From Deltaproteobacteria bacterium (GTDB lineage Bacteria; Bdellovibrionota; UBA2394), in the NCBI GenBank assembly GCA_017302715.1, contig JAFLCD010000002.1:69882-133881 (forward strand): a DNA stretch of 64,000 nucleotides. Reading direction: 5' to 3'. The notes under the pieces are model-generated. The model was given only the letters and a program-made list of their open reading frames with translations. It searched no databases and was not told where the DNA came from. The first letter of the stretch is position 1. Each line of letters opens with the position of its first letter. Below are positions 1-64,000 of the stretch, piece by piece. Made by a program: the position numbers and the translations under genes.

Positions 1-281
1 TGGATAATGTGGCAATTCCAAAGGAAGCACCTCATAAAGAGGCCGCTCATGCGCTCATCAATTTTCTTTTAAGTCCTCAAGTTCAAGCTGCGAGGGCTTC
101 GAAGCTTTACGTCGCTCCCGTAAGCAAAGAGGCGGTTGCATTGCTGACTCCAAATGTGCGATCGAATCGCGCCTTATTTCCTGATCAAAAAACTCTCTCT
201 AAAACAGAGATGATCAAAGACCTCGGCGCTCAATTGACGCAGTGGGATAGAATTTGGACAGAAGCCAAAGCTGCGCAATAA
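1..281 (+). CDS. PotD-like ABC transporter substrate-binding protein, C-terminal end (5' partial)
   Basis: The reading frame is open from the window edge and ends at 281, so only about the last 92 residues are present. The fragment reads DNVAIPKEAPHKEAAHALI and continues with an NFLLSP motif. This is the usual C-terminal part of periplasmic spermidine/putrescine-type binding proteins (PotD, SBP_bac family), where it forms part of the last helices of lobe two. The family captures polyamines or similar cations in the periplasm and delivers them to an ABC permease. The permease and ATPase genes would lie upstream, outside the window. The GTG at position 9 is an internal valine codon, not a start. 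Substrate specificity cannot be told from this part. Confidence 0.8.
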   Translation, partial: DNVAIPKEAPHKEAAHALINFLLSPQVQAARASKLYVAPVSKEAVALLTPNVRSNRALFPDQKTLSKTEMIKDLGAQLTQWDRIWTEAKAAQ

Positions 282-401
282 GTGCAGCAAGAAGCTTTTA
301 TTTGGAAGATTTACAAATTATTAACATTTCCCATAAAATGTAATTTCGATATGCGATTGGTTCGCATTGATGCCTTTGAAATTAAGAATGGAGATTAAAG
401 A

Positions 402-590
402 ATGAAACGAATTTTGTTTGCGTTAATGATGGTTGGTGTTGTGGGTGGACTTCAAGCTTGTGCGATGAAGCAAGATGGTTGTGGATGTGGCGCTGATGGC
501 CAATGCAAAACCTCACACGGAAAAAAAGCTAAAAAAAGTAAAGCGGTCAATACAACGACCTCACCTACTGCCGCTCCAGCAAAAAAATAA
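402..590 (+). CDS. Small cysteine-rich lipoprotein
   Basis: A 62-residue protein of unrecognised family. The first 20 residues form a lipoprotein signal peptide with lipobox LQAC, so the mature protein would start at Cys20 and be lipid anchored. A cluster DGCGCGADGQC follows, then a lysine-rich stretch and a Thr/Pro/Ala-rich tail. The cysteine cluster could bind a metal; this is inference. A GGAG ribosome binding site precedes the ATG by a good distance. Upstream, at 351-367, there is a short inverted repeat (ATGCGA / TCGCAT) that may be an operator. The stop codon is directly followed by the start of the next gene, so the two are probably cotranscribed. Confidence 0.75.
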   Translation: MKRILFALMMVGVVGGLQACAMKQDGCGCGADGQCKTSHGKKAKKSKAVNTTTSPTAAPAKK

Positions 591-1433
591 TTGAACGTCG
601 CAGTAGTTCAAATTTGTTCTGGCGAAGATGCCTGGGCCAATCTGGCCCAGGTTCAAGCCTTCGTTCTTAAGGCGACCGATCAAGGTGCCGATCTCGTTTG
701 TTTTCCAGAAAATATTTTATTTAGAGGCCGAAAATCCAAACTTCAATCTGAGTTCGTTTTGGAGTTGGATGCAGCGGGAAAAATCGCAGAGATCTCTGAA
801 TTTTCTAAAGCTGTGGTCTCGGCAGCACGTGAATGGAAAATTTCGGTTAGTTTAGGTTCAGTGCTCGAAAAAAATTTAGCGGCTCAAAGGCCTTTTAATT
901 CTCAGTGGATATTACATCCTCAAAAACCAATTGTTTCTTATAAAAAAATTCATCTGTTTCATTTTGATTCTTCGACGGCTCCTTATCGTGAGTCAGATTC
1001 AGTGAGTGCAGGCACTGAAATAGTTTCATCTTCTTTAAAAGATTTTAATCTGGGATTATCGATTTGTTTTGACCTGAGATTTCCGGAGCTTTATCGCCGA
1101 CTTGTTTTAGAAAAAAACGCGAATCTGCTTTTAGTTCCCTCAGCTTTTACTCGAGAAACAGGCGAAGCTCATTGGCATACACTTTTAAGGGCGCGCGCCA
1201 TTGAAAATCAATCTTATGTAGTGGCAGCAGCGCAATGGGGAAGTCACTTAAATGAAAAAGGGGATTCTCTTTTTTGCTATGGACACGCGCTAGCTTGTGA
1301 TCCCTGGGGAAAAGTTTTGGCTGAAGGAGCTGTCGAAGGGGACGAGCTTTTGATGGTGGAAGTATCCTTAAAAGAAATTGAAAGAAGGCGTGCACAACTT
1401 CCAGCTTTAAATGCTACAAAACTGAAATGCTAG
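591..1433 (+). CDS. Carbon-nitrogen hydrolase (nitrilase superfamily, Nit/omega-amidase-like)
   Basis: A 280-residue cytoplasmic enzyme of the nitrilase superfamily. The Glu-Lys-Cys catalytic triad is visible: Glu40 in FPENILF, Lys near residue 117 in SYKKIHLF, and Cys near 155 in LSICFDLRFPELYR. The length fits the Nit1/Nit2 branch, which hydrolyses omega-amides or deaminated glutathione. The start is a TTG immediately after the stop of the lipoprotein gene, with no clear Shine-Dalgarno site, suggesting translational coupling. The 3' end overlaps the apt start by 7 bases. The exact substrate cannot be read from the sequence; deaminated glutathione amidase is the likeliest alternative name. 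Confidence 0.88.
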   Translation: MNVAVVQICSGEDAWANLAQVQAFVLKATDQGADLVCFPENILFRGRKSKLQSEFVLELDAAGKIAEISEFSKAVVSAAREWKISVSLGSVLEKNLAAQRPFNSQWILHPQKPIVSYKKIHLFHFDSSTAPYRESDSVSAGTEIVSSSLKDFNLGLSICFDLRFPELYRRLVLEKNANLLLVPSAFTRETGEAHWHTLLRARAIENQSYVVAAAQWGSHLNEKGDSLFCYGHALACDPWGKVLAEGAVEGDELLMVEVSLKEIERRRAQLPALNATKLKC

Positions 1434-1957
1434 CTGCTGACTTAGAATTTGCAAAAAAACTCATTCGAGATGTTCCGGATCATCCGAAACCAGGAATTCT
1501 TTTTAAAGATATCACTCCTTTGATTGGAGATGCGCGAGCTTTCAAAATTTGCATTGAGCAAATGGCCGCTGACTTTGATTTAAAATCACCTCAAAAATTT
1601 GTGGGCATAGAAGCGAGAGGATTTATTTTTGCAGCCGCTTTGGCACAGCGATTAAACGCTGGATTTGTTCCTGCTCGAAAAAAAGGCAAATTACCTTACC
1701 GAAGTTTTAAGCAATCCTATGATCTTGAATATGGGGTAGATGAGATTGAAATGCATGAGGATGCAATTTTAAAAGGCGAGCGAGTCGTAGTGGTGGATGA
1801 TTTACTTGCCACCGGAGGAACAGCCGAAGCTGCGGTAAAACTTTGTCAAAAATTAGGAGCTGATGTTTTGGGCTGTCAGTTTTTGATTGAATTAGAATTT
1901 TTAAAAGGAAGAAAGCGCCTGCAACCTTTAGAAACTAAGTCGATATTTAAATTTTAA
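1427..1957 (+). CDS. apt: Adenine phosphoribosyltransferase
   Basis: A 176-residue purine salvage enzyme that makes AMP from adenine and PRPP in the cytoplasm. The PRPP-binding signature VVVVDDLLATGGTA lies near residues 120-135, and the N-terminal region DHPKPGILFKDITPLI is typical of Apt. Length matches the family (about 170-180). The start ATG overlaps the end of the nitrilase-fold gene by 7 bases, so the two are translationally coupled. The 3' end overlaps the end of the convergent phosphopantetheinyl transferase gene by 11 bases. Confidence 0.96.
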   Translation: MLAADLEFAKKLIRDVPDHPKPGILFKDITPLIGDARAFKICIEQMAADFDLKSPQKFVGIEARGFIFAAALAQRLNAGFVPARKKGKLPYRSFKQSYDLEYGVDEIEMHEDAILKGERVVVVDDLLATGGTAEAAVKLCQKLGADVLGCQFLIELEFLKGRKRLQPLETKSIFKF

Positions 1958-2522
1958 AGAATTTAATTTTGGTGTTTTTCACTTGGCTTGCGATCGCAGC
2001 TGAATAATTTTTAGAAATCTTTATCTCTTGAATTTTAAAGTTGAGCAGAAGCATCGATTTTTTTTTAAAAGTTTTAGCATTAAATTTATTTTTATATTTT
2101 CTACCGCTAAAAATGCTTAAACCTTTTGCTTTTAAAAAAGCTTCGTAAAAAGTCCAAGCTTTAAAAAAAAGCTTGATAGAGGCAGCTTCGGAAAGGTGCT
2201 GAACTTTCTCCGCCAAATCTTTTGAAAAAAAACGTCTAGAAACTTTAATGCGATCGATATTTTTTCTATGTTTTTCGATATCGATGCCAACGGCAGATGT
2301 CGCCGTTAGGGCGAAGAGGTTTTCTTGATAAGAGTGAGATAAGTTAAAATAAATTTTTACTCGCGGCTTCGCAAGTTTAGGCTTACCGTGCTTTGACTTT
2401 GAAAATTTAATTTGATTAGCAGGGTAGTCGAGATATCGACTTAAGACTTGAGCCGGGCGGATTTTATCTGTGCGGCTCGATCTCCAAATGTGAATTTGGT
2501 TTGATGTAAGAGTATTTTTCAT
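1947..2522 (-). CDS. 4'-phosphopantetheinyl transferase superfamily protein
   Basis: A 191-residue Sfp/AcpT-like enzyme, which moves the phosphopantetheine arm of CoA to a serine on an acyl or peptidyl carrier protein. The two magnesium- and CoA-binding motifs are present: SAVGIDIEKHR around residues 75-85 and KAWTFYEAFLKAKG around 125-140. The protein is very lysine rich. It is short for the Sfp group (about 220-240), nearer the compact forms seen in some Proteobacteria. It converges on apt with an 11-base overlap and is divergent from the DUF493-like gene. The carrier protein partner is not in the window. Confidence 0.88.
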   Translation of the reverse strand: MKNTLTSNQIHIWRSSRTDKIRPAQVLSRYLDYPANQIKFSKSKHGKPKLAKPRVKIYFNLSHSYQENLFALTATSAVGIDIEKHRKNIDRIKVSRRFFSKDLAEKVQHLSEAASIKLFFKAWTFYEAFLKAKGLSIFSGRKYKNKFNAKTFKKKSMLLLNFKIQEIKISKNYSAAIASQVKNTKIKFFKI

Positions 2523-2596
2523 TTTAATTTTCTGACCTTGATTTAATCGATTTATCTCGATGTGTCCAAGAGCAGAATTCCGAGGTATACTAAATT

Positions 2597-2905
2597 ATGG
2601 TCCTGAACTCTCCTAAAGTGCGGCATTTGCGATATGAGCAGCTTCGAAAAAGCCTGACCGAGACTGTAGAAAAGTGGCCTCACTTTTACGAACATAAAAT
2701 CATCGGTAAAAACGCTGAGACTTTCAAAGAGGGACTTAAAAACTTTGAGCAGCAGTTTCCCCGGATGAATAAAAAAAGTTCTCACTTAAGTAAAAACGGT
2801 ACCTATCTTTCACAGACCTATGAAGTGATGGCGAGAGATGTGGATGAAATTATTTCGCTTTGGGTTGCGTCCGAAGAAATTCCTGATTTCGTAACTGTTC
2901 TTTAA
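2597..2905 (+). CDS. DUF493/YbeD-like small protein
   Basis: A 102-residue protein. The C-terminal 80 residues fit the DUF493 (UPF0250, YbeD) pattern: a strand with HKIIGKN, a helix, a loop with SKNGTYLS, then a strand, helix DVDEIISLW and a last strand ending FVTVL. This is an ACT-like ferredoxin fold; E. coli YbeD has no settled function. The match was made by eye on fold pattern, not by alignment. The 3' end overlaps the convergent pterin dehydratase gene by 4 bases. Confidence 0.6.
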
Positions 2906-3189
2906 CTTAAAAGCTTATCGATTTTTTGAGCGAGTTCGAAATCTTTCTCAGAAATTCCGCCAGCATCATGAGTTGTTAAATCAATTCTAACTTTATTATA
3001 GACATTGAACCATTCGGGATGGTGATTCATTTGCTCGGCAATGACAGCGACCTTGGTCATAAAGGCAAAAGCTTCATTAAAATCTGCAAATTGAATTTCT
3101 CTGTGCAATTTCTCAGAGACGATTTTCCAATTTTTTAGGTTCTTTAGATGACTTTGAATTTCGGCGGCAGAAGATTTGTTTACCTTCAT
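2902..3189 (-). CDS. phhB: Pterin-4a-carbinolamine dehydratase
   Basis: A 95-residue enzyme that dehydrates 4a-hydroxytetrahydrobiopterin, recycling pterin cofactors after aromatic amino acid hydroxylation. The active-site signature [20 protein letters not shown] with downstream GGIS..D is complete, including the histidine pair. Length is normal. Its ATG overlaps the stop of the upstream ATPase gene (ATGA), so the two form a translationally coupled pair. No phenylalanine hydroxylase is seen in the window. Confidence 0.94.
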
Positions 3190-3848
3190 ACGGCTGCAGC
3201 CCAGCTAGAAGTTTCCATAAATTTAGAGCGAAGATTTTTGGCTGGTTGTTGAAATTCAGGATGGCCTTTAAGTAAAATTTCAACAGTTTGAAATACGGTA
3301 GAAATTTTCTCATGAAAACTTAAAGAGCTTGGAATGATGACTCTTCTTGGGTGATCCTTCCAACTATCTAAAATTCTTTTGTCCACGGTAACCGCTTCGT
3401 TATGATTTTCTCGTCGAATTAAACTCGAGGCATCGTAGCCATGCTCTTTTGTGGCTGTTTCAAGATGAATGACAAAGTCATATCGAGAAACTTCTGTTTG
3501 AAGATCGGTTTTGACGTCTTGAAAAAAGTTTTCGGCAGACTCAGGCCAGTAGGCGGGATGGTCGAGAGTTCCTCGGTCGCAAAAAATCAGTTGCTTGCCA
3601 GGTATAGCTTCAAAGAGTCTTTCCATTTGAATTTGTGTGAAGTAAATTGCACGTTGTGCACACTTTGTGATTTCACTTCTAGGAACTCCCTGCATTTCTC
3701 GCGGGAATCCACCCTGATATAAAATCGAAGCGGCTTCAGGAATTGTGGAAGAGACAGAAGAAAATTCTCTTCGGATAATTTCGATGACGGTGGTCTTCCC
3801 TGCCGAAGGGCCTCCGGTCAAGCAAATCTTAATTTTGTTTGATCTCAT
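3186..3848 (-). CDS. AAA family ATPase / P-loop kinase-like protein (AAA_28 type)
   Basis: A 220-residue P-loop protein. Walker A is [12 protein letters not shown] at residues 9-20; a Walker B-like strand [15 protein letters not shown] lies near residue 90. The GGPSAGKT form with EAA nearby (IPEAASIL) is typical of the AAA_28 family, related to the NadR nucleoside kinase domain, whose substrates are often small phosphate acceptors. The real substrate is unknown. It is followed by a 4-base overlap with the pterin dehydratase gene. No strong ribosome binding site is seen at the ATG. Confidence 0.8.
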
Positions 3849-3909
3849 CTTATGGGAAAGTACATTAGCTCAGCTTTCAGTTCTTGTCAGCAGCTCGAGC
3901 AAGCGTTTA

Positions 3910-3950
3910 GCCTTATAGACTGGTAAACCTCTTTAGGGAGTTTATAAGGC
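3910..3950. repeat. Inverted repeat in divergent promoter region
   Basis: GCCTTATA at 3910-3917 is matched perfectly by TATAAGGC at 3943-3950, and the intervening bases can form an inner stem (TAAAC with GTTTA). It lies between the divergent ATPase gene and the Lys/Thr-rich secreted protein gene, so it may be an operator or a structured leader. No T-run follows, so it is not an obvious terminator. Confidence 0.45.
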
Positions 3951-3993
3951 AACTTTGGGGGTATTAGAATATTAATTAATAAAGGAGTTTGAA

Positions 3994-4212
3994 ATGAAAG
4001 TATTAGTATCTGCATTTTTAGTAGCTGGATTAATGGTTGGAACTGCTATGGCAAATAGCCATAAAAAAGATCATAAAGAAGCGAAAAAAGTTCATAAAAC
4101 TGAAAAAAAAGCTGAAAAGAAAACTGAAACCACTACAACTACGACCACTACTACTGCACCAGCACCTGCTCACGCTGGCGAAGCAGCTGCACCAGCACCT
4201 GCTCACAAATAA
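3994..4212 (+). CDS. Small secreted Lys/Thr/Ala-rich protein
   Basis: A 72-residue protein with a Sec signal peptide (about residues 1-20, ending AMA). The mature part is a lysine-histidine-rich segment, a run of threonines (TTTTTTTTT), and two copies of an APAPAH motif separated by AGEAA. It is low complexity and of unknown function. Similar small basic exported proteins are usually expressed strongly. An AAAGGAG ribosome binding site sits 7-8 bases before the ATG. A strong intrinsic terminator follows. Confidence 0.75.
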   Translation: MKVLVSAFLVAGLMVGTAMANSHKKDHKEAKKVHKTEKKAEKKTETTTTTTTTTAPAPAHAGEAAAPAPAHK

Positions 4213-4244
4213 TTTCTTTTTCGTTTCTTAAAAAAAGAAATCCA

Positions 4245-4279
4245 AAAGCCTCGTAAGGTAAGACTACGGGGCTTTTTTA
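4245..4279 (+). terminator. Rho-independent terminator
   Basis: AAGCCTCGTA and TACGGGGCTT pair as a 10-bp stem (one G-T wobble) followed by TTTTTT, then another T-rich stretch. It ends the small secreted protein transcript. The other side is also A-rich, so it may serve the convergent gene at 4277 as well. A second, AT-only hairpin at about 4214-4240 precedes it. Confidence 0.85.
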
Positions 4280-4516
4280 TTTTTTAATTCGAACTTGGAT
4301 TAATTCGCTGAGAAGATCTTCGGAGATTTTGACGGAGCGAAGGTTTGCTTCGGCGGTAATTTTGTCGAGCTTTATGCCTGCGAGATCTTGCGCGATATTT
4401 TCTTGGCTCTCTGCGGATGAAGAAAATTCCGAAATGCGAGCGGCTTTTTGAGCCATCGCATCAGCGGCTTTAAGAAACCCAGTTTGACCCGAGAAAATAG
4501 CACTTAAAATGTTCAC
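4277..4516 (-). CDS. Small flagellar rod/hook-end-like protein
   Basis: A 79-residue protein with a GTG start. The N-terminus (SGFLKAADAMAQKAARIS pattern) resembles the first helix of FlgB/FlgC/FlgE-type axial proteins, and the C-terminus (EANLRSVKISEDLLSELIQVR) resembles their last helix, in which a TxxNLxxxKxxDE pattern packs against the first helix. The central domain is missing, so this would be only the paired terminal helices. No function is assigned. It could be a chaperone-like or cap-like relative of rod proteins, or the likeness may be chance. The GTG start is close to its AGAG site, so the true start is uncertain. Confidence 0.5.
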   Translation of the reverse strand: MNILSAIFSGQTGFLKAADAMAQKAARISEFSSSAESQENIAQDLAGIKLDKITAEANLRSVKISEDLLSELIQVRIKK

Positions 4517-4583
4517 CTCTCTATTTTATGTGGAGATAGCGCAGAGCGCAAATCGCTTGAAATGACTGGGGTTTTTGGCGATT

Positions 4584-4623
4584 AAAAAAAAACAAAGCCG
4601 AGATTTTTTAGATCCCGGCTTTG
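4584..4623 (-). terminator. Rho-independent terminator
   Basis: Read on the minus strand, a CAAAGCCGGGATC arm pairs with GATCTCGGCTTTG-like bases across a short AT loop and is followed by a run of nine or more T. It lies just after the stop of the minus-strand gene at 4649. Confidence 0.85.
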
Positions 4624-4648
4624 AGAGTTTTTATTTCTAAAAGATCAT

Positions 4649-5551
4649 TTAAGGACAAGGAACGTTTGCGACCGTTGGACAAATATAGGTTTTGTAACGG
4701 TAGTCTCGTTGACCATTGGATTTAACAACCGAAATATCGCAGCTCAAATCCACTTTTTTTCCAAAAATTTCATCCCAGACATCAGCTGCATTCGCACAGG
4801 CATCCGAAAGTTTGTAAGGAATATTTCGATTAGCGTTAGTGTCTTTTTCTGAAGCGGGAATCGAGTAATCTCGATTTACTTGAGATCTTACAGTTACACT
4901 TCCACCGCCGCGTCGTGGTTCGTCGCGAGTAACAAATAGACGAAGGCGATACTTAGAGCCTAGGTCTTTAAGGGCTTTAAATTGATCTCTGTTAAAATCA
5001 AGACTGATATTATAGGAGGCGTCTCCGTTTTTATCTGTCGTTCTTTCAATGGTTGGCGATTCTTTATTTTGAAAAGAAATGCGTTTGCTATTGGTTCGAT
5101 CATAGCAAGAGTATTCAATGACTTCTTCGATAGGTTTAAAATTATTGTTCGAATCTTTATCAAAAGCATCGGAGTTGTGGCGAACGCTCAGCCAAACTGT
5201 TAAAGAATAATTTCCAGAAGCTGGGCAAATCAATTTATTAGGGAGGTTGACCGAATCAACAGTGCCCTCGAGATACAAATGCTGAGTGAATTTTCCATTC
5301 TCTTTAAAGAGAGCTTTTTTCTGTCCACCTTCGGGCGTTACATAAAAACGAACTTCAACGACTGAGTTTTGATTTCTAATGTTTCGATAATCTTTAGAAG
5401 GAACATAGGTATCGATATGCATTTGCATTTCGTCGTTTGAGTTCCAATAAGGATTAAGATCAATATTGGCTTTCCAATTATCTGCCATCACCATATTGGG
5501 AAGCAGGCTTAAGCCAAGCACCGCAAACAATTTACCGAAGGTCGCTTTCAT
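4649..5551 (-). CDS. Secreted protein of unknown function
   Basis: A 300-residue exported protein; family not recognised. The ATG at 5551 was preferred over an in-frame GTG at 5569 because an AGGAAC site stands 7-8 bases before it. The signal peptide covers about residues 1-23 and ends VMAD. The mature part is rich in beta-strand patterns and contains two cysteines near CPASGNYSLTVWLS, two in a middle CYDRT region, and a cysteine pair at the very C-terminus (PTVANVPCP). It is monocistronic, with its own terminator. It could be a periplasmic or surface Ig-like protein; that is only a guess. Confidence 0.75.
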   Translation of the reverse strand: MKATFGKLFAVLGLSLLPNMVMADNWKANIDLNPYWNSNDEMQMHIDTYVPSKDYRNIRNQNSVVEVRFYVTPEGGQKKALFKENGKFTQHLYLEGTVDSVNLPNKLICPASGNYSLTVWLSVRHNSDAFDKDSNNNFKPIEEVIEYSCYDRTNSKRISFQNKESPTIERTTDKNGDASYNISLDFNRDQFKALKDLGSKYRLRLFVTRDEPRRGGGSVTVRSQVNRDYSIPASEKDTNANRNIPYKLSDACANAADVWDEIFGKKVDLSCDISVVKSNGQRDYRYKTYICPTVANVPCP

Positions 5552-5617
5552 TCGTGTGTTCCTTTCCACTAATTTTTGTAAATAATAACCACTCCGCAGA
5601 GCGAGACCGCCCCGTTG

Positions 5618-5670
5618 CTGGTCATCAAAGCTGAAGCTGTCTTAATGGGTCAAGAAGCTTTGATGACCAG
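5618..5670. repeat. Perfect 15-bp inverted repeat at a gene end
   Basis: CTGGTCATCAAAGCT at 5618-5632 is mirrored by AGCTTTGATGACCAG at 5656-5670. The right arm lies inside the last codons of the minus-strand TIGR02757 gene and the left arm downstream of its stop. The loop is 23 bases. No T-run follows, so it may be an mRNA-stabilising or Rho-linked structure. Confidence 0.7.
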
Positions 5671-6465
5671 GCGCTGATTTTTTAGTTTAAGAATTCCTAA
5701 CCGACAAAGAGCAAAGTCATACTTGATGGGATCTTCTGGAGACCAGACTTTAAATTTTTCAGTAATTTCAAGTGCCGCCGTTCGGCTGGCGGATTTAAGC
5801 TGAGTGAGGCCGAGTCGTTTGCTGATATCAAAAAGATGTGTGTCGAGTGGGAGGATGAGAGCACTTTTTGGAACAAAACTCCAAAGACCTAAATCGATTT
5901 CATCTTTTCGCACCAACCAACGAAGCATCATATGCCAGCGTTTCGCAGAGCTTTGATAGGGATCTGCGAACATAAATCTTAAGCCGCGTGTTGGAGCTTC
6001 TGAGCCGACGAAAAAAACTCGAAGAGCTGTGATCCCTTTACAAATATCTTGATTCCAATTTTTTTCAAAAAACTGACCGAGACTAGAATGAGTGTTTAAA
6101 AAATCCTGCAATCTTTGAAGGAAAAATAAAATATCAGCTGAAGTATAAAATCTATAATAGAGATGAGAATAAGTTTTTTTAAGTTGAACCGAGGTTAACG
6201 TTTTAAATGCGCGCACAGGATTTTTTCCCAGCGGATCGAGAATAGCTTTTGAGATTTGCACAATACACTTCACATTGCCGAATGCAAAAAGGGCTGTGAT
6301 AAAAGCTGCAAACTCGCGATCTTCATCTCGTGCGTAAGTATGTACGATCGATATCGGATCTGTTTTTAAAAAATCTTTTGAATTAAATTCGAGTAAAACA
6401 TCATCAAGCCATTGATGGGTTTTATCTTTTTTTATTGGGCATCTTCGAGCTTGGCTTTTTGCCAT
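5650..6465 (-). CDS. TIGR02757 family protein (DUF2400)
   Basis: A 271-residue protein matching the TIGR02757/DUF2400 family: a DPISIVHTYARDEDREFAAF motif near residue 40, LFAFGNVKCI after it, and a C-terminal region with LDTHLFDISKRLGL that looks like the helix-hairpin-helix part of DNA glycosylase-like folds. The molecular function of the family is not settled. The ATG start overlaps mazG by 34 bases; the first 20 residues are basic and poorly conserved, so a later start is possible. It probably shares a transcript with mazG. Confidence 0.8.
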   Translation of the reverse strand: MAKSQARRCPIKKDKTHQWLDDVLLEFNSKDFLKTDPISIVHTYARDEDREFAAFITALFAFGNVKCIVQISKAILDPLGKNPVRAFKTLTSVQLKKTYSHLYYRFYTSADILFFLQRLQDFLNTHSSLGQFFEKNWNQDICKGITALRVFFVGSEAPTRGLRFMFADPYQSSAKRWHMMLRWLVRKDEIDLGLWSFVPKSALILPLDTHLFDISKRLGLTQLKSASRTAALEITEKFKVWSPEDPIKYDFALCRLGILKLKNQRLVIKAS

Positions 6466-7202
6466 AACTTTTCTTTATCTTCTAAACTTAAATCTTGAAA
6501 AGGAGTTTTTGTTTTAGACGCTTCAGCTTCCATTTTTTGAAATCGAGATCTAAATCTTGAGTTGGCTGTAGCGAGCGCAACTTCAGCATCTATATTTTGA
6601 TGTCTCGCCCACTGAACGAGGCTAAAAAAGACATCGCCTATTTCATGCTCTTTTTCAGATGAAGTTTTTGCCTGCTTTAATTCTTCAATTTCGCTTAAGA
6701 ATTGTTTCCAAACTTCTTCTGAAGTATTCCAATCAAATTTTACTTTCCTGGATTTGTCTCCTAACTTCTGTGCCAATTGTAAGCTGGTTAAAGATTTTGA
6801 AATTCCATCAAGTAAACTTTTCTGATCTGACGATTTTTTTTCAGATTTTTTAATTTCATCCCATTGGCTGGCGACCTCGGAAGCTTGAGAAAGTTTTTTA
6901 TCTGCGAAAACATGGGGGTGGCGTCTGATAAGTTTATCTTTAAGAGTTTGGATAACTTTTAAAATGGCAGGGCCGTTTGGATTTTGTTCCGAAAGAATCT
7001 CCGCCTGAAAAATAATCTGCAGCAAAAGATCTCCGAGCTCTTCGATATGATGATTTTCGTCAGGCGAACTCATCGCCTCTAAGCATTCGTAAGCTTCTTC
7101 TAAGAGATAAGCGCGCAAGCTTAAAAGATTTTGGTCGCGATCCCATGGGCACTCTTGGCGCAGTCGATGCATGATATCTAAGAGTTCATCGAATTCTTTC
7201 AT
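6432..7202 (-). CDS. mazG: Nucleoside triphosphate pyrophosphohydrolase MazG
   Basis: A 256-residue cytoplasmic enzyme that hydrolyses dNTPs/NTPs to monophosphate and pyrophosphate, cleaning the nucleotide pool. The signature LRQECPWDRDQNLLSLRAYL is near the N-terminus and the metal-binding EEAYECLEA ... EELGDLLLQIIF motifs follow. A second, weaker MazG-like repeat with EIGDVFFSLVQWAR is found in the C-terminal half, as in full-length MazG. Length is normal. The TIGR02757 gene overlaps its end. Confidence 0.95.
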   Translation of the reverse strand: MKEFDELLDIMHRLRQECPWDRDQNLLSLRAYLLEEAYECLEAMSSPDENHHIEELGDLLLQIIFQAEILSEQNPNGPAILKVIQTLKDKLIRRHPHVFADKKLSQASEVASQWDEIKKSEKKSSDQKSLLDGISKSLTSLQLAQKLGDKSRKVKFDWNTSEEVWKQFLSEIEELKQAKTSSEKEHEIGDVFFSLVQWARHQNIDAEVALATANSRFRSRFQKMEAEASKTKTPFQDLSLEDKEKLWQKAKLEDAQ

Positions 7203-7370
7203 CGACTAGAATCTAAACGTGACCATGTGGTGCAGCAAGTGGGGATTCTGTCACTTTTTTGCCAATAATTTGTCGGAAATTTTTAAATCAGGGCGTCAGA
7301 TTGTTGTGGAGCGAAAGAGCTAAGGCGCTGACACCAATGCCTTTTTTTGCCGAGTCAGTTTTTGCATTCT

Positions 7371-7386
7371 TTGGCATCTGACTTGC
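7371..7386 (+). promoter_or_regulatory. Sigma54-type (-24/-12) promoter
   Basis: TTGGCATCTGACTTGC: the invariant GG (7373-7374) and GC (7385-7386) are exactly 10 bases apart, with TGGCA at -24 and TTGCT at -12. It stands 19 bases before the ATG of the TPR gene that opens the kinase/regulator/flagellar operon, so expected transcription starts only a few bases before the start codon. Confidence 0.75.
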
Positions 7387-7404
7387 TTATTGATTCTCTC
7401 GGCA

Positions 7405-9621
7405 ATGAATCTTTTTTCTAAAACTTTAATGGTTTTTGCGTGGATGCTGTTTCTTCAGTGGGCAGCGTATGGCGCGAGCTCTCCTTTTGACTCGGAGCGA
7501 GAAAAAACTTTAAACGAAATCAAGGTCGTCAATTTAACGGCCTTCATCCCTCCTCCAGATATCTCGATTCATCCCAAGTATTTTAATCTCGAAGAAGTTC
7601 CTAAGGAGCTGAAGTCTGAGAAGGATTACGCAAAGCTAGAAGAGCTCTTTAAAATTGCTGAAGAGAGTAAGGCTGAAGCCGCTTACGTTGAAGCGGATAA
7701 ATTTATTTCACAGAATCGAAAATCTGCACTGGTTGAATATTTCACTTTCTTTAAAGCGGATATGATCTTTGAAGCTCAGAAAGGTCGAAGCGAGCCTAAA
7801 TATTCATTGGCGCTTGAAGAATATCAAGACGCGGTGCGTGATTTTCCTTTGCATCAGCAAGTTCCTAGGGCGCTTTATCAAATTGGCTTAAGCCAGCTCT
7901 TCTCTGGGTTTTATTCAGACGTTGAAATTACGATGACGCGAGCTGTCAAGGATTTTGGCTCGAGTGAATTGGCTCCTGCTTATCATTTGCTTCAGGCTGA
8001 AGAATATTTTTTGAGTAAAAACGATGTAAAAGCGAATGGAGAATTCACTTTTATCATTCAAAAATATCCTCGATCAGAAGCTGCGATCGATGCAGCTTTT
8101 CGAAAAGCATTTATTCTTTTTAGAAAAGGCGAAATGGCCGATGCATATAAAGTTTATCAAGAGTTAGAAAAATTTCACTCCGAAGTTGTTGAAAACTTAA
8201 AATTAAAAAAAGATGCAAGTGATTCGTCAAAATTTGTAGATCGGATTTTTTATGCCGAAACTGTTTATCTAAACGGTTTCTACAAAGAAGCTGCAGAGCT
8301 CTATCAGGATCTTGCAAATTTATTTCCTAAGCATCCTCTCGCTCCTATTTTACTTTTACGACTGGCATCGACCTATTCACATCGTGGACAAGTTCGCTCC
8401 GCTGAAGAAATGATTTCATACGTTCTCAAAAAATATTCAAGCGATGCACTTGTTCAATCTTTGGGTCGAATGGAACTCGCTGATTTATTTTTTGTAACTA
8501 AAGATCTTCGCGCTCAAAAGCAAAACGAAAAACTTTATCAAGAAGCTTATGAAGCTTCGGTGAAATTGGATAACCCTGCTGTTTCTTCGATGTTGCTGGC
8601 CAAACTAGCTTCGCATTATATGGCCTTTCATATTTATCCAAAGGCTCAGTCGACACTTCGCCAGTACAAAGATCTCTATCAAGAGTCTGCCAATCAAGAG
8701 TGGGTAGAAAATAATTATCGGCAAACAGTTGAAATTGAAATTCTCGATTACTATTCGCGCGAAGATTATATGGCAGCACTTGCGACTTATCTTGTGAATG
8801 ATCGAGATAAGCTCGTTAATTTTTCGGATACTAAAGTTCTTTTGAAAATTTCGGATGCGGCAAAGAGACTTTCGCTTTATGAAAAGTCCGCTCAAATTTT
8901 AAATCGAGTCGTCTATCTTGAAAAAGTTTCTGAAGCTAGACAGGAAGCTCTTTTAAAATTGGTCGATCTTTTAATTCTTCAAGGTGAATACCGAAAGGCG
9001 AGTGAAAGACTTCGCCGATTTAATTTTGCTTATCCTACAACTTCGCTTCGCTATTTGTACGAAATGTACTGGGGCAAGCTGTATGTGGGTCTAAAAAATA
9101 ATGAGCAAAGCATTTATCACTACGAAAAAGCTCTTGAGTCCGTGGATAAAAATCCACTCGGTCAAATGGAGATAAGACATATCTTGATGGATCTCGGTGA
9201 ACTTTACGAAAAAGGTGGAAATCCCGGAAAAGCTATCGAAGATTACGAGCGCTTCATTCGAATGATCAAGTCGATGAGCGAAAATAAACTCGCCGGATTT
9301 AATCCAACTACTCGGGACGGATTTTTAGTGAAGATGGCTCGCTACCGAATCGCAGATCTCTATTACGGAATGCACGACTATGTGAAAGCGATTGAATCTT
9401 ATCGAACGGTGGCGAACGAAATTAAAGAGGAGCCGCTGCTTTCTCATGCTCGCTATCGAATCGGCGAATGCTTTTTGGCATTGAATGATCGCAAAGCCGC
9501 GATTGCTGCTTTTGCAGAATTAAAATCAGACGATCCTAAAAATATTTGGGCGCGTGCAGCTCAAAGTTTTATCCAAAGTGTTCAGATGGAGGTGAAATAT
9601 GGCATCCGAATCCTCAACTAA
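7405..9621 (+). CDS. Large tetratricopeptide-repeat protein, exported
   Basis: A 738-residue protein made mostly of TPR-type helical repeats. Recognisable units include ALEEYQDAVRDFPLHQQVPR, AAELYQDLANLFPKHPLAP, SIYHYEKALESVDKNPLGQ and KAIEDYERFIRM. An N-terminal hydrophobic segment ending in YGAS (residues 1-25 from the chosen ATG) is a probable signal peptide, placing the protein in the periplasm. The ATG at 7405 was chosen over a TTG at 7390 because a sigma54 promoter would start transcription near 7398. Its end overlaps the histidine kinase start by 23 bases, a sign of tight coupling. TPR scaffolds of this kind may monitor or localise flagellar assembly; the exact role is not known. Confidence 0.85.
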   Translation: MNLFSKTLMVFAWMLFLQWAAYGASSPFDSEREKTLNEIKVVNLTAFIPPPDISIHPKYFNLEEVPKELKSEKDYAKLEELFKIAEESKAEAAYVEADKFISQNRKSALVEYFTFFKADMIFEAQKGRSEPKYSLALEEYQDAVRDFPLHQQVPRALYQIGLSQLFSGFYSDVEITMTRAVKDFGSSELAPAYHLLQAEEYFLSKNDVKANGEFTFIIQKYPRSEAAIDAAFRKAFILFRKGEMADAYKVYQELEKFHSEVVENLKLKKDASDSSKFVDRIFYAETVYLNGFYKEAAELYQDLANLFPKHPLAPILLLRLASTYSHRGQVRSAEEMISYVLKKYSSDALVQSLGRMELADLFFVTKDLRAQKQNEKLYQEAYEASVKLDNPAVSSMLLAKLASHYMAFHIYPKAQSTLRQYKDLYQESANQEWVENNYRQTVEIEILDYYSREDYMAALATYLVNDRDKLVNFSDTKVLLKISDAAKRLSLYEKSAQILNRVVYLEKVSEARQEALLKLVDLLILQGEYRKASERLRRFNFAYPTTSLRYLYEMYWGKLYVGLKNNEQSIYHYEKALESVDKNPLGQMEIRHILMDLGELYEKGGNPGKAIEDYERFIRMIKSMSENKLAGFNPTTRDGFLVKMARYRIADLYYGMHDYVKAIESYRTVANEIKEEPLLSHARYRIGECFLALNDRKAAIAAFAELKSDDPKNIWARAAQSFIQSVQMEVKYGIRILN

Positions 9622-10339
9622 TCCGATGTCAGAAATTTCTAAGACAGAATCTGAATACGGCTTGGGCTTACTGGCTTCTACGTTAGCTCATGAGATTCGC
9701 AATCCTCTTCAAACTATTCGTCTTCAGATCGATGCCGCTCATCGGGGAGGATCTTTGCAGACAGCTCTTACAAAAATCGCAGAAAATATTACGCGTTTAG
9801 AATCAGTAGTAGATCGAGTTCAAAAATTGAGTCAGCGATACGTCGTTCATCCAGAAAAAATTAATCTGCGGGATTTCGTCGATAGTGTTTTATCCTCAGT
9901 TAATTTTTGGCTGAGCAGTTCAGGAATTTCGGTCAGCACTCATATTCAGTGGGAAGGTGAACCCGTTTGCGAAGGAGATAAAGAACTTCTTCAGCAAGTA
10001 CTTTTAAATTTAGTCATGAACGCGGTTCAAGCGATGCCAGAATCTGGAGCTTTGAGTGTTCAAGTTTACGAAGAGCTCGAGCATGCCGTGATTGAAGTTC
10101 AAGATAGTGGCGTCGGCATCGATAAAAAATCTTTGAAATTAGTGGGCACTCCTTTTTTCACCACTAAAGAAACAGGAACAGGTCTTGGACTCGCCTTTTG
10201 TAAAACGATCGCCGCTCTTCACCATGGATCTTTAGAAATTGAATCTCAAGAAGGCGAAGGCACTAAAGTTTATTTAAGAGTTAGAAAAAATTCAGAAAGT
10301 ATAAATGAAGATTCTGCAAAGGATACCTATCATGCTTAA
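9599..10339 (+). CDS. Flagellar two-component sensor histidine kinase (FlrB/AtoS-like)
   Basis: A 246-residue soluble kinase. The HisKA box is LAHEIRNPLQTIRLQID with phosphoacceptor His31. The HATPase_c domain shows the N box (VLLNLVMNAVQAMPE), the G1 box DSGVGI and the G2 box GTGLGLAFCKT. There is no transmembrane segment and almost no sensor region before the H box, so input must come from a partner, perhaps the TPR protein or a flagellar intermediate. It is preceded by a GGAGG site and overlaps both neighbours. The context (sigma54 regulator, then flgBC-fliE) identifies it as the flagellar hierarchy kinase, like FlrB or FleS. Confidence 0.92.
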   Translation: MASESSTNPMSEISKTESEYGLGLLASTLAHEIRNPLQTIRLQIDAAHRGGSLQTALTKIAENITRLESVVDRVQKLSQRYVVHPEKINLRDFVDSVLSSVNFWLSSSGISVSTHIQWEGEPVCEGDKELLQQVLLNLVMNAVQAMPESGALSVQVYEELEHAVIEVQDSGVGIDKKSLKLVGTPFFTTKETGTGLGLAFCKTIAALHHGSLEIESQEGEGTKVYLRVRKNSESINEDSAKDTYHA

Positions 10340-11870
10340 AGCTAACACCTCCACATCCGTTTCTGCTCAGTCAAAAATTCTTGTTGTTGATGACGAGGCT
10401 GGAATTCGCGAAGGTCTTAAAACTTCTCTGGAGCAAATGGGATACTCGGTAGAGACAGCAGAATCTGGCGAGCGCGCGCTTTATCGATTTCGCCAGACGC
10501 CTGGAATTTCTTTCGTGCTTTCGGACTATAAAATGCCAGGGATGAATGGCTTTGATATTCTGAAAGAAATTAAAAAAACTTCTCCTCAGACTCCTGTGGT
10601 GATCATGACAGGTTACGGAAGTATTCATCATGCTGTAGATGCGATGCAGATGGGCGCCGATGATTATTTGGCAAAACCATTTCAAGTTTCGGATTTAGAA
10701 AAAATTATTTTAAAGAATACACCTTCAACGATCGAAGAAATGCCTTCGGTTCCCGCGGCATTTATTTTATCCGAAGATGCAGAGTTTAAAACTTTGCTTC
10801 GAAAAGCTGAAAGAGCTGCGGCGAGCTCTGCCCCCATTTTGATCGAAGGTCCTTCTGGCACAGGCAAAGAATTATTGGCGAGACAAATTCACGATTGGTC
10901 GCCTCGTAAATCTCATTCTTGGGTGGCGATTAATTGTGCAGCTTTGCCTTCAGGACTTTTGGAATCTGAACTTTTTGGATTTGAAAAAGGCGCTTTCACC
11001 GGAGCACTCGATAGAAAAGCTGGAAGATTTGAGCAAGCTGATGGTGGAACTTTGCTCCTCGATGAAATCGGAGAACTAGAACCTCTTCTTCAAGCTAAAC
11101 TTCTTCGCGTTTTGCAAGAAGGTGAAATCGATCGTCTCGGTGGAAAAAAGCCTATTAAAGTAAATGTGCGAGTCATTGCGACGACAAATAAAAATTTGGA
11201 ACGGCTCGTGGCTGAAGGAAAATTCAGAGAAGACCTATTTTTTAGACTTTATGGCGTTCGATTCACGCTTTCAGCTCTTAAAGATCGAAAAGAAGACATC
11301 CGTCTTTTAGCTAATGAGTTTTTGAAGCGACAATCAGCAGTTCAAGGACGAAATCTTCATTTCTCAAATGAAGTCATTCCAGCTTTAAAAGAAATGGCTT
11401 GGCCAGGAAATATTCGTGAGCTTGAGAGATCGGTTGAGCGAGCATGCGTGCTTTCTGAAACAGATGAAGTAGCTCTTGAGCATTTTGAATTTACACCCAC
11501 TCAAAATTTCAAAACTGAAATCCAGTTTCAGAATTTCAGTCTGAAATCTTTTGAAAATGAAACAAATGCTATTGATTCAACCGCTTCTTCGAAATCCATT
11601 CGCGAAATGGAAAAAGAAATTATTTTAAGAGCTCTTGAAGCTCACAATGGAAACCGAACTCACACGGCAAAAAGTTTAGGGATGAGCTTACGAACTCTTC
11701 GTCACAAATTGAAAGTTTATCGAGAAGCCGACGCAAGCTCTGCGTCAAGCGCTGGGCAAAATACGCTCGGCAAAAAGTGGACTAGTACTTCGTATGACAC
11801 GGGGCTCATTGGTCCAAGCGGCGCATCAACTCCTGGTCAGATTCTTGCAAGTTCTAGGGAGGCAAGATGA
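10332..11870 (+). CDS. Sigma54-dependent flagellar response regulator (FlrC/NtrC family)
   Basis: A 512-residue regulator. The receiver domain carries ILVVDDE, phospho-acceptor Asp65 in LSDYKMPG, and TGYG with a later Lys in YLAKPF. The AAA+ domain has Walker A GPSGTGKE, the sigma54-contacting GAFTGA loop, and Walker [10 protein letters not shown]. The C-terminus has a Fis-type helix-turn-helix ([20 protein letters not shown]). A further tail of roughly 45 Ser/Gly-rich residues extends past the HTH. The ATG at 10332 (AAAGGA before it) is preferred to one at 10305. The gene overlaps the kinase and the flgB start (ATGA). It should activate the class of flagellar genes read by sigma54. Confidence 0.95.
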
Positions 11871-12220
11871 AACCAATTGATTTCAATACAGAATTACTTT
11901 CTAAATCGCTGTCTCTTCGTCTTCAAAAGCACGCTACTTTGGCGGGAAATATCGCAAACGCAGATACTCCAGGATATCGCCCAACTAAAATTGCTTTCGA
12001 AAGCGAATTGCAAAAAGCAGCACAAACAAAATCTTCGGATAGATTAAATAAAATTCACGGGAAAATTCAGACCATCGACGACGGTATACCTCGTCCCGAT
12101 GGAAACTCTGTCAGCATCGATAAGCAAATGGCCGAGATGACCGAGAACACACTCGTCTACAACGCCACAGCCGAATTCATTGCTCGTCGAATGAGAATGC
12201 TCAAGAGCGTGATTGGTTAA
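11867..12220 (+). CDS. flgB: Flagellar basal-body proximal rod protein FlgB
   Basis: A 117-residue rod protein. It has the N-terminal axial-protein motif LAGNIANADTPGYRP near residue 30 and the C-terminal FlgB helix with VYNATAEFIARRMRMLKSVI. FlgB is the membrane-proximal rod subunit, exported by the flagellar type III system without a signal peptide. Its ATG overlaps the stop of the response regulator gene. It starts the standard flgB-flgC-fliE trio. Confidence 0.96.
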   Translation: MKPIDFNTELLSKSLSLRLQKHATLAGNIANADTPGYRPTKIAFESELQKAAQTKSSDRLNKIHGKIQTIDDGIPRPDGNSVSIDKQMAEMTENTLVYNATAEFIARRMRMLKSVIG

Positions 12221-12235
12221 CGGGAGGAATAAAAT

Positions 12236-12676
12236 ATGGATCTTTTAAGTTCTTTAAAAATTTCTGCAGCAGGTTTAGCAGCTCAGCGAACTCGCTTAAG
12301 TGTTTTATCTTCGAACTTAGCCAATGCCAACTCTACTCGCTCGGCAGATGGTTCGGGACCTTACAAAAGAAAAGATCCGATCTTTCAAGAAGTTTCAGCT
12401 TCGGATTTTGAAAAAAATCTAGATCGTGAATCAAAAAAAATCTCTACCGTGAAAGTCACTTCGATTGTTGAAGATAAAACTCCAGGCCCAAGAGTTTTTG
12501 ATCCAAGCCATCCAGATGCTGACAAAGATGGTTATTTAAATATGCCAAACGTCAACGTGGTGACTGAACTTACAGACATTATGGGAACTTCACGTTCTTA
12601 CGAAGCAAACATCACTGCGATTCGCGCTGCTAAAGAAATGATCAATGCGGCCTTGTCGATTGGAAGGAATGGCTAA
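12236..12676 (+). CDS. flgC: Flagellar basal-body rod protein FlgC
   Basis: A 146-residue rod protein. The N-terminal pattern LKISAAGLAAQRTRLSVL is followed by SSNLANANSTRSADG, and the C-terminal helix SYEANITAIRAAKEMINAAL is typical of FlgC. Part of the proximal rod, assembled on FlgB/FliE. GGGAGG precedes the ATG. The final codon overlaps the fliE start by one base. Confidence 0.97.
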   Translation: MDLLSSLKISAAGLAAQRTRLSVLSSNLANANSTRSADGSGPYKRKDPIFQEVSASDFEKNLDRESKKISTVKVTSIVEDKTPGPRVFDPSHPDADKDGYLNMPNVNVVTELTDIMGTSRSYEANITAIRAAKEMINAALSIGRNG

Positions 12677-12996
12677 TGAAAATTACAGGACCAGCACTTT
12701 CAGGAATTAATTTACCAAGCAAAGTTAAACTTTCTCCAGATCTTGAGAAAGCGATCGACATCAAACAATCAGATAAATCTTCATTTGGCGAAATGCTGAA
12801 TGAAAAAATTAAAAACGTCGATCAATTGCAAAAAGCAGCCGATGTGGCTGTGACAGATTTTTCTACGGGTAAATCAAAAAATTTACACGAAGCAGTTTTA
12901 GCTCTTGAGATGGCCGATACGTCATTGAAGATGATCGTAACCGTCAGAAATAAAGCTCTCGAAGCTTATCAAGACATTATGAAAATGCCGATTTAA
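12676..12996 (+). CDS. fliE: Flagellar hook-basal body complex protein FliE
   Basis: A 106-residue protein that joins the MS ring to the proximal rod. The C-terminal part (DFSTGKSKNLHEAVLALEMADTSLKMIVTVRNK in sequence order, split here as NLHEAVLALEMADTSLK and MIVTVRNKALEAYQDIM) is the classical FliE signature. The start overlaps the flgC stop (TAATG). Confidence 0.96.
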   Translation: MKITGPALSGINLPSKVKLSPDLEKAIDIKQSDKSSFGEMLNEKIKNVDQLQKAADVAVTDFSTGKSKNLHEAVLALEMADTSLKMIVTVRNKALEAYQDIMKMPI

Positions 12997-13017
12997 TGAA
13001 GATGGGAGTTTAGGAAA

Positions 13018-14745
13018 ATGGAATTTCTGCTCAATTTTAATTCTTGGTACAAGGGGCTTCCGGCGGGTGCCAAGATTTCTCTTTTCTTGGTGGTCATCGG
13101 TATGTTTACCGCTGCACTCTTATTGCAGACGCACTACAAATACACTGGCTATCAGTATTTATTCACCAATCTCAATATCACTGATGCGAATGCCATCTCT
13201 GAACGTCTTCAATCGATGAATGTTCAGGTAGAGATGCGTGGCGATGCGATTTTGGTTCCTGGAAATCGCGTACTTGAATTGAGAAATATGATGGCATCCG
13301 AAGGTTTACCTCGAGGAGGTGGCGTTGGATTTGAAATTTTTGATCAGAAAAATTTTGGAGAGACCGAATTTCAACAGCGAATTAATTATATTCGCGCCAT
13401 TCAAGGGGAACTCGCTCGAACCATTTCGGCTATTGATGGAATTGAAAAGGCTCGAGTTCATTTAGTTGTTCCTGAAAAGTCCCTCTTTGCTGAAGATAGC
13501 AAACGACCTACGGCATCTATTGCGATTTCATTATTTAAAGGTCGCAGAATTTCGGATTCACAAGTTAAAGGTATCGTTCACTTAGTGACGACGAGCGTTG
13601 AAGGTTTAACAGAATCCAATATCAATTTGATCGATCAAAACGGAAATTCACTTTTCAAAGCGAGCGGCGATGAAGGTGGATCTTCAGGTAAACATCTCGA
13701 GCTTCAAGCTAGCATTGAACAAAATTTAGAACGAGGCGTTCGTGAAATGCTTGAACGCGTTGTGGGATCAGGCGGAGTTACTGTTAAAGTTTCAAGCGTG
13801 ATGAATCTCGCTCAAATTGAAAAAATGGAAGAGCGGATCGATCCAGATAGTAAAACTTCTCTCTCAGAAACGGTTAGCACAGATTCTTCTTCAGGATCTT
13901 CGGGCGCACCTGGTGGAACTCCGGGAGCTGCCGCGAATTTGCCCGACGGCAATGCAACTGGAAGTTCACAATCTCGATCTGAAAATTCTAAACGTTCAGA
14001 AACCACAACAACCTTTGCTGTTTCTAAATCGACTCAAAAAACAATTGAGCCTGTAGGAAAAATTCAGAAACTCAGCGTCGCCGTTTTGGTCGATGGAACT
14101 TACAAAGCAGCTGAAGATGGAACAAAAACTTATCAACCTCGTCCCGCTGAAGAAATTGCAAAATTGGAAGAGCTCGTCAAAAAAGCTGTCGGATTCAACA
14201 AAGATCGAGGCGATGAAGTTCGGATAGAAAATATGCAATTTCAAAGACTCGAGTTGGATGACAAAGCTCAAGAAGCTTTTGTTACCGCAACCAATTCTTC
14301 TCATATGAAAACCTTCATGATGGATAACGCCAAACTTTTTGGGGTTGTCTTGATCGCAGGATTTATTTTCTTCATGTTGGTTAAGCTGGTTAACTCCTAC
14401 GCACCTCCAATTAATATGGCTTACGCCAATTTAATCGGACAAGAAGCTGGTAAAGTCGCCGAAGCTTTACCTCCAAAAGCTACGATCAATATTATTTCGC
14501 GAGAAGATCCAGCCGCCAAAGATAAGGCCAATCAAATCGCGCAGCAGCTACCGCAGCTTGAGAGAAAAGCCAGCGCGGGAGAAATTAATTTCGTAGAATC
14601 TCAAAAATCGATCACGATCGAAGCTCCTACGACATCGGAAGAAAAACTCCGTCTGCAAGCGGCAAAGATGCAGGTCGAGCAAATCGTAAAATCCGATATC
14701 AATGAAACTGTAAAAATTATCAGACAATGGATGAGTGAGGACTAA
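13018..14745 (+). CDS. fliF: Flagellar MS-ring protein FliF
   Basis: A 575-residue inner-membrane protein that builds the MS ring. The first transmembrane helix is at about residues 20-42 (ISLFLVVIGMFTAALLL), the YscJ/FliF ring-building domain follows (LEKARVHLVVPEKSLF pattern as IEKARVHLVVPE), then a Ser/Gly-rich linker around residues 285-325, the second transmembrane helix near 445-460 (LFGVVLIAGFIFFMLV), and a C-terminal cytoplasmic tail for FliG binding (NETVKIIRQWMSED). Length is normal for the family. It sits 22 bases after fliE with a GGAG-type site. Confidence 0.97.
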   Translation: MEFLLNFNSWYKGLPAGAKISLFLVVIGMFTAALLLQTHYKYTGYQYLFTNLNITDANAISERLQSMNVQVEMRGDAILVPGNRVLELRNMMASEGLPRGGGVGFEIFDQKNFGETEFQQRINYIRAIQGELARTISAIDGIEKARVHLVVPEKSLFAEDSKRPTASIAISLFKGRRISDSQVKGIVHLVTTSVEGLTESNINLIDQNGNSLFKASGDEGGSSGKHLELQASIEQNLERGVREMLERVVGSGGVTVKVSSVMNLAQIEKMEERIDPDSKTSLSETVSTDSSSGSSGAPGGTPGAAANLPDGNATGSSQSRSENSKRSETTTTFAVSKSTQKTIEPVGKIQKLSVAVLVDGTYKAAEDGTKTYQPRPAEEIAKLEELVKKAVGFNKDRGDEVRIENMQFQRLELDDKAQEAFVTATNSSHMKTFMMDNAKLFGVVLIAGFIFFMLVKLVNSYAPPINMAYANLIGQEAGKVAEALPPKATINIISREDPAAKDKANQIAQQLPQLERKASAGEINFVESQKSITIEAPTTSEEKLRLQAAKMQVEQIVKSDINETVKIIRQWMSED

Positions 14746-14748
14746 GCC

Positions 14749-15777
14749 ATGGCAGAAGAAGCAGTTAAATCAACAGTCTCTAAAGTTCGCTTAGCCGGAA
14801 CTCAAAAAGCCGCGGCACTTATGCTCGCGATTGATAAAACTTTAGCGAAAGATATTTTTACTAAACTCGAAGATTTCGAAGTAAAAAAAGTGACAGATGC
14901 AATGTTCGAGCTTGGAGTGATTCACCAAGATACGACGACGAATATTCTCAATGAATTTATTCGACGATCAGCTTCGGGTGGAGGCCTCGCCGCTTCGAAT
15001 CAGGAAATTAAAGCCCTTCTCGCTGAAACTTTGGATGACAAGAGACAGAAAGACGTTCTTTCTTCGCTTACGACGTTTAAAGATAATGCTCTTAAAGATC
15101 TTGGAAACTACGATCCAAGAACTCTGGCAAACTTTTTGGCGAACGAACATCCTCAAACCATCGCTCTTCTTCTGTCTCACTTGAATACAGAAAAAGTAGG
15201 ACCTGTAATTCGACTTCTTCCTCAGGCGATTCAATCTGATGTGGTGATGCGTATTGCATTCCTTGAAGATATTACCCCGGAAGCTTTGGGTGATATCGAA
15301 GATGCGGTGAAAGATGCGCTTAAAGGATTAGGTTCTGCATCGAAACATAAAATGGGGGGCGTAGATTATATCGCCGACGCTCTTAACAAACTTGATAAGA
15401 GAACAACGAACGATATTTTGGAAGCGATCACAGGAAATAATCCTGAACTCGCCGAATCGATTAAACAACGAATGTTCGTTTTCGAAGATATCGTTCAAAT
15501 CGATGATCGAGGAATTCAAGAAATTCTTAAAAATATCGACAACTCTGAATTGGCTCTTGCGCTTAAGATTTCTACGGATGAACTTAAACAGAAAATTTTC
15601 AACAATATGTCAGAACGTGCCGCGAAGATTCTCAAAGAAGATCTCGAAGTCATGGGCCCAACGAAAGTTGCCGACGTTGAAAAAGCTCAAGGAAATATTC
15701 TTAAGATCGTCGATCGTTTGATCTCTGAAGGTAAAGTGATTATCGCAGGCGAAGGTGAGGAGAACGCAGTTGTCTAG
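14749..15777 (+). CDS. fliG: Flagellar motor switch protein FliG
   Basis: A 342-residue switch protein that couples the C ring to FliF and to the stators. The middle domain carries the EHPQTIALLLSHL motif (here NEHPQTIALLLSHLN), and the C-terminal domain has MFVFEDIVQIDDRGIQEIL with the charged torque helix around LALALKISTDELKQKIFNNM. It lies 3 bases after fliF. The end overlaps the fliH start. Confidence 0.97.
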   Translation: MAEEAVKSTVSKVRLAGTQKAAALMLAIDKTLAKDIFTKLEDFEVKKVTDAMFELGVIHQDTTTNILNEFIRRSASGGGLAASNQEIKALLAETLDDKRQKDVLSSLTTFKDNALKDLGNYDPRTLANFLANEHPQTIALLLSHLNTEKVGPVIRLLPQAIQSDVVMRIAFLEDITPEALGDIEDAVKDALKGLGSASKHKMGGVDYIADALNKLDKRTTNDILEAITGNNPELAESIKQRMFVFEDIVQIDDRGIQEILKNIDNSELALALKISTDELKQKIFNNMSERAAKILKEDLEVMGPTKVADVEKAQGNILKIVDRLISEGKVIIAGEGEENAVV

Positions 15778-16450
15778 GATTGTACGAGGCGAATCTGCTG
15801 AAGTGAAATCAGTGAAGCTGATGAGCTCGACATCTCGAGCGGCATCTGCCTATTCGCTCAAAGCCTTTACGGGTTATCACGTCGAGGGAACTTATACTCA
15901 GAAAGAACTGGAAGAGTATATGGAGAAAGCTCGACAAGAAGGTCGACGTCAAGGTGCTCACGAAACTGAATCGAGAATGATGCAACCACTGAATGCCGCA
16001 CTCGAAAACGTTGAAAATTTAATGGATGAGCTATCTCGCTTTCGTCGTGAACTTTTTAAAGAAGCAGAGGTCGAGGTTCTTGAGCTTATTCGCGCTGTAA
16101 GTAAGCGTATTTTAAATCGAGAGCTTCAAATCCAACCTGATCAACTTAAAGAAATTGTCGCTAAAGCTGTTGAACTTATTGAAAGACAACGAAAAGTTTT
16201 TATTCGTATTAGTCCGATTGATCTTCAAATGTTTTCTGAAGCAAAAAAAGATTTCTTACAAAGATTTAAAGGCCTCGAAGAAGTTGAAGTGCATGCAGAT
16301 TCAAGCCTGCCTAAAGGGCAAGCACTCGTAAAATCTAAAACATTAGAGATCGATGTGAATATCGAAAATATGGTCGATCATTTACTTCAAAAGTTAACAA
16401 GCGTTCAAACCGAAACAAGTGAAACCGTTACGGATGGAGATAAAACTTAA
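15770..16450 (+). CDS. fliH: Flagellar assembly protein FliH
   Basis: A 226-residue stator-like regulator of the FliI ATPase in flagellar export. A coiled-coil N-terminal half with repeated Gln/Glu/Arg residues (QKELEEYMEKARQEGRRQG) leads to the FliH C-terminal domain (VEVLELIRAVSKRILNREL ... LPKGQALVKS). The TTG at 15770 is preferred, because GAGGAG stands 7 bases before it; a GTG at 15755 lies on the ribosome site itself. It overlaps fliG by 8 bases and fliI by one. Confidence 0.92.
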   Translation: MSRIVRGESAEVKSVKLMSSTSRAASAYSLKAFTGYHVEGTYTQKELEEYMEKARQEGRRQGAHETESRMMQPLNAALENVENLMDELSRFRRELFKEAEVEVLELIRAVSKRILNRELQIQPDQLKEIVAKAVELIERQRKVFIRISPIDLQMFSEAKKDFLQRFKGLEEVEVHADSSLPKGQALVKSKTLEIDVNIENMVDHLLQKLTSVQTETSETVTDGDKT

Positions 16451-17793
16451 TGTCACGTCTTCAACTTGATCGATATCAAGCAGCCGTGAATGGAATTTCT
16501 CCATTTCCTGTCTATGGTCACGTCACCAACGTGCTTGGCCTCGTCATTGAAGGCTATTGTGCTGATGCTCCTGTTGGAGCCACTTGTGAAATTTTTTCTC
16601 TCGATCATAGAAATTCTTGCTTAGCTGAAGTCATTGGATTCAAAGATGACAAAGTTGTTTTGATGTTACTTGGAGAATTGCAAGGCATCGGACTTGGAAG
16701 TGCGATCGCTCTTAAAAATTCTGCAGCCACTGTAAAAGTCGGACCTCAAATGCTCGGTAGAGTTCTCGATGGTCTTGCGAATCCCATCGATGGAGGCATT
16801 CCACTTGAATGCGAAGAAGAGTTTTCGATTTATTCTTCACCCATTAATCCACTTAAGCGCGCTCGAATTTCTGAACCACTCGATTTAGGAATTCGCGCAG
16901 TGAACGGATTACTCACCATCGGAAAAGGTCAGCGTGTCGGTATCATTGCGGGCTCTGGTGTTGGAAAAAGTGTTCTTCTTGGAATGATGGCTCGATCAAC
17001 TCAGGCAGATGTGAATGTGATTGCTCTTATCGGTGAGCGTGGAAGAGAAGTTCGTGAGTTTATTGAAAAAGATTTAGGATCCGAAAGTCTTTCGCGAAGT
17101 ATTATCGTTTGCGCAACGAGTGATGTGTCTCCCGTTGTGCGTATGCGAGCGGTTTTTGTGGCTGCGACAATCGCCGAATATTTTCGCCGCGAAGGAAAAA
17201 ATGTTTTATTCATGATGGATTCGATTACGCGTTTTGCGATGGCTCAGCGTGAAGTGGGACTGTCAGCTGGTGAACCTCCCACAACGAAAGGTTATCCACC
17301 TTCTGTATTTACAAAACTGCCTATTATTTTTGAACGTGCAGGAAATACTTCTTCAGGTGGATCGATCACCGGACTCTATACTGTTTTGGTTGAAGCCGAT
17401 GACATCAATGATCCAATCGGGGATGCTGTTCGGTCAATTGCTGACGGTCACATGGTTCTTTCAAGAAAATTAGCTGCGCGAAATCATTATCCAGCGATTG
17501 ATATTCCCGTCTCTGCAAGCCGGGTCATGGGAGATGTGGTTTCAAAAGAACATAAAGAATTGTCTGGTCGAATGAAGGCGATCATCGCCAATTACGCTGA
17601 AGCTGAAGATCTGATTAATATTGGCGCTTATGTAAAAGGTTCTAACCCTAATGTCGATGAAGCGATTCAATTTATTGAACCCATTCGCGCCTTTTTACGT
17701 CAAAACGTAGAGCTGAAAGTTAATTTAGCAGAAACTGTCGCGCAGATGAGAAATATTTTTCAAACTCAAACTCAAGCGCAGGGAAGAAGGTAA
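16450..17793 (+). CDS. fliI: Flagellum-specific ATPase FliI
   Basis: A 447-residue ATPase of the flagellar type III export apparatus, related to the F1 beta subunit. Walker A is GIIAGSGVGKSVL near residue 165, Walker B is VLFMMDSITRFAMAQREVGL near 255, and the family signature PSVFTKLPIIFERAG follows. Length is normal. The start overlaps the fliH stop (TAATG), and fliJ follows after a few bases. Confidence 0.98.
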   Translation: MSRLQLDRYQAAVNGISPFPVYGHVTNVLGLVIEGYCADAPVGATCEIFSLDHRNSCLAEVIGFKDDKVVLMLLGELQGIGLGSAIALKNSAATVKVGPQMLGRVLDGLANPIDGGIPLECEEEFSIYSSPINPLKRARISEPLDLGIRAVNGLLTIGKGQRVGIIAGSGVGKSVLLGMMARSTQADVNVIALIGERGREVREFIEKDLGSESLSRSIIVCATSDVSPVVRMRAVFVAATIAEYFRREGKNVLFMMDSITRFAMAQREVGLSAGEPPTTKGYPPSVFTKLPIIFERAGNTSSGGSITGLYTVLVEADDINDPIGDAVRSIADGHMVLSRKLAARNHYPAIDIPVSASRVMGDVVSKEHKELSGRMKAIIANYAEAEDLINIGAYVKGSNPNVDEAIQFIEPIRAFLRQNVELKVNLAETVAQMRNIFQTQTQAQGRR

Positions 17794-17799
17794 TGAGCG

Positions 17800-18249
17800 G
17801 TGAAGAAATTCAAATTTCGATTAGAGACCGTTTTGAAAGTTCGTCGTATCGAAATGGAACAACAGGCAAAAGCCTTGGCTTTGATTTATCAAAAAATATC
17901 GATAGCCAAAAAAGAAATCGACAATTTCAGAGATTTATCTCTTCAAGAGACGCTTCGAATGTCGGAGCTGGCAAAGAGTGGAAACTTTCTCGACCAAGTG
18001 ACATCGGTTTCTCTGGGATATCGAGAAGGTTTGAAACGAAAAATTATTCAGAAATTTAAAGAGATTGAAGTTTTAGAAAAATCAGCTGAGGAAGAAAAAA
18101 TAAAGCTGATCGAAAAGACAAAAAGAAAAAAAGTTTTAGAAAAATTAGAAGAGAGGGATAGGGAAGAATATGAATTCAATGCAAAAAAAGATGCCACTAA
18201 AGAGATGGATGAAATTGCTGGGGTTCTTCGCGATCGCCAGTCTCAGTAG
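17800..18249 (+). CDS. fliJ: Flagellar export chaperone/stalk protein FliJ
   Basis: A 149-residue coiled-coil protein. The start MKKFKFRLETVLKVRRIEME is the classic FliJ N-terminus (KFRLETVLKxR). The rest is a long heptad-rich Lys/Glu helix. FliJ inserts in the FliI hexamer and helps substrate transfer. The start is GTG at 17800, with AAGG 9 bases upstream. The last 80 bases overlap the next gene in another frame, an unusually long overlap. Confidence 0.92.
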   Translation: MKKFKFRLETVLKVRRIEMEQQAKALALIYQKISIAKKEIDNFRDLSLQETLRMSELAKSGNFLDQVTSVSLGYREGLKRKIIQKFKEIEVLEKSAEEEKIKLIEKTKRKKVLEKLEERDREEYEFNAKKDATKEMDEIAGVLRDRQSQ

Positions 18250-18916
18250 TGTTCTTTTAAGATCTTCATTTGCTTCGGATCATGGTGCAAAAAAAGAAGA
18301 GCACGGTGCAAAGAAGCCTGAAGCTAAGAAAGCTGAAGGTCACGGCGAGAAAAAAGCCGAGCCAAAAAAAGCTGAAGCAAAAAAACCAGAGTCTCATAAA
18401 GAAGCGCCAAAGAAGGCTGAAGCTGTAAAGCCTGCTGGTCCTGTTGAAGAAATAAAGCAAACGGCGGATTCTGCTTTTCCAGAAAAAGAATTTTATACAA
18501 AGGCTGAAGTAGAAGCTTTAAGAGAAGTTCTCGATAAAAAAACCGTTCAACTCGATCAAGATATCGATACTCAGAAAAAATATGTGGAGTCGTTGAAAGG
18601 ACAAATCGAAGAGCACCTCAAAAAAGTGGAAACAGCGAGAACCGAAATTGCTGACTTCATGAATACTCGAGATGAAAAAGAAGAAGGCAAACTTAAAAAA
18701 TTAGCGAAGTTCTACGAAGCAATGGATCCAGAGCAAGCTGCCCCTCTTTTAAAAGATGTGAATGATGATCTTGCTATTAAAATTTTTGATCGAATGGATA
18801 CAAAAAAAGCTGGAAGCATTTTGGCTCAACTCCCTGCTCCAAGAGCAGCGAAGTTAACTCAACAGTTTCCACGACTCAAACTTCAAGCTGAAAGACCAAA
18901 GGCAGAATTGAAATAA
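18170..18916 (+). CDS. MotE-like flagellar protein with MgtE_N-type domain
   Basis: A 248-residue protein. A signal anchor or signal peptide is at residues 14-33 (MKLLGFFAIASLSSVLL). It is followed by a Lys/Glu/Ala/His-rich low-complexity segment made of KKAE, GEKK and HGAKK units (to about residue 95), a coiled coil, and a C-terminal MgtE intracellular-N-like domain (KLAKFYEAMDPEQAAPLL ... IFDRMDTKKAGSIL). Such proteins (MotE of rhizobia, FlaA-operon homologues) sit in flagellar operons, and in rhizobia MotE is a periplasmic chaperone of MotC. The role here is inferred from domain and context. GGGAAGAAT precedes the ATG. It overlaps fliJ by 80 bases. Confidence 0.82.
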   Translation: MNSMQKKMPLKRWMKLLGFFAIASLSSVLLRSSFASDHGAKKEEHGAKKPEAKKAEGHGEKKAEPKKAEAKKPESHKEAPKKAEAVKPAGPVEEIKQTADSAFPEKEFYTKAEVEALREVLDKKTVQLDQDIDTQKKYVESLKGQIEEHLKKVETARTEIADFMNTRDEKEEGKLKKLAKFYEAMDPEQAAPLLKDVNDDLAIKIFDRMDTKKAGSILAQLPAPRAAKLTQQFPRLKLQAERPKAELK

Positions 18917-18997
18917 TGAGAGTCTTAGAAAATAAATTTTTAAAGTTTTTCGACGTCGATGGTCGATTTCGAAAAAATAACAAGAAAGGAGGCGGAT

Positions 18998-20326
18998 ATG
19001 AGTGCGATATCTATGAGCACCGGCTCACGCGTACTTGATTCGATCCTCGTTTCAAACCCATCGGGAATGGACCTTGCAAAAGGGGTTTCCGGCAAAAACG
19101 AAGGACTAAATCTCAAGTCTAGCGATAAAGTAAGCGAAAAGTTTTTTGATTCTTATATGAAGAATCAAGAAACGTATGCTGCTTCAAAAGCTAAAAAGGA
19201 TGAGCCCGTACAAACCAAGGAAGGTTTGAAGTCTGACGAGAAATCTGCCGAGATTCCAGCAGAAAAATCCAACGTACCCGCTTCAGATAAGCCAATAATT
19301 AAAAAATCTGAAGCAGATACATCAGATGACGAAGGTGACGATTCAGAAGATACATCGGTAGCACAAAATGCTGTCGGCGTTTCTTTGCCGATCGTTTCAC
19401 CTCAATTATCTTTGGACGTCTCTACCGAAGGAAGTAACGAGGAACTTCAAAGTCTTCCGATAGAAAATTTACTATCGAAAGAAAGTTTGAAGCCAGCCGC
19501 TACGGAAATGAATGAAGCTGTAGCAAAACTGGACAATTCCGATCTTAAGATGAGTGAAGAGATTCGAAAACTCATCGGAGAAGCTAAGCCTGCCACGCAA
19601 GCGAAGACACCTGTTCAAGCAGAAGATTTATCTTCTGAAGAATCGGTTTCTAGCGAATTAGAGATAAAGAATTTGATGAACTCAGATTCTCAATCTTTAG
19701 ACGTTGCGAACGCAAGCGAAAGCGAAGCTCCTGCGAAATCTCTCAAACATCTTGTAGATGGGATGTTCATTCAACAGAATCTAGAAAATCAAAATCCCGA
19801 GAATCCTAACAACGCTTCACTAGCTCTTTCATTTGCTAAAGAAGTCGAACACACATTTGATGTCTCTGCAAAATCTGCAGTGCCAGAAATGGTTCGAACT
19901 CGATTAGTCAATGATATGCAGCCGCTCGTAACAAAAGTTCTCGCAACCAACGAAGGTGGCGAGATGTCTTTGAGTTTGCGTCCTGCAAATTTAGGAATGG
20001 TGAAGATCGATGTTCAGGTGGATCGAGGACAAGTAAAAATCGACTTTCAAGCTGAGCAAGTTCAGTCCAAAGCTCTTCTTCAGAGCCAAGTGGGCGAGCT
20101 TAAACAGCAACTCCATCAAGCGGGTTTGAAAGTAGATGAAATTAAAATCTCAACGATGCAGTTTGAAAAAACTGAGAATGCTTCTTATTCGGATCGGAAT
20201 CCTCAGCAGCAATCAAATCGTCGTGAGCAAACAGCATCCGATCAAAATTCTAAGCGAGAATCGAGCTCTGCTCGAGAGTTCGCTGAACAATTGATCGAAA
20301 CAAACGAGAAAAGGAGAGCCGCATGA
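18998..20326 (+). CDS. fliK: Flagellar hook-length control protein FliK
   Basis: A 442-residue ruler protein. The long N-terminal part is low-complexity, Ser/Glu/Lys rich, as usual. The conserved Flg_hook domain is near residues 325-385: [20 protein letters not shown] followed by [18 protein letters not shown] and [10 protein letters not shown]. The ATG at 18998 is chosen because a near-perfect AAAGGAGGCG site precedes it; an in-frame ATG at 18959 has none. The end overlaps flgD (ATGA). FliK measures hook length and triggers the export switch. Confidence 0.92.
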
Positions 20327-20976
20327 GCGTTTCTTCCGTAGATCTTCTTAATCAAACAGCGGGAATGGGAAAAGCTCCTGTGAACAATGGCACGAAGATG
20401 GGTAAGGATGAGTTTTTAAAACTTCTTCTCACTCAATTGAAGGCTCAGGATCCTCTCAATCCTACTGACAGTTCTGAATTCGTTGCTCAGTTGAGCCAGT
20501 TTTCAAGCTTGGAACAACTAACGAACTTAGGAACGAAGATGGATAATCTCGTGACAATCTCGGGTGCAAGCAATGCAGCCAACTCTGTTTCTCTGCTCGG
20601 AAAAGATATTCGAGCTGACGGAAACAAGTTGAAAGGTCCAACATCGGTTTTCTATGAACTTGATAAGAATGCAAAATCAGTAAAATTAGAAATCCGAAAA
20701 TTGGATGGCACTGTTGTGAGGACGATTGAAAATCTGGATACAAAATCTGGTCTTCAAGAAGTCAAAATCACAGATCTGCCTGCGGGCGACTATACTTTCC
20801 GCGTTGAAGCGAAAGATTTAGAGGGCGCCGAAATGAAACCAGCACTTTCTGTAGCCGATCGAGTTAAAGGCGTCAGCTTTTCAGGAAACGTTCCTGTCTT
20901 GTTGATGGAATCTGGAAATGAAATTCCAGCTTCTCAGCTGATTGAAATTCGAGAGCCAGCGAAAGTGGCGGGTTGA
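20323..20976 (+). CDS. flgD: Flagellar hook assembly scaffold FlgD
   Basis: A 217-residue hook-cap protein. The N-terminal conserved block [20 protein letters not shown] with [16 protein letters not shown] is diagnostic; a FlgD tudor/Ig-like region follows ([18 protein letters not shown]). FlgD caps the growing hook and is lost afterwards. The start overlaps fliK by 4 bases. Confidence 0.97.
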
Positions 20977-20986
20977 GGAGAAGATC

Positions 20987-21403
20987 ATGTCACTCAATGA
21001 TATACAGCGATCGGTTTTGATGTCGCAGCTCAACAAAGTTGATTCTGCGAAACAAATTCAAACACCGAGAGCTCGACAAAATGAAAAACAAATCTCGGGT
21101 CCGTCATTCGATCAAACTCTTGAGCAAATCGTCGGGAGTAAATCGACACTTCAATTTTCAAAGCATGCAGCGAGACGTTTGCAAACTCGACAAATTGAAA
21201 TGAGCGAAATGGATCAAATGAAATTGCAGGATGCAGTTGGATCACTCGAGAAAAAAGGTGCCAGGGACTCTCTGATTCTTATGGGAGATAAGGCCTTTAT
21301 CGTAAACGTTCCTTCGAAAACCGTAGTCACGGCACTTTCGAAAGAACAAATGAAGGAACAAGTTTTTACGAATATCGATTCAACGATGCTCGTGAACGCT
21401 TAA
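20987..21403 (+). CDS. TIGR02530 family flagellar operon protein
   Basis: A 138-residue protein. The central block FSKHAARRLQTRQIEMSEM followed by AVGSLEKKGARDSLILMGDKAFIV-type residues matches the TIGR02530 'flagellar operon protein' family, which nearly always lies between flgD and flgE, as here. Its role in hook assembly is not firmly known. The ATG at 20987 has GAGGAG 6-7 bases upstream, so an upstream TTG is rejected. Confidence 0.88.
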   Translation: MSLNDIQRSVLMSQLNKVDSAKQIQTPRARQNEKQISGPSFDQTLEQIVGSKSTLQFSKHAARRLQTRQIEMSEMDQMKLQDAVGSLEKKGARDSLILMGDKAFIVNVPSKTVVTALSKEQMKEQVFTNIDSTMLVNA

Positions 21404-21477
21404 TAAAATAAAAACTAGCAAGCTTTGGACCCTCACGGGAGAAGCCCTGCTAAAAAATTGTAACGGAGGGTATTCAC

Positions 21478-22914
21478 ATGACAGTTATTTCATCACTTTA
21501 TTCTGGTATTTCCGGAATTGTAGCAAACGGATCGGCGCTTTCAGTATCGGGCGATAATATCGCGAACATGAACACGCCAGGATTCAAAACATCAACGGCC
21601 TTATTTGAAACAGCGATTAGTCAACGTATCGGAGAAGCCAACGTAGGATTGGGATCTCGACTTGCAGGTACATCGGCGAACTTTGCTCAAGGAGCTTTCG
21701 CTAACTCTACGAAGCCAACGGATTTGGCGATTCAAGGAAAAGGATTTTTCGTAGTGAAAGATAGTGCCAATAATAGTTACTACACTCGAGCAGGTTCGTT
21801 CACTCAAGATTCCTCAGGAAATCTTGTAACGGGTGCTACGGGTTATGCACTTCAAGGAAAATTGATTACGACGTCAGGAACGACAGAAACAGTAAGTGGA
21901 ACTCTATCTTCAATTAACTTGCTCGGTTCGAACGCAAGTTCGGCTCCTCAAGAAACAACCGATATCGCTTTTTCAGCAAACCTTAACTCAAGTACATCTG
22001 TCAGAACAGATTCTTGGAGTGGAGCGAGTGCCACAACGGCAGCTAACTCGTCGGACTTTAACATTTCGACAACTGTTTACGATTCACTTGGTAACTCGAG
22101 AGCGATCACCACTTATTTCAGACATGTGGCTGCAAATAAATGGACTTATCACGTCACGACTCCAGTTTCTAATTTGGCAAACGGTTCGGGTACTTCAACT
22201 GCCACGGCTGTTTTGCAAGAAGGCGTTATCGGATTTGATACTTCAGGTAACTTCTCTTCTGTCACAAAAGCGACTGCTGCCGCTCCATTGACCAGTCTTG
22301 GTATTGGTGCTGCTTGCACGGGTTCAACTTTTGACTTAAACGGAACTTTAGTCGCCGGCGAAGTTATTAACCCAGCTTTAACTTCACCAAACTCTGATCT
22401 TCAGTGGGCGAGTGGAGCGGCAGCGATTGCTTCGGCAAGTGGAGCGATTGGAGTTACCTTTGATTTTGGTCAAAGTGGAGCAGCCACAACCAGCATGACC
22501 CAATACTCTGCTTCTAATTCTTCTGTATCGAATGTCTCTCAGGACGGACGATCTCAAGGATCATTGCAGTCGATTGAAATCACGAATGCGGGAATTCTAA
22601 AAGGAGTTTTCTCAAACGGATCTTCAAGAAATCTCTATGAAATTCAACTTTCAACATTTGCAAATGAAGAAGGCCTGACTCGGGTTGGATCGAATTTGTA
22701 CACAGCAAGTGCTTCTTCTGGAGACGCTCAAGTAGGTGCACCATCCTCCTCTGGTCGAGGACAGATCACTTCATTTGCGATCGAACAAAGTAATGTGGAT
22801 TTGGCCACTGAGTTCGTTAAAATCATTACATTCCAGCGTGGTTTCCAAGCTTCGTCACGAACGGTTTCGACAGCTTCTGAACTTCTGCAGGATTTGGTGA
22901 GATTAGGACAATAA
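21478..22914 (+). CDS. flgE: Flagellar hook protein FlgE
   Basis: A 478-residue axial protein that polymerises to the hook. N-terminal SALSVSGDNIANMNTPGFK-like motif (SVSGDNIANMNTPGFKTS), the SGFF-type middle signature (IQGKGFFVVKD), a large Ser/Thr/Ala-rich exposed domain, and the C-terminal QSNVDLATEFVKIITFQRGF with the final helix SRTVSTASELLQDLVRLGQ. ACGGAGGG precedes the ATG. The 74-base gap before it contains GG-N10-GC bases at 21437-21450, a weak sigma54-like match. Confidence 0.96.
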   Translation: MTVISSLYSGISGIVANGSALSVSGDNIANMNTPGFKTSTALFETAISQRIGEANVGLGSRLAGTSANFAQGAFANSTKPTDLAIQGKGFFVVKDSANNSYYTRAGSFTQDSSGNLVTGATGYALQGKLITTSGTTETVSGTLSSINLLGSNASSAPQETTDIAFSANLNSSTSVRTDSWSGASATTAANSSDFNISTTVYDSLGNSRAITTYFRHVAANKWTYHVTTPVSNLANGSGTSTATAVLQEGVIGFDTSGNFSSVTKATAAAPLTSLGIGAACTGSTFDLNGTLVAGEVINPALTSPNSDLQWASGAAAIASASGAIGVTFDFGQSGAATTSMTQYSASNSSVSNVSQDGRSQGSLQSIEITNAGILKGVFSNGSSRNLYEIQLSTFANEEGLTRVGSNLYTASASSGDAQVGAPSSSGRGQITSFAIEQSNVDLATEFVKIITFQRGFQASSRTVSTASELLQDLVRLGQ

Positions 22915-22930
22915 TAATTAAAAGGAGTGT

Positions 22931-22942
22931 GGGGTCGGGTCA
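22931..22942 (+). repeat. GGGGTCGGGTCA element (half of a palindromic repeat)
   Basis: The 12 bases are identical to the left arm start of the perfect palindrome at 33927-33964, and the GGGGTC core recurs in the palindrome at 23698-23710. The three intergenic copies suggest a dispersed REP-like element. This copy lies between flgE and a glycosyltransferase gene. Confidence 0.55.
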
Positions 22943-22971
22943 GGGAAGATCCACCCCCGCTGTCTATATAT

Positions 22972-23697
22972 ATGACAAAACCGCACTTACATATTTGCAC
23001 TCCCTGTTATGGAGCGCAGATTACAGAACCTTATTTTTCAAGTTTTTTGAGACTTCAGTTTTTGCTGATGCAAAAGCAGATTAGTTTTTCTCTGAGTATG
23101 GTGACTACAGAGAGTTTGATTACGCGAGGACGAAATACTTTAGTCGCTTATTTTATGGCGAACCCTCATGCGACGCATTTATTTTTTATTGATGCGGATA
23201 TTCGTTTTGATGCCGATAGCGTTTTGAAATTATTGAACGCGGACAAAGATGTTGTAGCCGGTGTCTATCCAAAAAAAGGGCTGGATTGGAATCGCATTAA
23301 AGAAAACGCTCCTCGATCGAGTGTTGAGAATTTAAAATTTTATGGCAGTCAGTATGCTGTCAACGTTTTGCCTGAGTCCGAACCCCAGGGAAGTTTATTA
23401 GAGGTGAGTGAAGTAGGCACAGGATTTTTGATGATTAAACGTTCGGTCATTGAAAAAATGTTTCAAGCTCATCCGCAGCTTAAGTACCGCGATAATTTAA
23501 ATTTAGACGCAAGTTTACATCCGCATTTACATGCTCTGTTTGATACCTCGATTGATGAGAGAGGCGATTACCTTTCGGAAGATTACACTTTCTGCCGACG
23601 TTGGAGAAAAATGGGTGGAAAAATCTGGATCGATACCTCGATCAACTTAGATCACGTCGGGCATTACACCTTTAACGGCAATATTCAGGCGATATAA
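22972..23697 (+). CDS. Glycosyltransferase-like protein (GT-A fold)
   Basis: A 241-residue protein without membrane segments. The order of motifs resembles small GT-A glycosyltransferases: an N-terminal strand HLHICTPCYG, a nucleotide-region helix RGRNTLVAYFM, and the probable metal-binding motif LFFIDADIRFDADSVLKLL near residue 80 with the DxD. The second acceptor-side region includes DERGDYLSEDYTFCRRWRKM. ATG at 22972 is chosen over in-frame codons within a repeat. It lies next to two Maf-type genes and flagellin, so a role in flagellin sugar transfer is likely but inferred. Confidence 0.7.
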   Translation: MTKPHLHICTPCYGAQITEPYFSSFLRLQFLLMQKQISFSLSMVTTESLITRGRNTLVAYFMANPHATHLFFIDADIRFDADSVLKLLNADKDVVAGVYPKKGLDWNRIKENAPRSSVENLKFYGSQYAVNVLPESEPQGSLLEVSEVGTGFLMIKRSVIEKMFQAHPQLKYRDNLNLDASLHPHLHALFDTSIDERGDYLSEDYTFCRRWRKMGGKIWIDTSINLDHVGHYTFNGNIQAI

Positions 23698-23741
23698 GGG
23701 GTCCGACCCCATGCGTCAAATTTCTCAATCGATTTGACGCA
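23698..23741. repeat. Two adjoining intergenic inverted repeats
   Basis: GGGGTCCGACCCC (23698-23710) is a short palindrome of the GGGGTC family. It is followed by TGCGTCAAAT (23712-23721) and its perfect complement ATTTGACGCA (23732-23741). The TTGACGC half also occurs in the hairpin at 30608-30635. It starts at the stop codon of the glycosyltransferase gene. Confidence 0.75.
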
Positions 23742-23763
23742 GACGTATCGTTAAACTGAGGGG

Positions 23764-24678
23764 GTGTTCCCTCAAGTTGTTAAAGATCAAGAAGACTATC
23801 GTCAGTCACTTTCATTTTTTGAAAATCTTTTGCGCAAAGATAGCGATTGCCGACTCGAGGCTGAATATCCTTTAGCTTTTAATCCTCAACAGCTCGATCA
23901 TATTTTTGTCATCAATCAAAACGGTGAGCGCCAAGCGGGACTTGTCACTCTTGAACGAGAAATCGAAATTCAACGCGGACAAAAAGCTCGAGCGCTTTTT
24001 ATTGGCAGTGTCGTTACCGAACAGGCGCACCGCAATCGAGGATTGCAACGTCAACTTTTTCACGCGGTTGAAGAAAAAGCAGAGCAGTGGGGAATCGACT
24101 TTTTAGTTTTGTGGAGTAGCCAACTTGAGTTCTATGAGAAGCTTGGATTTCAATTGGCGGGCTTACAAGCGAGTTGGATACCAAGTTTTCAAGCTCCGCT
24201 TAAACCTGCGACCATGGGCGTTCGAGTCGAACCATCCGATCGAATGCAATTTACTGAGAAACATTTTCAGGCTTTTAATAAAAAAATCTGTCGCGTTCAA
24301 AGAACTTTCGAAGAAATGCAGCAACTGTTTCGCATTCCTAAAATGACGGTAGCCTACACAGAAAATGCCTATGCTCTTTTAGGAAAGGGAGAAGACTTTT
24401 TTCAAGTTTGTCATGAATGGGCAGGACCAGCAGATGAAGTTTTGGCCTGTATCGATGCGCTTCGCAGGCTGGTTCCTCAGTTAAGAATTCTAAGTCCTGG
24501 AGTTTTACACGATAAAGATGAAGCTGCTGTCGTTCATGCCTTTGAAACGGCCAATTTTGAAAATAGGCTGGAGTATTTGGGACTTTTTAAAAGTATTTCT
24601 TCTAAAGTTCAAACTAAGGGCTTTGTTCCAGAGGACTTGCAATATCCGTTCTTTATTTGGGGCCTCGATTCAATTTAA
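23764..24678 (+). CDS. GNAT family N-acetyltransferase
   Basis: A 304-residue protein with a GNAT domain in its first half. The acetyl-CoA loop is VTEQAHRNRGLQRQL near residues 84-98 (Q/RxxGx form), followed by FLVLWSSQLEFYEKLGFQLAG typical of the GNAT end. The C-terminal half (about residues 145-304) may be a second, degenerate GNAT-like or acceptor domain. The start is GTG in a GAGGGGGTG context, so somewhat uncertain. Position beside the two Maf genes suggests acetylation of a flagellin sugar precursor; this is inference. Confidence 0.8.
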   Translation: MFPQVVKDQEDYRQSLSFFENLLRKDSDCRLEAEYPLAFNPQQLDHIFVINQNGERQAGLVTLEREIEIQRGQKARALFIGSVVTEQAHRNRGLQRQLFHAVEEKAEQWGIDFLVLWSSQLEFYEKLGFQLAGLQASWIPSFQAPLKPATMGVRVEPSDRMQFTEKHFQAFNKKICRVQRTFEEMQQLFRIPKMTVAYTENAYALLGKGEDFFQVCHEWAGPADEVLACIDALRRLVPQLRILSPGVLHDKDEAAVVHAFETANFENRLEYLGLFKSISSKVQTKGFVPEDLQYPFFIWGLDSI

Positions 24679-24683
24679 ATTCT

Positions 24684-26501
24684 ATGAACGATTTTTTAAA
24701 AAAGAATCTCGAGGTCTTATTAAAACGCTATCCACACTTTCAATCCAAGATCGACGCTGCTCTTAAGAAAAATTTTTCTGCAGAGTTTGATCTCTCTAAA
24801 AAGGGTGAGTTAGTCGAAGAAAAAGTTATCACCGACTCACAAGATCCGAAGTTTTTCTTGGAAGCTTTTGCAAATATAAATCAAAAATTTCCGGCTAGAA
24901 TTTTTATTATTGAAGGGTTTGGTCTGGGAGAAATTTTAAATCAGGCAAAACTTCATAAAGCAAAAGAAACAAAAGAATATTTTATTATCGAACCTTATAT
25001 GGAGAGATTTCTATTTGCCTGCTCACAAAGAGATTTAAGATCTGAAATTCAGGATCCCACTCATCATTGGTTAGTTGGTTGGTCTGCTAAAGAAGCTTAC
25101 TTTGAAATTTTTGAAATCTTTAAAGACTTTGATAGGGCTTCTCGCGCTACGGCGACCTATTTTTTAAAGCACCCCGTCTTGGCCTCTATTTATTCGGACT
25201 ATTTTCAAAAATTTCACGAAGAGTGGGATAAAAACTTTAATACGATTCGTCTTTTTATGGGTTGCCCGGATGATGCTCGACTTGGACTTTCAAATTCGAT
25301 CGTTAATCAATCTTTTGTCGAAGAAAACCCCGGAGTTGATTTGCTCAAAAATTCCTTCAAAGGAATTCCGGCCATCATTGTTTCAACAGGCCCTTCGCTC
25401 AAAAGATCTATAGAAGATTTAAAAAAAGTTCAAAACAAAGCAGTTCTTTTAGCAGCAGATGCGAGCTTAAATGTTTTGCTTAAAAATGGAATTGTTCCTC
25501 ATTTTGTTTTGTCGTTGGAGCGAGAAGGTACGACTCCATTTTTTCAGAATTTAAAATTTCCAAATGCTGCACTTAAGTCTCATCTGGTTGCATTTCCCTT
25601 AGTGCCCCCCGAAACCTTGAAAGCTTACGACGGACCTAAGTGGGTATCTTACCGAGCCTATGATTATTATTCTTACTTCGACGCTTTTTTGCCTAAGGGA
25701 ATGATCAATGCAGTTCATTCTGTTTCTCATATGTGTTTAGGATTTGCTGAGCATCTTGGCTGCTCGGAAGTTACTTTTATAGGGCAAGATCTCTCGTATG
25801 ATCCTGAAACTTTAGCATCTCATCCTGATGGGATCAGCTATTCGGAATGGAGTCTTTCAAAAACCGAATCAGAACTCAAAAAAGAAGCCCACGCTCGAGG
25901 CGAAGAAATGTATTGGCTTCAGGGAAACTTACATGAAAAAGTTCCCACCTCTTCTTATTATCTTCTCTATCTTCAAGAATTTTTGATTATGTTTCGAAAA
26001 TCAAAAATTAAAATCACTAATTCAACAAATGGAGGAGTAAGGCTTGGAGAAACTCCTTGGGTGCCGCTGCTTGAGTTGGCAAAAAAGTGGCCTGAACATT
26101 CGGATTTATTTCAAAGAATCTCTGAGAAAGAGTGGTTGTTTGGAGCGGCAGGTCGCCTTGATTTTACACCTGCTCGAGATGAGCTCTCAAAAATTCATGA
26201 GAAAATTTTAAATGCCTTAGATCTTACGAAGAAAATGAGCTCGGCTCAGAATATTCAACAGTTAATAAAAATAAAAAATGATCTTCTTAAAGAAAGAACA
26301 TTTTATGCATTTGTATTTGTTCAGATGCTGCGCACCATCGTCGGCGTTGAGCAGAAAGCCAGTCTTTTATTTGATGAAGACGAAAGAGTCTTCGACAAAC
26401 GTCAGGAGATTTTGAAAGAATGGTTTGAAGAAGTAGAGAAAGCGACATTTAAAACTTTGAAAATTTTCGAAACACCCATGCAAGGTAAGGCCGCTGTTTG
26501 A
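24684..26501 (+). CDS. Motility accessory factor, MptE-like (Maf-type flagellin glycosyltransferase), copy 1
   Basis: A 605-residue cytoplasmic protein with the DUF115/MptE-like core near residues 225-290: PAIIVSTGPSLKRSIEDLKK, then VLLAADASLNVLLKNGIVPHF and SLER. Maf proteins put nonulosonic acids on flagellin Ser/Thr residues. The C-terminal half is all-helical, with the pattern of the Maf C-terminal domain. The ATG at 24684 directly follows the GNAT gene. It is a clear paralogue of the next gene, with the same length and domain order, so a tandem duplication is likely. Confidence 0.88.
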   Translation: MNDFLKKNLEVLLKRYPHFQSKIDAALKKNFSAEFDLSKKGELVEEKVITDSQDPKFFLEAFANINQKFPARIFIIEGFGLGEILNQAKLHKAKETKEYFIIEPYMERFLFACSQRDLRSEIQDPTHHWLVGWSAKEAYFEIFEIFKDFDRASRATATYFLKHPVLASIYSDYFQKFHEEWDKNFNTIRLFMGCPDDARLGLSNSIVNQSFVEENPGVDLLKNSFKGIPAIIVSTGPSLKRSIEDLKKVQNKAVLLAADASLNVLLKNGIVPHFVLSLEREGTTPFFQNLKFPNAALKSHLVAFPLVPPETLKAYDGPKWVSYRAYDYYSYFDAFLPKGMINAVHSVSHMCLGFAEHLGCSEVTFIGQDLSYDPETLASHPDGISYSEWSLSKTESELKKEAHARGEEMYWLQGNLHEKVPTSSYYLLYLQEFLIMFRKSKIKITNSTNGGVRLGETPWVPLLELAKKWPEHSDLFQRISEKEWLFGAAGRLDFTPARDELSKIHEKILNALDLTKKMSSAQNIQQLIKIKNDLLKERTFYAFVFVQMLRTIVGVEQKASLLFDEDERVFDKRQEILKEWFEEVEKATFKTLKIFETPMQGKAAV

Positions 26502-26523
26502 CGGAGATAATGAGAGGGGAATT

Positions 26524-28359
26524 ATGAATGCAATTTTAGAAAAAAACTTGAAGGCTTTTTTTAAGCGATATCCTCTTTCCAAAAAAAGATTAGAAGAAAA
26601 AATCCAGAAAGCTTCGACGCAAAATTTTTCTATTAAAGACGAATGCGTGTATGAAGGCTCCGTTATGCTTGATTCTTCGGCGGCCGATTTTGTTTCTTTA
26701 AATTCTTATAAGCTGGAACATACGAAACTGCTATTTATTGAAGGTTTAGGACTCGGTCATCTTGTTCGAAAAGCCGTTGACCGCTTTCAAGGCAGAGTTC
26801 GTGATGTGCTGATTTTGGAGCCTTCGATTGAAGCCTTTGCTTTTGTGATTTCTCAGAAAGATTTTTCAGAAAATTTTGCTGACCCTAGATTTCATTGGAT
26901 TATTGGTCAGGATGAAGAGAATTGCTTTGCAGATTTCTTAGAATTTCTTCGAGTGCCCGAGCGTGCTTTTCAGATGGATGCATTTCAATTTATTGCTCAC
27001 CCCGTGATTTCAAAAAAATATCAAAAGTATTTTGAAGTGGTGCGTGATGAATGGGATGCAGCTCGAAAGCAAATCAGACGAGGCTACGGTGGAATTGAAG
27101 ATTCATTGCTGGGATTTGAACACGTGGTGCGTAATTTGGATTTTATCGAAAGCAATCCAGGAATTATTCTAACAAAGGATCTTTTTCAAAAAGTTCCTGC
27201 CATTATTGTTTCTGCAGGACCTTCGCTCGATAAATCTATACCAGCTCTTAAGAAACTTCAGGATAAAGCGGTTATTATTGCAGTCGATGCTTGTCTCAAT
27301 ATTCTTTTAGAAAATGGAATTTCTCCTCATGCGGTGGTCACCATCGAGAGAGATATGGGACCCAAAGTTTTTTTTGAAGCCACTCATAAAAAGTTTCCAG
27401 CAAATGACACTCATCTTTTTGCATTTCCGCTTGCGCGTCCGGATGCGCTGGCGGCATACAAGGGTCCAAAGTGGGTCGCCTATAGAGATTACGGATATTT
27501 TCAGTATTTCGAGCAGCAACTTGCTCGAGGGATGATTTCGTCTTCTTCATCGGTTGCACATTTTGCACTTCGTACGGCTTTTTGTTTTGGATGCTCACCG
27601 GTTTTATTAGTTGGTCAAGACTTAGCTTATGAACCTAAAACTTTAAGATCTCACGCTCAAGGTCTTGCTTATGAAGGATGGGATAAGCCAAAAACCGAAG
27701 CCGAAGTAAAAGCTAATATTCAATCAGACCAACTGGGTGAACTTTTTTATGTCGAAGGAAATAAAGAGAAGCAAGTTCCCACGAACTCCACTTATTTTTC
27801 TTTCTTAAAAGAATTTTCTTGGGAAGCCACTCGATTGCCTTTCAAAATTTTTAATTGTACCGAAGGTGGAGCAAAAATTCCAAATATCGAGTCAGCCTCT
27901 ATCGCGGATGTTACCAGTCAGTGGAAAACACATTCTGATCTTCGTCAGCGCTTATCAGATTTAAGAAAAAAAATTGAATCGAAAAAGCTTTCTTGGAAAG
28001 AAACCACGGATTATCTACAAAGCTTATCTACTAAATTGCAAGAGATGAGCCAAGCCATGGCCTCTCCTGATCTTTCGCTTGAGCAAAAGATGCAGATAGC
28101 AACTTTGATTCGCCAAGCTCAAGTAGAGCTCATGAAAGATCAGCGCTATATCTGCTTCGTCATTCAAAATGCTGGTCGAGAATATTTAGATTTCGAAAAT
28201 GAATGGGCTACACGCGTAGAGGATCCATCCTTTAGTGCGAACGAACGTCTCGCTTATTTAGATCGAGGACTGCATTTGGTGCAGGGCGTTACTCAGCGAA
28301 TGGTAGATCTTTTTCACCAAGTCGATTCATCGCGTCAGAAAATGACAAGCCAAGTCTAA
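26524..28359 (+). CDS. Motility accessory factor, MptE-like (Maf-type flagellin glycosyltransferase), copy 2
   Basis: A 611-residue paralogue of the preceding gene. The DUF115 core is PAIIVSAGPSLDKSIPALKK, then AVIIAVDACLNILLENGISPH and TIERDMG. It shares the middle motif LVGQDLAYEPKTLRSH with copy 1 (FIGQDLSYDPETLASH) and a helical C-terminal domain. A GAGGGG site precedes the ATG. Two copies may glycosylate different sites or use different sugars. No nonulosonate synthesis genes are seen in the window, so the donor must be made elsewhere. Confidence 0.9.
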   Translation: MNAILEKNLKAFFKRYPLSKKRLEEKIQKASTQNFSIKDECVYEGSVMLDSSAADFVSLNSYKLEHTKLLFIEGLGLGHLVRKAVDRFQGRVRDVLILEPSIEAFAFVISQKDFSENFADPRFHWIIGQDEENCFADFLEFLRVPERAFQMDAFQFIAHPVISKKYQKYFEVVRDEWDAARKQIRRGYGGIEDSLLGFEHVVRNLDFIESNPGIILTKDLFQKVPAIIVSAGPSLDKSIPALKKLQDKAVIIAVDACLNILLENGISPHAVVTIERDMGPKVFFEATHKKFPANDTHLFAFPLARPDALAAYKGPKWVAYRDYGYFQYFEQQLARGMISSSSSVAHFALRTAFCFGCSPVLLVGQDLAYEPKTLRSHAQGLAYEGWDKPKTEAEVKANIQSDQLGELFYVEGNKEKQVPTNSTYFSFLKEFSWEATRLPFKIFNCTEGGAKIPNIESASIADVTSQWKTHSDLRQRLSDLRKKIESKKLSWKETTDYLQSLSTKLQEMSQAMASPDLSLEQKMQIATLIRQAQVELMKDQRYICFVIQNAGREYLDFENEWATRVEDPSFSANERLAYLDRGLHLVQGVTQRMVDLFHQVDSSRQKMTSQV

Positions 28360-28384
28360 CTAGGCAAAAACATTCTCGTTTCAG

Positions 28385-28410
28385 AAAATCTTTGCCGATC
28401 GGCAGATTTT
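28385..28410 (+). terminator. Probable intrinsic terminator
   Basis: AAAATCTT, then TGCC GATC GGCA, then GATTTT: the palindrome TGCCGATCGGCA (28393-28404) is flanked by AAAATC and GATTTT and so closes a stem followed by TTTT. It lies about 25 bases after the second Maf gene and would separate it from flagellin. The palindrome could also be an operator. Confidence 0.5.
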
Positions 28411-28496
28411 GCCTCAAGAACCTCAGGCCTTATTCCGAAGAGCCATCTGTGAAACATGTCTGGTCTCTTACTTTCGTGGATTTTTATTCGCGGACT

Positions 28497-28525
28497 TAAG
28501 TGATCAGACAAATTTGGGCCATAGG
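28497..28525 (+). promoter_or_regulatory. Weak sigma28-like promoter of flagellin
   Basis: TAAG, 17 bases, GCCATAGG resembles the FliA consensus (TAAA, 15, GCCGATAA), but the spacing is off by two and several bases differ. A GG-N10-GC arrangement at 28478-28491 is a competing weak sigma54 candidate. The 216-base leader region contains no gene. Confidence 0.25.
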
Positions 28526-28575
28526 ATGGTTGGGGTAAAAAAAAAGATACAAGGACGAAACGGAGAAATAACAGT

Positions 28576-30111
28576 ATGGGACTTAGAATTAATACAAACG
28601 TACTTTCGCTGACTGCTCAACGTAACTTGGGTATTACAGCTAAATCATTGAGTCGAGCTCTTGAGCGATTGGCTTCAGGTTCTCGAATTAACCGCGCAGG
28701 AGATGATGCTGCCGGTCTCGCTATTTCTGAAGGATTGAACTCTCAGGTTCGGGGATTCAAAGTTGCAGTTCGAAACGCGAACGATGCAATCGGATTCTTA
28801 AACACTGCAGAAGGCGCGCTCGCAAACTTAACAAACATTACTCAGCGTCTTCGCGAACTTGGAATCCAAGCCGCGAACGGTACACTCGGAGCTACTGACC
28901 GAAGTTACCTCGATTCTGAAAAATCCCAACTTTTGGACGAATTTGATCGTATTGCACGTCAAACAGACTTCAACGGTGTAAAACTTCTGGATGGTTCGTT
29001 CACCACAACCGATCTTCAAGTCGGTGTGAGCAAAGGTGACACGATTTCTTTCACCATCGGTAATGCACGTTCTTCTTCATTAGGAGCCTTGGCTTCTATC
29101 TCTGGAGTTCAACATGCTTTGACTGCAACAAACAACGCTATCGTTATTACTGGACCACTTGGAACAGTGAACCCAATCACTACAGCTTCTGCTGCAGATG
29201 ATACGGTTTCTTATTCAGGAAACTCTTTCAGTGCGATCGCGATTGCTCGAAGAATCAACAACCAATCCGGTTCGACAGGCGTTTACGCAGACGTTCAAGC
29301 GAACATTGTTCAATTGAATAACATGACCTTCTCAGGAATTTTGACGACTTCAAATCAAACACTGAGCGCTGGTCAGTTCTTGATCAATAACGTTTCTGTT
29401 ACAGGTAACGTTAGTACGCTTAACAACTTCATCACTGCGATCAATAACGTTTCTTCTTCAACAGGTGTTAAGGCTTCGTTAGCTACAGGTACAACTGCTA
29501 ATATCGTTCTTACAGCTGCTGACGGACGAAATATTACTTTCGCATTTACAACTGCAACGGTAACAACTGGTGGAGCTTTCTTAACGGTAGGTTTCTCAAT
29601 GAACCTTGCACCATCTTCAACCTTATCGACGGCTACTACATTTTCGGCTGGCGCAATTACCTCTGCAGGTATTGCAAGTACAACCATCACTGGTGCGATC
29701 AAACTTCGCTCCGCTGGTGCGATTACCTTATCCGGAACGAATATTTCACAAGCCATCGGTGTTGCTGGTCAATCCATCGCGATTGATACAAGTACTGCTG
29801 TGAATACGATCAGCTTGGCTACTCAAGCTTCTTCGCAAAACTCACTCGCTGTACTCGATGCAACATTGCAACAGTTGAATACTCTGCGATCCAGCTTAGG
29901 AGCTGTCCAAAGTCGACTCGATTTGACAGTGAACAACGCGTCGGTTGTTTTGGAAAATCTCTCAGCTGCTCGTTCGCAAATTAGAGATACTGACGTTGCT
30001 GCAGAAACTGCTGAACTCACAAGAGCTCAAATTCTGCAACAAGCAGGTGTCGCTGTGTTAGGACAAGCGAATACATCCTCGCAAATTGCTCTGCAATTGT
30101 TGAGATTCTAA
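28576..30111 (+). CDS. fliC: Flagellin
   Basis: A 511-residue filament protein. The conserved D0/D1 ends are complete: N-terminal INTNVLSLTAQRNL, RLASGSRINRAGDDAAGL and the LRELGIQAANGT region; C-terminal SAARSQIRDTDVAAETAELT and ILQQAGVAVLGQANTS with the usual end QIALQLLRF. The middle part (about residues 160-400) is Ser/Thr/Asn/Ala rich and variable, suitable for O-glycosylation and for surface exposure. ACGGAGAAA precedes the ATG. It follows the two Maf genes and is followed by a strong hairpin. Other flagellin copies may exist elsewhere. Confidence 0.97.
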   Translation: MGLRINTNVLSLTAQRNLGITAKSLSRALERLASGSRINRAGDDAAGLAISEGLNSQVRGFKVAVRNANDAIGFLNTAEGALANLTNITQRLRELGIQAANGTLGATDRSYLDSEKSQLLDEFDRIARQTDFNGVKLLDGSFTTTDLQVGVSKGDTISFTIGNARSSSLGALASISGVQHALTATNNAIVITGPLGTVNPITTASAADDTVSYSGNSFSAIAIARRINNQSGSTGVYADVQANIVQLNNMTFSGILTTSNQTLSAGQFLINNVSVTGNVSTLNNFITAINNVSSSTGVKASLATGTTANIVLTAADGRNITFAFTTATVTTGGAFLTVGFSMNLAPSSTLSTATTFSAGAITSAGIASTTITGAIKLRSAGAITLSGTNISQAIGVAGQSIAIDTSTAVNTISLATQASSQNSLAVLDATLQQLNTLRSSLGAVQSRLDLTVNNASVVLENLSAARSQIRDTDVAAETAELTRAQILQQAGVAVLGQANTSSQIALQLLRF

Positions 30112-30125
30112 GAATTTATCTACGA

Positions 30126-30151
30126 GCCCTTCTCCTGAAAAGGAGAAGGGC
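30126..30151 (+). terminator. Strong hairpin after flagellin
   Basis: GCCCTTCTCCT and AGGAGAAGGGC form a perfect 11-bp stem closed by a GAAA tetraloop. No T-run follows (CAGAGATAAAAATAG), so it may stabilise the flagellin mRNA 3' end or give partial termination, letting some transcription reach the FlaG-like gene. Confidence 0.7.
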
Positions 30152-30202
30152 CAGAGATAAAAATAGAATCAACAATAGTAGGGGCCTTATGAGGAGGTAC
30201 GT

Positions 30203-30589
30203 ATGGACCACATCGGTGGACTCGGTGGCTATACATCCTCGGCCCGTTGGCGTCGAGTGACGTTAACTAAGAGAGGAGAGAAGGCGCTGTCCCTATTAGC
30301 ACCTGTTCCAGATGGTGAACTCATGTCGAAAGTGCATGAGGACACGGAAGCTCTCAGGCGATTTGCTGAACATCTTGCACGTAAAAAAGGTGCAAGAAAA
30401 GAAAGCGTCGCTCAGTTCGGTCTTGATCAAGAAACGGGAGAAATTTTTCTCACGATTCATGACGCAGAGACCGGTGATATACATCTTCGGCTTACACCCG
30501 AAGAAGTTGCTGAAGGCTTAAAAAACCTGGAAGAGACTGATGATAATGCGGTGCCTCTAAGTAGTTTTTTTCTAAACGTAAAAGTTTAG
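30203..30589 (+). CDS. FlaG-like flagellar protein
   Basis: A 128-residue protein between flagellin and fliD, the normal place of flaG. The C-terminal half has the FlaG pattern: a strand (VAQFGLDQETGEIFLTI), a DAETGDIHLRLTPEEVAEGL motif similar to D..TGEVIRQIPPEE, and an acidic tail. The basic N-terminal half (RWRRVTLTKRGEKAL) is not usual for FlaG. FlaG influences filament length in other bacteria. GAGGAGG precedes the ATG. The identification rests on position and motif by eye. Confidence 0.6.
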   Translation: MDHIGGLGGYTSSARWRRVTLTKRGEKALSLLAPVPDGELMSKVHEDTEALRRFAEHLARKKGARKESVAQFGLDQETGEIFLTIHDAETGDIHLRLTPEEVAEGLKNLEETDDNAVPLSSFFLNVKV

Positions 30590-30607
30590 TGAATGGAGAA
30601 ATTGATT

Positions 30608-30635
30608 CCGGGCGTCAAATAAAATTGACGCCCGG
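30608..30635 (+). terminator. Hairpin / possible terminator
   Basis: CCGGGCGTCAA (30608-30618) pairs perfectly with TTGACGCCCGG (30625-30635) over a 6-base AT loop, followed by ATTTC only. It is GC-rich and 18 bases after the FlaG-like stop. A TATAAT box follows at 30644-30649, possibly the fliD promoter, but no -35 at normal spacing was found. Confidence 0.55.
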
Positions 30636-30698
30636 ATTTCATATATAATGAAAGATGAAAGATTATATACAAATTCATCATCAAGGAGCTCCTGAGCT

Positions 30699-32177
30699 AT
30701 GAGTGGTTTTAGTATTCCTGGTATTGGTAGTGGTATTGATTGGTCTGCTTATATTGCTTCGATTCGAAGTTCAGCCGAAAAATCTTTGACCAATACTTTA
30801 GGAAAACAGCAGTATAAAAACTCTGTTCAACAATCTACGTTTGGCCAAATTCAAGGTCTTGTAGATACTTTAAGAAATTCTATGCTCGGGTTTCAAGACG
30901 CTCGAGATTTTAAAACAAAATCTGTTTCAAGCTCAGATTCAAACGTAGTTACTGGCACAGCCAATTTATCAGCTCTAGATACAGCAACAACTTTATCTGT
31001 CGAAAGACTCGCAACCAATGAAGTTTTTCAAGCGTCGTTTACGGGTGTTTCAAGTGTTGTCACAACGGCCGACGGCGTTTTTAATATTACCGTTCGTGGA
31101 CAACTCAAAAGCGTTGCCGTTCCTGCAGGAACAACTCTGCAAGGATTAGCTGGACTCATCAACTCTTCAGCAATTGGAGTTCAAGCTCAAGTTTTTGATT
31201 CTCAATCGGGCGGAACAAATCCCGCTCGCATTTCAATTACCGATAATTTAACGGGACAAGCCGATACAGATAATACGACTTGGCACCCCAATTTGGATTT
31301 TGCTACTGCAAGCACGTTGACTGATCTTTCTAACGGAGCCTTTTCTGTTTTAACTCAAGGGCAAGATTCTCAAATCATGATCAGCGGTAATTCAATCTAT
31401 CGAGATTCGAATATCGTTGATGATGTTGTTCCTGGAATAAATATTAATTTGGTATCTGCCGATCCAGGCGTAGATAAAACCATCACGGTTACTTCAAGTC
31501 TTGGAAATGCTTCTACGAAGATTAAAGACTTCATCACCAAATACAATACGGTGATCGCTTCTCTACGAAAAGTCGTGAAGTTCAATCCTAACGAGCAAAC
31601 TCAAAGTAATCAGACCGCTGGCGACCCGACTTTGCGGGGTGTTTTAAATACTCTTCAAAATAAAGTCACCGGAACTCAAGCAACGTTACCAGAAGGCTCG
31701 CTTATTACAGCGTTGGCAGATTTAGGAATTACGGTCAGTAAAGATGTTCAAGGTGATACGGCTGGGTTGTTGTCGTTCGATGGAACAGGCGAGGCAAAAT
31801 TCAATGAGATGCTTACAGCTCATTTTGATGATGTGATTAATTTTTTTCAGGGAGTCACTCGCACTTCTGGAACTTCTACGATCACTTATACAGGCTTTGG
31901 AAAAAATATGACCGATGTGATTGGTGGATTTTTAACGGGAGCAGATGGCAGCCAGGGTGCGCTCTCTTCAAAAATGGCTAGCTTGCAAGCCGAAGGAAAT
32001 CGAATTGATAAAAGAATTCAAGAAAAGTTGGATCGAATTGATAAACAGGAACAGTTTTTAAAAGATAAATTTTCGCGACTTGAAGTGACATTATCGCAAT
32101 TGAATGCAAAACAAAGCTCAACAAGTGCAGCTTTGAATTCGATAGCGCTCAATAATCAAGCGATCGCAAGAGGTTAA
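30699..32177 (+). CDS. fliD: Flagellar filament cap protein FliD
   Basis: A 492-residue hook-associated cap protein. The N-terminus SGFSIPGIGSGIDWSAYIAS is the FliD_N type; the middle has SALDTATTLSVERLATNEVF and the C-terminal FliD_C domain includes DGSQGALSSKMASLQAEGNR and the heptad helix KRIQEKLDRIDKQEQFLKD with YLxxQF-like residues. FliD helps flagellin fold at the tip. An AAGGAGCTCC site precedes the ATG. Confidence 0.94.
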   Translation: MSGFSIPGIGSGIDWSAYIASIRSSAEKSLTNTLGKQQYKNSVQQSTFGQIQGLVDTLRNSMLGFQDARDFKTKSVSSSDSNVVTGTANLSALDTATTLSVERLATNEVFQASFTGVSSVVTTADGVFNITVRGQLKSVAVPAGTTLQGLAGLINSSAIGVQAQVFDSQSGGTNPARISITDNLTGQADTDNTTWHPNLDFATASTLTDLSNGAFSVLTQGQDSQIMISGNSIYRDSNIVDDVVPGININLVSADPGVDKTITVTSSLGNASTKIKDFITKYNTVIASLRKVVKFNPNEQTQSNQTAGDPTLRGVLNTLQNKVTGTQATLPEGSLITALADLGITVSKDVQGDTAGLLSFDGTGEAKFNEMLTAHFDDVINFFQGVTRTSGTSTITYTGFGKNMTDVIGGFLTGADGSQGALSSKMASLQAEGNRIDKRIQEKLDRIDKQEQFLKDKFSRLEVTLSQLNAKQSSTSAALNSIALNNQAIARG

Positions 32178-32201
32178 AGTTTAAAGAAAGAAGGGTGAAC
32201 T

Positions 32202-32606
32202 ATGTCGGGCGGCTTTAAAAAAGGAAAACTTAATCCTTACCAAAAAACAGCGATTCAAACGGCGAGTAAGGAAGAACTTGTTTTGCTTTTATATAACGGT
32301 GCAATTAAATATACCACCAACGCGATCGATTTTTTAAATAATAAAAATCTACCCGACGCTTCAAAGAATATTTGTAGAGCTCAAGCGATTATTGTTGAGC
32401 TTTTAAACTCTCTCAATTTTGAAATTGGTGGAGAGATCGCAAAGAATTTAGAATATCTTTATTCCGTGATGGTCGACAATTTGACCGTAGCAAACTTTGA
32501 ACACGTAAAAGAACCTCTCGAACTTAATTTAAGAATTTTAGATAAGCTTCGCACTGCTTGGGAAGGCGTTCTTGCTCAAGTGAAGCCAGCTGCAGTAAAT
32601 AAATAA
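32202..32606 (+). CDS. fliS: Flagellar export chaperone FliS
   Basis: A 134-residue helical chaperone for flagellin. It contains NPYQKTAIQTASKEELVLLL, YNGAIKYTTNAIDFL and a middle RAQAIIVELLNSL pattern, all typical of FliS. It follows fliD by 24 bases with an AAGGGTG site. No clear terminator is seen between it and the convergent gene that ends 8 bases further on. Confidence 0.95.
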   Translation: MSGGFKKGKLNPYQKTAIQTASKEELVLLLYNGAIKYTTNAIDFLNNKNLPDASKNICRAQAIIVELLNSLNFEIGGEIAKNLEYLYSVMVDNLTVANFEHVKEPLELNLRILDKLRTAWEGVLAQVKPAAVNK

Positions 32607-32613
32607 TCCCCTG

Positions 32614-33903
32614 TTAACTCTTCACTGCTTCCGCGTAGGCAAAAATTTTCAAAGTGTCTGCGCGAAGGCTATTTCTCTGTCTCTCTGTTAAATTTTCAAA
32701 AAGTTTTGTCGCATCTTTTGTGCGCTGAGATTGGCAAAGTGCCAAAGCCAAATCATGAATAGCTAAATCACATTTCTTCTCAAGAGATTTCGATAAAAGA
32801 GGAATAGCCTTATCCCACTGAGATTCAGATCTATAAAAACTACCCTCAAGAAATTCGACGAGGCCTGTAGCAGAAAAAATCTCCTCAGCTAGCTTTCGAT
32901 CTTGAGAAAGTCGTTCTACTTGGTGGTGGCGTAAACTCAATTCAAAAATAAAAAGAGAAGCTTGAGAAAAAGAATCTCTAAAATTATCGAGCTGTTTAAT
33001 CATCTGAGGTTGCGTCTGTGCTTTTGCAAGAATCGAGAAAAAATTCGCTCGCATATGAGGCGAATTAAATTTTTCAAGTTCATTCCATTTTGCCTGTTTA
33101 AATAACGAGAGTGCGTAATAAATTTGAAAGTCTTCAACCTCTGGAGCCAGAGTCATGGCTTTAGAAAAATAAGATCGAGCTTCCTCGGGGCGACCTTGTT
33201 TAAGCAAAATCACACCAAGCTCCCATTGAGCCTGAGCATCTTGAGGATTCTCTTCTATTTTTTTTTGACCTAAAATTTCATAAAAAGCATAACGTTCGGA
33301 TTCAAGTTGATGATCTTTTTCTTTTAAGCGACCGAGATGGTGGATCACCGCATTTAAAGATTTTGTTTTTAATTGGTATTGTAAAAGTGAAGGCTCGATG
33401 CGCTCATGCAAGATTCCAGAATATCTAATTTTTAGATCACGTCTAAAGAGTCGATGTAGTTTTGTAGGCACAAAGCCGTATGGAAAATGCTTTGACGAAG
33501 ACGGCTGATACTCAAGCTCACTCGTATCGTAGGTGTAATTTCGAATAGATAGGTCGTAAGCAAAGACCTCTTTTTCTTGAATGGATTTTAAAATGATTTC
33601 GTAATCTTCTGAAGAAATTCTTTCATCGGCATCTAAAAAAAGTATCCAGTCTTGAGAGGCCTGTTCAATTGCAAAGTTTCTTTGGTTTGAAAAATCTCCA
33701 GGCCATTCGCGTTTGATATATTTAAATTGAGTACTTGGATAATTTTTCTGCAAATTAAAGACAATTTTTTCAGATCCATCCTGGCTGCCTGAGTCGATTA
33801 AAATACATTCACTTGCAATAGGTAGAACAGATCGAATCGCCTCTTCTAAATAGAGCGCTTCATTTTTAAAAATCATGCAGAGGCTGAGCGAGCCTTTATC
33901 CAT
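32614..33903 (-). CDS. Family 2 glycosyltransferase with TPR region
   Basis: A 429-residue cytoplasmic protein. The GT2 domain covers about residues 1-200: LSLCMIFKNEALYLEEAI, ILIDSGSQDGS, and the metal site ILFLDADERIS, with NFSNQRNF-like FSNQRNFAIE before it. The C-terminal half is TPR-like (AQWELGVILLKQGRPEEARS). The GT2-TPR arrangement is common for enzymes that glycosylate proteins or lipids. Location next to fliS suggests a flagellin sugar transferase. It converges on fliS and diverges from the NHL gene, with a perfect palindrome between. Confidence 0.88.
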   Translation of the reverse strand: MDKGSLSLCMIFKNEALYLEEAIRSVLPIASECILIDSGSQDGSEKIVFNLQKNYPSTQFKYIKREWPGDFSNQRNFAIEQASQDWILFLDADERISSEDYEIILKSIQEKEVFAYDLSIRNYTYDTSELEYQPSSSKHFPYGFVPTKLHRLFRRDLKIRYSGILHERIEPSLLQYQLKTKSLNAVIHHLGRLKEKDHQLESERYAFYEILGQKKIEENPQDAQAQWELGVILLKQGRPEEARSYFSKAMTLAPEVEDFQIYYALSLFKQAKWNELEKFNSPHMRANFFSILAKAQTQPQMIKQLDNFRDSFSQASLFIFELSLRHHQVERLSQDRKLAEEIFSATGLVEFLEGSFYRSESQWDKAIPLLSKSLEKKCDLAIHDLALALCQSQRTKDATKLFENLTERQRNSLRADTLKIFAYAEAVKS

Positions 33904-33926
33904 CTTTTTATTTTAGGTTTCGGATT

Positions 33927-33964
33927 GGGGTCGGGTCAACAAGGCTCCTTGTTGACCCGACCCC
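33927..33964. repeat. Perfect 18-bp palindrome (GGGGTC family)
   Basis: GGGGTCGGGTCAACAAGG (33927-33944) and CCTTGTTGACCCGACCCC (33947-33964) are perfect complements with a 2-base centre. It begins 24 bases before the divergent glycosyltransferase start and 24 bases before the NHL-protein start. Its 12-base outer arm recurs at 22931. It resembles REP-type elements, or might be a divergent operator. Confidence 0.85.
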
Positions 33965-33987
33965 CATTTAACTTTCATAATACGTCT

Positions 33988-34962
33988 ATGCAAATTGGTG
34001 TTGCTTCTGGATTTAAGGGCCCGCTGGCGATTCATATCGCTAACGACAAAATTTATATTAGTGAGTGGAGCCAGCATCAGATTGCCATTTGTGATCTTAG
34101 TTTTAAATTTTTAAAGAGCTTTCCTGATCAAAAACTGAAAACTCCACACGGGATTTCGAGTGATTCCGAAGATCGCATCTATGTCACCGAATACGATGGC
34201 AGGGCTATTCACCAATTTTCATCGGACGGAAAACTAATAAAAACTCTCATCACCGCAGAAGCTTTGACTGCGCCATGGCTACTTTCTGGCCCCGTAAAAA
34301 CAGTCGTCGATAAAGAAGGTAATCTCTTGCTCATCGATTTCAATTCTGATTCTCTTCAGAAATTTTCAAAAGATGGAAAATTTCTTGGATGGATCGGTGC
34401 TCACTCACCAGATCGAGTGACCTCAGGATGGTCTCAAGATATTTCAAAAAGGCCGAGTCGTGGATTTATTCCTGGAGCTTTTGATCATCCAAATGCACTT
34501 TGTTTAGATAAGAACGAAAATATCTATGTAGCTGATACTGAAAATAATCGGATTCAAAAGTTTTCGAAGGATGGAAAATTTCTCGGATGGATCGGATCAA
34601 AAAGAGATCAGGGGCATGGTGCCTTTACATCTCGATTTGAAATGACAGGTGAAGCTCAGTCTAGTTTGTTTCCACGCGGATTTTTTTCTCCTATTTGTTT
34701 AGACGTTGAGGCTGATTCATTGATTGTAGGGGAGTTTGGTCATCCACGAATTCAAAAATTTTCTTTAGAAGGAGAATTTCAAGGATGGTTAGGTGGGATT
34801 TCCTGGGATCAATCTGCTGAAAATTGGAAGATGGATGGATTGTCAGCGCCTGGAAATCACAAAGGAATGTTCTTTCATCTTTATGACTTAAGAATTCGAG
34901 GCTCGAAGATTTTTGTAGCCGATACTTATAATTCTCGGGTGCAAGTTTTTGATTTTAGTTAA
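33988..34962 (+). CDS. NHL-repeat beta-propeller protein
   Basis: A 324-residue protein of NHL repeats. Examples are FDHPNALCLDKNENIYVADT followed by NRIQKFSKDGKFLGWIG, repeated with variants (SDSLQKFSKDGKFLGWIG, HPRIQKFSLEGEFQGWLG, NSRVQVFDFS). Six to seven blades are expected. No signal peptide is seen from ATG 33988; the start was placed here because an upstream in-frame region overlaps the palindrome. Binding partner unknown. Its end overlaps the convergent GT2-TPR gene by 8 bases. Its position between two glycosyltransferases suggests a scaffold or sugar-binding role, which is only inference. Confidence 0.85.
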   Translation: MQIGVASGFKGPLAIHIANDKIYISEWSQHQIAICDLSFKFLKSFPDQKLKTPHGISSDSEDRIYVTEYDGRAIHQFSSDGKLIKTLITAEALTAPWLLSGPVKTVVDKEGNLLLIDFNSDSLQKFSKDGKFLGWIGAHSPDRVTSGWSQDISKRPSRGFIPGAFDHPNALCLDKNENIYVADTENNRIQKFSKDGKFLGWIGSKRDQGHGAFTSRFEMTGEAQSSLFPRGFFSPICLDVEADSLIVGEFGHPRIQKFSLEGEFQGWLGGISWDQSAENWKMDGLSAPGNHKGMFFHLYDLRIRGSKIFVADTYNSRVQVFDFS

Positions 34963-36460
34963 CCAATTGTTTCGAAATTTGGACCAAAGCTTGTTTGATA
35001 AACTCATCTTGAGGTTGAGATTTCAAAGCTGTTTCTAAATGTCGGCGAGCCGGTCCCCAAGCTTGACCTTCAAAAAAGAGAATTCCGCAATTGAGATTAG
35101 CTGTAAAATTTCCGGGATCTTTTTTCAAGACATCATTGGCAGCTTCGAGTGCATCGTCAAATTTCTTTTGAAACAAAAGCGCTGTAGTTAAATGAGCCTT
35201 GGCATAGGCATCTTCAGGACTTTTATTTAAAAATCTTCGAATAAAATTTTCGGCAAGGGCGTAGTGTTCCACTCGAAGAGCCGTTTCAAATCCTAAGCGT
35301 AGTAAACTTGAATCTTCAGGGCTTCGCGCCAGTCCTGCTTGAATGACTTCGAGCGCTCGCTGCCAATTTTGGCCGTGCAAAAGTTGAAAAGTAAAATCTA
35401 CCCAACAATCAAAGGCGGAAGAGAAGTTTGTAAATGCATTTTCAAAATAAGAAAGCGACTTCTCAGATCTTTTTAAAATCGCAGCGCAAAGAGCTGCATT
35501 TTTTAAAGTTAAATAATGAGGAGGGAAGTCTTCAATAAGCTTATCAAAAAGCTTCATCGCGTTTTCATTTTGACCACGCTTCATCCAAATCACTCCTAAG
35601 CGAGTCGCAGATTCAGTGTGATTGGCATCGATCGATAAACATTCCATTACAAATTTTTCTGCCTGATCGAGATTTTCAAGTTTAAGGTATGCAGCAGCCA
35701 TATGGTTTAAAACACGAACTTCTTTAGGTTGAAGTTCATTGGCACGTTCAAAAAGTTTAATCGCTTGCTCGGTTCTTCCGCCGGTTAAATATTCAACGCC
35801 TAATTCAAAGTGTGCGTACCAATCATTTGAGTTCATTTTTAATTTTTCCTCTCCTAATTTACTATAAAGCTCTCTCTTGTTTTTGACGGCAGCGACTTCG
35901 GGTAAATACCCATAGTGATGAATAGGAATATCGCTTGCTATTAAATTGTGTTTTACAGAATCCAAAATACTTTCATGAACAATTCCAGTGAATTTCACAT
36001 GAGGTAAGTTTTTAAAAAGTTGAACGCGAGAATGCTCGACATACCCCGGGTAGTCGCGCTCTTCTTGAGGATATTCGCCTTTGCAATTTTGAAAGCCAAT
36101 CGTCTTTGTGCTTCTTACATAATTTCTGCAGTTAAAAGCATAAGCTGCAGCTTGTGGATCTTTTGTAAGTCGCTTGAAATTTTTTAAATCTCTTTCTGAA
36201 ATTCTTTCATCGGGATCGATGACTAAAATCCAGTCTTTCGTAGCTTGTTCCAGACTAAAATTTCTGGCTTTAGAAAAATCATTCATCCATTTAAAAGAAA
36301 ATACTTTTGCGCCAGATGCATTTGCGATTTCTATCGTTCGATCGGTTGATCCAGTGTCTACGACAATGATTTCGTCCGCGATAGATTGAAGATGGAGTAG
36401 GCATTCGCCAATCCAAGCTTCTTCATTCTTTGCAATCATGCAGACGCTGAGTGTAGACAT
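34955..36460 (-). CDS. Family 2 glycosyltransferase with TPR repeats
   Basis: A 501-residue protein. The GT2 domain is near residues 1-210: LSVCMIAKNEEAWIGECL, EIIVVDTGSTDRT, FSKARNFSLEQATKDW and ILVIDPDERIS (metal site in DPDE form). The C-terminal 290 residues are TPR repeats (EQAIKLFERANELQPKEVRV, LDQAEKFVMECLSIDANH, FDDALEAANDVLKKDPGN). It is a homologue of the gene at 32614 with more repeats. It is 11 bases downstream of the lipoprotein gene at 36472 and likely cotranscribed with it. Confidence 0.9.
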   Translation of the reverse strand: MSTLSVCMIAKNEEAWIGECLLHLQSIADEIIVVDTGSTDRTIEIANASGAKVFSFKWMNDFSKARNFSLEQATKDWILVIDPDERISERDLKNFKRLTKDPQAAAYAFNCRNYVRSTKTIGFQNCKGEYPQEERDYPGYVEHSRVQLFKNLPHVKFTGIVHESILDSVKHNLIASDIPIHHYGYLPEVAAVKNKRELYSKLGEEKLKMNSNDWYAHFELGVEYLTGGRTEQAIKLFERANELQPKEVRVLNHMAAAYLKLENLDQAEKFVMECLSIDANHTESATRLGVIWMKRGQNENAMKLFDKLIEDFPPHYLTLKNAALCAAILKRSEKSLSYFENAFTNFSSAFDCWVDFTFQLLHGQNWQRALEVIQAGLARSPEDSSLLRLGFETALRVEHYALAENFIRRFLNKSPEDAYAKAHLTTALLFQKKFDDALEAANDVLKKDPGNFTANLNCGILFFEGQAWGPARRHLETALKSQPQDEFIKQALVQISKQLVN

Positions 36461-36471
36461 CTTCCTCCATC

Positions 36472-37731
36472 TTACCGTTCGTCGGATGATTCACCAAGGC
36501 AGGAATCGTTGTCTGCATCGTCGAAATCTCGCAGGTCACTTTTTTCAAATTCGCGATTTATCGAAATGATTTTGACGCCGCCTGATCCGGTAGCCACATA
36601 CATCATCTTGCCTTGCGCATAGACGTGATTGGTTGACGCATTGTAATCAAATGACATTTTTCCGATTAACTTTGTTTCAACTGGCTCACATTTTTCAGTA
36701 TTGGGTTTTCGTTTTGCCGTATAAACGAAAAGTCCTGATGCACCGTAAGAGGCAACGATAAGACCGCTCGATGCGGCAACTGAATTTACAACGGATTCTA
36801 TACTCAGCCGAGAGAGTTCCTGCAGAAGTGATTCTGTCGCCATGACTTCCTTTGTTCTGTTGCAAACTAAACTGAATCCCGATTCACCCATCGAAACAAG
36901 GGTATAAAGTTCGCTCGCAAGAATGGTGGATTTAGATTGAGCATAACTTGAGCCAAGCAAAGTGTAATACTTGAGCTCATGTAAATTGAAGTCTTCCCAA
37001 TTGATCATGAAAGATTGAACGGTCGTTGGTTGTCCTGAAACAACATAAGCTGTATCGCTGCATCTATCGACGGCAACATCTCGAGCGTCGTAAATATCTC
37101 GTTGTGCGTGAGTAGCAAAAGTCAGCGCATTTAAAACGATCAACCCCGTTTTATCTCCTACAGTAACAAATAATTTTTTATTTTTTACACTGATTCCATT
37201 TCCCGCAAAGCCAGATAGAGAGAGCTCCACCCCATTTTTCGTCAGAAGATGATTATCTAAAAATATTTTCTTAACATAAGCGCCTTCTTTATTTGGTACT
37301 GAGCTTGCGCCAGTGAGGTAAACGGCGTCTGGACCAACATCAATTGCATTTACATCGTGATCTTTGAAGAAAACTTCAGAGGCTAAAACGGGCTTCTTGG
37401 GTTCGGTAATATCAAAAACTTGAATGCCACCCATTTGCTGTTCGCCCTGTCGATTATAAGAAACATACATCCAATTTTCTCTTACAACGATATCGGTCGC
37501 TTGCAGTTGAACTCCATTTAATTTGGGAGCAACAATTTCTGATTGTAAATAGAGTTTAAAATCTGTTGCCATCTGTTCGCCTGTAGCGAGATTGAGAACG
37601 GGAATCGCTTCTTCAGCTGACACTGAGGGGTGATCTTCACGCACTGATTTTGTTTCTGATGCACAGCTAGAAATGAAAAGCGAAGCCAAAGCCAATGATA
37701 AGAGACCCAGCCATCCTTGTGTGTCCTTCAT
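36472..37731 (-). CDS. LVIVD/beta-propeller lipoprotein
   Basis: A 419-residue lipoprotein. The signal peptide ends in lipobox ISSC (Cys about 23). The rest has repeated strand patterns of the LVIVD type: GGIQVFDITEPKKPVLASEV and later GLIVLNALTFATHAQRD and GGVKIISINREFEKSDLRDF. These form a propeller in surface proteins. The C-terminal end is acidic (DDADNDSC). It is the first gene of a minus-strand pair with the GT2-TPR gene. Function unknown. Confidence 0.8.
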   Translation of the reverse strand: MKDTQGWLGLLSLALASLFISSCASETKSVREDHPSVSAEEAIPVLNLATGEQMATDFKLYLQSEIVAPKLNGVQLQATDIVVRENWMYVSYNRQGEQQMGGIQVFDITEPKKPVLASEVFFKDHDVNAIDVGPDAVYLTGASSVPNKEGAYVKKIFLDNHLLTKNGVELSLSGFAGNGISVKNKKLFVTVGDKTGLIVLNALTFATHAQRDIYDARDVAVDRCSDTAYVVSGQPTTVQSFMINWEDFNLHELKYYTLLGSSYAQSKSTILASELYTLVSMGESGFSLVCNRTKEVMATESLLQELSRLSIESVVNSVAASSGLIVASYGASGLFVYTAKRKPNTEKCEPVETKLIGKMSFDYNASTNHVYAQGKMMYVATGSGGVKIISINREFEKSDLRDFDDADNDSCLGESSDER

Positions 37732-37757
37732 AAAATTAGATTAACATTGCCGTATCT

Positions 37758-37846
37758 ATGACGCGGTGAGCCTAAGATATTTATTTTGCTCGCTGCGTCA
37801 TCTAGCTTCTTTTTAAGTGATTCTGTCTGACGCAAGCGAAGTCAGA
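37758..37846. repeat. Inverted repeats with TGACGC half-sites in a divergent promoter
   Basis: ATGACGC (37758-37764) faces GCGTCAT (37795-37801), with inner GAGC / GCTC also complementary. A second small repeat TCTGAC (37826-37831) / GTCAGA (37841-37846) follows. These sit between the divergent lipoprotein gene and the YaiO-like gene. They may be operators. Confidence 0.4.
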
Positions 37847-37863
37847 GATAATGAAATGACTGA

Positions 37864-38625
37864 ATGAAAAATTTATCGATTTGCCTCATGACGTTGGGGG
37901 CTGTGTGTCAAACGTCTTCATTACTCGCATCTTCCGATTTTAAAACTTTAGAATCAGGTGCTGAATATCGTTTTGTTGAAGGTAAGAACGATCAGTACGG
38001 GCATGAAGTTGATTTCCACTTTGACTACCGTTATCACAAAAAGAATTCGTTCGGAGGTCTCTTCTCTCGTCTAAGCCGTACTTATGAGGGCGCTCCCACT
38101 TTGACTGACTTCGTATGGGGAGTTCAGCAAAGCTTTCATTTGTCAGATTCTATCTATTTAGAATCTTCCGCAACTTATGTGAAAGAGCCAAAATTTTCAG
38201 AGAAGTGGTCGGCACAGGCGGCGCCTCATTTTATTTTCTCTGACGGATCCGACGTATCTATCTCTGTTAAGCTGCGACACTATTTTAGTGAAAATACGAC
38301 GGCCGTTCGTGTCTCTTGGAATAAAGAAGTTTTGGATCGATTAATTATAGGAGCTTCTGCCGACTCTGTAGTTCGACCCGTTTTTGTCATTTCTGGCTCG
38401 GGATTTATCGATTGGACTCATTTTGAAAAAATTTCAAATCGATTCGCTATTGCGGGTGGAAAAACTTATGAAGGAGATCGTCTAAGAGATAAATTTTTTC
38501 AAATCAGTAATCGCGTGGGATGGCGGTTCATCCAAAGCGCTATGATTTATATCGACGGAAGTCTTTATCGAGGCGATAGGCGCGATGAAAATAAAATAGG
38601 AACGGGGTTTGAATGTTATTTCTAG
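37864..38625 (+). CDS. YaiO-like outer-membrane beta-barrel protein
   Basis: A 253-residue outer-membrane barrel. The signal peptide is about residues 1-22 (ending LLAS). The mature part has alternating amphipathic strands with aromatic ends (FHFDYRYHKKNS, VDFHFD; SIYLESSATYVKEPKF; WSAQAAPHFIFSDG) and ends with FECYF, an aromatic terminal residue as needed for BAM insertion. The pattern fits the YaiO family, known as a barrel near exopolysaccharide or phage-receptor loci. The stop overlaps the HEAT gene by 13 bases, so the genes are linked. It may be the polymer exit channel. Confidence 0.78.
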   Translation: MKNLSICLMTLGAVCQTSSLLASSDFKTLESGAEYRFVEGKNDQYGHEVDFHFDYRYHKKNSFGGLFSRLSRTYEGAPTLTDFVWGVQQSFHLSDSIYLESSATYVKEPKFSEKWSAQAAPHFIFSDGSDVSISVKLRHYFSENTTAVRVSWNKEVLDRLIIGASADSVVRPVFVISGSGFIDWTHFEKISNRFAIAGGKTYEGDRLRDKFFQISNRVGWRFIQSAMIYIDGSLYRGDRRDENKIGTGFECYF

Positions 38626-39614
38626 GCCCCGATCGCCTTTTACAATTTTTAGGCATTGGAATTCACACTCCTTTGGCTCGAGCTGTAGCGATTTTATTGA
38701 TTGTTAAAATGAGTCTTATTTTATGCCTTCTTTTTTATGTTTGCTTTAAGCGTTTGAAGCGGCAATGGCAGAGAAGAAATAATGAAGGACGTGCTGATGC
38801 TTTTCGGCAGGCGATCGTGGATTATCTTTTTACGGATCCTGAGCGAAATGCTTTTCTTCCTCAATTTAAAAAGAAAGATCGATATTTTTTTAGACGGATT
38901 TTGCTCGATCAACTTGAAAATATCGAAAGTGCTGAGCGGAGCTATCTCGTAAAACTGTATTCGCATTTTCAGTTTCTTTATGAAGATCTACGCGAGCTGA
39001 AATCTTTTTTTTGGTGGAACAGACTCGCGGCTGTGATTCGCTTAGAGATCGTACGAACTCAGGATGCAGTCCCTATGCTCTCTCGGCTTATCGATGATAA
39101 AAATGATTTAGTAGCCATTGCTTCTATGCGCGCTTTAAGCACTCTTGACTATCCAGATAAGATTTCAAAAATTTTGTATTCGCTGAGTCGTCGAGCTCCA
39201 GAGCGCCATGATATTTTTGTAGAAATTTTGACCAATATTGGGCGTGGGCAGTCTGAGAAAATTATCGATTACCTGAATGAGTGTTTTGATCCTTCGATTG
39301 CTGCCATTTGTGTTTCTGTTTTAGGGGCGTTAAAAGCTAAAGAAGCTCTTCCGCTTTGTGTAGGTCTTCTGACCAGTTCTAGCGACGATGTCGCTGCCGA
39401 ATCTGCAAAGGCCCTTGGCAAAATTGGAGATCCTCAAGCTATATTATTTTTACGAAAAGAAATTCATCACGAGTCAGCCAAAGTAAGAGCAGAGGTTGTT
39501 ATTTCTCTATTGAGTTTAGGCGATAGTGATTTTGAATTATCATTAGGCGCTGTACAAAAGGATCCTTCAGTCATTGTAAGGCGCGCACTATTTGATGCGT
39601 CTCAGGAAAAATAA
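38613..39614 (+). CDS. Membrane-anchored HEAT-repeat protein
   Basis: A 333-residue protein. One transmembrane helix is near residues 23-43 (VAILLIVKMSLILCLLFYVC), followed by a basic stretch. The C-terminal 170 residues contain HEAT-type repeats: AVPMLSRLIDDKNDLVAIAS, ALPLCVGLLTSSSDDVAAES and AILFLRKEIHHESAKVRAEV. HEAT proteins are scaffolds; this one would link the glycosyltransferase to other proteins. It overlaps the upstream barrel gene by 13 bases and ends one base before the next start. Confidence 0.85.
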   Translation: MLFLGPDRLLQFLGIGIHTPLARAVAILLIVKMSLILCLLFYVCFKRLKRQWQRRNNEGRADAFRQAIVDYLFTDPERNAFLPQFKKKDRYFFRRILLDQLENIESAERSYLVKLYSHFQFLYEDLRELKSFFWWNRLAAVIRLEIVRTQDAVPMLSRLIDDKNDLVAIASMRALSTLDYPDKISKILYSLSRRAPERHDIFVEILTNIGRGQSEKIIDYLNECFDPSIAAICVSVLGALKAKEALPLCVGLLTSSSDDVAAESAKALGKIGDPQAILFLRKEIHHESAKVRAEVVISLLSLGDSDFELSLGAVQKDPSVIVRRALFDASQEK

Positions 39615-39615
39615 A

Positions 39616-41034
39616 ATGGAGATATCTTCGATAGATTTATCTCAAATCTTTCAAGTGATGACGACATTGTTGACGGCTTATTTTTTATTCGCAAATTTTA
39701 TTTTTCTTTTGCTTCTTGTGGGGGCATTTTTTTCAATTCGAAAATTTATTCGTGCACGTCCGATGGTTGAAAGTCTTTGGAAAAGATTTTCAAGACTTGG
39801 GCCCCCCGTTTCGATTGTTGCACCTGCATTCAATGAAGAAAGCTCTATTGTTGAATCTCTTTATTCTTTTTTGACTCTTAAATATCCACGACTCGAAGTC
39901 ATCTTAGTGAATGATGGATCTACCGATTCTACATTTAAGAAAGTTTTCGATGCGTTTAAGCTAGAGCCCACTCATCTTTTTTATAATGATCAGCTTTCAA
40001 AAACAGAGATCTTAGGAACTTACTCTTCGCCTCTTTATCCTAATTTGTTTGTTATCGACAAAAAGCGTGGTGGAAAAGCTGATTCAATCAATGTTGGGAT
40101 TGGATTTAGTCGATATGATTTTTTCTGCTCGGTGGATTCAGATTCTATTTTAGATCGAGATGCTCTTTTAAAAGTAGTTTTGCCTCTTATCGAAAAACCT
40201 GAGACAACGGTGGCGTCGGGAGGAACTGTCAGACCCGTAAATGGGTCAATCGTTCAAGCAGGAAGAGTTTTTGAAACGAGACTTTCAAAAAATCCTCTTG
40301 TTCTCATTCAAATCGTTGAATATTTACGTGCATTTCTTTTCGGTAGAGTGGGGTGGAATCTCTACAACGGAACGATGATCATTTCGGGTGCTTTTGGAGT
40401 TTTTAAAAAAGAAGCGGTGATGGAAGTCGGCGGTTATCGTGAAGGTTCTCTGGGCGAAGACATGGAACTCATTATGCGACTTCGACAAAATGCAGTTGAT
40501 CATGATCGTGAAGTTTCTATCGCATTTATTTCGGATCCCGTTTGTTGGACCGAAGTTCCCTCTACTTTTAAAACTTTAGCGAAGCAGCGCGATCGATGGC
40601 AAAGAGGTCTGGCAGAAGTTCTGTTTCGTTATAAAAATATTCTTTTTAATCCGCGTTTCGGAACCGTTGGTCTTTTGGCTTATCCCTATTTCTTTTTTGT
40701 GGAGCTCTTTGGTCCATGGCTCGAGCTCTTTTCTTATATTTTTATAGGCTTAGGTTATTGGATGGGATGGATTCAACTCGAACTTGTTTTTCTTTTTCTT
40801 CTGGTGGATTGGTTTTTTGGAATTTTGATGTCTTTTGGCGCTGTGCTCATTGAAGAGAGCGCTTATTATAAGTATCCAAAGGTGAGAGATCTTCTTGTTC
40901 TGCTGATTTTTTCTTTCTTTGAGCAGATAGGATTTCGACAACTCAATTCATTCTGGAGACTTCGGGGCACCATTCGATATCTTCGTGGAGTAAAACATTG
41001 GGGACGAATGGAACGTATGGGATTTCAAGAGTAG
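39616..41034 (+). CDS. Processive family 2 glycosyltransferase (PgaC/BcsA-like)
   Basis: A 472-residue integral membrane enzyme. One helix lies at about residues 15-40; the catalytic part carries IVAPAFNEES, VNDGSTDST, SVDSDS (DxD), GEDMELIMRLRQ and QRDRWQRGL (the QxxRW motif of processive synthases). Three or four helices follow near the C-terminus (PYFFFVELFGPWLELFSYIF; LELVFLFLLVDWFFGILM). Such enzymes make and extrude beta-linked polysaccharides such as poly-GlcNAc or hyaluronan. ATG at 39616 has AGGAA upstream. It follows the HEAT gene directly. The polymer is unknown. Confidence 0.9.
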   Translation: MEISSIDLSQIFQVMTTLLTAYFLFANFIFLLLLVGAFFSIRKFIRARPMVESLWKRFSRLGPPVSIVAPAFNEESSIVESLYSFLTLKYPRLEVILVNDGSTDSTFKKVFDAFKLEPTHLFYNDQLSKTEILGTYSSPLYPNLFVIDKKRGGKADSINVGIGFSRYDFFCSVDSDSILDRDALLKVVLPLIEKPETTVASGGTVRPVNGSIVQAGRVFETRLSKNPLVLIQIVEYLRAFLFGRVGWNLYNGTMIISGAFGVFKKEAVMEVGGYREGSLGEDMELIMRLRQNAVDHDREVSIAFISDPVCWTEVPSTFKTLAKQRDRWQRGLAEVLFRYKNILFNPRFGTVGLLAYPYFFFVELFGPWLELFSYIFIGLGYWMGWIQLELVFLFLLVDWFFGILMSFGAVLIEESAYYKYPKVRDLLVLLIFSFFEQIGFRQLNSFWRLRGTIRYLRGVKHWGRMERMGFQE

Positions 41035-41043
41035 CGACAAAAA

Positions 41044-41075
41044 GTCGTGAGCGACTGTAAAATGTCACTCACGTC
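41044..41075. repeat. Imperfect hairpin after the glycosyltransferase gene
   Basis: GTCGTGAGCGAC (41044-41055) and GTCACTCACGTC (41064-41075) pair in 10 of 12 positions over an 8-base loop. No T-run follows on the plus strand, so intrinsic termination is doubtful. Confidence 0.35.
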
Positions 41076-41164
41076 GCCCATGATTGTTATTTAATTGGAA
41101 CATCTCTTTTGGCGCATCCGGCATAAGCACTTAAATTTCTTAGCAATTATTGTTCTTTCTCACC

Positions 41165-41180
41165 TGGTACGCCTTATGCA
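41165..41180 (+). promoter_or_regulatory. Sigma54-type (-24/-12) promoter
   Basis: TGGTACGCCTTATGCA: GG at 41166-41167 and GC at 41178-41179 are 10 bases apart. The -24 part differs from TGGCACG by one base and the -12 part reads ATGCA. It is 45 bases before the ATG of the HD-GYP gene, leaving room for a leader with a GAGG site. Confidence 0.65.
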
Positions 41181-41224
41181 CCACTCAATGGTTTCTGCTT
41201 ATTAATCAATGAGGTTGTGTGGTC

Positions 41225-42598
41225 ATGGGAACAAATTCTCTAGCTTTAGAAAATTCAAAAGGCGCATCTTTTGAATTAGCGAGAATTAAAATTCAAATGG
41301 GCAGTGTCACGCTGATGGGAACCGAAGTTACCCAAAAGGGAATTTTTTGTCTGAGCGCTGTGAATATTTCTCAGCATATTTCTAAATCGGCTTATTTGAA
41401 TTGTACTCCCGATGGTGGAAAATCTATTTCACTTGTCGCAACTATTGTTAATTGCGTTCCAAAAAATCTCTCCTTTTTAGTAGAGCTTCAATTTGACGAA
41501 GCCGCTTTTTATAAATTCTTAAATTTAAAACCTTTAGCACCTGCAGTTGCGGCGACAAAAACTTCTGCTCGCACAACTCGATCAGGGGGAAGAACTTCGA
41601 TTCTAAAACCTGCGTTAAAAACAGTGGCTGCTGCTCCTAAGTCAGAGGCCCTACCAGTAGATCCGGCCAAACTCGAATATTATAAAGTTCCCATCGATGT
41701 GTTTGCCGTTGGCGAGAAAGTAGAGATGGATGTCTACTTTTACTATCAACGTCAATACGTGCTTTTTAAAAGTAAGAACTCAGTTTGGGCGAGCGCCGAT
41801 GATTTAAAATTGGCGAATACGCAGATCGATACTCTCTATGTGCATCTTCCTTCTTCGGCAGAGCATGATAAATTTTTACATTCTCGATTGAAAATGATTT
41901 TAGAGCGCCCCAATATTTCGCTCGAGCGAAAGGGAAAAGTGCTTTACGAAATCGCCGATCCGATTCTTTCAAAAGTCTTTAAGACCCCGAGTTCAGAGGA
42001 ACTTCTTTCGAGTGCCGGAACTTTTGCCAAATCTTGTATTCAATATTTAAATTCGCAAGGCGGTCTGCGAGAGTTATTGAAACTTTCGAGTGAAAATTTA
42101 ACAGAGCATGCACATGCTCTGCATTGTTCAACGTATGCGATCGCACTCGCCAAGGAGCTCGGGCACAAAGATCAAACTCAACTTTTTCACGTGGCCATGG
42201 GCGGATTGCTGCACGATATCGGAAAAAGCAAAATTGATTCTAAGATTATTGAGAAAACAAAAGAACTGACAGAAGAAGAATGGCTTCTGGTTCGTCAGCA
42301 CCCCAATTTTGGTTACGATATCGTGAAAGATCGCAGCGGAGTTCCTGAATTATCTAAAAAAATTATTTTAGAACATCATGAACGCGTAAACGGAAAAGGC
42401 TATCCAAATGGAAGAAAAACTCTCCATGTGTTTTCAAGAGTGACAGCAATCGTCGACGCATTTAACTCGATCACTTCTGAAAGATCCTTCGCCAAATCTA
42501 AGCCGCCTTTCGTCGCACTGAAATATATGCTTGAGACCATGCGCGAAGAACTCGATAAAACAATCCTCGTTAAATTCATTGATATGCTTTCGAAGTAG
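41225..42598 (+). CDS. HD-GYP domain cyclic-di-GMP phosphodiesterase with N-terminal sensory part
   Basis: A 457-residue protein. The N-terminal third has a PilZ-like beta pattern (SVTLMGTEVTQKGIFCLSAV). A linker rich in Thr/Ala/Pro follows (about residues 115-145), then a second domain. The C-terminal HD-GYP domain holds HDIGKSKID, the RQHPNFGYDIV element, HHERVNGKGYPNG (GYP) and IVDAFNSITSERSF. HD-GYP enzymes degrade cyclic-di-GMP. The ATG at 41225 has GAGG 10 bases upstream; a GTG at 41219 is too close. A sigma54-type promoter lies before it, so it may be part of the motility regulon, opposing cyclic-di-GMP-driven polysaccharide synthesis nearby. Confidence 0.87.
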   Translation: MGTNSLALENSKGASFELARIKIQMGSVTLMGTEVTQKGIFCLSAVNISQHISKSAYLNCTPDGGKSISLVATIVNCVPKNLSFLVELQFDEAAFYKFLNLKPLAPAVAATKTSARTTRSGGRTSILKPALKTVAAAPKSEALPVDPAKLEYYKVPIDVFAVGEKVEMDVYFYYQRQYVLFKSKNSVWASADDLKLANTQIDTLYVHLPSSAEHDKFLHSRLKMILERPNISLERKGKVLYEIADPILSKVFKTPSSEELLSSAGTFAKSCIQYLNSQGGLRELLKLSSENLTEHAHALHCSTYAIALAKELGHKDQTQLFHVAMGGLLHDIGKSKIDSKIIEKTKELTEEEWLLVRQHPNFGYDIVKDRSGVPELSKKIILEHHERVNGKGYPNGRKTLHVFSRVTAIVDAFNSITSERSFAKSKPPFVALKYMLETMREELDKTILVKFIDMLSK

Positions 42599-42639
42599 CT
42601 ATCTACGGTTCTTTTTGAAAAGTATGGAAACAGATTTTA

Positions 42640-43608
42640 TTATCTAAATTGCTGTTCTAGATCACGATACAACGCTGCATCGATTTTGATAGCGGTTCCA
42701 TGGCGATAACCTTCTGGAAATTCAACTTCATCTGTAACATCGATCCACAACTTTAAGTCATTCGACGCAAGAGCACCCCGACGATTGAAGCCCGTATCGT
42801 AGAGCATCAGCCAGTGATCTTTGAGGCGCATAACAGTCGGGCCTTCCGCATCGCCCGTTGCTCGATCGAGAGTGGCCGAGAGCCTTTGATGCGGGCCAAA
42901 TAAATGCGGACTCTTTGTGTAATGTAAACCATCCTTTTCACCATCTTTTGTATTGTGCGCTTCGACTTTTAGAAAAGTGTAATAGGTATCTTTGTCGAAG
43001 AGAACGTAGGGATCGATATAGTAAATTTTAGGATCGGGATTCAGTAGCTTTTTGGGTTGAGTGAATTTTTTAAAATCAGTCGTCGAAATCACGAACGCCT
43101 TATGATTTCCTTTGTGGCCGTTTTTCAATCCAGGAATTTTTTTTGTGAAAGCGGTGAAGATGATCGAATATTTTTTTGTCTGCGGATCTAAGAAAAGCTC
43201 TGGCGCCCACACTGCCTTTGGTTTGCCAAGCTCTCCGCCGCTGATGTCGATCTTCCGAGCATCCTCCCAATTCTGAAGATCTTTCGATTTGGCGTAGCCG
43301 ATGAAAGAGAGCTCTGTGCTCCAGACCATATGATAGTAACCATCGGAGCCTTTGACGATGCTCGGGCAATCAGAAATATTTCCAAGTCCATTTTTTACAG
43401 GAACAAAATGCCCATCGTATTTATTAAGTTTTTTCCAGTGATAGCCATCACGACTAAGTGCCATCCGAATGCCAGCGTCGGGATTGTCGTAGGTGAAGTA
43501 AGCGAAGGCGAAGTATTGAGAATCGTCCTTAGCTTCATGTTGTTTAAGCGAGCAGGCTGATGCAAAAAGTAATGCGATAATAGCAATGGCGAGAAAATTC
43601 ATTTTCAC
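42640..43608 (-). CDS. GH43-like glycoside hydrolase lipoprotein
   Basis: A 322-residue lipoprotein; the lipobox is ASAC at about residues 16-19. The fold pattern is a five-bladed propeller of the GH43/GH62 arabinanase type: YHMVWSTELSFIGYAKSKDL, KAVWAPELFLDPQTKKYSI, the acidic site YYIDPYVLFDKDTYY, GDAEGPTVMRLKDHWLMLY and the last RHGTAIKI. The putative catalytic residues are the early Asp in NISDCPS and Glu in DAEGPT. Substrate is not known; likely an arabinose- or xylose-containing polymer, or a bacterial surface glycan. Confidence 0.82.
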   Translation of the reverse strand: MKMNFLAIAIIALLFASACSLKQHEAKDDSQYFAFAYFTYDNPDAGIRMALSRDGYHWKKLNKYDGHFVPVKNGLGNISDCPSIVKGSDGYYHMVWSTELSFIGYAKSKDLQNWEDARKIDISGGELGKPKAVWAPELFLDPQTKKYSIIFTAFTKKIPGLKNGHKGNHKAFVISTTDFKKFTQPKKLLNPDPKIYYIDPYVLFDKDTYYTFLKVEAHNTKDGEKDGLHYTKSPHLFGPHQRLSATLDRATGDAEGPTVMRLKDHWLMLYDTGFNRRGALASNDLKLWIDVTDEVEFPEGYRHGTAIKIDAALYRDLEQQFR

Positions 43609-43705
43609 TAAGCCATTGAATCACGAATGGATGAAACGTTAAAATTAAATTCAGTGAATTTAAAGCGCTGTGATCGATTAAACACGTTTTTAATGGGGGT
43701 AGGGT

Positions 43706-43726
43706 TACTAAGCTTTGAGCTTAGTA
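43706..43726. repeat. Perfect 9-bp stem-loop
   Basis: TACTAAGCT (43706-43714) and AGCTTAGTA (43718-43726) form a stem with a TTG loop, in the gap between the GH43-like gene and the broken hydrolase. No T-run follows. It is preceded by GGGGGTAGGGT. The gap holds no gene. Confidence 0.6.
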
Positions 43727-43759
43727 GCGGCAAAATCTAGAGCGTGATATAGAATCCGC

Positions 43760-44206
43760 ATGAAAATCCGGATTTTCTTTTCCTTCATTCAGCTTGCCTT
43801 GATTCGAGAATAAAATCTGTTGCTACGGCAACTTTGGGATCAGCTCACTCAATATTACTGCGAAGGCGGAAATCGCGGTTGGTATCACGTAACCAATGGT
43901 GACTACCGCGCGACTCAGTGCGTGGACAATCGATATATGATGAACGTTAATCCCATGCTTAAATATTTAGGCGATCGTAAAATTTTAGCGATTCGTGGTG
44001 ATGTTGCAGAAACAGGGGATTTGAGCAATGAAGCTATGAAGTTTGTGAATAAAGATTGCGGTGAAGTCTTCAATGTTGCAGGAGCCACGCATAGGGATAT
44101 GTATCATGTCGAAGACAAGGTGAACGCGGCAGTTCAAAAATTAACGAAGTTTTTCGATGAAACTGTAAAACGGGTGGAAATAAAAAAACTTCGTAAAAGT
44201 GCATAA
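43760..44206 (+). pseudogene. Remnant of an exported alpha/beta hydrolase
   Basis: An ATG at 43760 opens a signal-peptide-like stretch (MKIRIFFSFIQLALI) that stops in frame at TAA 43811. The same frame resumes and stays open to 44206, giving about 128 residues. The C-terminal part (KYLGDRKILAIRGDVAETG, then FNVAGATHRDMYHVEDKVNA and AVQKLTKFF) fits the end of DUF1100/dienelactone-hydrolase-like alpha/beta hydrolases, with the catalytic His in GATHRD. The nucleophile Ser and Asp regions are absent, so an internal deletion plus stop is probable. It could instead be a short functional gene from TTG 43820, but that is less likely. Confidence 0.6.
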
Positions 44207-44237
44207 AAGAAATTCCAACAAAGGTTAGGTAATTAGG

Positions 44238-44247
44238 AAATGCTCCC
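44238..44247. repeat. Left copy of direct repeat AAATGCTCCC
   Basis: The same 10 bases occur at 45772-45781, covering the last bases of tRNA-Asn. A 9-base version is at 45742-45750. The bases just after this copy (GGTGGAAGAGTTTCGAACT) look like a degenerate tRNA T-arm end on the minus strand. It may be the far attachment scar of a small island. Confidence 0.45.
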
Positions 44248-44363
44248 TCTGGTGGAAGAGTTTCGAACTGCCTGCATTGAATCTTCTGTATGTAAACCCA
44301 TTTAAACGCGAATCGCCTTAGCCAGGAATGGACACTTTCGAACTAAAAATATGAAATGATCTT

Positions 44364-44963
44364 ATGACTAAGGAGGTTTCCTTTACCTTTGACACAAATG
44401 TTTTGATTAAAAATCAAGACGACTTAGCCACCTTCGTTAAAAAACTAGAAGTACGTAAACTGAATTATTCAGTATCAACAGTTACACTCCGAGAAATCAA
44501 ACCTGGATCGATTTCCGAACAATTTCTCTCAGGAATGATTGCGATTTCGGAAACGACCATTTGGGGTGAAACTCCTTGGGGTGTTGGGCGTTGGGGAGGA
44601 GCGTCTAAAGAATTGTTAGTTCTCGGCGAGTCTCCGCTAGGAAAGTCTCGACTCGGAAGTGAAAAATCGGTGGATACACTGGAATTTATTCTTCAAACCA
44701 TTTCAAGTAATAGCTTTCCTTCAAAACAGAATCGAGCATCATTAACTCGGGGTCAGAAGAATCAACTTAGAGACGCACTTATTCTTGAGTCACATTGTAA
44801 TGACGGACGAGAAATTTTTGTGACCGGAGATCGAAAAGCATTTATCGGAAGTGATAGGGAAAAGAGAAAAATTCTTGAGAAGACTTTGAATATTAAAATC
44901 TTAGATTTGAAAGAGTTTGAGGAATTTTTGAAAACGACAACTACTCAAGTGGCAGGCACATAA
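44364..44963 (+). CDS. PIN-like domain protein
   Basis: A 199-residue protein. The first acidic site is SFTFDTNVLIKN with Asp10-Thr-Asn. A later pair is LRDALILESHCNDGREIFVTGDRKAFIGS, here split as RDALILESHCND and FVTGDRKAF, giving the third and fourth acidic residues. This fits PIN ribonucleases (VapC-like). A Trp/Gly-rich insertion (WGETPWGVGRWGG) in the middle is unusual. No small antitoxin is seen upstream. An AAGGAGG inside the first codons is not used by any good start. Function may be RNA cleavage in defence or a toxin role; unproven. Confidence 0.65.
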   Translation: MTKEVSFTFDTNVLIKNQDDLATFVKKLEVRKLNYSVSTVTLREIKPGSISEQFLSGMIAISETTIWGETPWGVGRWGGASKELLVLGESPLGKSRLGSEKSVDTLEFILQTISSNSFPSKQNRASLTRGQKNQLRDALILESHCNDGREIFVTGDRKAFIGSDREKRKILEKTLNIKILDLKEFEEFLKTTTTQVAGT

Positions 44964-44966
44964 GGA

Positions 44967-45692
44967 TCACAGTTTTAAGACTCTCCCTGAAAAAATTTGA
45001 ATCCAAATTTCCCTAAAAATTTTTTGGCTTGAAAATTCTTGTAAATGATTTCGAACACGATCTTCTTCAACGTCGAAAAGAGAAGTGCTGCAAGAATCTA
45101 CGATCAAAATTGTTTCCGAATTGTATTTTTTTGATAACTTATTTCGTAGGCGATCAGAAATTCGTTTTAGCTCAGTCTTTTCCATATAATCGCCGCTCAT
45201 CACTTGACCGAAATCCCTCGGATTGCCTGCAGCTTTTTGAACGGCCAGATCCTTCCCTGTTTGAACGTTATTTGTTTCGCCAGGTCCAAAGCCATGATCG
45301 TTTAGTTGCCGTCGATTATGGATGGCGGGTAGATCGTCAGTAGTTGTTATCTCCACTGGAATCTTCTTATCTGGCCATTCCAGCAATGCATCCGGTTTAC
45401 TGCTTTCAATACCCATCGATACAGCAGCAGTTCTGGGAATATTTGAGTTCCCTCTTAGAAATCTTCCCAAAGGCTCTGCTTCGTCTGCATACTTTTTCCA
45501 CAATCCCTCTCGACTACGATAGGCGTTCGATTTCCCCGTTTTTTGGCGATTTAGGTTTGTCGCATCCACCCAATCTAAAAACTCTGATACGGTTCGCCGC
45601 TCAAGATATTCCTTTTCATCCATATTCGGTTCAAATCTACTCAGGCGAGTAAAAACGATCTTTGATTTTCTTGAAAAAAATCTCACTGACAT
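44967..45692 (-). CDS. Possible PD-(D/E)xK nuclease-like protein
   Basis: A protein of up to 241 residues; family not recognised. A restriction-endonuclease-like pattern is visible: KPDALLEWPDKKIPVEITT, with Asp in PD and Glu in VEIT, but the usual Lys of ExK is replaced by Thr. This is followed by helices and a strand ETILIVDSCSTSLF. No signal peptide or membrane segment. It converges on the PIN-like gene with a 3-base gap. The start may be the ATG at 45623 (MDEKEYLERRTVSEF), as the first 23 residues look less ordered. It could be the partner of the PIN-like protein. Confidence 0.55.
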   Translation of the reverse strand: MSVRFFSRKSKIVFTRLSRFEPNMDEKEYLERRTVSEFLDWVDATNLNRQKTGKSNAYRSREGLWKKYADEAEPLGRFLRGNSNIPRTAAVSMGIESSKPDALLEWPDKKIPVEITTTDDLPAIHNRRQLNDHGFGPGETNNVQTGKDLAVQKAAGNPRDFGQVMSGDYMEKTELKRISDRLRNKLSKKYNSETILIVDSCSTSLFDVEEDRVRNHLQEFSSQKIFREIWIQIFSGRVLKL

Positions 45693-45741
45693 TTTTAACT
45701 TTCAAACCTATGGAAGTGAACTTTAATAGGGGAGCGCGGCA

Positions 45742-45781
45742 AAATGCTCCATTTCAGAAAATTTTTTGTAAAAATGCTCCC
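45742..45781. repeat. Right copies of direct repeat AAATGCTCC(C)
   Basis: AAATGCTCC at 45742-45750 and AAATGCTCCC at 45772-45781 are 30 bases apart. The second overlaps the 3' end of the tRNA-Asn gene, where site-specific integrases often act. The third copy is at 44238-44247. Confidence 0.5.
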
Positions 45782-45848
45782 AGGGCAGGGATTGAACCTG
45801 CGACAAGGTGGTTAACAGCCACCTGCTCTGCCACTGAGCTACCTGGGA
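45777..45848 (-). tRNA. tRNA-Asn (anticodon GTT)
   Basis: On the minus strand the gene reads TCCCAGG (acceptor), AGCTCAGTGGCAGAGC (D arm), GGTGG-CTGTTAA-CCACC (anticodon arm, GTT at 45816-45814), GCAGGTTCAATCCCTGC (T arm), CCTGGGA (acceptor), with G as discriminator. It is 72 bases. CCA is not encoded; bases CAT follow. All four arms pair fully. Confidence 0.96.
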
Positions 45849-45935
45849 ATGATAACTTGCTCAGTCGCTAATCCCACTATGTAAGCTGAATTAAATCCTG
45901 AAATCAACGGGTGTTAGGACAGATATTCATGGGGT

Positions 45936-45963
45936 TTTACGAGCCTTCATTTGGTGCTATAGA
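45936..45963 (+). promoter_or_regulatory. Sigma70-type promoter
   Basis: TTTACG (45936-45941), 16 bases, TATAGA (45958-45963). Transcription would start near 45970, next to the GTG codon at 45971, so the downstream mRNA would be leaderless or nearly so. Confidence 0.45.
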
Positions 45964-45970
45964 ATGCCTT

Positions 45971-47059
45971 GTGAAAGCCCTTAAACTTCATCTTATTTAT
46001 TGGGTTTTAAGCATGGGATTGCTTCCCATTCTTCAGGCTCAAGAAAATCCAGCCGAAATGAAGAATCAAATCATTCAAAAAATTCAATTGGCTCAAAAGG
46101 GTTTGAACATTTTTCAAGTTGTTCCTGGCGCCACAGCCGTGCAATTAAATTTTACCTTGCTTGAAAAGGGGGTTGAGGATCTTTGGACCATTCTCTTCTT
46201 TCAATCTGACGAAGCTTATCTTTCAGGAAAAACCACCGCGAACTCTAATCAAGGTCTCATCCGTTATTTATCAAATGAGCTCAGTCAGAATCCTGATCTT
46301 CTAGCGAAGGCGATTGATTTTTATTCCCAACTTCAAAAAATAGATGAGGAAAAAAAGAATGAAGTAGATCCTAGTCTTTTAGACAAGGCACCGGTGGATG
46401 CTTGGAAGCTTGCAATTGATATAACAAATAATCCGCGCGAGGCTTTATTTTTAATCGCTCTATTTGGTCATAATGATCGCACAGAAGATTTAATTTCTAA
46501 CAATGGAAACGATGAAAAGATTTTAAAATTAAATCAGCTTAAGCCTAAGCGAAATTCTGTTTTATTTTTTCAGGGTTCATTAGCTGGAGTTCAACCCTCT
46601 CAAAAAACCGTAAATCAAGTCGTCGATGCTACCAAAGAATGCAAAAAATTAAATATCGAATGTCCCGGGGGAGCTGAAGCGCGCTATTACCATGTTTTAG
46701 CAGCTGCTTTTATTGCTTCGGAACTTATTTATAAAGAAGATAATTTTCAGTTGCCGGTTTTAGGATCTTTTCCAGAATTCATTACTGTTGAGGTTGGTTA
46801 TCGATACAAAAAGAAGACTATTTTTGAAACCTATATGAAAAATCCAGATGCCCATGAGCTTTACAATATAGGTTACAGGCAGTTTCAGCAGAAAGATTTT
46901 GTAGATGCTCCGAAAGATTGGAGTGCCGAGAGATATCTGAAGGCCAAAACAGAATTAGATTTTTTTCTGGCCAATTTAAATATGGGCATATCTCAGTATC
47001 GAGCAGGTGCGCAGTTCGCAGAGAAAGTGAATCGCACGCCACATTCTGAAAAAAAATAA
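45971..47059 (+). CDS. Exported protein of unknown function
   Basis: A 362-residue protein from GTG 45971; family not recognised. A signal peptide is clear (VKALKLHLIYWVLSMGLLPI, cleaved after LQAQ). The mature part is helical and Gln/Asn/Lys rich, with no cysteine clusters other than CKKLNIECPGG. In-frame starts at 45911 or 45929 would put 15-20 non-hydrophobic residues before the signal peptide and overlap a likely promoter, so GTG was preferred. Its stop is one base from the end of the convergent mglA gene. Confidence 0.72.
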   Translation: MKALKLHLIYWVLSMGLLPILQAQENPAEMKNQIIQKIQLAQKGLNIFQVVPGATAVQLNFTLLEKGVEDLWTILFFQSDEAYLSGKTTANSNQGLIRYLSNELSQNPDLLAKAIDFYSQLQKIDEEKKNEVDPSLLDKAPVDAWKLAIDITNNPREALFLIALFGHNDRTEDLISNNGNDEKILKLNQLKPKRNSVLFFQGSLAGVQPSQKTVNQVVDATKECKKLNIECPGGAEARYYHVLAAAFIASELIYKEDNFQLPVLGSFPEFITVEVGYRYKKKTIFETYMKNPDAHELYNIGYRQFQQKDFVDAPKDWSAERYLKAKTELDFFLANLNMGISQYRAGAQFAEKVNRTPHSEKK

Positions 47060-47060
47060 T

Positions 47061-47651
47061 CTATTTCTTATCTTTTTTAAGCTCGAGTAGAACTTGTTTG
47101 GCGACGGATTTGAGGGTTTCAAAAACGCCTTTGCCGGTCATCGCGACGGCCTCGAATTCGGGCACTCCGCGAGTATTTAAAAGTTTTCGCAGATCTTCGA
47201 CCGACGAAATATTGGGCAAATCGCGCTTGTTGTATTGAATCACAAAAGGAATTTCATCGAGCGAGTAGCCTTGCTCCTGCAGATTCACCTTGAGATTTTC
47301 GAGGCTCTCAAGATTCGCATCGACTCGATCTTTTTGAGAGTCGGCGACAAAAACAACTCCATCGACTCCTTTTAAAATGAGTTTTCTTGAAGCGTCGTAA
47401 AAAACTTGTCCAGGCACCGTGTACAAATGAAATCGAGTTTTGAATCCGCGGATTTCACCTAAAGCAAGTGGCAAGAAATCAAAAAATAAAGTGCGCTCTG
47501 TTTCGGTTGCGAGCGAAATCATTTTGCCTTTAGCTTTGGGCGCCGTTTTTTTATAGATGAATTGCAAATTCGTCGTTTTGCCACAGAGGCCTGGGCCGTA
47601 ATAAACGATTTTGCAGTTGATCTCGCGATTTGAATAATTGATGAATGACAT
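47061..47651 (-). CDS. mglA: Ras-like GTPase MglA
   Basis: A 196-residue small GTPase of the MglA family. The P-loop is [15 protein letters not shown] (residues 19-33), a [16 protein letters not shown]-like switch I region ([16 protein letters not shown]) follows, switch II is [13 protein letters not shown], and the base-recognition motif is QYNKRDLP. In Myxococcus MglA sets cell polarity and gliding; in Bdellovibrio it influences predation and motility. Here it is the last gene of an operon with a roadblock protein, recR and a desulfurase. Confidence 0.95.
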
Positions 47652-47690
47652 TTGTTTTTATTGGCCTCGGATTATCTTAATATTTTGGGT

Positions 47691-48146
47691 TCATTCCATC
47701 TCTTTGGCAAGCGCTGCGTCGACTGAGGCCTCTGACATTCCCTCTAAAGCTTCGGGAGCGCTTACACGCTTCGTCGTCTTAGATGCAGATTTTAAATGCT
47801 TCACCAGTGGAGCGATCAAAGCAGATTTGTAAGCCACTTTTACGCCTACGATTAACCAGTCAGAGCCCACTGGCTCGAGCCAAAAGCCAGATGCTTCGTC
47901 GCCAAATTTCACCGTAGTTGCTTTCGTTTTCAAAACTTGATTGAGTCCGCCGGTCGCGGTTTGAATCGCAGCAAAAATGGAGCCGGCTGAAGTTGAATCA
48001 AAAGGTCCGCCCTTTCCTGCGTGCAAAAGTAAATCTCCATAGGGACTCAAAACCATGAGTCTTCCTTTGCCCTTTGCTTTTTTCAAATAATTTTCGACAA
48101 GGCCTTGGCCTTTATCTTTCCAGGACGACGCGGCTTTTTTGCTCAT
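47691..48146 (-). CDS. Roadblock/LC7 domain protein (MglB-like)
   Basis: A 151-residue protein. The core (residues 25-115) follows the roadblock pattern: GRLMVLSPYGDLLLHAG, AGSIFAAIQTATGGL, TTVKFGDEASGFWLEPVG and DWLIVGVKVAYKSAL. Roadblock proteins such as MglB act as GTPase-activating partners of MglA. It lies 39 bases upstream of mglA, so a functional pair is strongly suggested. Sequence is rather distant from Myxococcus MglB by eye. The lysine-rich N- and C-termini are unusual. Confidence 0.8.
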   Translation of the reverse strand: MSKKAASSWKDKGQGLVENYLKKAKGKGRLMVLSPYGDLLLHAGKGGPFDSTSAGSIFAAIQTATGGLNQVLKTKATTVKFGDEASGFWLEPVGSDWLIVGVKVAYKSALIAPLVKHLKSASKTTKRVSAPEALEGMSEASVDAALAKEME

Positions 48147-48155
48147 TCATCAATG

Positions 48156-48758
48156 TTAACTAAGACGAGTGCGAGCTTCAAAGGCTTTTCCTAAAGTGAT
48201 TTGATCCGCGAACTCTAAATCGCTTCCGATAGGAAGTCCTGAGGCCAATCGGGTGATTGAAAGTCGTCCCGCAGAGGTTTGAGGCGCCAGTTGCTTGGTT
48301 ATATAAGATGAAGTGGCGTCACCTTCAACCGTGGGGCTCAGCGCCAAAATAAGTTCTTTGGGTGGTTGCTGACTTAAGCGAGTAAAAAGTTGCGGCAAGC
48401 GAAGATCCGAAGGGGCCACTCCTTCCATCGGAGAAAGTAGGCCATGCAAAACATGATAGAGACCCTGATAAGAGTGCAGGCGTTCGATCGAATAAATATC
48501 CGAAGGTTTTTCAACGACGCAAATCACATCGTGCAGACGAACGTGACTTGTGCAAATCGCGCAGGGATCTTTGTCAGTTACGGTTGAACACTGGGAGCAC
48601 AAATGAATCTGTGAAAGATTTTGAATCGATTGAGCAAAGCCCTCGCGAAATGCAGGAGAAGTTCGCAGCAAATAAAAAGCCAAACGAGTGGCCGTTCGCT
48701 CACCGATACCAGGCAATCGAGAGAGATGCGAAATTAAATTATCGAGAGGACTTGCCAT
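48156..48758 (-). CDS. recR: Recombination protein RecR
   Basis: A 200-residue RecF-pathway protein. It has an N-terminal helix-hairpin-helix (LSRLPGIGERTATRLAFYLL), the zinc finger CSQCSTVTDKDPCAIC, and the TOPRIM domain (VICVVEKPSDIYSIERLHSY; LILALSPTVEGDATSSYI). Length is normal. It forms gap-repair complexes with RecO and RecF. It lies 5 bases after the desulfurase gene and 10 bases before the roadblock gene. Confidence 0.97.
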   Translation of the reverse strand: MASPLDNLISHLSRLPGIGERTATRLAFYLLRTSPAFREGFAQSIQNLSQIHLCSQCSTVTDKDPCAICTSHVRLHDVICVVEKPSDIYSIERLHSYQGLYHVLHGLLSPMEGVAPSDLRLPQLFTRLSQQPPKELILALSPTVEGDATSSYITKQLAPQTSAGRLSITRLASGLPIGSDLEFADQITLGKAFEARTRLS

Positions 48759-48763
48759 AATTT

Positions 48764-49921
48764 TTATGCCGCCGCGGATGTTAATTTAGAAACCGCTGTT
48801 TGAATAAGGGGAGTCATTCGCACCACTTCTTCTACCAAATTTTCTGGACCAAAACTAAATCGAATCGCGCCAAGTGCGTCTGTTTCAGAATATCCAAGTT
48901 GAAGCAAAGTTCGCGAGGGGAGCACCATCCCTGATGCGCATGCCGAGCCGGTCCCCACGCAAGCGCCTTGCAAATCTAAATTCATTACCATGGCGTCGGC
49001 TTTGATTCCCGGAAAAATAATATAACTGGTGTTTGGAATTCGCGGCGCATTTTTGCCGACGATTTTTGCCGAAGGAATCGATGCTAAAATTTCTTTCTCA
49101 AGTCGATCGCGAGCGAGCTTAACGCTGGTCGAAAAAACTCCATTGAGTTCTTCAATCTCCTCGGCCAAAGCTTCAGCACCTATGATGGCCAAAATATTTT
49201 CAGTGCCGGCGCGTCGTTTTTTCTCTTGAGCTCCACCTCGAATCACGGGCTCAATTTGGACTCCTTTTCGAATGTAAAGAACGCTCACACCTTTGGGGCC
49301 GCCCGCTTTATGAAATGAAATCGTGCCTGTTGAGATTTGACTTTCGCTGATTTTAAAAGGAATGCGACCGAAGCACTGAACCAAATCAGAGTGATAAGGA
49401 ACCTTCGCGTTTTTGCAGATCTCGGATAATTTTTGCCAAGGTTGAATGACGCCGGTTTCGTTGTGCGCACCCATCACCGTGCAAAAAGCATATCCACCTT
49501 CTGATAAAAGTTTTTCGCATTTTTCAAGATCAACGAGGCCGTCTTTATCCAGTGGAGTGAAAACAATTTGAGCTCCGAATTTTTCTTGTAAGCATAAAAG
49601 ATTCTCATGCACTGAACTGTGTTCGATCGGACTTGCGAGAATTTTTTTGAATTCAGGATTTTGTTGAGAGCGAAGCATCCAGTGTCCCCAGAGCGCCATC
49701 AAATTCGATTCCGTCGCCGAAGCCGAAAAAATAAGTTCGCCCGGCTCGCATCCCATAGATTTCGCTAAAGTTCTGCGAGCTTTTTCGATCGCATGCCGAG
49801 CGCTCTGGCCTAGACTGTGGCTCGAGTTTGGATTTGCATATTGCGCATCCAAAGCCGATGCCATTTTCTCTTTCACTCGTTTACGAAGCGGCGATGTTGA
49901 ATTGTAATCCCAATAAATCAT
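48764..49921 (-). CDS. Cysteine desulfurase (NifS/IscS family)
   Basis: A 385-residue PLP enzyme that takes sulfur from cysteine for Fe-S clusters and thiolation. PLP-lysine is in SFHKAGGPKGVSVLY near residue 205; the ATESNL and GAHNETGVIQPW patterns are typical, and the catalytic Cys is in GTGSACASG near 328. The first group-I form, as for IscS/NifS. The start overlaps the stop of the OmpA-family gene by one base (TAATG). No iscU is seen nearby. Confidence 0.95.
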   Translation of the reverse strand: MIYWDYNSTSPLRKRVKEKMASALDAQYANPNSSHSLGQSARHAIEKARRTLAKSMGCEPGELIFSASATESNLMALWGHWMLRSQQNPEFKKILASPIEHSSVHENLLCLQEKFGAQIVFTPLDKDGLVDLEKCEKLLSEGGYAFCTVMGAHNETGVIQPWQKLSEICKNAKVPYHSDLVQCFGRIPFKISESQISTGTISFHKAGGPKGVSVLYIRKGVQIEPVIRGGAQEKKRRAGTENILAIIGAEALAEEIEELNGVFSTSVKLARDRLEKEILASIPSAKIVGKNAPRIPNTSYIIFPGIKADAMVMNLDLQGACVGTGSACASGMVLPSRTLLQLGYSETDALGAIRFSFGPENLVEEVVRMTPLIQTAVSKLTSAAA

Positions 49922-52005
49922 TAATTGGATTCACCGCGCTCGATATTAAATTCGACTCTTCGATTTTCAGCTCGACCTTCAGAAGTAGTGTTCGTCGAAA
50001 CAGGTTTTGTTTTTCCAAATCCCGCCGCTTGAACTTTATCTCGTTTAATTCCTTGTTTAACTAAGTAAGTGCGAACGGCTTGAGCTCTTCTCGTCGATAA
50101 TTTTTCATTGGCTGCATCGGAGCCCACATTGTCGGTATGCCCTTCGATATGCAAATTTTTGAAGTCATCTCGGCCAATCAAGATTTTGATCACTTGATCG
50201 AGCACAGGCAGCGACTCATCTTTGATTTTTGCAGAACCGAATTCAAAATAAATGGCCTCAGGTAAAATAATTTTATTGTCGATGACCACAGCCTCTTTAG
50301 GTTTTTCGAGTGTGATATCCATCGAAGTTTTTTCGCCTGGCTTTACATCGCAATTAATTTCTTGAGGCATATAATTTTCGGCTTGCACTTTAAGAGCTGA
50401 AACTCCCGCAGGAAGTGTTTGCGAAAATTCTCCGGTAAGTGGATTCGTTCCAAAGGGAGCAATTTTTCCATCAGCCGAAGAAATCACTGCCGTTAGAGGT
50501 GTGCCATCTTTATTTTTGATGACGCCGCTACAAACTCCGTTTTGTGGAGGAGCTTTTTTGAGTTCCAAAGTCTGAGTGATTCCTTGTTTAGGCAAAACTT
50601 CGACTGAGAAATCTTGAGCTAAATAACCAGGAGCTTCGATGTGAATGGTTTGTTTTCCTTCTTGAATAGAACCAATTTTAATTTGTCCTAAATCATCGGT
50701 CGAAAGATTAGAATCCATTCCCGTTGCGGTGACGAAAGCTCGTTTAATCGGCTCTTTTGTTTCGGAATCAATTACGGTGGCTTGAACGCTTCCCATCTTG
50801 GGGCCCGCGATCGAAAGACTGGTGTCTAAAACAGAATTATCTCCGTTACGAATCGAAAAACTTTTAACGATAGGTTCGTATCCCAAACGTTCAAATCGAA
50901 TTTGATATTCTCCGTTAGGCAAATCTTTGAATTCATAATATCCGGCTAAGTCTGTATCGAGCGGAAACAAAGTTTCTCCGACTACTGAAACTTTTACATC
51001 CGAAAGAGGAAGACCTGTGTTGGAATCGCTTACTAGACCGCGCAAACTTCCAACCGAGTTTCCGATTTTTTTGCCAAGAGTTTGAAAAGCAGCGCCAATA
51101 TAAATATCCCAAGGAGGATTTCGAGGAATTCCACCTACAGAATTTTGTTTTGGCCCCCCTAAAGAAATATCGGTGGCTACTAAAATACTAAAAGCATCAA
51201 AAGGAGTGATGCGAACTCCCGGAGTGATTCGCTTTCGGTTGTCAGAAAATTTTACAGAGTCAGTGCCGGTAGCAATCGCATATTCCATCGAATATTCGAG
51301 AAATGGTTTTACATATTTATAAATGAGTTCGAGTGCCATGACGCCGACGATGGCTTGATATTTAAAACTGTCGAGAGCGAAGCGATTGAAATCTTGAGTG
51401 CTACCTGTGATGTCTCCGTTAGGAAGGCGATACCCGATGTTGAGGTGATGTCTAAACGGAAAATTTTCAAATTTCTCGGCGTAATCTAAAGTCGAAATAA
51501 AACCGACGCTGCCACTAACTTGTGGACCCGATTTAGTAACAAGCGCACCACTTGCATTTCGAGGAGCTCGAGGTCCAGAAAATCCTCGCACATATCCGTA
51601 ACCTCCAAGATGCCAACCGCTACTTGCGATTTCTTTTCCAGCGCGAAGACCGATATCTAAGTTTTCAAAAAAAGTAGTCATGGTTGTCGAAACTTGAGCG
51701 TTTGAATTTTCGTTGTAGGTAAATCCTACGCCTGCAAAAACTTCGACAGGAATTCCCACTTGAAAAGTATAATTTCCGTTGAGTCTAAATTGGTTACGCC
51801 CTTGCTTTTGCGAATTAATAAAATTCGTATCGTAAAAAAAGTTTCCAAGTAGCTGAACACCAAACGTAGTGGGTTCATTGGGAACCGCCGAAAAAGTTCG
51901 AAGGCTTCCGCCCGTTCCACCTATATTATTGGGATAAGACTTTGGAAGATTTTGAAAAGCCGAAGTTAAAAGCAAAGAACTTAAGGTCAAAGAAGTTAAA
52001 AACAT
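49921..52005 (-). CDS. OmpA-family protein with beta-barrel and carboxypeptidase-regulatory-like repeats
   Basis: A 694-residue outer-membrane protein. The signal peptide is about residues 1-17. The N-terminal 300 residues look like a barrel (repeated short amphipathic strands with aromatic girdle). Three carboxypeptidase D regulatory-like domains follow, the first starting SLRGLVSDSNTGLPLSDVKV, the next VQATVIDSETKEPIKRAFVT. The C-terminal OmpA domain (IYFEFGSAKIKDESLPVL; IEGHTDNVGSDAANEKLSTR) binds peptidoglycan. It is the first gene of an operon running to mglA. It could be a surface adhesin or envelope stabiliser. Confidence 0.9.
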   Translation of the reverse strand: MFLTSLTLSSLLLTSAFQNLPKSYPNNIGGTGGSLRTFSAVPNEPTTFGVQLLGNFFYDTNFINSQKQGRNQFRLNGNYTFQVGIPVEVFAGVGFTYNENSNAQVSTTMTTFFENLDIGLRAGKEIASSGWHLGGYGYVRGFSGPRAPRNASGALVTKSGPQVSGSVGFISTLDYAEKFENFPFRHHLNIGYRLPNGDITGSTQDFNRFALDSFKYQAIVGVMALELIYKYVKPFLEYSMEYAIATGTDSVKFSDNRKRITPGVRITPFDAFSILVATDISLGGPKQNSVGGIPRNPPWDIYIGAAFQTLGKKIGNSVGSLRGLVSDSNTGLPLSDVKVSVVGETLFPLDTDLAGYYEFKDLPNGEYQIRFERLGYEPIVKSFSIRNGDNSVLDTSLSIAGPKMGSVQATVIDSETKEPIKRAFVTATGMDSNLSTDDLGQIKIGSIQEGKQTIHIEAPGYLAQDFSVEVLPKQGITQTLELKKAPPQNGVCSGVIKNKDGTPLTAVISSADGKIAPFGTNPLTGEFSQTLPAGVSALKVQAENYMPQEINCDVKPGEKTSMDITLEKPKEAVVIDNKIILPEAIYFEFGSAKIKDESLPVLDQVIKILIGRDDFKNLHIEGHTDNVGSDAANEKLSTRRAQAVRTYLVKQGIKRDKVQAAGFGKTKPVSTNTTSEGRAENRRVEFNIERGESN

Positions 52006-52097
52006 AGAGCGATCTTAAGGATTCAAATTCGATTTTTGAAGCTGAAGTTGGCGAAATCTCTTATTAAAAGGAGGGAATTTCTGTCATTCTTAGCTTC

Positions 52098-52505
52098 ATG
52101 GGCTGGAAAAAGCATTTTTATCCCGTTGTTATTTTAGAACGTTATCTCGATAGCTTTGGACATATGAATAATGCGGCCTATTTAGACCTTTTCGAGCAGG
52201 CACGATGGGACTGGATCACACAAGGTGGTTTTGGCCTTGAAAAGATCAAAGCTAGGCATATGGGCCCCGTTTTACTTGAAGTAAATTTGAAATTTAAACG
52301 TGAACTAAAACTTCGCACCAAAATCACGATCGAATCTCAGATTGCTCATTACGAAACTAAGATCGCTGAAATTCATCAAAATATGATCGGCGAAGATGGA
52401 ACTTTGCACTGCGCCGCTGTTTTTCAGGTGGGATTTTTTAATACGCAAACTCGAAAGTTGATTCAGCCGCCCGAAGAGTGGCTGATCGCGGTTGGAAAAA
52501 CTTAA
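52098..52505 (+). CDS. Acyl-CoA thioesterase (4HBT, hotdog fold)
   Basis: A 135-residue YbgC/FadM-like protein. The signature is RYLDSFGHMNNAAYLDLFEQ near residues 15-34 with the conserved Asp-Gly-His-Asn-like DSFGHMNN, and FKRELKLRTKITIES after it. It hydrolyses acyl-CoA thioesters. ATG chosen follows GCTTC; a GGAGGG site lies further upstream (about 25 bases). Its stop overlaps the convergent HDOD gene by 4 bases. Confidence 0.9.
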   Translation: MGWKKHFYPVVILERYLDSFGHMNNAAYLDLFEQARWDWITQGGFGLEKIKARHMGPVLLEVNLKFKRELKLRTKITIESQIAHYETKIAEIHQNMIGEDGTLHCAAVFQVGFFNTQTRKLIQPPEEWLIAVGKT

Positions 52506-53467
52506 AGCGAACCCATTAAAGATTTTGCAATTTCAGGAATTTCTTTTTCAAGAACTTTGATTTGATCAATCGTAAAGCCAAGATCAAAAAATGCTTTCTG
52601 TTGAGTGAGATCGACCGGTTTCGCTTCGTGTCCTAAGCCAAAGTGATGACAAAAAATATTCGCGGCGTGAACGAGGGCGGCCATCTTTTGACCCTCTTTA
52701 GCTTGAGCATAATCATGATGAAAGCGAATCACTTCAGAGAGAGTACCGGGAAGCTTCCATTTCGTAGCAACGAGTGCTCCAACAATTCCATGATATTCGT
52801 CAAAGATAATCGGCAACAACATATCGCGAAGCTTATCGATCTTCCAATCTTTGGGATCAAAAGTTTTTTTCTGAGCTCGCATTTTTTCAATCATCATTTT
52901 TCGCTGCTTCTCTTCAAATTCTGAAACGACTTGAACGAGCACGGGTTTTCCGATGTCGTGAACAAGGCCCGCGAGAAATGCATGCTCTGCATCCATTCCT
53001 TTTTTCTTCGCGATATGTTGGCAAATCGCTGCACAGGCGACCGAGTGATCCCAAATAGAATCGAGCACGGGTTCAAAACTTTTAATTTTAAAAACTTTGG
53101 AGTGAATCGAAAGCGAAAACACGATGTCTTTAAGAGCTTTAAGTCCCATTCTTCCCATCGCATCTCGCAGCGAAACAATATTGGAGAGTCCGCGATAAAA
53201 AGGGGAGTTTGCCGTTTTAATAATTTTGGCGGCAATAACTTGGTCTTGCTTCACCAAATTTTCGATTTCAGGAATTCCCGCTTTAGGATTATTGGCCATC
53301 TGTAAAACTTGGCTCGCCACATGCGGCAGAAGCGGAATCTCAAAATCTTCTTTAGAAACTGCCGTTTTTACGCCTAGGCGAATTTCGGCAAGAATAGGAG
53401 AGAGTGGATCGCCCTCACCAACCTTTGCGACTCCCTTGCCATATTCTGGATCTGTTTTTGCCGTCAT
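52502..53467 (-). CDS. HDOD domain signalling protein
   Basis: A 321-residue protein with one HDOD domain (about residues 40-235): IPLLPHVASQVLQMANNPKA, DQVIAAKIIKTANSPFYRG, LRDAMGRMGLKALKDIVFS, and the HD-like LAGLVHDIGKPVLVQVV. HDOD proteins are regulatory relatives of HD-GYP; the HD here is present (VHDIGK), so residual activity is possible. Functions linked to motility, biofilm or stress signalling. A C-terminal helical part with HHDYAQAKEGQK follows. It may act with the HD-GYP protein at 41225, though not adjacent. Confidence 0.88.
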   Translation of the reverse strand: MTAKTDPEYGKGVAKVGEGDPLSPILAEIRLGVKTAVSKEDFEIPLLPHVASQVLQMANNPKAGIPEIENLVKQDQVIAAKIIKTANSPFYRGLSNIVSLRDAMGRMGLKALKDIVFSLSIHSKVFKIKSFEPVLDSIWDHSVACAAICQHIAKKKGMDAEHAFLAGLVHDIGKPVLVQVVSEFEEKQRKMMIEKMRAQKKTFDPKDWKIDKLRDMLLPIIFDEYHGIVGALVATKWKLPGTLSEVIRFHHDYAQAKEGQKMAALVHAANIFCHHFGLGHEAKPVDLTQQKAFFDLGFTIDQIKVLEKEIPEIAKSLMGSL

Positions 53468-53607
53468 GATGGATTCATCTATTATGACATAATTACCTGC
53501 CGAGAATAGACCTCGCCATCTTGCAAGACTTCGCGATTTGAGTACATTGCTGCGGAGAATTATAGCTTAGAGCGGTGAGTCTAAGCGTTGCTTCAGGGGG
53601 TTGCCTC

Positions 53608-53623
53608 GGGCATAAAATTGCAA
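53608..53623 (+). promoter_or_regulatory. Possible sigma54-type promoter
   Basis: GGGCATAAAATTGCAA: GG (53608-53609) and GC (53620-53621) are 10 bases apart, with a perfect TTGCA at -12 but only GG conserved at -24. It lies 17 bases before an ATG. Confidence 0.35.
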
Positions 53624-53637
53624 ATGAGATAGAAAAC

Positions 53638-54084
53638 ATGATTTGGCGAAGTATTTATTTTTATCTTTTGTTTCAGTTTGTTTTTGTGACAGCTGCTTTT
53701 GCTTATCACAGACCCTGTGCTTTCTTTGTGGCAAAACTTGCAGATGTCGGTGAGCGAATTGTTATCTATGAAAGAGAATCCGTTCTCGATTGGTTGGTGG
53801 AGTGGACAATAGAATTAAATGCATTTCCAACTCATCAACAAATGAGAATTGTATCAAATCATCTGCGTATTTTAGGCAGTGGAGTTTATGCAAAAGGAAG
53901 AGCTTCAGCGAACGATGCTGTTTTTGAAAGCTATCTCGACTTTAATCAAAACGTTTTTAAAAAATTCTCTGAAGATTCACGAATAAAAAATTTAGATCCT
54001 GAAATCCGTAAACGCATTCTAAAAAATCTAGAGTCAAGAATTAATAATTTACTGCGAAAAAATGTAGGGCTCTCTACGCCTTAA
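53638..54084 (+). CDS. Small exported protein of unknown function
   Basis: A 148-residue protein. Signal peptide at residues 1-20 (IYFYLLFQFVFVTAAFA). The mature part is mostly helical; two cysteine-free helices follow RPCAFFVAKLADVGERIVIY. No family recognised. The ATG at 53638 places the signal peptide at the very N-terminus, so the upstream in-frame start is rejected. Its end overlaps the convergent methyltransferase gene by 11 bases. Confidence 0.7.
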   Translation: MIWRSIYFYLLFQFVFVTAAFAYHRPCAFFVAKLADVGERIVIYERESVLDWLVEWTIELNAFPTHQQMRIVSNHLRILGSGVYAKGRASANDAVFESYLDFNQNVFKKFSEDSRIKNLDPEIRKRILKNLESRINNLLRKNVGLSTP

Positions 54085-54886
54085 TCCCAGCAATATAAGC
54101 GATCCATACTTCGCAGTCGGCAACGCTTTTTTTCCGAGTAAAGACGCCATTGCCTTCTTCAGAATTTCGGCGAGTGCCTTCCCAGTAAATATGCACATCA
54201 TCAAAGCCCACTTCTTTCATTAGATCTTGAAGTTCAGGCAAGCTCCAAAGGCGCCAATCATAAGTGAAAACATTTTTTAATTTTCGCTTTGAATCAGCCA
54301 TTTGAAAATGAATGGCAAAGCGGGCCTCATGATTAATCGCATCGAAGTTTTTTTGTTCCCAGATATAAGTGAATTTGGGTTTTCCTCGACCGAGCGAAAT
54401 TTTGGTTCGTTCGATATTGGGAGCTTGAACTTCAGAGCCTCCCATGACATCAATCAAAAGCATTCCTTTTTTATGAAGAGATCTAAAAGCATTTTGAAAA
54501 TATTTCTTAAGTTCAGCTTTCGTCTTTAAACAAGAATAAGAAAAATTCATCGACGTGATGAGATCAACTTTAGGTGTGCGAGCATGAAGTACATTTTGTC
54601 TTCGAATGCTGAGTCTCTTTTTTTCTTCCTGCGAAAGACGAATGAGATGGTTTTTTATCCCGTAATTCAGAGGCTCTTTAGAAAGATCAAGAGAGTAAGA
54701 TTTATTTTGAGGATGAAGTTTTATCCACTCAACTGAATGTGCAAAAGTGCCACAAAAATCTTCGCGATAGAGATGCGCGTCCTTTAAAAAAGCTAGACGG
54801 TAAAATCGATTAAATAATTTAACATCGTCTTTAGGGTCTGTAACGGAAGCTTCGTAAAGGAGGTATTTATTGAGTGCGCGCCGCAT
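54074..54886 (-). CDS. Class I SAM-dependent methyltransferase
   Basis: A 270-residue cytoplasmic enzyme. Motif I is reduced to LYREDFCGTFAHSVEWIKLH near residues 38-57 (the GxG-like loop DFCGTF), followed by SYSLDLSKEPLNYG (acidic ribose-binding Asp) and VDLITSMNFSYSCL. The C-terminal part with LWSLPELQDLMKEVGFDDV is typical of small-molecule methyltransferases. Substrate unknown. The ATG follows a CGCCGCATG context; upstream genes are divergent. Confidence 0.82.
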   Translation of the reverse strand: MRRALNKYLLYEASVTDPKDDVKLFNRFYRLAFLKDAHLYREDFCGTFAHSVEWIKLHPQNKSYSLDLSKEPLNYGIKNHLIRLSQEEKKRLSIRRQNVLHARTPKVDLITSMNFSYSCLKTKAELKKYFQNAFRSLHKKGMLLIDVMGGSEVQAPNIERTKISLGRGKPKFTYIWEQKNFDAINHEARFAIHFQMADSKRKLKNVFTYDWRLWSLPELQDLMKEVGFDDVHIYWEGTRRNSEEGNGVFTRKKSVADCEVWIAYIAGIKA

Positions 54887-55004
54887 GAAGAGGATGTTTT
54901 ATAACCTGAGTTTGAGATTTCGTGAAGCCCCCTCGGGTAATAATTCTGGCAGCTTGAGGAATTGTGCTTCGCCCCGGTCTTCGAGCCTATGTCACAATAG
55001 AGAT

Positions 55005-55280
55005 ATGCTAGATCCAAATTTTGAGTCCTATCCTTTTAAGATTCTAAAAAGTTTAGGCCTCGAAAAAGAATATCGCGACAAGTATAAAACCTCGGAAGGT
55101 ATGCTCGTACTCGAAAAAATTTCTAGCAAAGATGAAATCGAAGTTCCCTTTGAGCTTGTCGAGCTCATTCAAAAACATCGCGGTTATATGCAACTCGCCG
55201 CTCTCGAAGAATTCAAAAAATTAATTTTTGCATTCGATAAAGATAAGTCGAGAATTCCGGGCAAGAACCGACTGATTTAA
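55005..55280 (+). CDS. Hypothetical small protein
   Basis: A 91-residue soluble acidic/basic mixed protein (MLDPNFESYPFKILKSLGLE). No signal peptide. The family is not recognised. The start at 55005 was preferred because the sequence before it (54870-55004) has low-quality coding character and overlaps the divergent methyltransferase start. Coding is likely from good amino acid use and position. Confidence 0.55.
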   Translation: MLDPNFESYPFKILKSLGLEKEYRDKYKTSEGMLVLEKISSKDEIEVPFELVELIQKHRGYMQLAALEEFKKLIFAFDKDKSRIPGKNRLI

Positions 55281-55467
55281 AATCATAGGGATATCCGTGT
55301 CCCAATCATGAGGCTCCTTTTCTCAGCCTTTTACAACCCTCGTCCAATTCTAGATGTAGTTTCAATAGTTTAGCCTTTTTTCCCCTTCTCAAAACTCAGC
55401 ACGAAAATTGCAATGTGAAGTGCAGGCAGATTTATGGCGTCTCTCAAAAAAAATCGAAAGGAATTTT

Positions 55468-55830
55468 ATGACAATCAAAATTAAATTGCTCGGCTTGATG
55501 AGCTTTCTAACTTTAGTAACATCATTTGCTCACGATCTCTCAGCAGCACCAATCGTGAACCAAAAACAACAAGTATCGGTTATGCCAGATGATGCAGAGA
55601 TCGATACGATGCAATACGATATTCAAAGCGGAATGATCGTTGTCGGTTGGCATTGGCTAAATCCATTTACTTGGGGAAGCGAACATACTCAACCCATGTA
55701 TTTGTGCGGAAATATTGATGGAGATACGATTCAGCCAGGTGGCATCTCGGGTTGTCTCGGTTGTAAACACTCTTGCAAAAGTTGCGTACAACATTTTAAT
55801 GGAGATCCCACCACTTGGTGTTCTCAGTAG
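55468..55830 (+). CDS. Small secreted cysteine-rich protein
   Basis: A 120-residue protein with a signal peptide (residues 1-27, ending LSAAP). The C-terminal 50 residues carry seven cysteines in the pattern C..., CLGCKHSCKSC, then C near the end (TTWCSQ), suggesting disulfides or metal binding. No family recognised. GAAAGGAATTTT is a good ribosome site for ATG 55468, so the upstream in-frame part is rejected. A poor GG-N10-GC match lies at 55425-55438. The following gene starts 27 bases later, so both are probably on one transcript. Confidence 0.75.
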   Translation: MTIKIKLLGLMSFLTLVTSFAHDLSAAPIVNQKQQVSVMPDDAEIDTMQYDIQSGMIVVGWHWLNPFTWGSEHTQPMYLCGNIDGDTIQPGGISGCLGCKHSCKSCVQHFNGDPTTWCSQ

Positions 55831-55857
55831 TCTTTTTTCTTGGCGAGTGTTTGTGAA

Positions 55858-56850
55858 ATGAATGCCTTCGTAAAATTTCTTTTGTTTTTTAATTTAGCTA
55901 TCGCACTCAGTTTTTTTTCTAAAGCTGAGTGCGCCTGGCTATCTTGTAAAAATATAATCCGAGAAGCGGGCGAGCCTATCAAAGCTCCCTTTGAAGGATT
56001 GGCCGCCATGCCACTTTATAGGGATGCAGACGGAACAAGCATTACCGCTCTCATTGCGCCGGAGGGTGTTGTAATTTCTGTTGAAAGAAACGGCCTCGCA
56101 ACAATTCAATTTGATGGGTTGGCAAAAGAATTGAGAGCCGGATTTTATCCCCTTACTTCGGCTTATTCACTCAATATCGCATCTGAGGCAGTGATCCGGC
56201 ATGCCATCGCAAAAAAAGATATGAATTTACTTGAGAGCAAATTTCCTCATGGCTTTTCGCATTTTGCGGATGAAGCAATCGGTCGCGACGATACTCAGAA
56301 AGTAAACTATTTTTCAAAATGGCGAATGGCAAAAACTTTGCTTGCGACCGCCGCACTTTCATCAATCGTTTTGATTCCTAATTGGGTGCTGCCTTTGAAT
56401 AATCAGTTTGGGACAAGGGTTACACTCTTCTCAAAAGTTTTAGATTTAAGCCATGAAAGAGAATGGAGTGCAAAAGTTGATCCACATCTTAAATTATTTT
56501 ATGAAATGGATCGTTTAGATATTTTCGCTGCCGATGAGCCAAACTCGATTCAACATTGGGCTGGCAAATTAATGAAGGACACCGAACTGCAAAAAAAAGA
56601 ATTACAGCGCGCTCGTCTCATTGACGAATATCTTTCATATCCCAATAACTGGAATCTTCTTCATAGAGATATTTCTTCAGCCACGATCTATAAAAATGAA
56701 GCAGGTGAGCAGATGATGTCTACCGAATGGCTAGACTTTTTAGGTGAGCATAGGCCGAAACAGGTTTCGGTTACAGCCCTACGACTATTTTTAAAAGATT
56801 ATATGAGAAGAGCTCCTCAGCCCGAGCTGTTTTTTCGATTTTTTAAATAG
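55858..56850 (+). CDS. Exported protein with one internal membrane segment, unknown function
   Basis: A 330-residue protein from ATG 55858. Signal peptide about residues 1-26 (LLFFNLAIALSFFSKAECA). A hydrophobic segment near residues 160-180 (TLLATAALSSIVLIPNWVL) divides a beta-rich first half from a helical second half. No known motif is seen. It follows the cysteine-rich protein closely. It shares with the convergent gene at 56894 the signal peptide plus central hydrophobic segment, so the two may act together, although their sequences are not alike. Confidence 0.7.
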   Translation: MNAFVKFLLFFNLAIALSFFSKAECAWLSCKNIIREAGEPIKAPFEGLAAMPLYRDADGTSITALIAPEGVVISVERNGLATIQFDGLAKELRAGFYPLTSAYSLNIASEAVIRHAIAKKDMNLLESKFPHGFSHFADEAIGRDDTQKVNYFSKWRMAKTLLATAALSSIVLIPNWVLPLNNQFGTRVTLFSKVLDLSHEREWSAKVDPHLKLFYEMDRLDIFAADEPNSIQHWAGKLMKDTELQKKELQRARLIDEYLSYPNNWNLLHRDISSATIYKNEAGEQMMSTEWLDFLGEHRPKQVSVTALRLFLKDYMRRAPQPELFFRFFK

Positions 56851-56893
56851 AATTAAAACTGGAAGGAGAAGTGGATATAGCCGGTTCTTCAGC

Positions 56894-58267
56894 TCATAGG
56901 CCTAATTGAATAGAGATTTCGTTTTGTCCGGATATCAAAATTTCGGCCTTATCGATAAGTTCGATTTGATCGAGATTATGTGGGCCAAAGAAAGAATATA
57001 AAATTTCGAAAGCGTAATTTTTTCTTATTTGCTGAATTCCTAAACTTTCAAATTCTGGATCCTCAAGTCGCACTTCAAATTTGCTAATCTTTAATATTTT
57101 TTTCTGTCCTTGTTTTTCAAATTTTCCAGAAAGAATCACTCGTCCTGAAAAATTGATTTCCCAAGTCGGATTCGCCCATTCGTAGGAATTTTTCAAATCC
57201 ACACGTGATGACTTGAGTTCATTCGTATCCCAAAATCGCCAATGACCCTGACTCTCTTTTGGAGCTCGAGGTTTAATATTGCGATCTGATAATCGCAAAA
57301 CTCCAATATTGAGATCGACAAAAGATTCTTGGCCTTTCGCTAATTTTTTAATTTGATCTAAGTTTATAGTTTCAAAAATAATATCTTCAAATTCACGTTT
57401 GAAATTTTTTTGCAGACCGTTCTGATCTCTTTTTAAAAAGGCATCATAAGCTGCTCCAAGAAGGGGGATCCCAATCATTACTCCCATACCCGCAAACATG
57501 ACTTCCTGTGGCGCAAGTTTGAGTTGGCTTATGGGCCAAATATTTCGGCCGAAATATAAAATAAATGGACTTCCTACCACCGTTGCGAGTCCTCCAAGAA
57601 CCCCCCCAACGATTACTCGGTTGATCTTTTCAGTCATGTCTGTCGAAAGTCGCGAAGACGGAATGCTGATCACGCGAATGGGATGATTGCGTGTTAATCC
57701 ATTAAAGTGTTCGTCGATTCCAAAAAGCGTATCGTGCTTTGGCTCTAGAAAACTCGAAGGCAGAGTTCTCTCAAATAGCGAGTCGCGATCGATGCCCATG
57801 CTTTCGTAAGTTCCCATCACTTCTAAAAGTCGATAGTTCGGAAAATTAAGTCGCCCCAAATCAACCTCGGTTCGATAAAAAGTAATATTCCAAGAATGAT
57901 TATAGGTGCCTTGATCATCGATTTGATCTTTTAAATTACGCGCAAAATGATAAACCCCTTCTTTCAAAACCAAATAATAATTGTCTTCATTCGCTCTTAG
58001 AATTCGAATGTCGGTCGCGCCCATTTGAGTAATTTCGTCTTTCCATTTCGTGTCTAACTTTGTGCGCTTCAAGGTAGAGCGATAAACAGAATCTTCGGTT
58101 AAAAATGGATCGAGGCCCATCCGCATCACCATCTCAATGCATTTTCTTTTCCATGTTGGCTGCAGTGCAGGATTCGATTCGGCGCGCGCGCCGTAACCAG
58201 CAGACGAAGCTAAACAGCTGAGAGCAAATACCTGAAGTGCCCAAAATTTTGCCGATGTTTTTATCAA
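56894..58267 (-). CDS. Exported protein with central membrane segments, unknown function
   Basis: A 457-residue protein. Signal peptide about residues 1-26 (cut after YGARA). Two adjacent hydrophobic segments lie near residues 215-275 (VGGVLGGLATVVGSPFILYF and MFAGMGVMIGIPLLGAAYDA), glycine-rich as in small membrane hairpins. The ends are soluble, with a beta-rich C-terminal third (FSGRVILSGKFEKQGQKKIL). No family recognised. It converges with the gene at 55858. Confidence 0.7.
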   Translation of the reverse strand: MIKTSAKFWALQVFALSCLASSAGYGARAESNPALQPTWKRKCIEMVMRMGLDPFLTEDSVYRSTLKRTKLDTKWKDEITQMGATDIRILRANEDNYYLVLKEGVYHFARNLKDQIDDQGTYNHSWNITFYRTEVDLGRLNFPNYRLLEVMGTYESMGIDRDSLFERTLPSSFLEPKHDTLFGIDEHFNGLTRNHPIRVISIPSSRLSTDMTEKINRVIVGGVLGGLATVVGSPFILYFGRNIWPISQLKLAPQEVMFAGMGVMIGIPLLGAAYDAFLKRDQNGLQKNFKREFEDIIFETINLDQIKKLAKGQESFVDLNIGVLRLSDRNIKPRAPKESQGHWRFWDTNELKSSRVDLKNSYEWANPTWEINFSGRVILSGKFEKQGQKKILKISKFEVRLEDPEFESLGIQQIRKNYAFEILYSFFGPHNLDQIELIDKAEILISGQNEISIQLGL

Positions 58268-58531
58268 ATCTTTGCTCGATTAGCAGTGGTCGAAGTTTCT
58301 GTCGAGTTGATTGAAATCGGGTGATTTTGCGGTAAAGATCGGAGCGGGTGAAGACGGTTAAGCCCGTTATACTGACCGGCCTAAACGTTTGTTGGATGAA
58401 TTCACTTGACTGTTTTTTTGCACAGAACTGGATCCTTAATAATTAGAGATTGGCAGAAACACGGCGTTATCAAATTAAAAACAAAACGCATCGCAATGCT
58501 TTTGCCCATCGCTAGTTTCAGATTTTGATGC
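58268..58531. other. 264-base intergenic region
   Basis: No gene seen. AT-rich in the middle. A GG-N10-GC arrangement near 58451 lies on the plus strand, but both flanking genes are on the minus strand, so it is not used as a promoter call. It must contain the promoter of the minus-strand gene at 58267 or the 3' end of the gene at 58532; neither is clear. Confidence 0.4.
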
Positions 58532-60949
58532 CTATAACGAGTCTAAGCGATAATTAATTGTCTCACCTTTTTTAAGTAGAGGCGTTTGAAATTCCATCAC
58601 AGGCAGTCCGGATGTGAGCTCTTGATCGCTCATTAAATCATAAATGCGAATAGGTTTTGGAAATTTCAAGAAGCGGCTTCCATCATTAATGGCGTGAAGA
58701 GTAAAAGTTTTTTGTGAGACATACGTAGTATCCGATTTCTCATTATAAATATGCACACCAGCATCTCGCAGAATTTCTCGATAGATGACCGAAGAAAAAT
58801 TTGCATCGGAAGCCCATATAGATTTATAGATTCCAAAATCTTTTATCGCCATATTGGTGAATAAAGTTCCCGGATAATAAGACAGAATCGATGCACTTCC
58901 ATCAGCCGCATAAGGATATAAATTTCCCATATTCAATACATCTGCGGGATTGGATGAAAACTGATAAAGCGAGTTACTGAGAATTTTTTGAGCAATAGGA
59001 TGAAAGTTTGAAATTTGAAATCCATGTTCAGAACTTTGCTTGGGAGCTGATGTTACGATGTGAAATCCGACAAGATTATCTGTATTTGCTGCGCTTATTT
59101 TTCCATCGGTGGCATAACCCGCAAGATGATTCCAAAGGATGGTTCTACCATTGTTTTGAAATTTTTCTCGAATAAAAGTAATTTGATTTGTGCTTAGCGA
59201 AAACGCATTTAGAAAGATAATGACTTTATATTGAGCGGGGTTCACTTTTTCAATATCACTCATCAAAATGTGATCGTAGGGAGCCCCCATTTGTCGCAGT
59301 GACAATCGAGTCAGGCTGAGATTTCGATTAAGTAAATGATTTGTTGGTCCCCACTGAGCACCCAAAGCGACTTGCTCAGAGGTGCTGATTTGTTGATTCA
59401 CAAAAAAAGTTGAGGCTTCATCCGAAATGACTAGCACTTCTGCTGCCGATGAATCTGTTTTGGATAAAGTGTTCGTTAAAAATAAAGATCTCGCAGATTC
59501 ATAAGCTTTTCGAAGCTCACCTAATAAACTCCAGAGTCCTGGTGAATAATCGATTTCTTTTCCATAGAATGGAAAAAGTGAATATGCAACTCCGCTTGAA
59601 AGCGTGAATCCTAAATATCGTTTATAAATCGAAAAAGTTTCATTCACATTTTCGCGATAGACATTATGTGAACCGCTGAGTCGAAATATATAGTCAATAT
59701 ATTCAGGCTTACACTGAGGAAACTGTTGATAAAAATCAGCATCAGAAAGACTTCCTCGATAGCCTTCACAGAGCTCAATATATCTTTGTTTTGTGCCGGG
59801 CATGTACTGATCGTTATCATACATAATAAATTTTCCATTTAAGGCAGCGCTTAAAAAGGGACCTCGTTCAAGATCGGCTCCCGTTGCCCAATCTCTAAAA
59901 ACTTGCGAGGCTTCTGTTAAAATAAAATCAATATTTGGCTCACGAAGTGCCAATCCAAGGGCGTTATGACCAAAGGTTTCATCTCCTCTGAATTCATTCA
60001 TATAACCGTAAATAAATCCGACAGGAATTTCTTTAGCGAAAGAGTTAGTTTTTACTACCGATGCCATTTCATTTACAAAACTGGGGATTAATTGATTATA
60101 GAAAGAATAAAAATCGATGAGATCTTGATCGCGGGGTAACTGCCGAAATGTATTTTGATTATCTGCAGCTCGTCGACGTTCATCTGAAGGAGTTCTTATA
60201 TTCGAAAAGGAGATTCCACCATTTCCCCAAGCCGTTTTTAAATTTTCTTCCGATACATACTTTTTTTGAACCCACTCTCTAAAAGCTTGCAGAGTCCAAG
60301 CATCTTTGCCGAGCATCGTAAGGCTGGTGCCCGCGTCGTAGGGATACCATTCTTGAGTTTGCAGACCTAACAAAATGAATCCGCGTATGCGTTTAATTCT
60401 TCCATTCTGTTTTATATCATTTAGCAAGTTCTGGAATTCATTCTTAAGAGTCGATCGTAAAAAAGGAGACGACAAAATTCCGGTACTCTTTTTTTGCAAT
60501 GTGCCGCCGATAGAATAATCATAATTCAGATCGGCATGCTGAGGATTTTCTTTCAGCCACCAGTCTGGAGCTGCGATCGTGAGTCGAACCACAAACTGGG
60601 CGGATGGATCTTGTTTTAGAATCGTGTCCATTTCGTTGTAAAGAGCGGTAGGATTAAAAGTATTTTTATCGGGCCGAAAAGCTTGGGTAAAACCTGAGTC
60701 GTCTCCCATAATATTTCCATTTACATGAAAGAGATGAATCCCTGCGGCACTGGCTGCTAAATAATTTTGATCGGCGACTGCATACGTCATCAGATGCATT
60801 TTTGTTTTAAGAGTTTGAATATTTTCTTGAAGCGTCGGAGTGTTATTTTCTGTTACCCCCAACAAGGAAGGGGGATCCGAAACTACAACACCACCACTAC
60901 AGCCAGAGATAGAAGCGAGGAGTAAAAGGTGTATGAGGTGTCTTAACAT
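58532..60949 (-). CDS. GH42-like glycoside hydrolase lipoprotein
   Basis: An 805-residue lipoprotein with lipobox ISGC (Cys near 17). The N-terminal 450 residues have the pattern of a TIM-barrel glycosidase of the GH42 type: AQFVVRLTIAAPDWWLKENP, GFILLGLQTQEWYPYDAG, LIDFYSFYNQLIPSFVNEMA and a DFILTEASQVFRDW region with a possible nucleophile Glu. The middle has a beta-galactosidase trimerisation-like Rossmann part (VLVISDEASTFFVNQQIS; VIIFLNAFSLS). The assignment is by eye. It would act outside or at the cell surface on a galactose-like polymer. Confidence 0.65.
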   Translation of the reverse strand: MLRHLIHLLLLASISGCSGGVVVSDPPSLLGVTENNTPTLQENIQTLKTKMHLMTYAVADQNYLAASAAGIHLFHVNGNIMGDDSGFTQAFRPDKNTFNPTALYNEMDTILKQDPSAQFVVRLTIAAPDWWLKENPQHADLNYDYSIGGTLQKKSTGILSSPFLRSTLKNEFQNLLNDIKQNGRIKRIRGFILLGLQTQEWYPYDAGTSLTMLGKDAWTLQAFREWVQKKYVSEENLKTAWGNGGISFSNIRTPSDERRRAADNQNTFRQLPRDQDLIDFYSFYNQLIPSFVNEMASVVKTNSFAKEIPVGFIYGYMNEFRGDETFGHNALGLALREPNIDFILTEASQVFRDWATGADLERGPFLSAALNGKFIMYDNDQYMPGTKQRYIELCEGYRGSLSDADFYQQFPQCKPEYIDYIFRLSGSHNVYRENVNETFSIYKRYLGFTLSSGVAYSLFPFYGKEIDYSPGLWSLLGELRKAYESARSLFLTNTLSKTDSSAAEVLVISDEASTFFVNQQISTSEQVALGAQWGPTNHLLNRNLSLTRLSLRQMGAPYDHILMSDIEKVNPAQYKVIIFLNAFSLSTNQITFIREKFQNNGRTILWNHLAGYATDGKISAANTDNLVGFHIVTSAPKQSSEHGFQISNFHPIAQKILSNSLYQFSSNPADVLNMGNLYPYAADGSASILSYYPGTLFTNMAIKDFGIYKSIWASDANFSSVIYREILRDAGVHIYNEKSDTTYVSQKTFTLHAINDGSRFLKFPKPIRIYDLMSDQELTSGLPVMEFQTPLLKKGETINYRLDSL

Positions 60950-60961
60950 CTATTTTTCATT

Positions 60962-61840
60962 TTAATTTTGAAGACCTTGAGAAATCGCTGCATCGTAATG
61001 CGCTTTAATTTGAGAAGCTGTCAGCACGACAGGATAAATGGCAAATTCGTCGACAGCGCCTTGAAAAGCTTCGCCGCGACATTTATTCAATTTAACAGGG
61101 TCGGTTCCTTCGACCGTGCCATCGCAGAGATTTGAGTTTTGTCCTAAAACGAGAGGACCAGAGAAACTAGAAGTTTGCGGTGTACCCAGCCAGTTTCCAG
61201 AGGCGACTAGGTTTCCATCTCGATAAGTTTTTACGCCGTTGAAATCGACGGTGACAGCAAGGTGAACCCACTGAGTGGAGGCAAGCCCTAAGCTCACCAT
61301 TTCAGTCATATTTGAAGTCGCATAATTTACCGCATACTGAAATTTATATTCACCATTATTGCTTACGAGTTGCCAGCCTCCAGTAGATCCGCCCCAGTTC
61401 ATTTTCGCAGCGATTTTATTGTAACTCGTGGCTCCTTGATTTAAAAAAGCCGAACGAACAAAAATTTCTGCAGTAAAAGGCAATTGAATTTGATTAGGGG
61501 AGTGAGGAATAACGATGGATGATGTAGACGAAATTAACGGGATCGCTTTGGTGTCATCCAAGAGAAGCGGACCACCTTCAAAATAGTTTGGTGGATTAAT
61601 GCTCTGAATATTTTGTGCAGAAACACCTAAATCTAAGAATGCATCGTAAGAAGAAAATCTCCAGTAACTAATGGGAGAATCTTTACTCACTTTGGAAGAA
61701 TAATTACTGGTATATGAATTCGAGTCGGTCGCCTGCTGTCGAGAAGTTCTTTGATTTGCAGTTTCATTTGGACCACAAGCTGATCCGGTAAACGCCATAG
61801 CAAATAATAAAATCAAATAGTATTTTTCACTCATAGCCAT
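60962..61840 (-). CDS. LamG/concanavalin-like lipoprotein
   Basis: A 292-residue lipoprotein (lipobox GSAC near residue 22). After a Ser/Thr/Gln linker the rest is a LamG-like (Laminin_G_3) beta sandwich: PFTAEIFVRSAFLNQGATSY, GGWQLVSNNGEYKFQYAVN, WVHLAVTVDFNGVKTYRDGN and GAVDEFAIYPVVLTASQIKA. Such domains bind sugars or mediate adhesion. It is 12 bases upstream of the GH42-like gene and in the same direction, so the two are probably one operon for glycan handling. The start could also be the ATG at 61834. Confidence 0.82.
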   Translation of the reverse strand: MAMSEKYYLILLFAMAFTGSACGPNETANQRTSRQQATDSNSYTSNYSSKVSKDSPISYWRFSSYDAFLDLGVSAQNIQSINPPNYFEGGPLLLDDTKAIPLISSTSSIVIPHSPNQIQLPFTAEIFVRSAFLNQGATSYNKIAAKMNWGGSTGGWQLVSNNGEYKFQYAVNYATSNMTEMVSLGLASTQWVHLAVTVDFNGVKTYRDGNLVASGNWLGTPQTSSFSGPLVLGQNSNLCDGTVEGTDPVKLNKCRGEAFQGAVDEFAIYPVVLTASQIKAHYDAAISQGLQN

Positions 61841-61957
61841 AAAATAATGCAAATTTAATGCCAGTCACAAAAGGCTATAAACCCCGCTTATACATTATGC
61901 TGGCTAAATCTTGCGTACTTTAAGAAGTCTCTTGGATGTGTAGCCGATATTTTAAAG

Positions 61958-62538
61958 ATGATTCAAGATCGAGATCTGTCGCTGGTGTATACGTCTTTTC
62001 CAAGCGAAGAAGACGGCAGGCAAGTTTTGCAAATAAGTGTTTGGACAAAACTTATCCGTGTTTCAGGTCTGAGTCGTGACACAAATATGGGCTTACTGGT
62101 TTCTGATAACTCCGGATTACCGATTGGGATTATTCAAGTTGGCCATCGAGGAAATTTTGTTCAAGTTCAAGATGGCTCGGACGACGTAAATAATTTGTGG
62201 TGGTCTGGAACAGATTATGTCGATCCAAAAATTTGGAATAAAGTGGGACTTAACCTCGATACTAAAAATCATCTCGTTTCATTTTTAGTAAACGATAGGG
62301 TGATTCATACGGGTAGACATCTTTCTGATAGCGTTCGTTTTGCGGGACTTTTTAGCTATGGCTGGCAATCGGCGAATTTGAACGGACATCCCCGAATTCT
62401 TATAATATTTTAAGCTGTGATGATTCAAAAATGCCCGTTTACTGCGCTGCGGACTTCAATGGAGACGGCGCTGTCAACGATGCTGACTTTGTTATCTTTG
62501 CAAATGCTTATGACAAATTCGATTGCTCTAACAATTAA
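61958..62538 (+). pseudogene. Frameshifted LamG-like protein with dockerin-like tail
   Basis: The first frame gives 151 residues with a sugar-binding beta-sandwich look (QILQISVWTKLIRV-type strands, KVGLNLDTKNHLVSFLVNDR, FAGLFSYGWQS), ending at 62413. In the next frame (positions 62401-62538) the sequence continues as CDDSKMPVYCAADFNGDGAV then NDADFVIFANAYDKFDC, a calcium-binding dockerin/EF-hand-like repeat with D-x-N-x-D-G. The join requires a frameshift near 62400. No signal peptide is seen at the ATG, so the 5' end may also be lost. Dockerin-like tails of this exact style are common in Planctomycetes; lateral origin is possible. Confidence 0.6.
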
Positions 62539-62553
62539 TCTGATTAAATTTCT

Positions 62554-63549
62554 TCAAGTTCCTTTAGCCTTGGCCTTCTGGGCTGCCAACTGGGCTTTCA
62601 GGTTTCTGAGTCCAATCGCTGTATCCATCGCCATCGCTGTAATTTCAAAAAGTTTTGAATTCGGCTCTTTTAGCGAGGCAGTTTTTTCGAATCGCTCATT
62701 ACAGAATGTTTTGTATTTTACGTGGCCACCAAATTTGAGAGCCCATTCAGTTTGAGACATCGCGCTTTTTACTTCGGCGATTTCTGCCTTCGCTAGAGCG
62801 ATGGGATCGAGATATTCCTTTTTATATTTCTCTCGCGCTTTTGATGCTTCGACAATGTCTTTGATCTTTCCGACGGCCTCTTGAATTTGAGCTTCACGCT
62901 TCGACTGAAGTTCCGCATATGCCGCCAATACTGCGGGCTCAGCTTCTTTAAAAATCGACGAAGCTTGTTCGATGGCACGAATGGTTTCGACCGTGGTGAA
63001 TGTGCGAACAAATCCTGATGACACAGGTTTTGGAACGCTGACTCGAACACAGTCTTTATTTTCTTCCCAATCGTCGGGGTAACCTTCGATTGTATGCCAC
63101 GCACCCTGGAAGGCTTGACGCGGCCACATTCTTACAGTGACTTTTGACGTTCGCGTGCGAATGGGGCAATTGGCGTGGGATCGACCCATGAAAGATCCGA
63201 TGCCCTTATAGGTGCCCGACTCTTTGTCGAAGCGCAAATTGACGACACTAAAAACGACCTCGCCCTTTTTCATTTTTCCGTTATTTCCTGTGGCATTGAG
63301 AGTGAGAGTCGCACTCGTAGCAAAGCCGACGGAAACATCGCCCCACATGACGCCCTCTTTAGCTTTGCCGAGTCCGATCGTAAAATTATCTGGATTCGAA
63401 AAATGCGGACTTGTCGACGCCCATGATCGACCGTCAAGCAAGGTGTCGGCTGCTTTCAAATCATATGAAAGCGGGGCTTTGAGTAAGTCTTTTACTTCGC
63501 CGGGTTGAGTAGCGAGGATTAATAAAATGGCTAGGTTTTGGAATATCAT
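62554..63549 (-). CDS. Secreted protein of unknown function
   Basis: A 331-residue protein. The signal peptide is short (residues 1-15). The first 170 residues are beta-rich (KKGEVVFSVVNLRFDKESGT, CPIRTRTSKVTVRMWPRQAF) with a Cys pair at ANCPIR and KDCVRV; the rest is a long coiled helical region (EAQIQEAVGKIKDIVEASKA). Family not recognised. The start carries an AGGGAG-like site 10 bases upstream (GAGAAAAAATG context). It is convergent with the LamG/dockerin remnant. Confidence 0.72.
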   Translation of the reverse strand: MIFQNLAILLILATQPGEVKDLLKAPLSYDLKAADTLLDGRSWASTSPHFSNPDNFTIGLGKAKEGVMWGDVSVGFATSATLTLNATGNNGKMKKGEVVFSVVNLRFDKESGTYKGIGSFMGRSHANCPIRTRTSKVTVRMWPRQAFQGAWHTIEGYPDDWEENKDCVRVSVPKPVSSGFVRTFTTVETIRAIEQASSIFKEAEPAVLAAYAELQSKREAQIQEAVGKIKDIVEASKAREKYKKEYLDPIALAKAEIAEVKSAMSQTEWALKFGGHVKYKTFCNERFEKTASLKEPNSKLFEITAMAMDTAIGLRNLKAQLAAQKAKAKGT

Positions 63550-63668
63550 TTTTTCTCCCTAAATTGGTAAGAGACCTTAAGGCTGTTCAGAATCGTTCTG
63601 CTCATAGCACAAGATATGCCGTCGACCAAGTAGCGTTGGCTTTATTTTTCGGCTGGTGCCCTGGATTT

Positions 63669-63684
63669 TGGCATGTTATTTGCA
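63669..63684 (+). promoter_or_regulatory. Sigma54-type (-24/-12) promoter
   Basis: TGGCATGTTATTTGCA: GG at 63670-63671 and GC at 63682-63683, 10 bases apart. -24 and -12 elements match the consensus TGGCACG-N4-TTGCA at nearly all fixed positions. The ATG follows the GC by 14 bases, so the expected mRNA would be almost leaderless. Confidence 0.75.
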
Positions 63685-63696
63685 GATTATAAAAAA

Positions 63697-64000
63697 ATGT
63701 TTAAATTTTCATTCAGTTTCGTGGCGATCGTTTTTTTGAACTCCGCGGCTTTTGCGGTCGATAAAAGCCCCGATTATTTTTCGAAAAATATTTTTGATCG
63801 CCTGGGAATCGAGATCACTGATCATATTAATGAAATCAAAATTGAAGAGGCTTATCGGATACATCGAACTGCACTCGATGCTGAGCTTGAGTTGAACCCC
63901 TCCGATCTTCGAATCCAAACAAAGATTGAGATGCTTGATGAAGCTTACGAAATATTGAGCGATCCTGTTCGACTATTGGAATATTTTCATAATTTTCGCT
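63697..64000 (+). CDS. Exported J-domain-like protein (3' partial)
   Basis: The frame is open to the window end (101 residues seen). A signal peptide covers residues 1-21 (FSFVAIVFLNSAAFA). The rest resembles a J domain: FDRLGIEITDHINEIKIEEA, then YRIHRTALDAELELNP, and KIEMLDEAYEILSDPVRLLE, with helices in the DnaJ order and the DEAYEILSDP ending. The HPD tripeptide is missing (HRT instead), so activation of DnaK is unlikely; location outside the cytoplasm agrees. A sigma54-type promoter precedes it. Confidence 0.75.
   Translation, partial: MFKFSFSFVAIVFLNSAAFAVDKSPDYFSKNIFDRLGIEITDHINEIKIEEAYRIHRTALDAELELNPSDLRIQTKIEMLDEAYEILSDPVRLLEYFHNFR

Follow-up and report, generated by a model that had tools for sequence, protein, structure and literature searches.

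Among the outer-membrane barrels with 16-18 strands are the exporters PgaA, BcsC and AlgE. For YaiO barrels the papers found deal mainly with the detection of E. coli. In this organism a YaiO-family barrel gene lies close to a GT2 gene in the YaiO-YaiP locus, which also encodes a putative acyltransferase and deacetylase. The E. coli NfrB-NfrA-YbcH system, the N4 glycan receptor, combines a c-di-GMP-controlled synthase with an outer-membrane pore (PMC8669469, PMC8669472). Its pore protein NfrA consists of a TPR part and a 16-strand barrel (PMC8669472).

Here we compare these systems with a three-gene locus from a stretch of 64,000 nucleotides, which is called the window. We interpret this locus as a divergent representative of a widespread, synthase-dependent module for exopolysaccharide. 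Its core would consist of a GT2 polymerase and a membrane-anchored HEAT partner in the cytosol, which most likely couples REC and/or c-di-GMP signals to the synthase, and the YaiO barrel would form the exit in diderms. We assign a probability of roughly 0.6 to this interpretation.

Gene organization and the outer-membrane barrel

All three open reading frames between positions 37864 and 41034 are open and lie on the same (+) strand (Table 1). The HEAT gene starts at an ATG (38613) within the last codons of the barrel gene, resulting in an overlap of 13 nt. The GT2 reading frame (39592-41034, 480 aa) opens with TTG. An in-frame ATG at position 39616, with the sequence AGGAAA 6 nt upstream, follows the HEAT stop codon (39612-39614) and is judged from the sequence to be the more likely start. 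With this start the HEAT and GT2 genes abut without overlap. Three overlapping or abutting genes had been described in an earlier sequence-only reading; the reading frames and the barrel/HEAT overlap are real, whereas the HEAT and GT2 genes more likely abut.

Table 1. Positions of the genes, motifs and further features of the locus in the window.
Feature	Position	Strand	Basis
Outer-membrane 12-strand beta-barrel (model), divergent YaiO family	37864..38625	+	ORF of 253 aa, N-terminal hydrophobic segment, AlphaFold2 model, porin-like PDB matches, YaiO link via relatives
HEAT-repeat protein with a single membrane helix near the N terminus, HEAT domain predicted to face the cytosol	38613..39614	+	333 aa; HEAT_2 3.8e-21; TM segment
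Predicted membrane helix of the HEAT protein, residues 25-43	38685..38741	+	Hydropathy 2.73
Membrane GT2 polysaccharide synthase (predicted), likely ATG start (ORF opens with TTG 39592)	39616..41034	+	AGGAAA and ATG straight after the HEAT stop; model match to hyaluronan synthase, 479 columns
DxD motif of GT2 (DSD, residues 182-184)	40135..40143	+	D182 and D184 invariant in relatives
ED catalytic motif of GT2, residues 289-290	40456..40461	+	Invariant in relatives
QxxRW motif of GT2 (QRDRW, residues 332-336)	40585..40599	+	Invariant in relatives
Stem-loop just 3' of GT2, where the unit may end	41046..41073	.	Scan: 4 found versus 4.0 expected, not above chance
HD-GYP protein, probably a separate unit	41219..42598	+	HD_5 8.2e-21; GYP motif visible

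The barrel protein carries a hydrophobic, signal-like segment at residues 4-22 (signal peptide approximately 1-22) and a C-terminal Phe. Its AlphaFold2 model (pLDDT 76.8, pTM 0.73) shows 12 strands, a provisional count, as distant YaiO sequences were used and the C-terminal alignment was poor; the model is weak near residues 156-176 and 219-237. The alignments for structure prediction were limited to the window proteins and the loci of the profile search described below and left out the closest barrel relatives. In the PDB the model matched OmpG, the KdgM-like oligogalacturonate porin 8xua and autotransporter barrels, and in a viral structure library only generic barrels. As modelled, the barrel would be narrower than the 16-18-strand exporters NfrA, PgaA, BcsC and AlgE. 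A TPR domain was not detected in it with Pfam.

Searches of Pfam, NCBIfam and PDB sequences with the barrel alone gave nothing useful. The protein remained below the curated cut-offs of the YaiO models PF19413 and TIGR04390, the Pfam YaiO model found no match in the window's own genome, and one relative (L035) reached only 13.3 bits. Three relatives of the barrel were found in the same family (G001, G003 and G004). Alignment of the barrel-family profile with the YaiO profile by hhalign gave a probability of 90 and an E-value of 1.7e-6. In a small database of about 100 loci, a YaiO HMM built without the barrel family detected the relatives L057 (1e-9), L035 (3e-7) and L058 (8e-7), and the window barrel itself only at 7e-4 in one round. 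The YaiO affinity proposed in the sequence-only reading is thus borne out by these two profile comparisons. By its sequence the window barrel is a divergent member of the YaiO family, tied in only through its relatives.

The HEAT protein and its linkage to GT2

HEAT_2 repeats cover the C-terminal part of the HEAT protein. The strongest hydrophobic segment is followed by a Lys/Arg-rich sequence. The window protein matched the model of its HEAT family, to whose members it belongs itself, with 6.6e-68. A membrane helix is predicted among the first 90 residues of 71 of the 73 family members, and in 67 of 73 the flank of this helix facing the HEAT repeats is the positively charged one. From this charge distribution the HEAT domain is predicted to be cytosolic and so to share a compartment with the active site of the synthase.

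A scan of genome contigs with the single GT2 sequence gave no match, unlike a search with a 10-row GT2 profile, which yielded at least 80 loci with one genome per species. Among the matches listed were Bdellovibrio sp. qaytius, alphaproteobacteria, Gemmatimonadota, Neomarinimicrobiota, Nitrospira, Bacillus and its relatives, as well as Clostridium, Actinomycetota, an archaeal bin and others. GT2 relatives of about 40% identity are also found on haloarchaeal plasmids. Neighbouring genes were counted for 72 loci, those whose GT2 was recovered by a simple ORF caller; they were chosen by GT2 similarity and, being related, do not count as independent. The HEAT gene is located directly upstream of the GT2 gene in 59 of the 72, in many phyla and the archaeal bin, and nearby in 4 more. 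This arrangement is beyond chance. A REC domain is encoded at most five genes away in 54 of the 72 loci. In several loci the genes directly upstream of HEAT encode single REC, Hpt-REC-REC or REC-GGDEF-REC proteins.

The distribution of the barrel is different: 25 of 45 diderm loci have a YaiO barrel no more than three genes away, compared with 1 of the 27 from monoderms or archaea (Fisher p=3.5e-6); tree-corrected pairing of barrel and diderm state revealed no contrary pair, the pairs being few and the result non-significant. The sole barrel-bearing locus among monoderms and archaea belongs to a Clostridia MAG and clusters in the tree with an Elusimicrobia sequence, so that a binning error or a transfer is possible. 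On plasmid pMESCI01 of Mesorhizobium ciceri a response regulator, a YaiO barrel, a HEAT repeat protein and a GT2 are annotated in a row (MESCI_RS32000-32015, NCBI PGAP), and in Bdellovibrio sp. qaytius the order is YaiO-REC-HEAT-GT2.

In the window, a HEAT gene of this family lies directly upstream of a GT2 gene of this family. The HEAT-GT2 pair is also present in two genomes of the same family as the window (G001 and G004; GT2 identity 53%). Within the phylum strong GT2 matches are scattered, with 18 of 97 genomes reaching an E-value of 1e-20, and closer homologues occur in fewer genomes. The conserved core of these loci consists of HEAT-GT2 plus a REC or REC-GGDEF regulator, to which a YaiO barrel, often with TPRs, is added in diderms. 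The neighbourhood is conserved outside the window genome, and the one-off, minimal three-part machine envisaged from the sequence gives way to a module recurring in related loci from many phyla.

No REC gene was found among the neighbours within five genes in the window, versus 54 of 72 relatives; a REC neighbour is usual in HEAT-GT2 loci, not universal. The HD-GYP gene had been taken as a sign of c-di-GMP control. It is separated from GT2 by 184 nt including a stem-loop, no HD-GYP gene adjoining HEAT-GT2 was seen in the family relatives examined, and in G004 a GGDEF gene follows 17 nt after GT2 in its place. Hence, this argument for c-di-GMP control was not borne out, and HD-GYP was rejected as a part of the unit for want of synteny. 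A c-di-GMP link to the module is plausible on other grounds. In the window genome nine matches to GGDEF exceeded the cut-off, and 12 PilZ domains were found.

The synthase and alternative interpretations

The GT2 protein matched the Pfam GT2 family with 1.1e-18. No variation was seen at D108/D112, D182-x-D184, E289-D290 and Q332-x-x-R335-W336 in an alignment of 10 relatives or in a further one of 32. An AlphaFold2 model built from 32 sequences (pLDDT 90.9) was compared with known structures using Foldseek. The top match, at full length, was the Chlorella virus hyaluronan synthase (479 columns, E-value 5e-15, TMq 0.63), followed by the Xenopus hyaluronan synthase, BcsA and chitin synthases. The sequence profile also aligned to hyaluronan synthase over positions 9-403, which is nearly the whole profile. 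As predicted by the model, the protein has the membrane-synthase fold of the hyaluronan and cellulose synthase type. It is best read as a putative processive, chain-extruding synthase. Open reading frames, domain matches, alignments and models thus agree with the set proposed earlier: a barrel, a HEAT protein anchored in the membrane and a GT2 of the processive type that has every motif.

This fold bears on the most serious alternative, in which HEAT-GT2 makes an envelope or lipid-linked glycan at the inner membrane, none of this glycan passes the outer membrane, and the barrel is an unrelated neighbour. Such a role would agree with the occurrence of HEAT-GT2 without a barrel in monoderms and the archaeal bin. 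Moreover, the G004 assembly has the barrel homologue on one contig and HEAT-GT2 on another, and in G003 the barrel, located at a contig end, keeps the LVIVD-like lipoprotein gene that adjoins it in the window, and no HEAT-GT2 was found. However, the full-length match of the modelled synthase points to an extruded polymer, and both the frequency of nearby YaiO barrels in diderm loci and the overlap of the barrel and HEAT genes in the window argue against it. We therefore regard this alternative as unlikely.

The best NCBIfam model for the GT2 was PgaC_IcaA (6.6e-34), and blastp aligned it with E. coli PgaC (28% over 278 aa, 1.5e-33), YaiP (24% over 246 aa) and, marginally, NfrB (E-value 0.002). 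By sequence the GT2 appears closer to PgaC than to YaiP or NfrB, a ranking given by blastp only, the tree branches of the three being too long for placement. The locus could accordingly be of the poly-N-acetylglucosamine (Pga/Ica) type, with other accessory genes in place of the usual ones. Yet the GT2 reached 117 bits where the cut-off is 422, its relatives reached 145-155 bits, no PgaB, PgaD or PgaA-like gene is present among the window neighbours, and hyaluronan synthase precedes all others in the structural comparison. In the tree E. coli PgaC lies outside the GT2 family on a long branch, which is weakly informative. Such a system is improbable. In addition to this locus, the window genome harbours one Wza-type export gene on another contig, which gives it at least one further route for polysaccharide.

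Upstream of the locus, at a distance of 2-10 kb, lie a gene for flagellin and two for GT2-TPR proteins, which bring to mind a glycosylation of flagellin or surface proteins. This is very improbable for a membrane synthase that has several passes, the QxxRW motif and a modelled hyaluronan-synthase fold, and whose relatives keep HEAT and REC and had no flagellar neighbours in the loci examined by gene name. Least tenable is an NfrBA-type system of a c-di-GMP-controlled GT2 and the outer-membrane NfrA, which shares the logic of synthase, pore and c-di-GMP and even the gene overlap (nfrB overlaps nfrA in E. coli; PMC8669469), but was rejected at the sequence level, as NfrB is hardly similar and forms the longest branch of the tree, Pfam found no MshEN-type C-terminal domain in the 480-aa GT2, the barrel lacks TPRs and has 12 strands by model, and NfrBA-YbcH has no HEAT gene.

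Proposed mechanism and comparison with known systems

For the exopolysaccharide module we propose the following mechanism. Judging from its motifs and fold, the GT2 would polymerize cytosolic nucleotide sugars into a chain and thread this chain through its own inner-membrane channel, like the hyaluronan and cellulose synthases. The HEAT protein, tethered beside the catalytic domain, may gate or assemble the synthase upon REC or c-di-GMP input, as gene linkage and topology suggest. It would then fill the place held elsewhere by PgaD, PilZ or MshEN. The distribution and fold of the YaiO-family barrel point to a role as the outer-membrane exit in diderms. We go further only tentatively and at slightly less than even odds: the HEAT family may comprise synthase partners of a kind not recognized before, which switch a GT2 resembling hyaluronan synthase in response to REC phosphorylation and/or c-di-GMP, and may define a widespread class of exopolysaccharide systems that is shared by diderms, monoderms and some archaea and in diderms uses YaiO barrels as the exit. 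A role in prey attachment, suggested earlier, was rejected as unsupported, since the module is spread over non-predators such as Bacillus, Mesorhizobium, Nitrospira, Gemmatimonadota and others.

In the literature searched, to which most subscription papers did not belong, no paper joined a HEAT repeat with a glycosyltransferase, an exopolysaccharide and a regulator. The earlier expectation of an undescribed system agrees with this result. The HEAT-GT2 module is widespread and apparently undescribed, and the interest lies in the module rather than in the window copy, which is one divergent member. If the proposal is true, a broadly distributed synthase-dependent pathway would join the handful characterized so far (cellulose, PNAG, alginate, Pel, Nfr), and unexplained YaiO barrels would gain a working hypothesis. 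The unstudied HEAT protein would represent a new and testable kind of membrane-polymerase regulator. Tractable carriers (Bacillus relatives, Mesorhizobium, Exiguobacterium) allow such tests without culturing the window organism.

The window GT2 shares with the Chlorella virus hyaluronan synthase and BcsA the DxD, ED and QxxRW motifs, C-terminal membrane helices, a match of fold over the full length and a match of profile. It differs by an identity of only about 15%, by the lack of BcsA's PilZ domain and by the HEAT gene as a near-constant neighbour. PgaC/IcaA of PgaABCD is the nearest named sequence family, with the same size, layout and c-di-GMP theme; here the GT2 is far below the family cut-off, PgaB and PgaD are absent, a HEAT partner is present and the barrel has 12 strands by model and no TPR. 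The E. coli YaiO-YaiP locus has no HEAT gene. The NfrB-NfrA-YbcH system has an MshEN domain instead of HEAT, TPRs and a wider barrel. Thus, of the nearest relatives named in the sequence-only reading, YaiO holds for the barrel, whereas NfrB is more distant from the GT2 than PgaC or YaiP, and the Nfr system is the nearest studied parallel in logic, not in sequence. The REC-YaiO-HEAT-GT2 clusters of Mesorhizobium ciceri and Bdellovibrio sp. qaytius share the HEAT and GT2 families (GT2 identity about 42-50%), the HEAT-GT2 order and a nearby YaiO gene with the window, which differs from them by the missing REC gene, a far more divergent barrel and the direct overlap of the barrel and HEAT genes.

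Partners of the synthase in related loci

In the numbered related loci L041, L042, L043 and L044 the relative of the membrane synthase GT2 is accompanied not by the HEAT-repeat protein but by a protein of 820-870 amino acids to which no family was assigned, and a TPR-YaiO-like protein is encoded downstream in three of the four. Thus, these loci suggest a second flavour of the system. More distant GT2 genes in L045, L047 and L049 directly follow a YaiO-like barrel gene; no HEAT gene was found among their neighbouring genes. GT2 relatives with approximately 40-42% identity are located on the haloarchaeal plasmids NZ_CP119560.1, NZ_CP147842.1 and NZ_CP095493.1.

Genes adjoining the barrel and the flagellar cluster

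The divergent arrangement of the lipoprotein and barrel genes was found again in G003, a genome of the same family (L141). A connection between the barrel and the LVIVD/SBP56-like lipoprotein is therefore possible as well. In G004, a second genome of this family, the barrel homologue adjoins a GT2-TPR relative (L140). The tandem open reading frames of the window may be flagellin-modification genes.

Further proteins encoded beside GT2

A small integral membrane protein gene lies near the genes of the conserved secreted-looking family (L039, L041, L042). Many Bacillus-group loci encode a further large protein directly downstream of GT2, for which Pfam gave no match; it could be a glycan-processing enzyme.

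Coordinates of the features in the window and in related loci
Feature	Location	Strand	Context
Two tandem ORFs, 614 and 611 aa, similar starts	window 24657-28359	+	just before flagellin gene
Two GT2-TPR fusion genes	window 32614-33903, 34955-36460	-	next to flagellar cluster
LVIVD/SBP56-like lipoprotein gene	window 36472-37731	-	divergent from barrel gene
Same gene pair in G003	L141 44-955, 977-2599		divergent
GT2-TPR relative	L140 8724-9863		adjoins barrel homologue
1252-aa HEAT protein	L040 10102-13860	-	directly upstream of GT2, replacing usual 330-400 aa partner
GT2 with 820-870 aa partner	L041 6646-12778		
Distant GT2 with YaiO-like barrel	L045 8130-10285, L047 8257-10334, L049 7427-9528		barrel directly upstream
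Secreted-looking family, GNGSSNLLNG..DDWDGSSG	L039 6829-7620, L041 12819-13634, L042 1127-2107		beside GT2 genes
~1060-1090 aa protein	L116 11350-14583, L130 11356-14634, similar Bacillus loci		directly downstream of GT2
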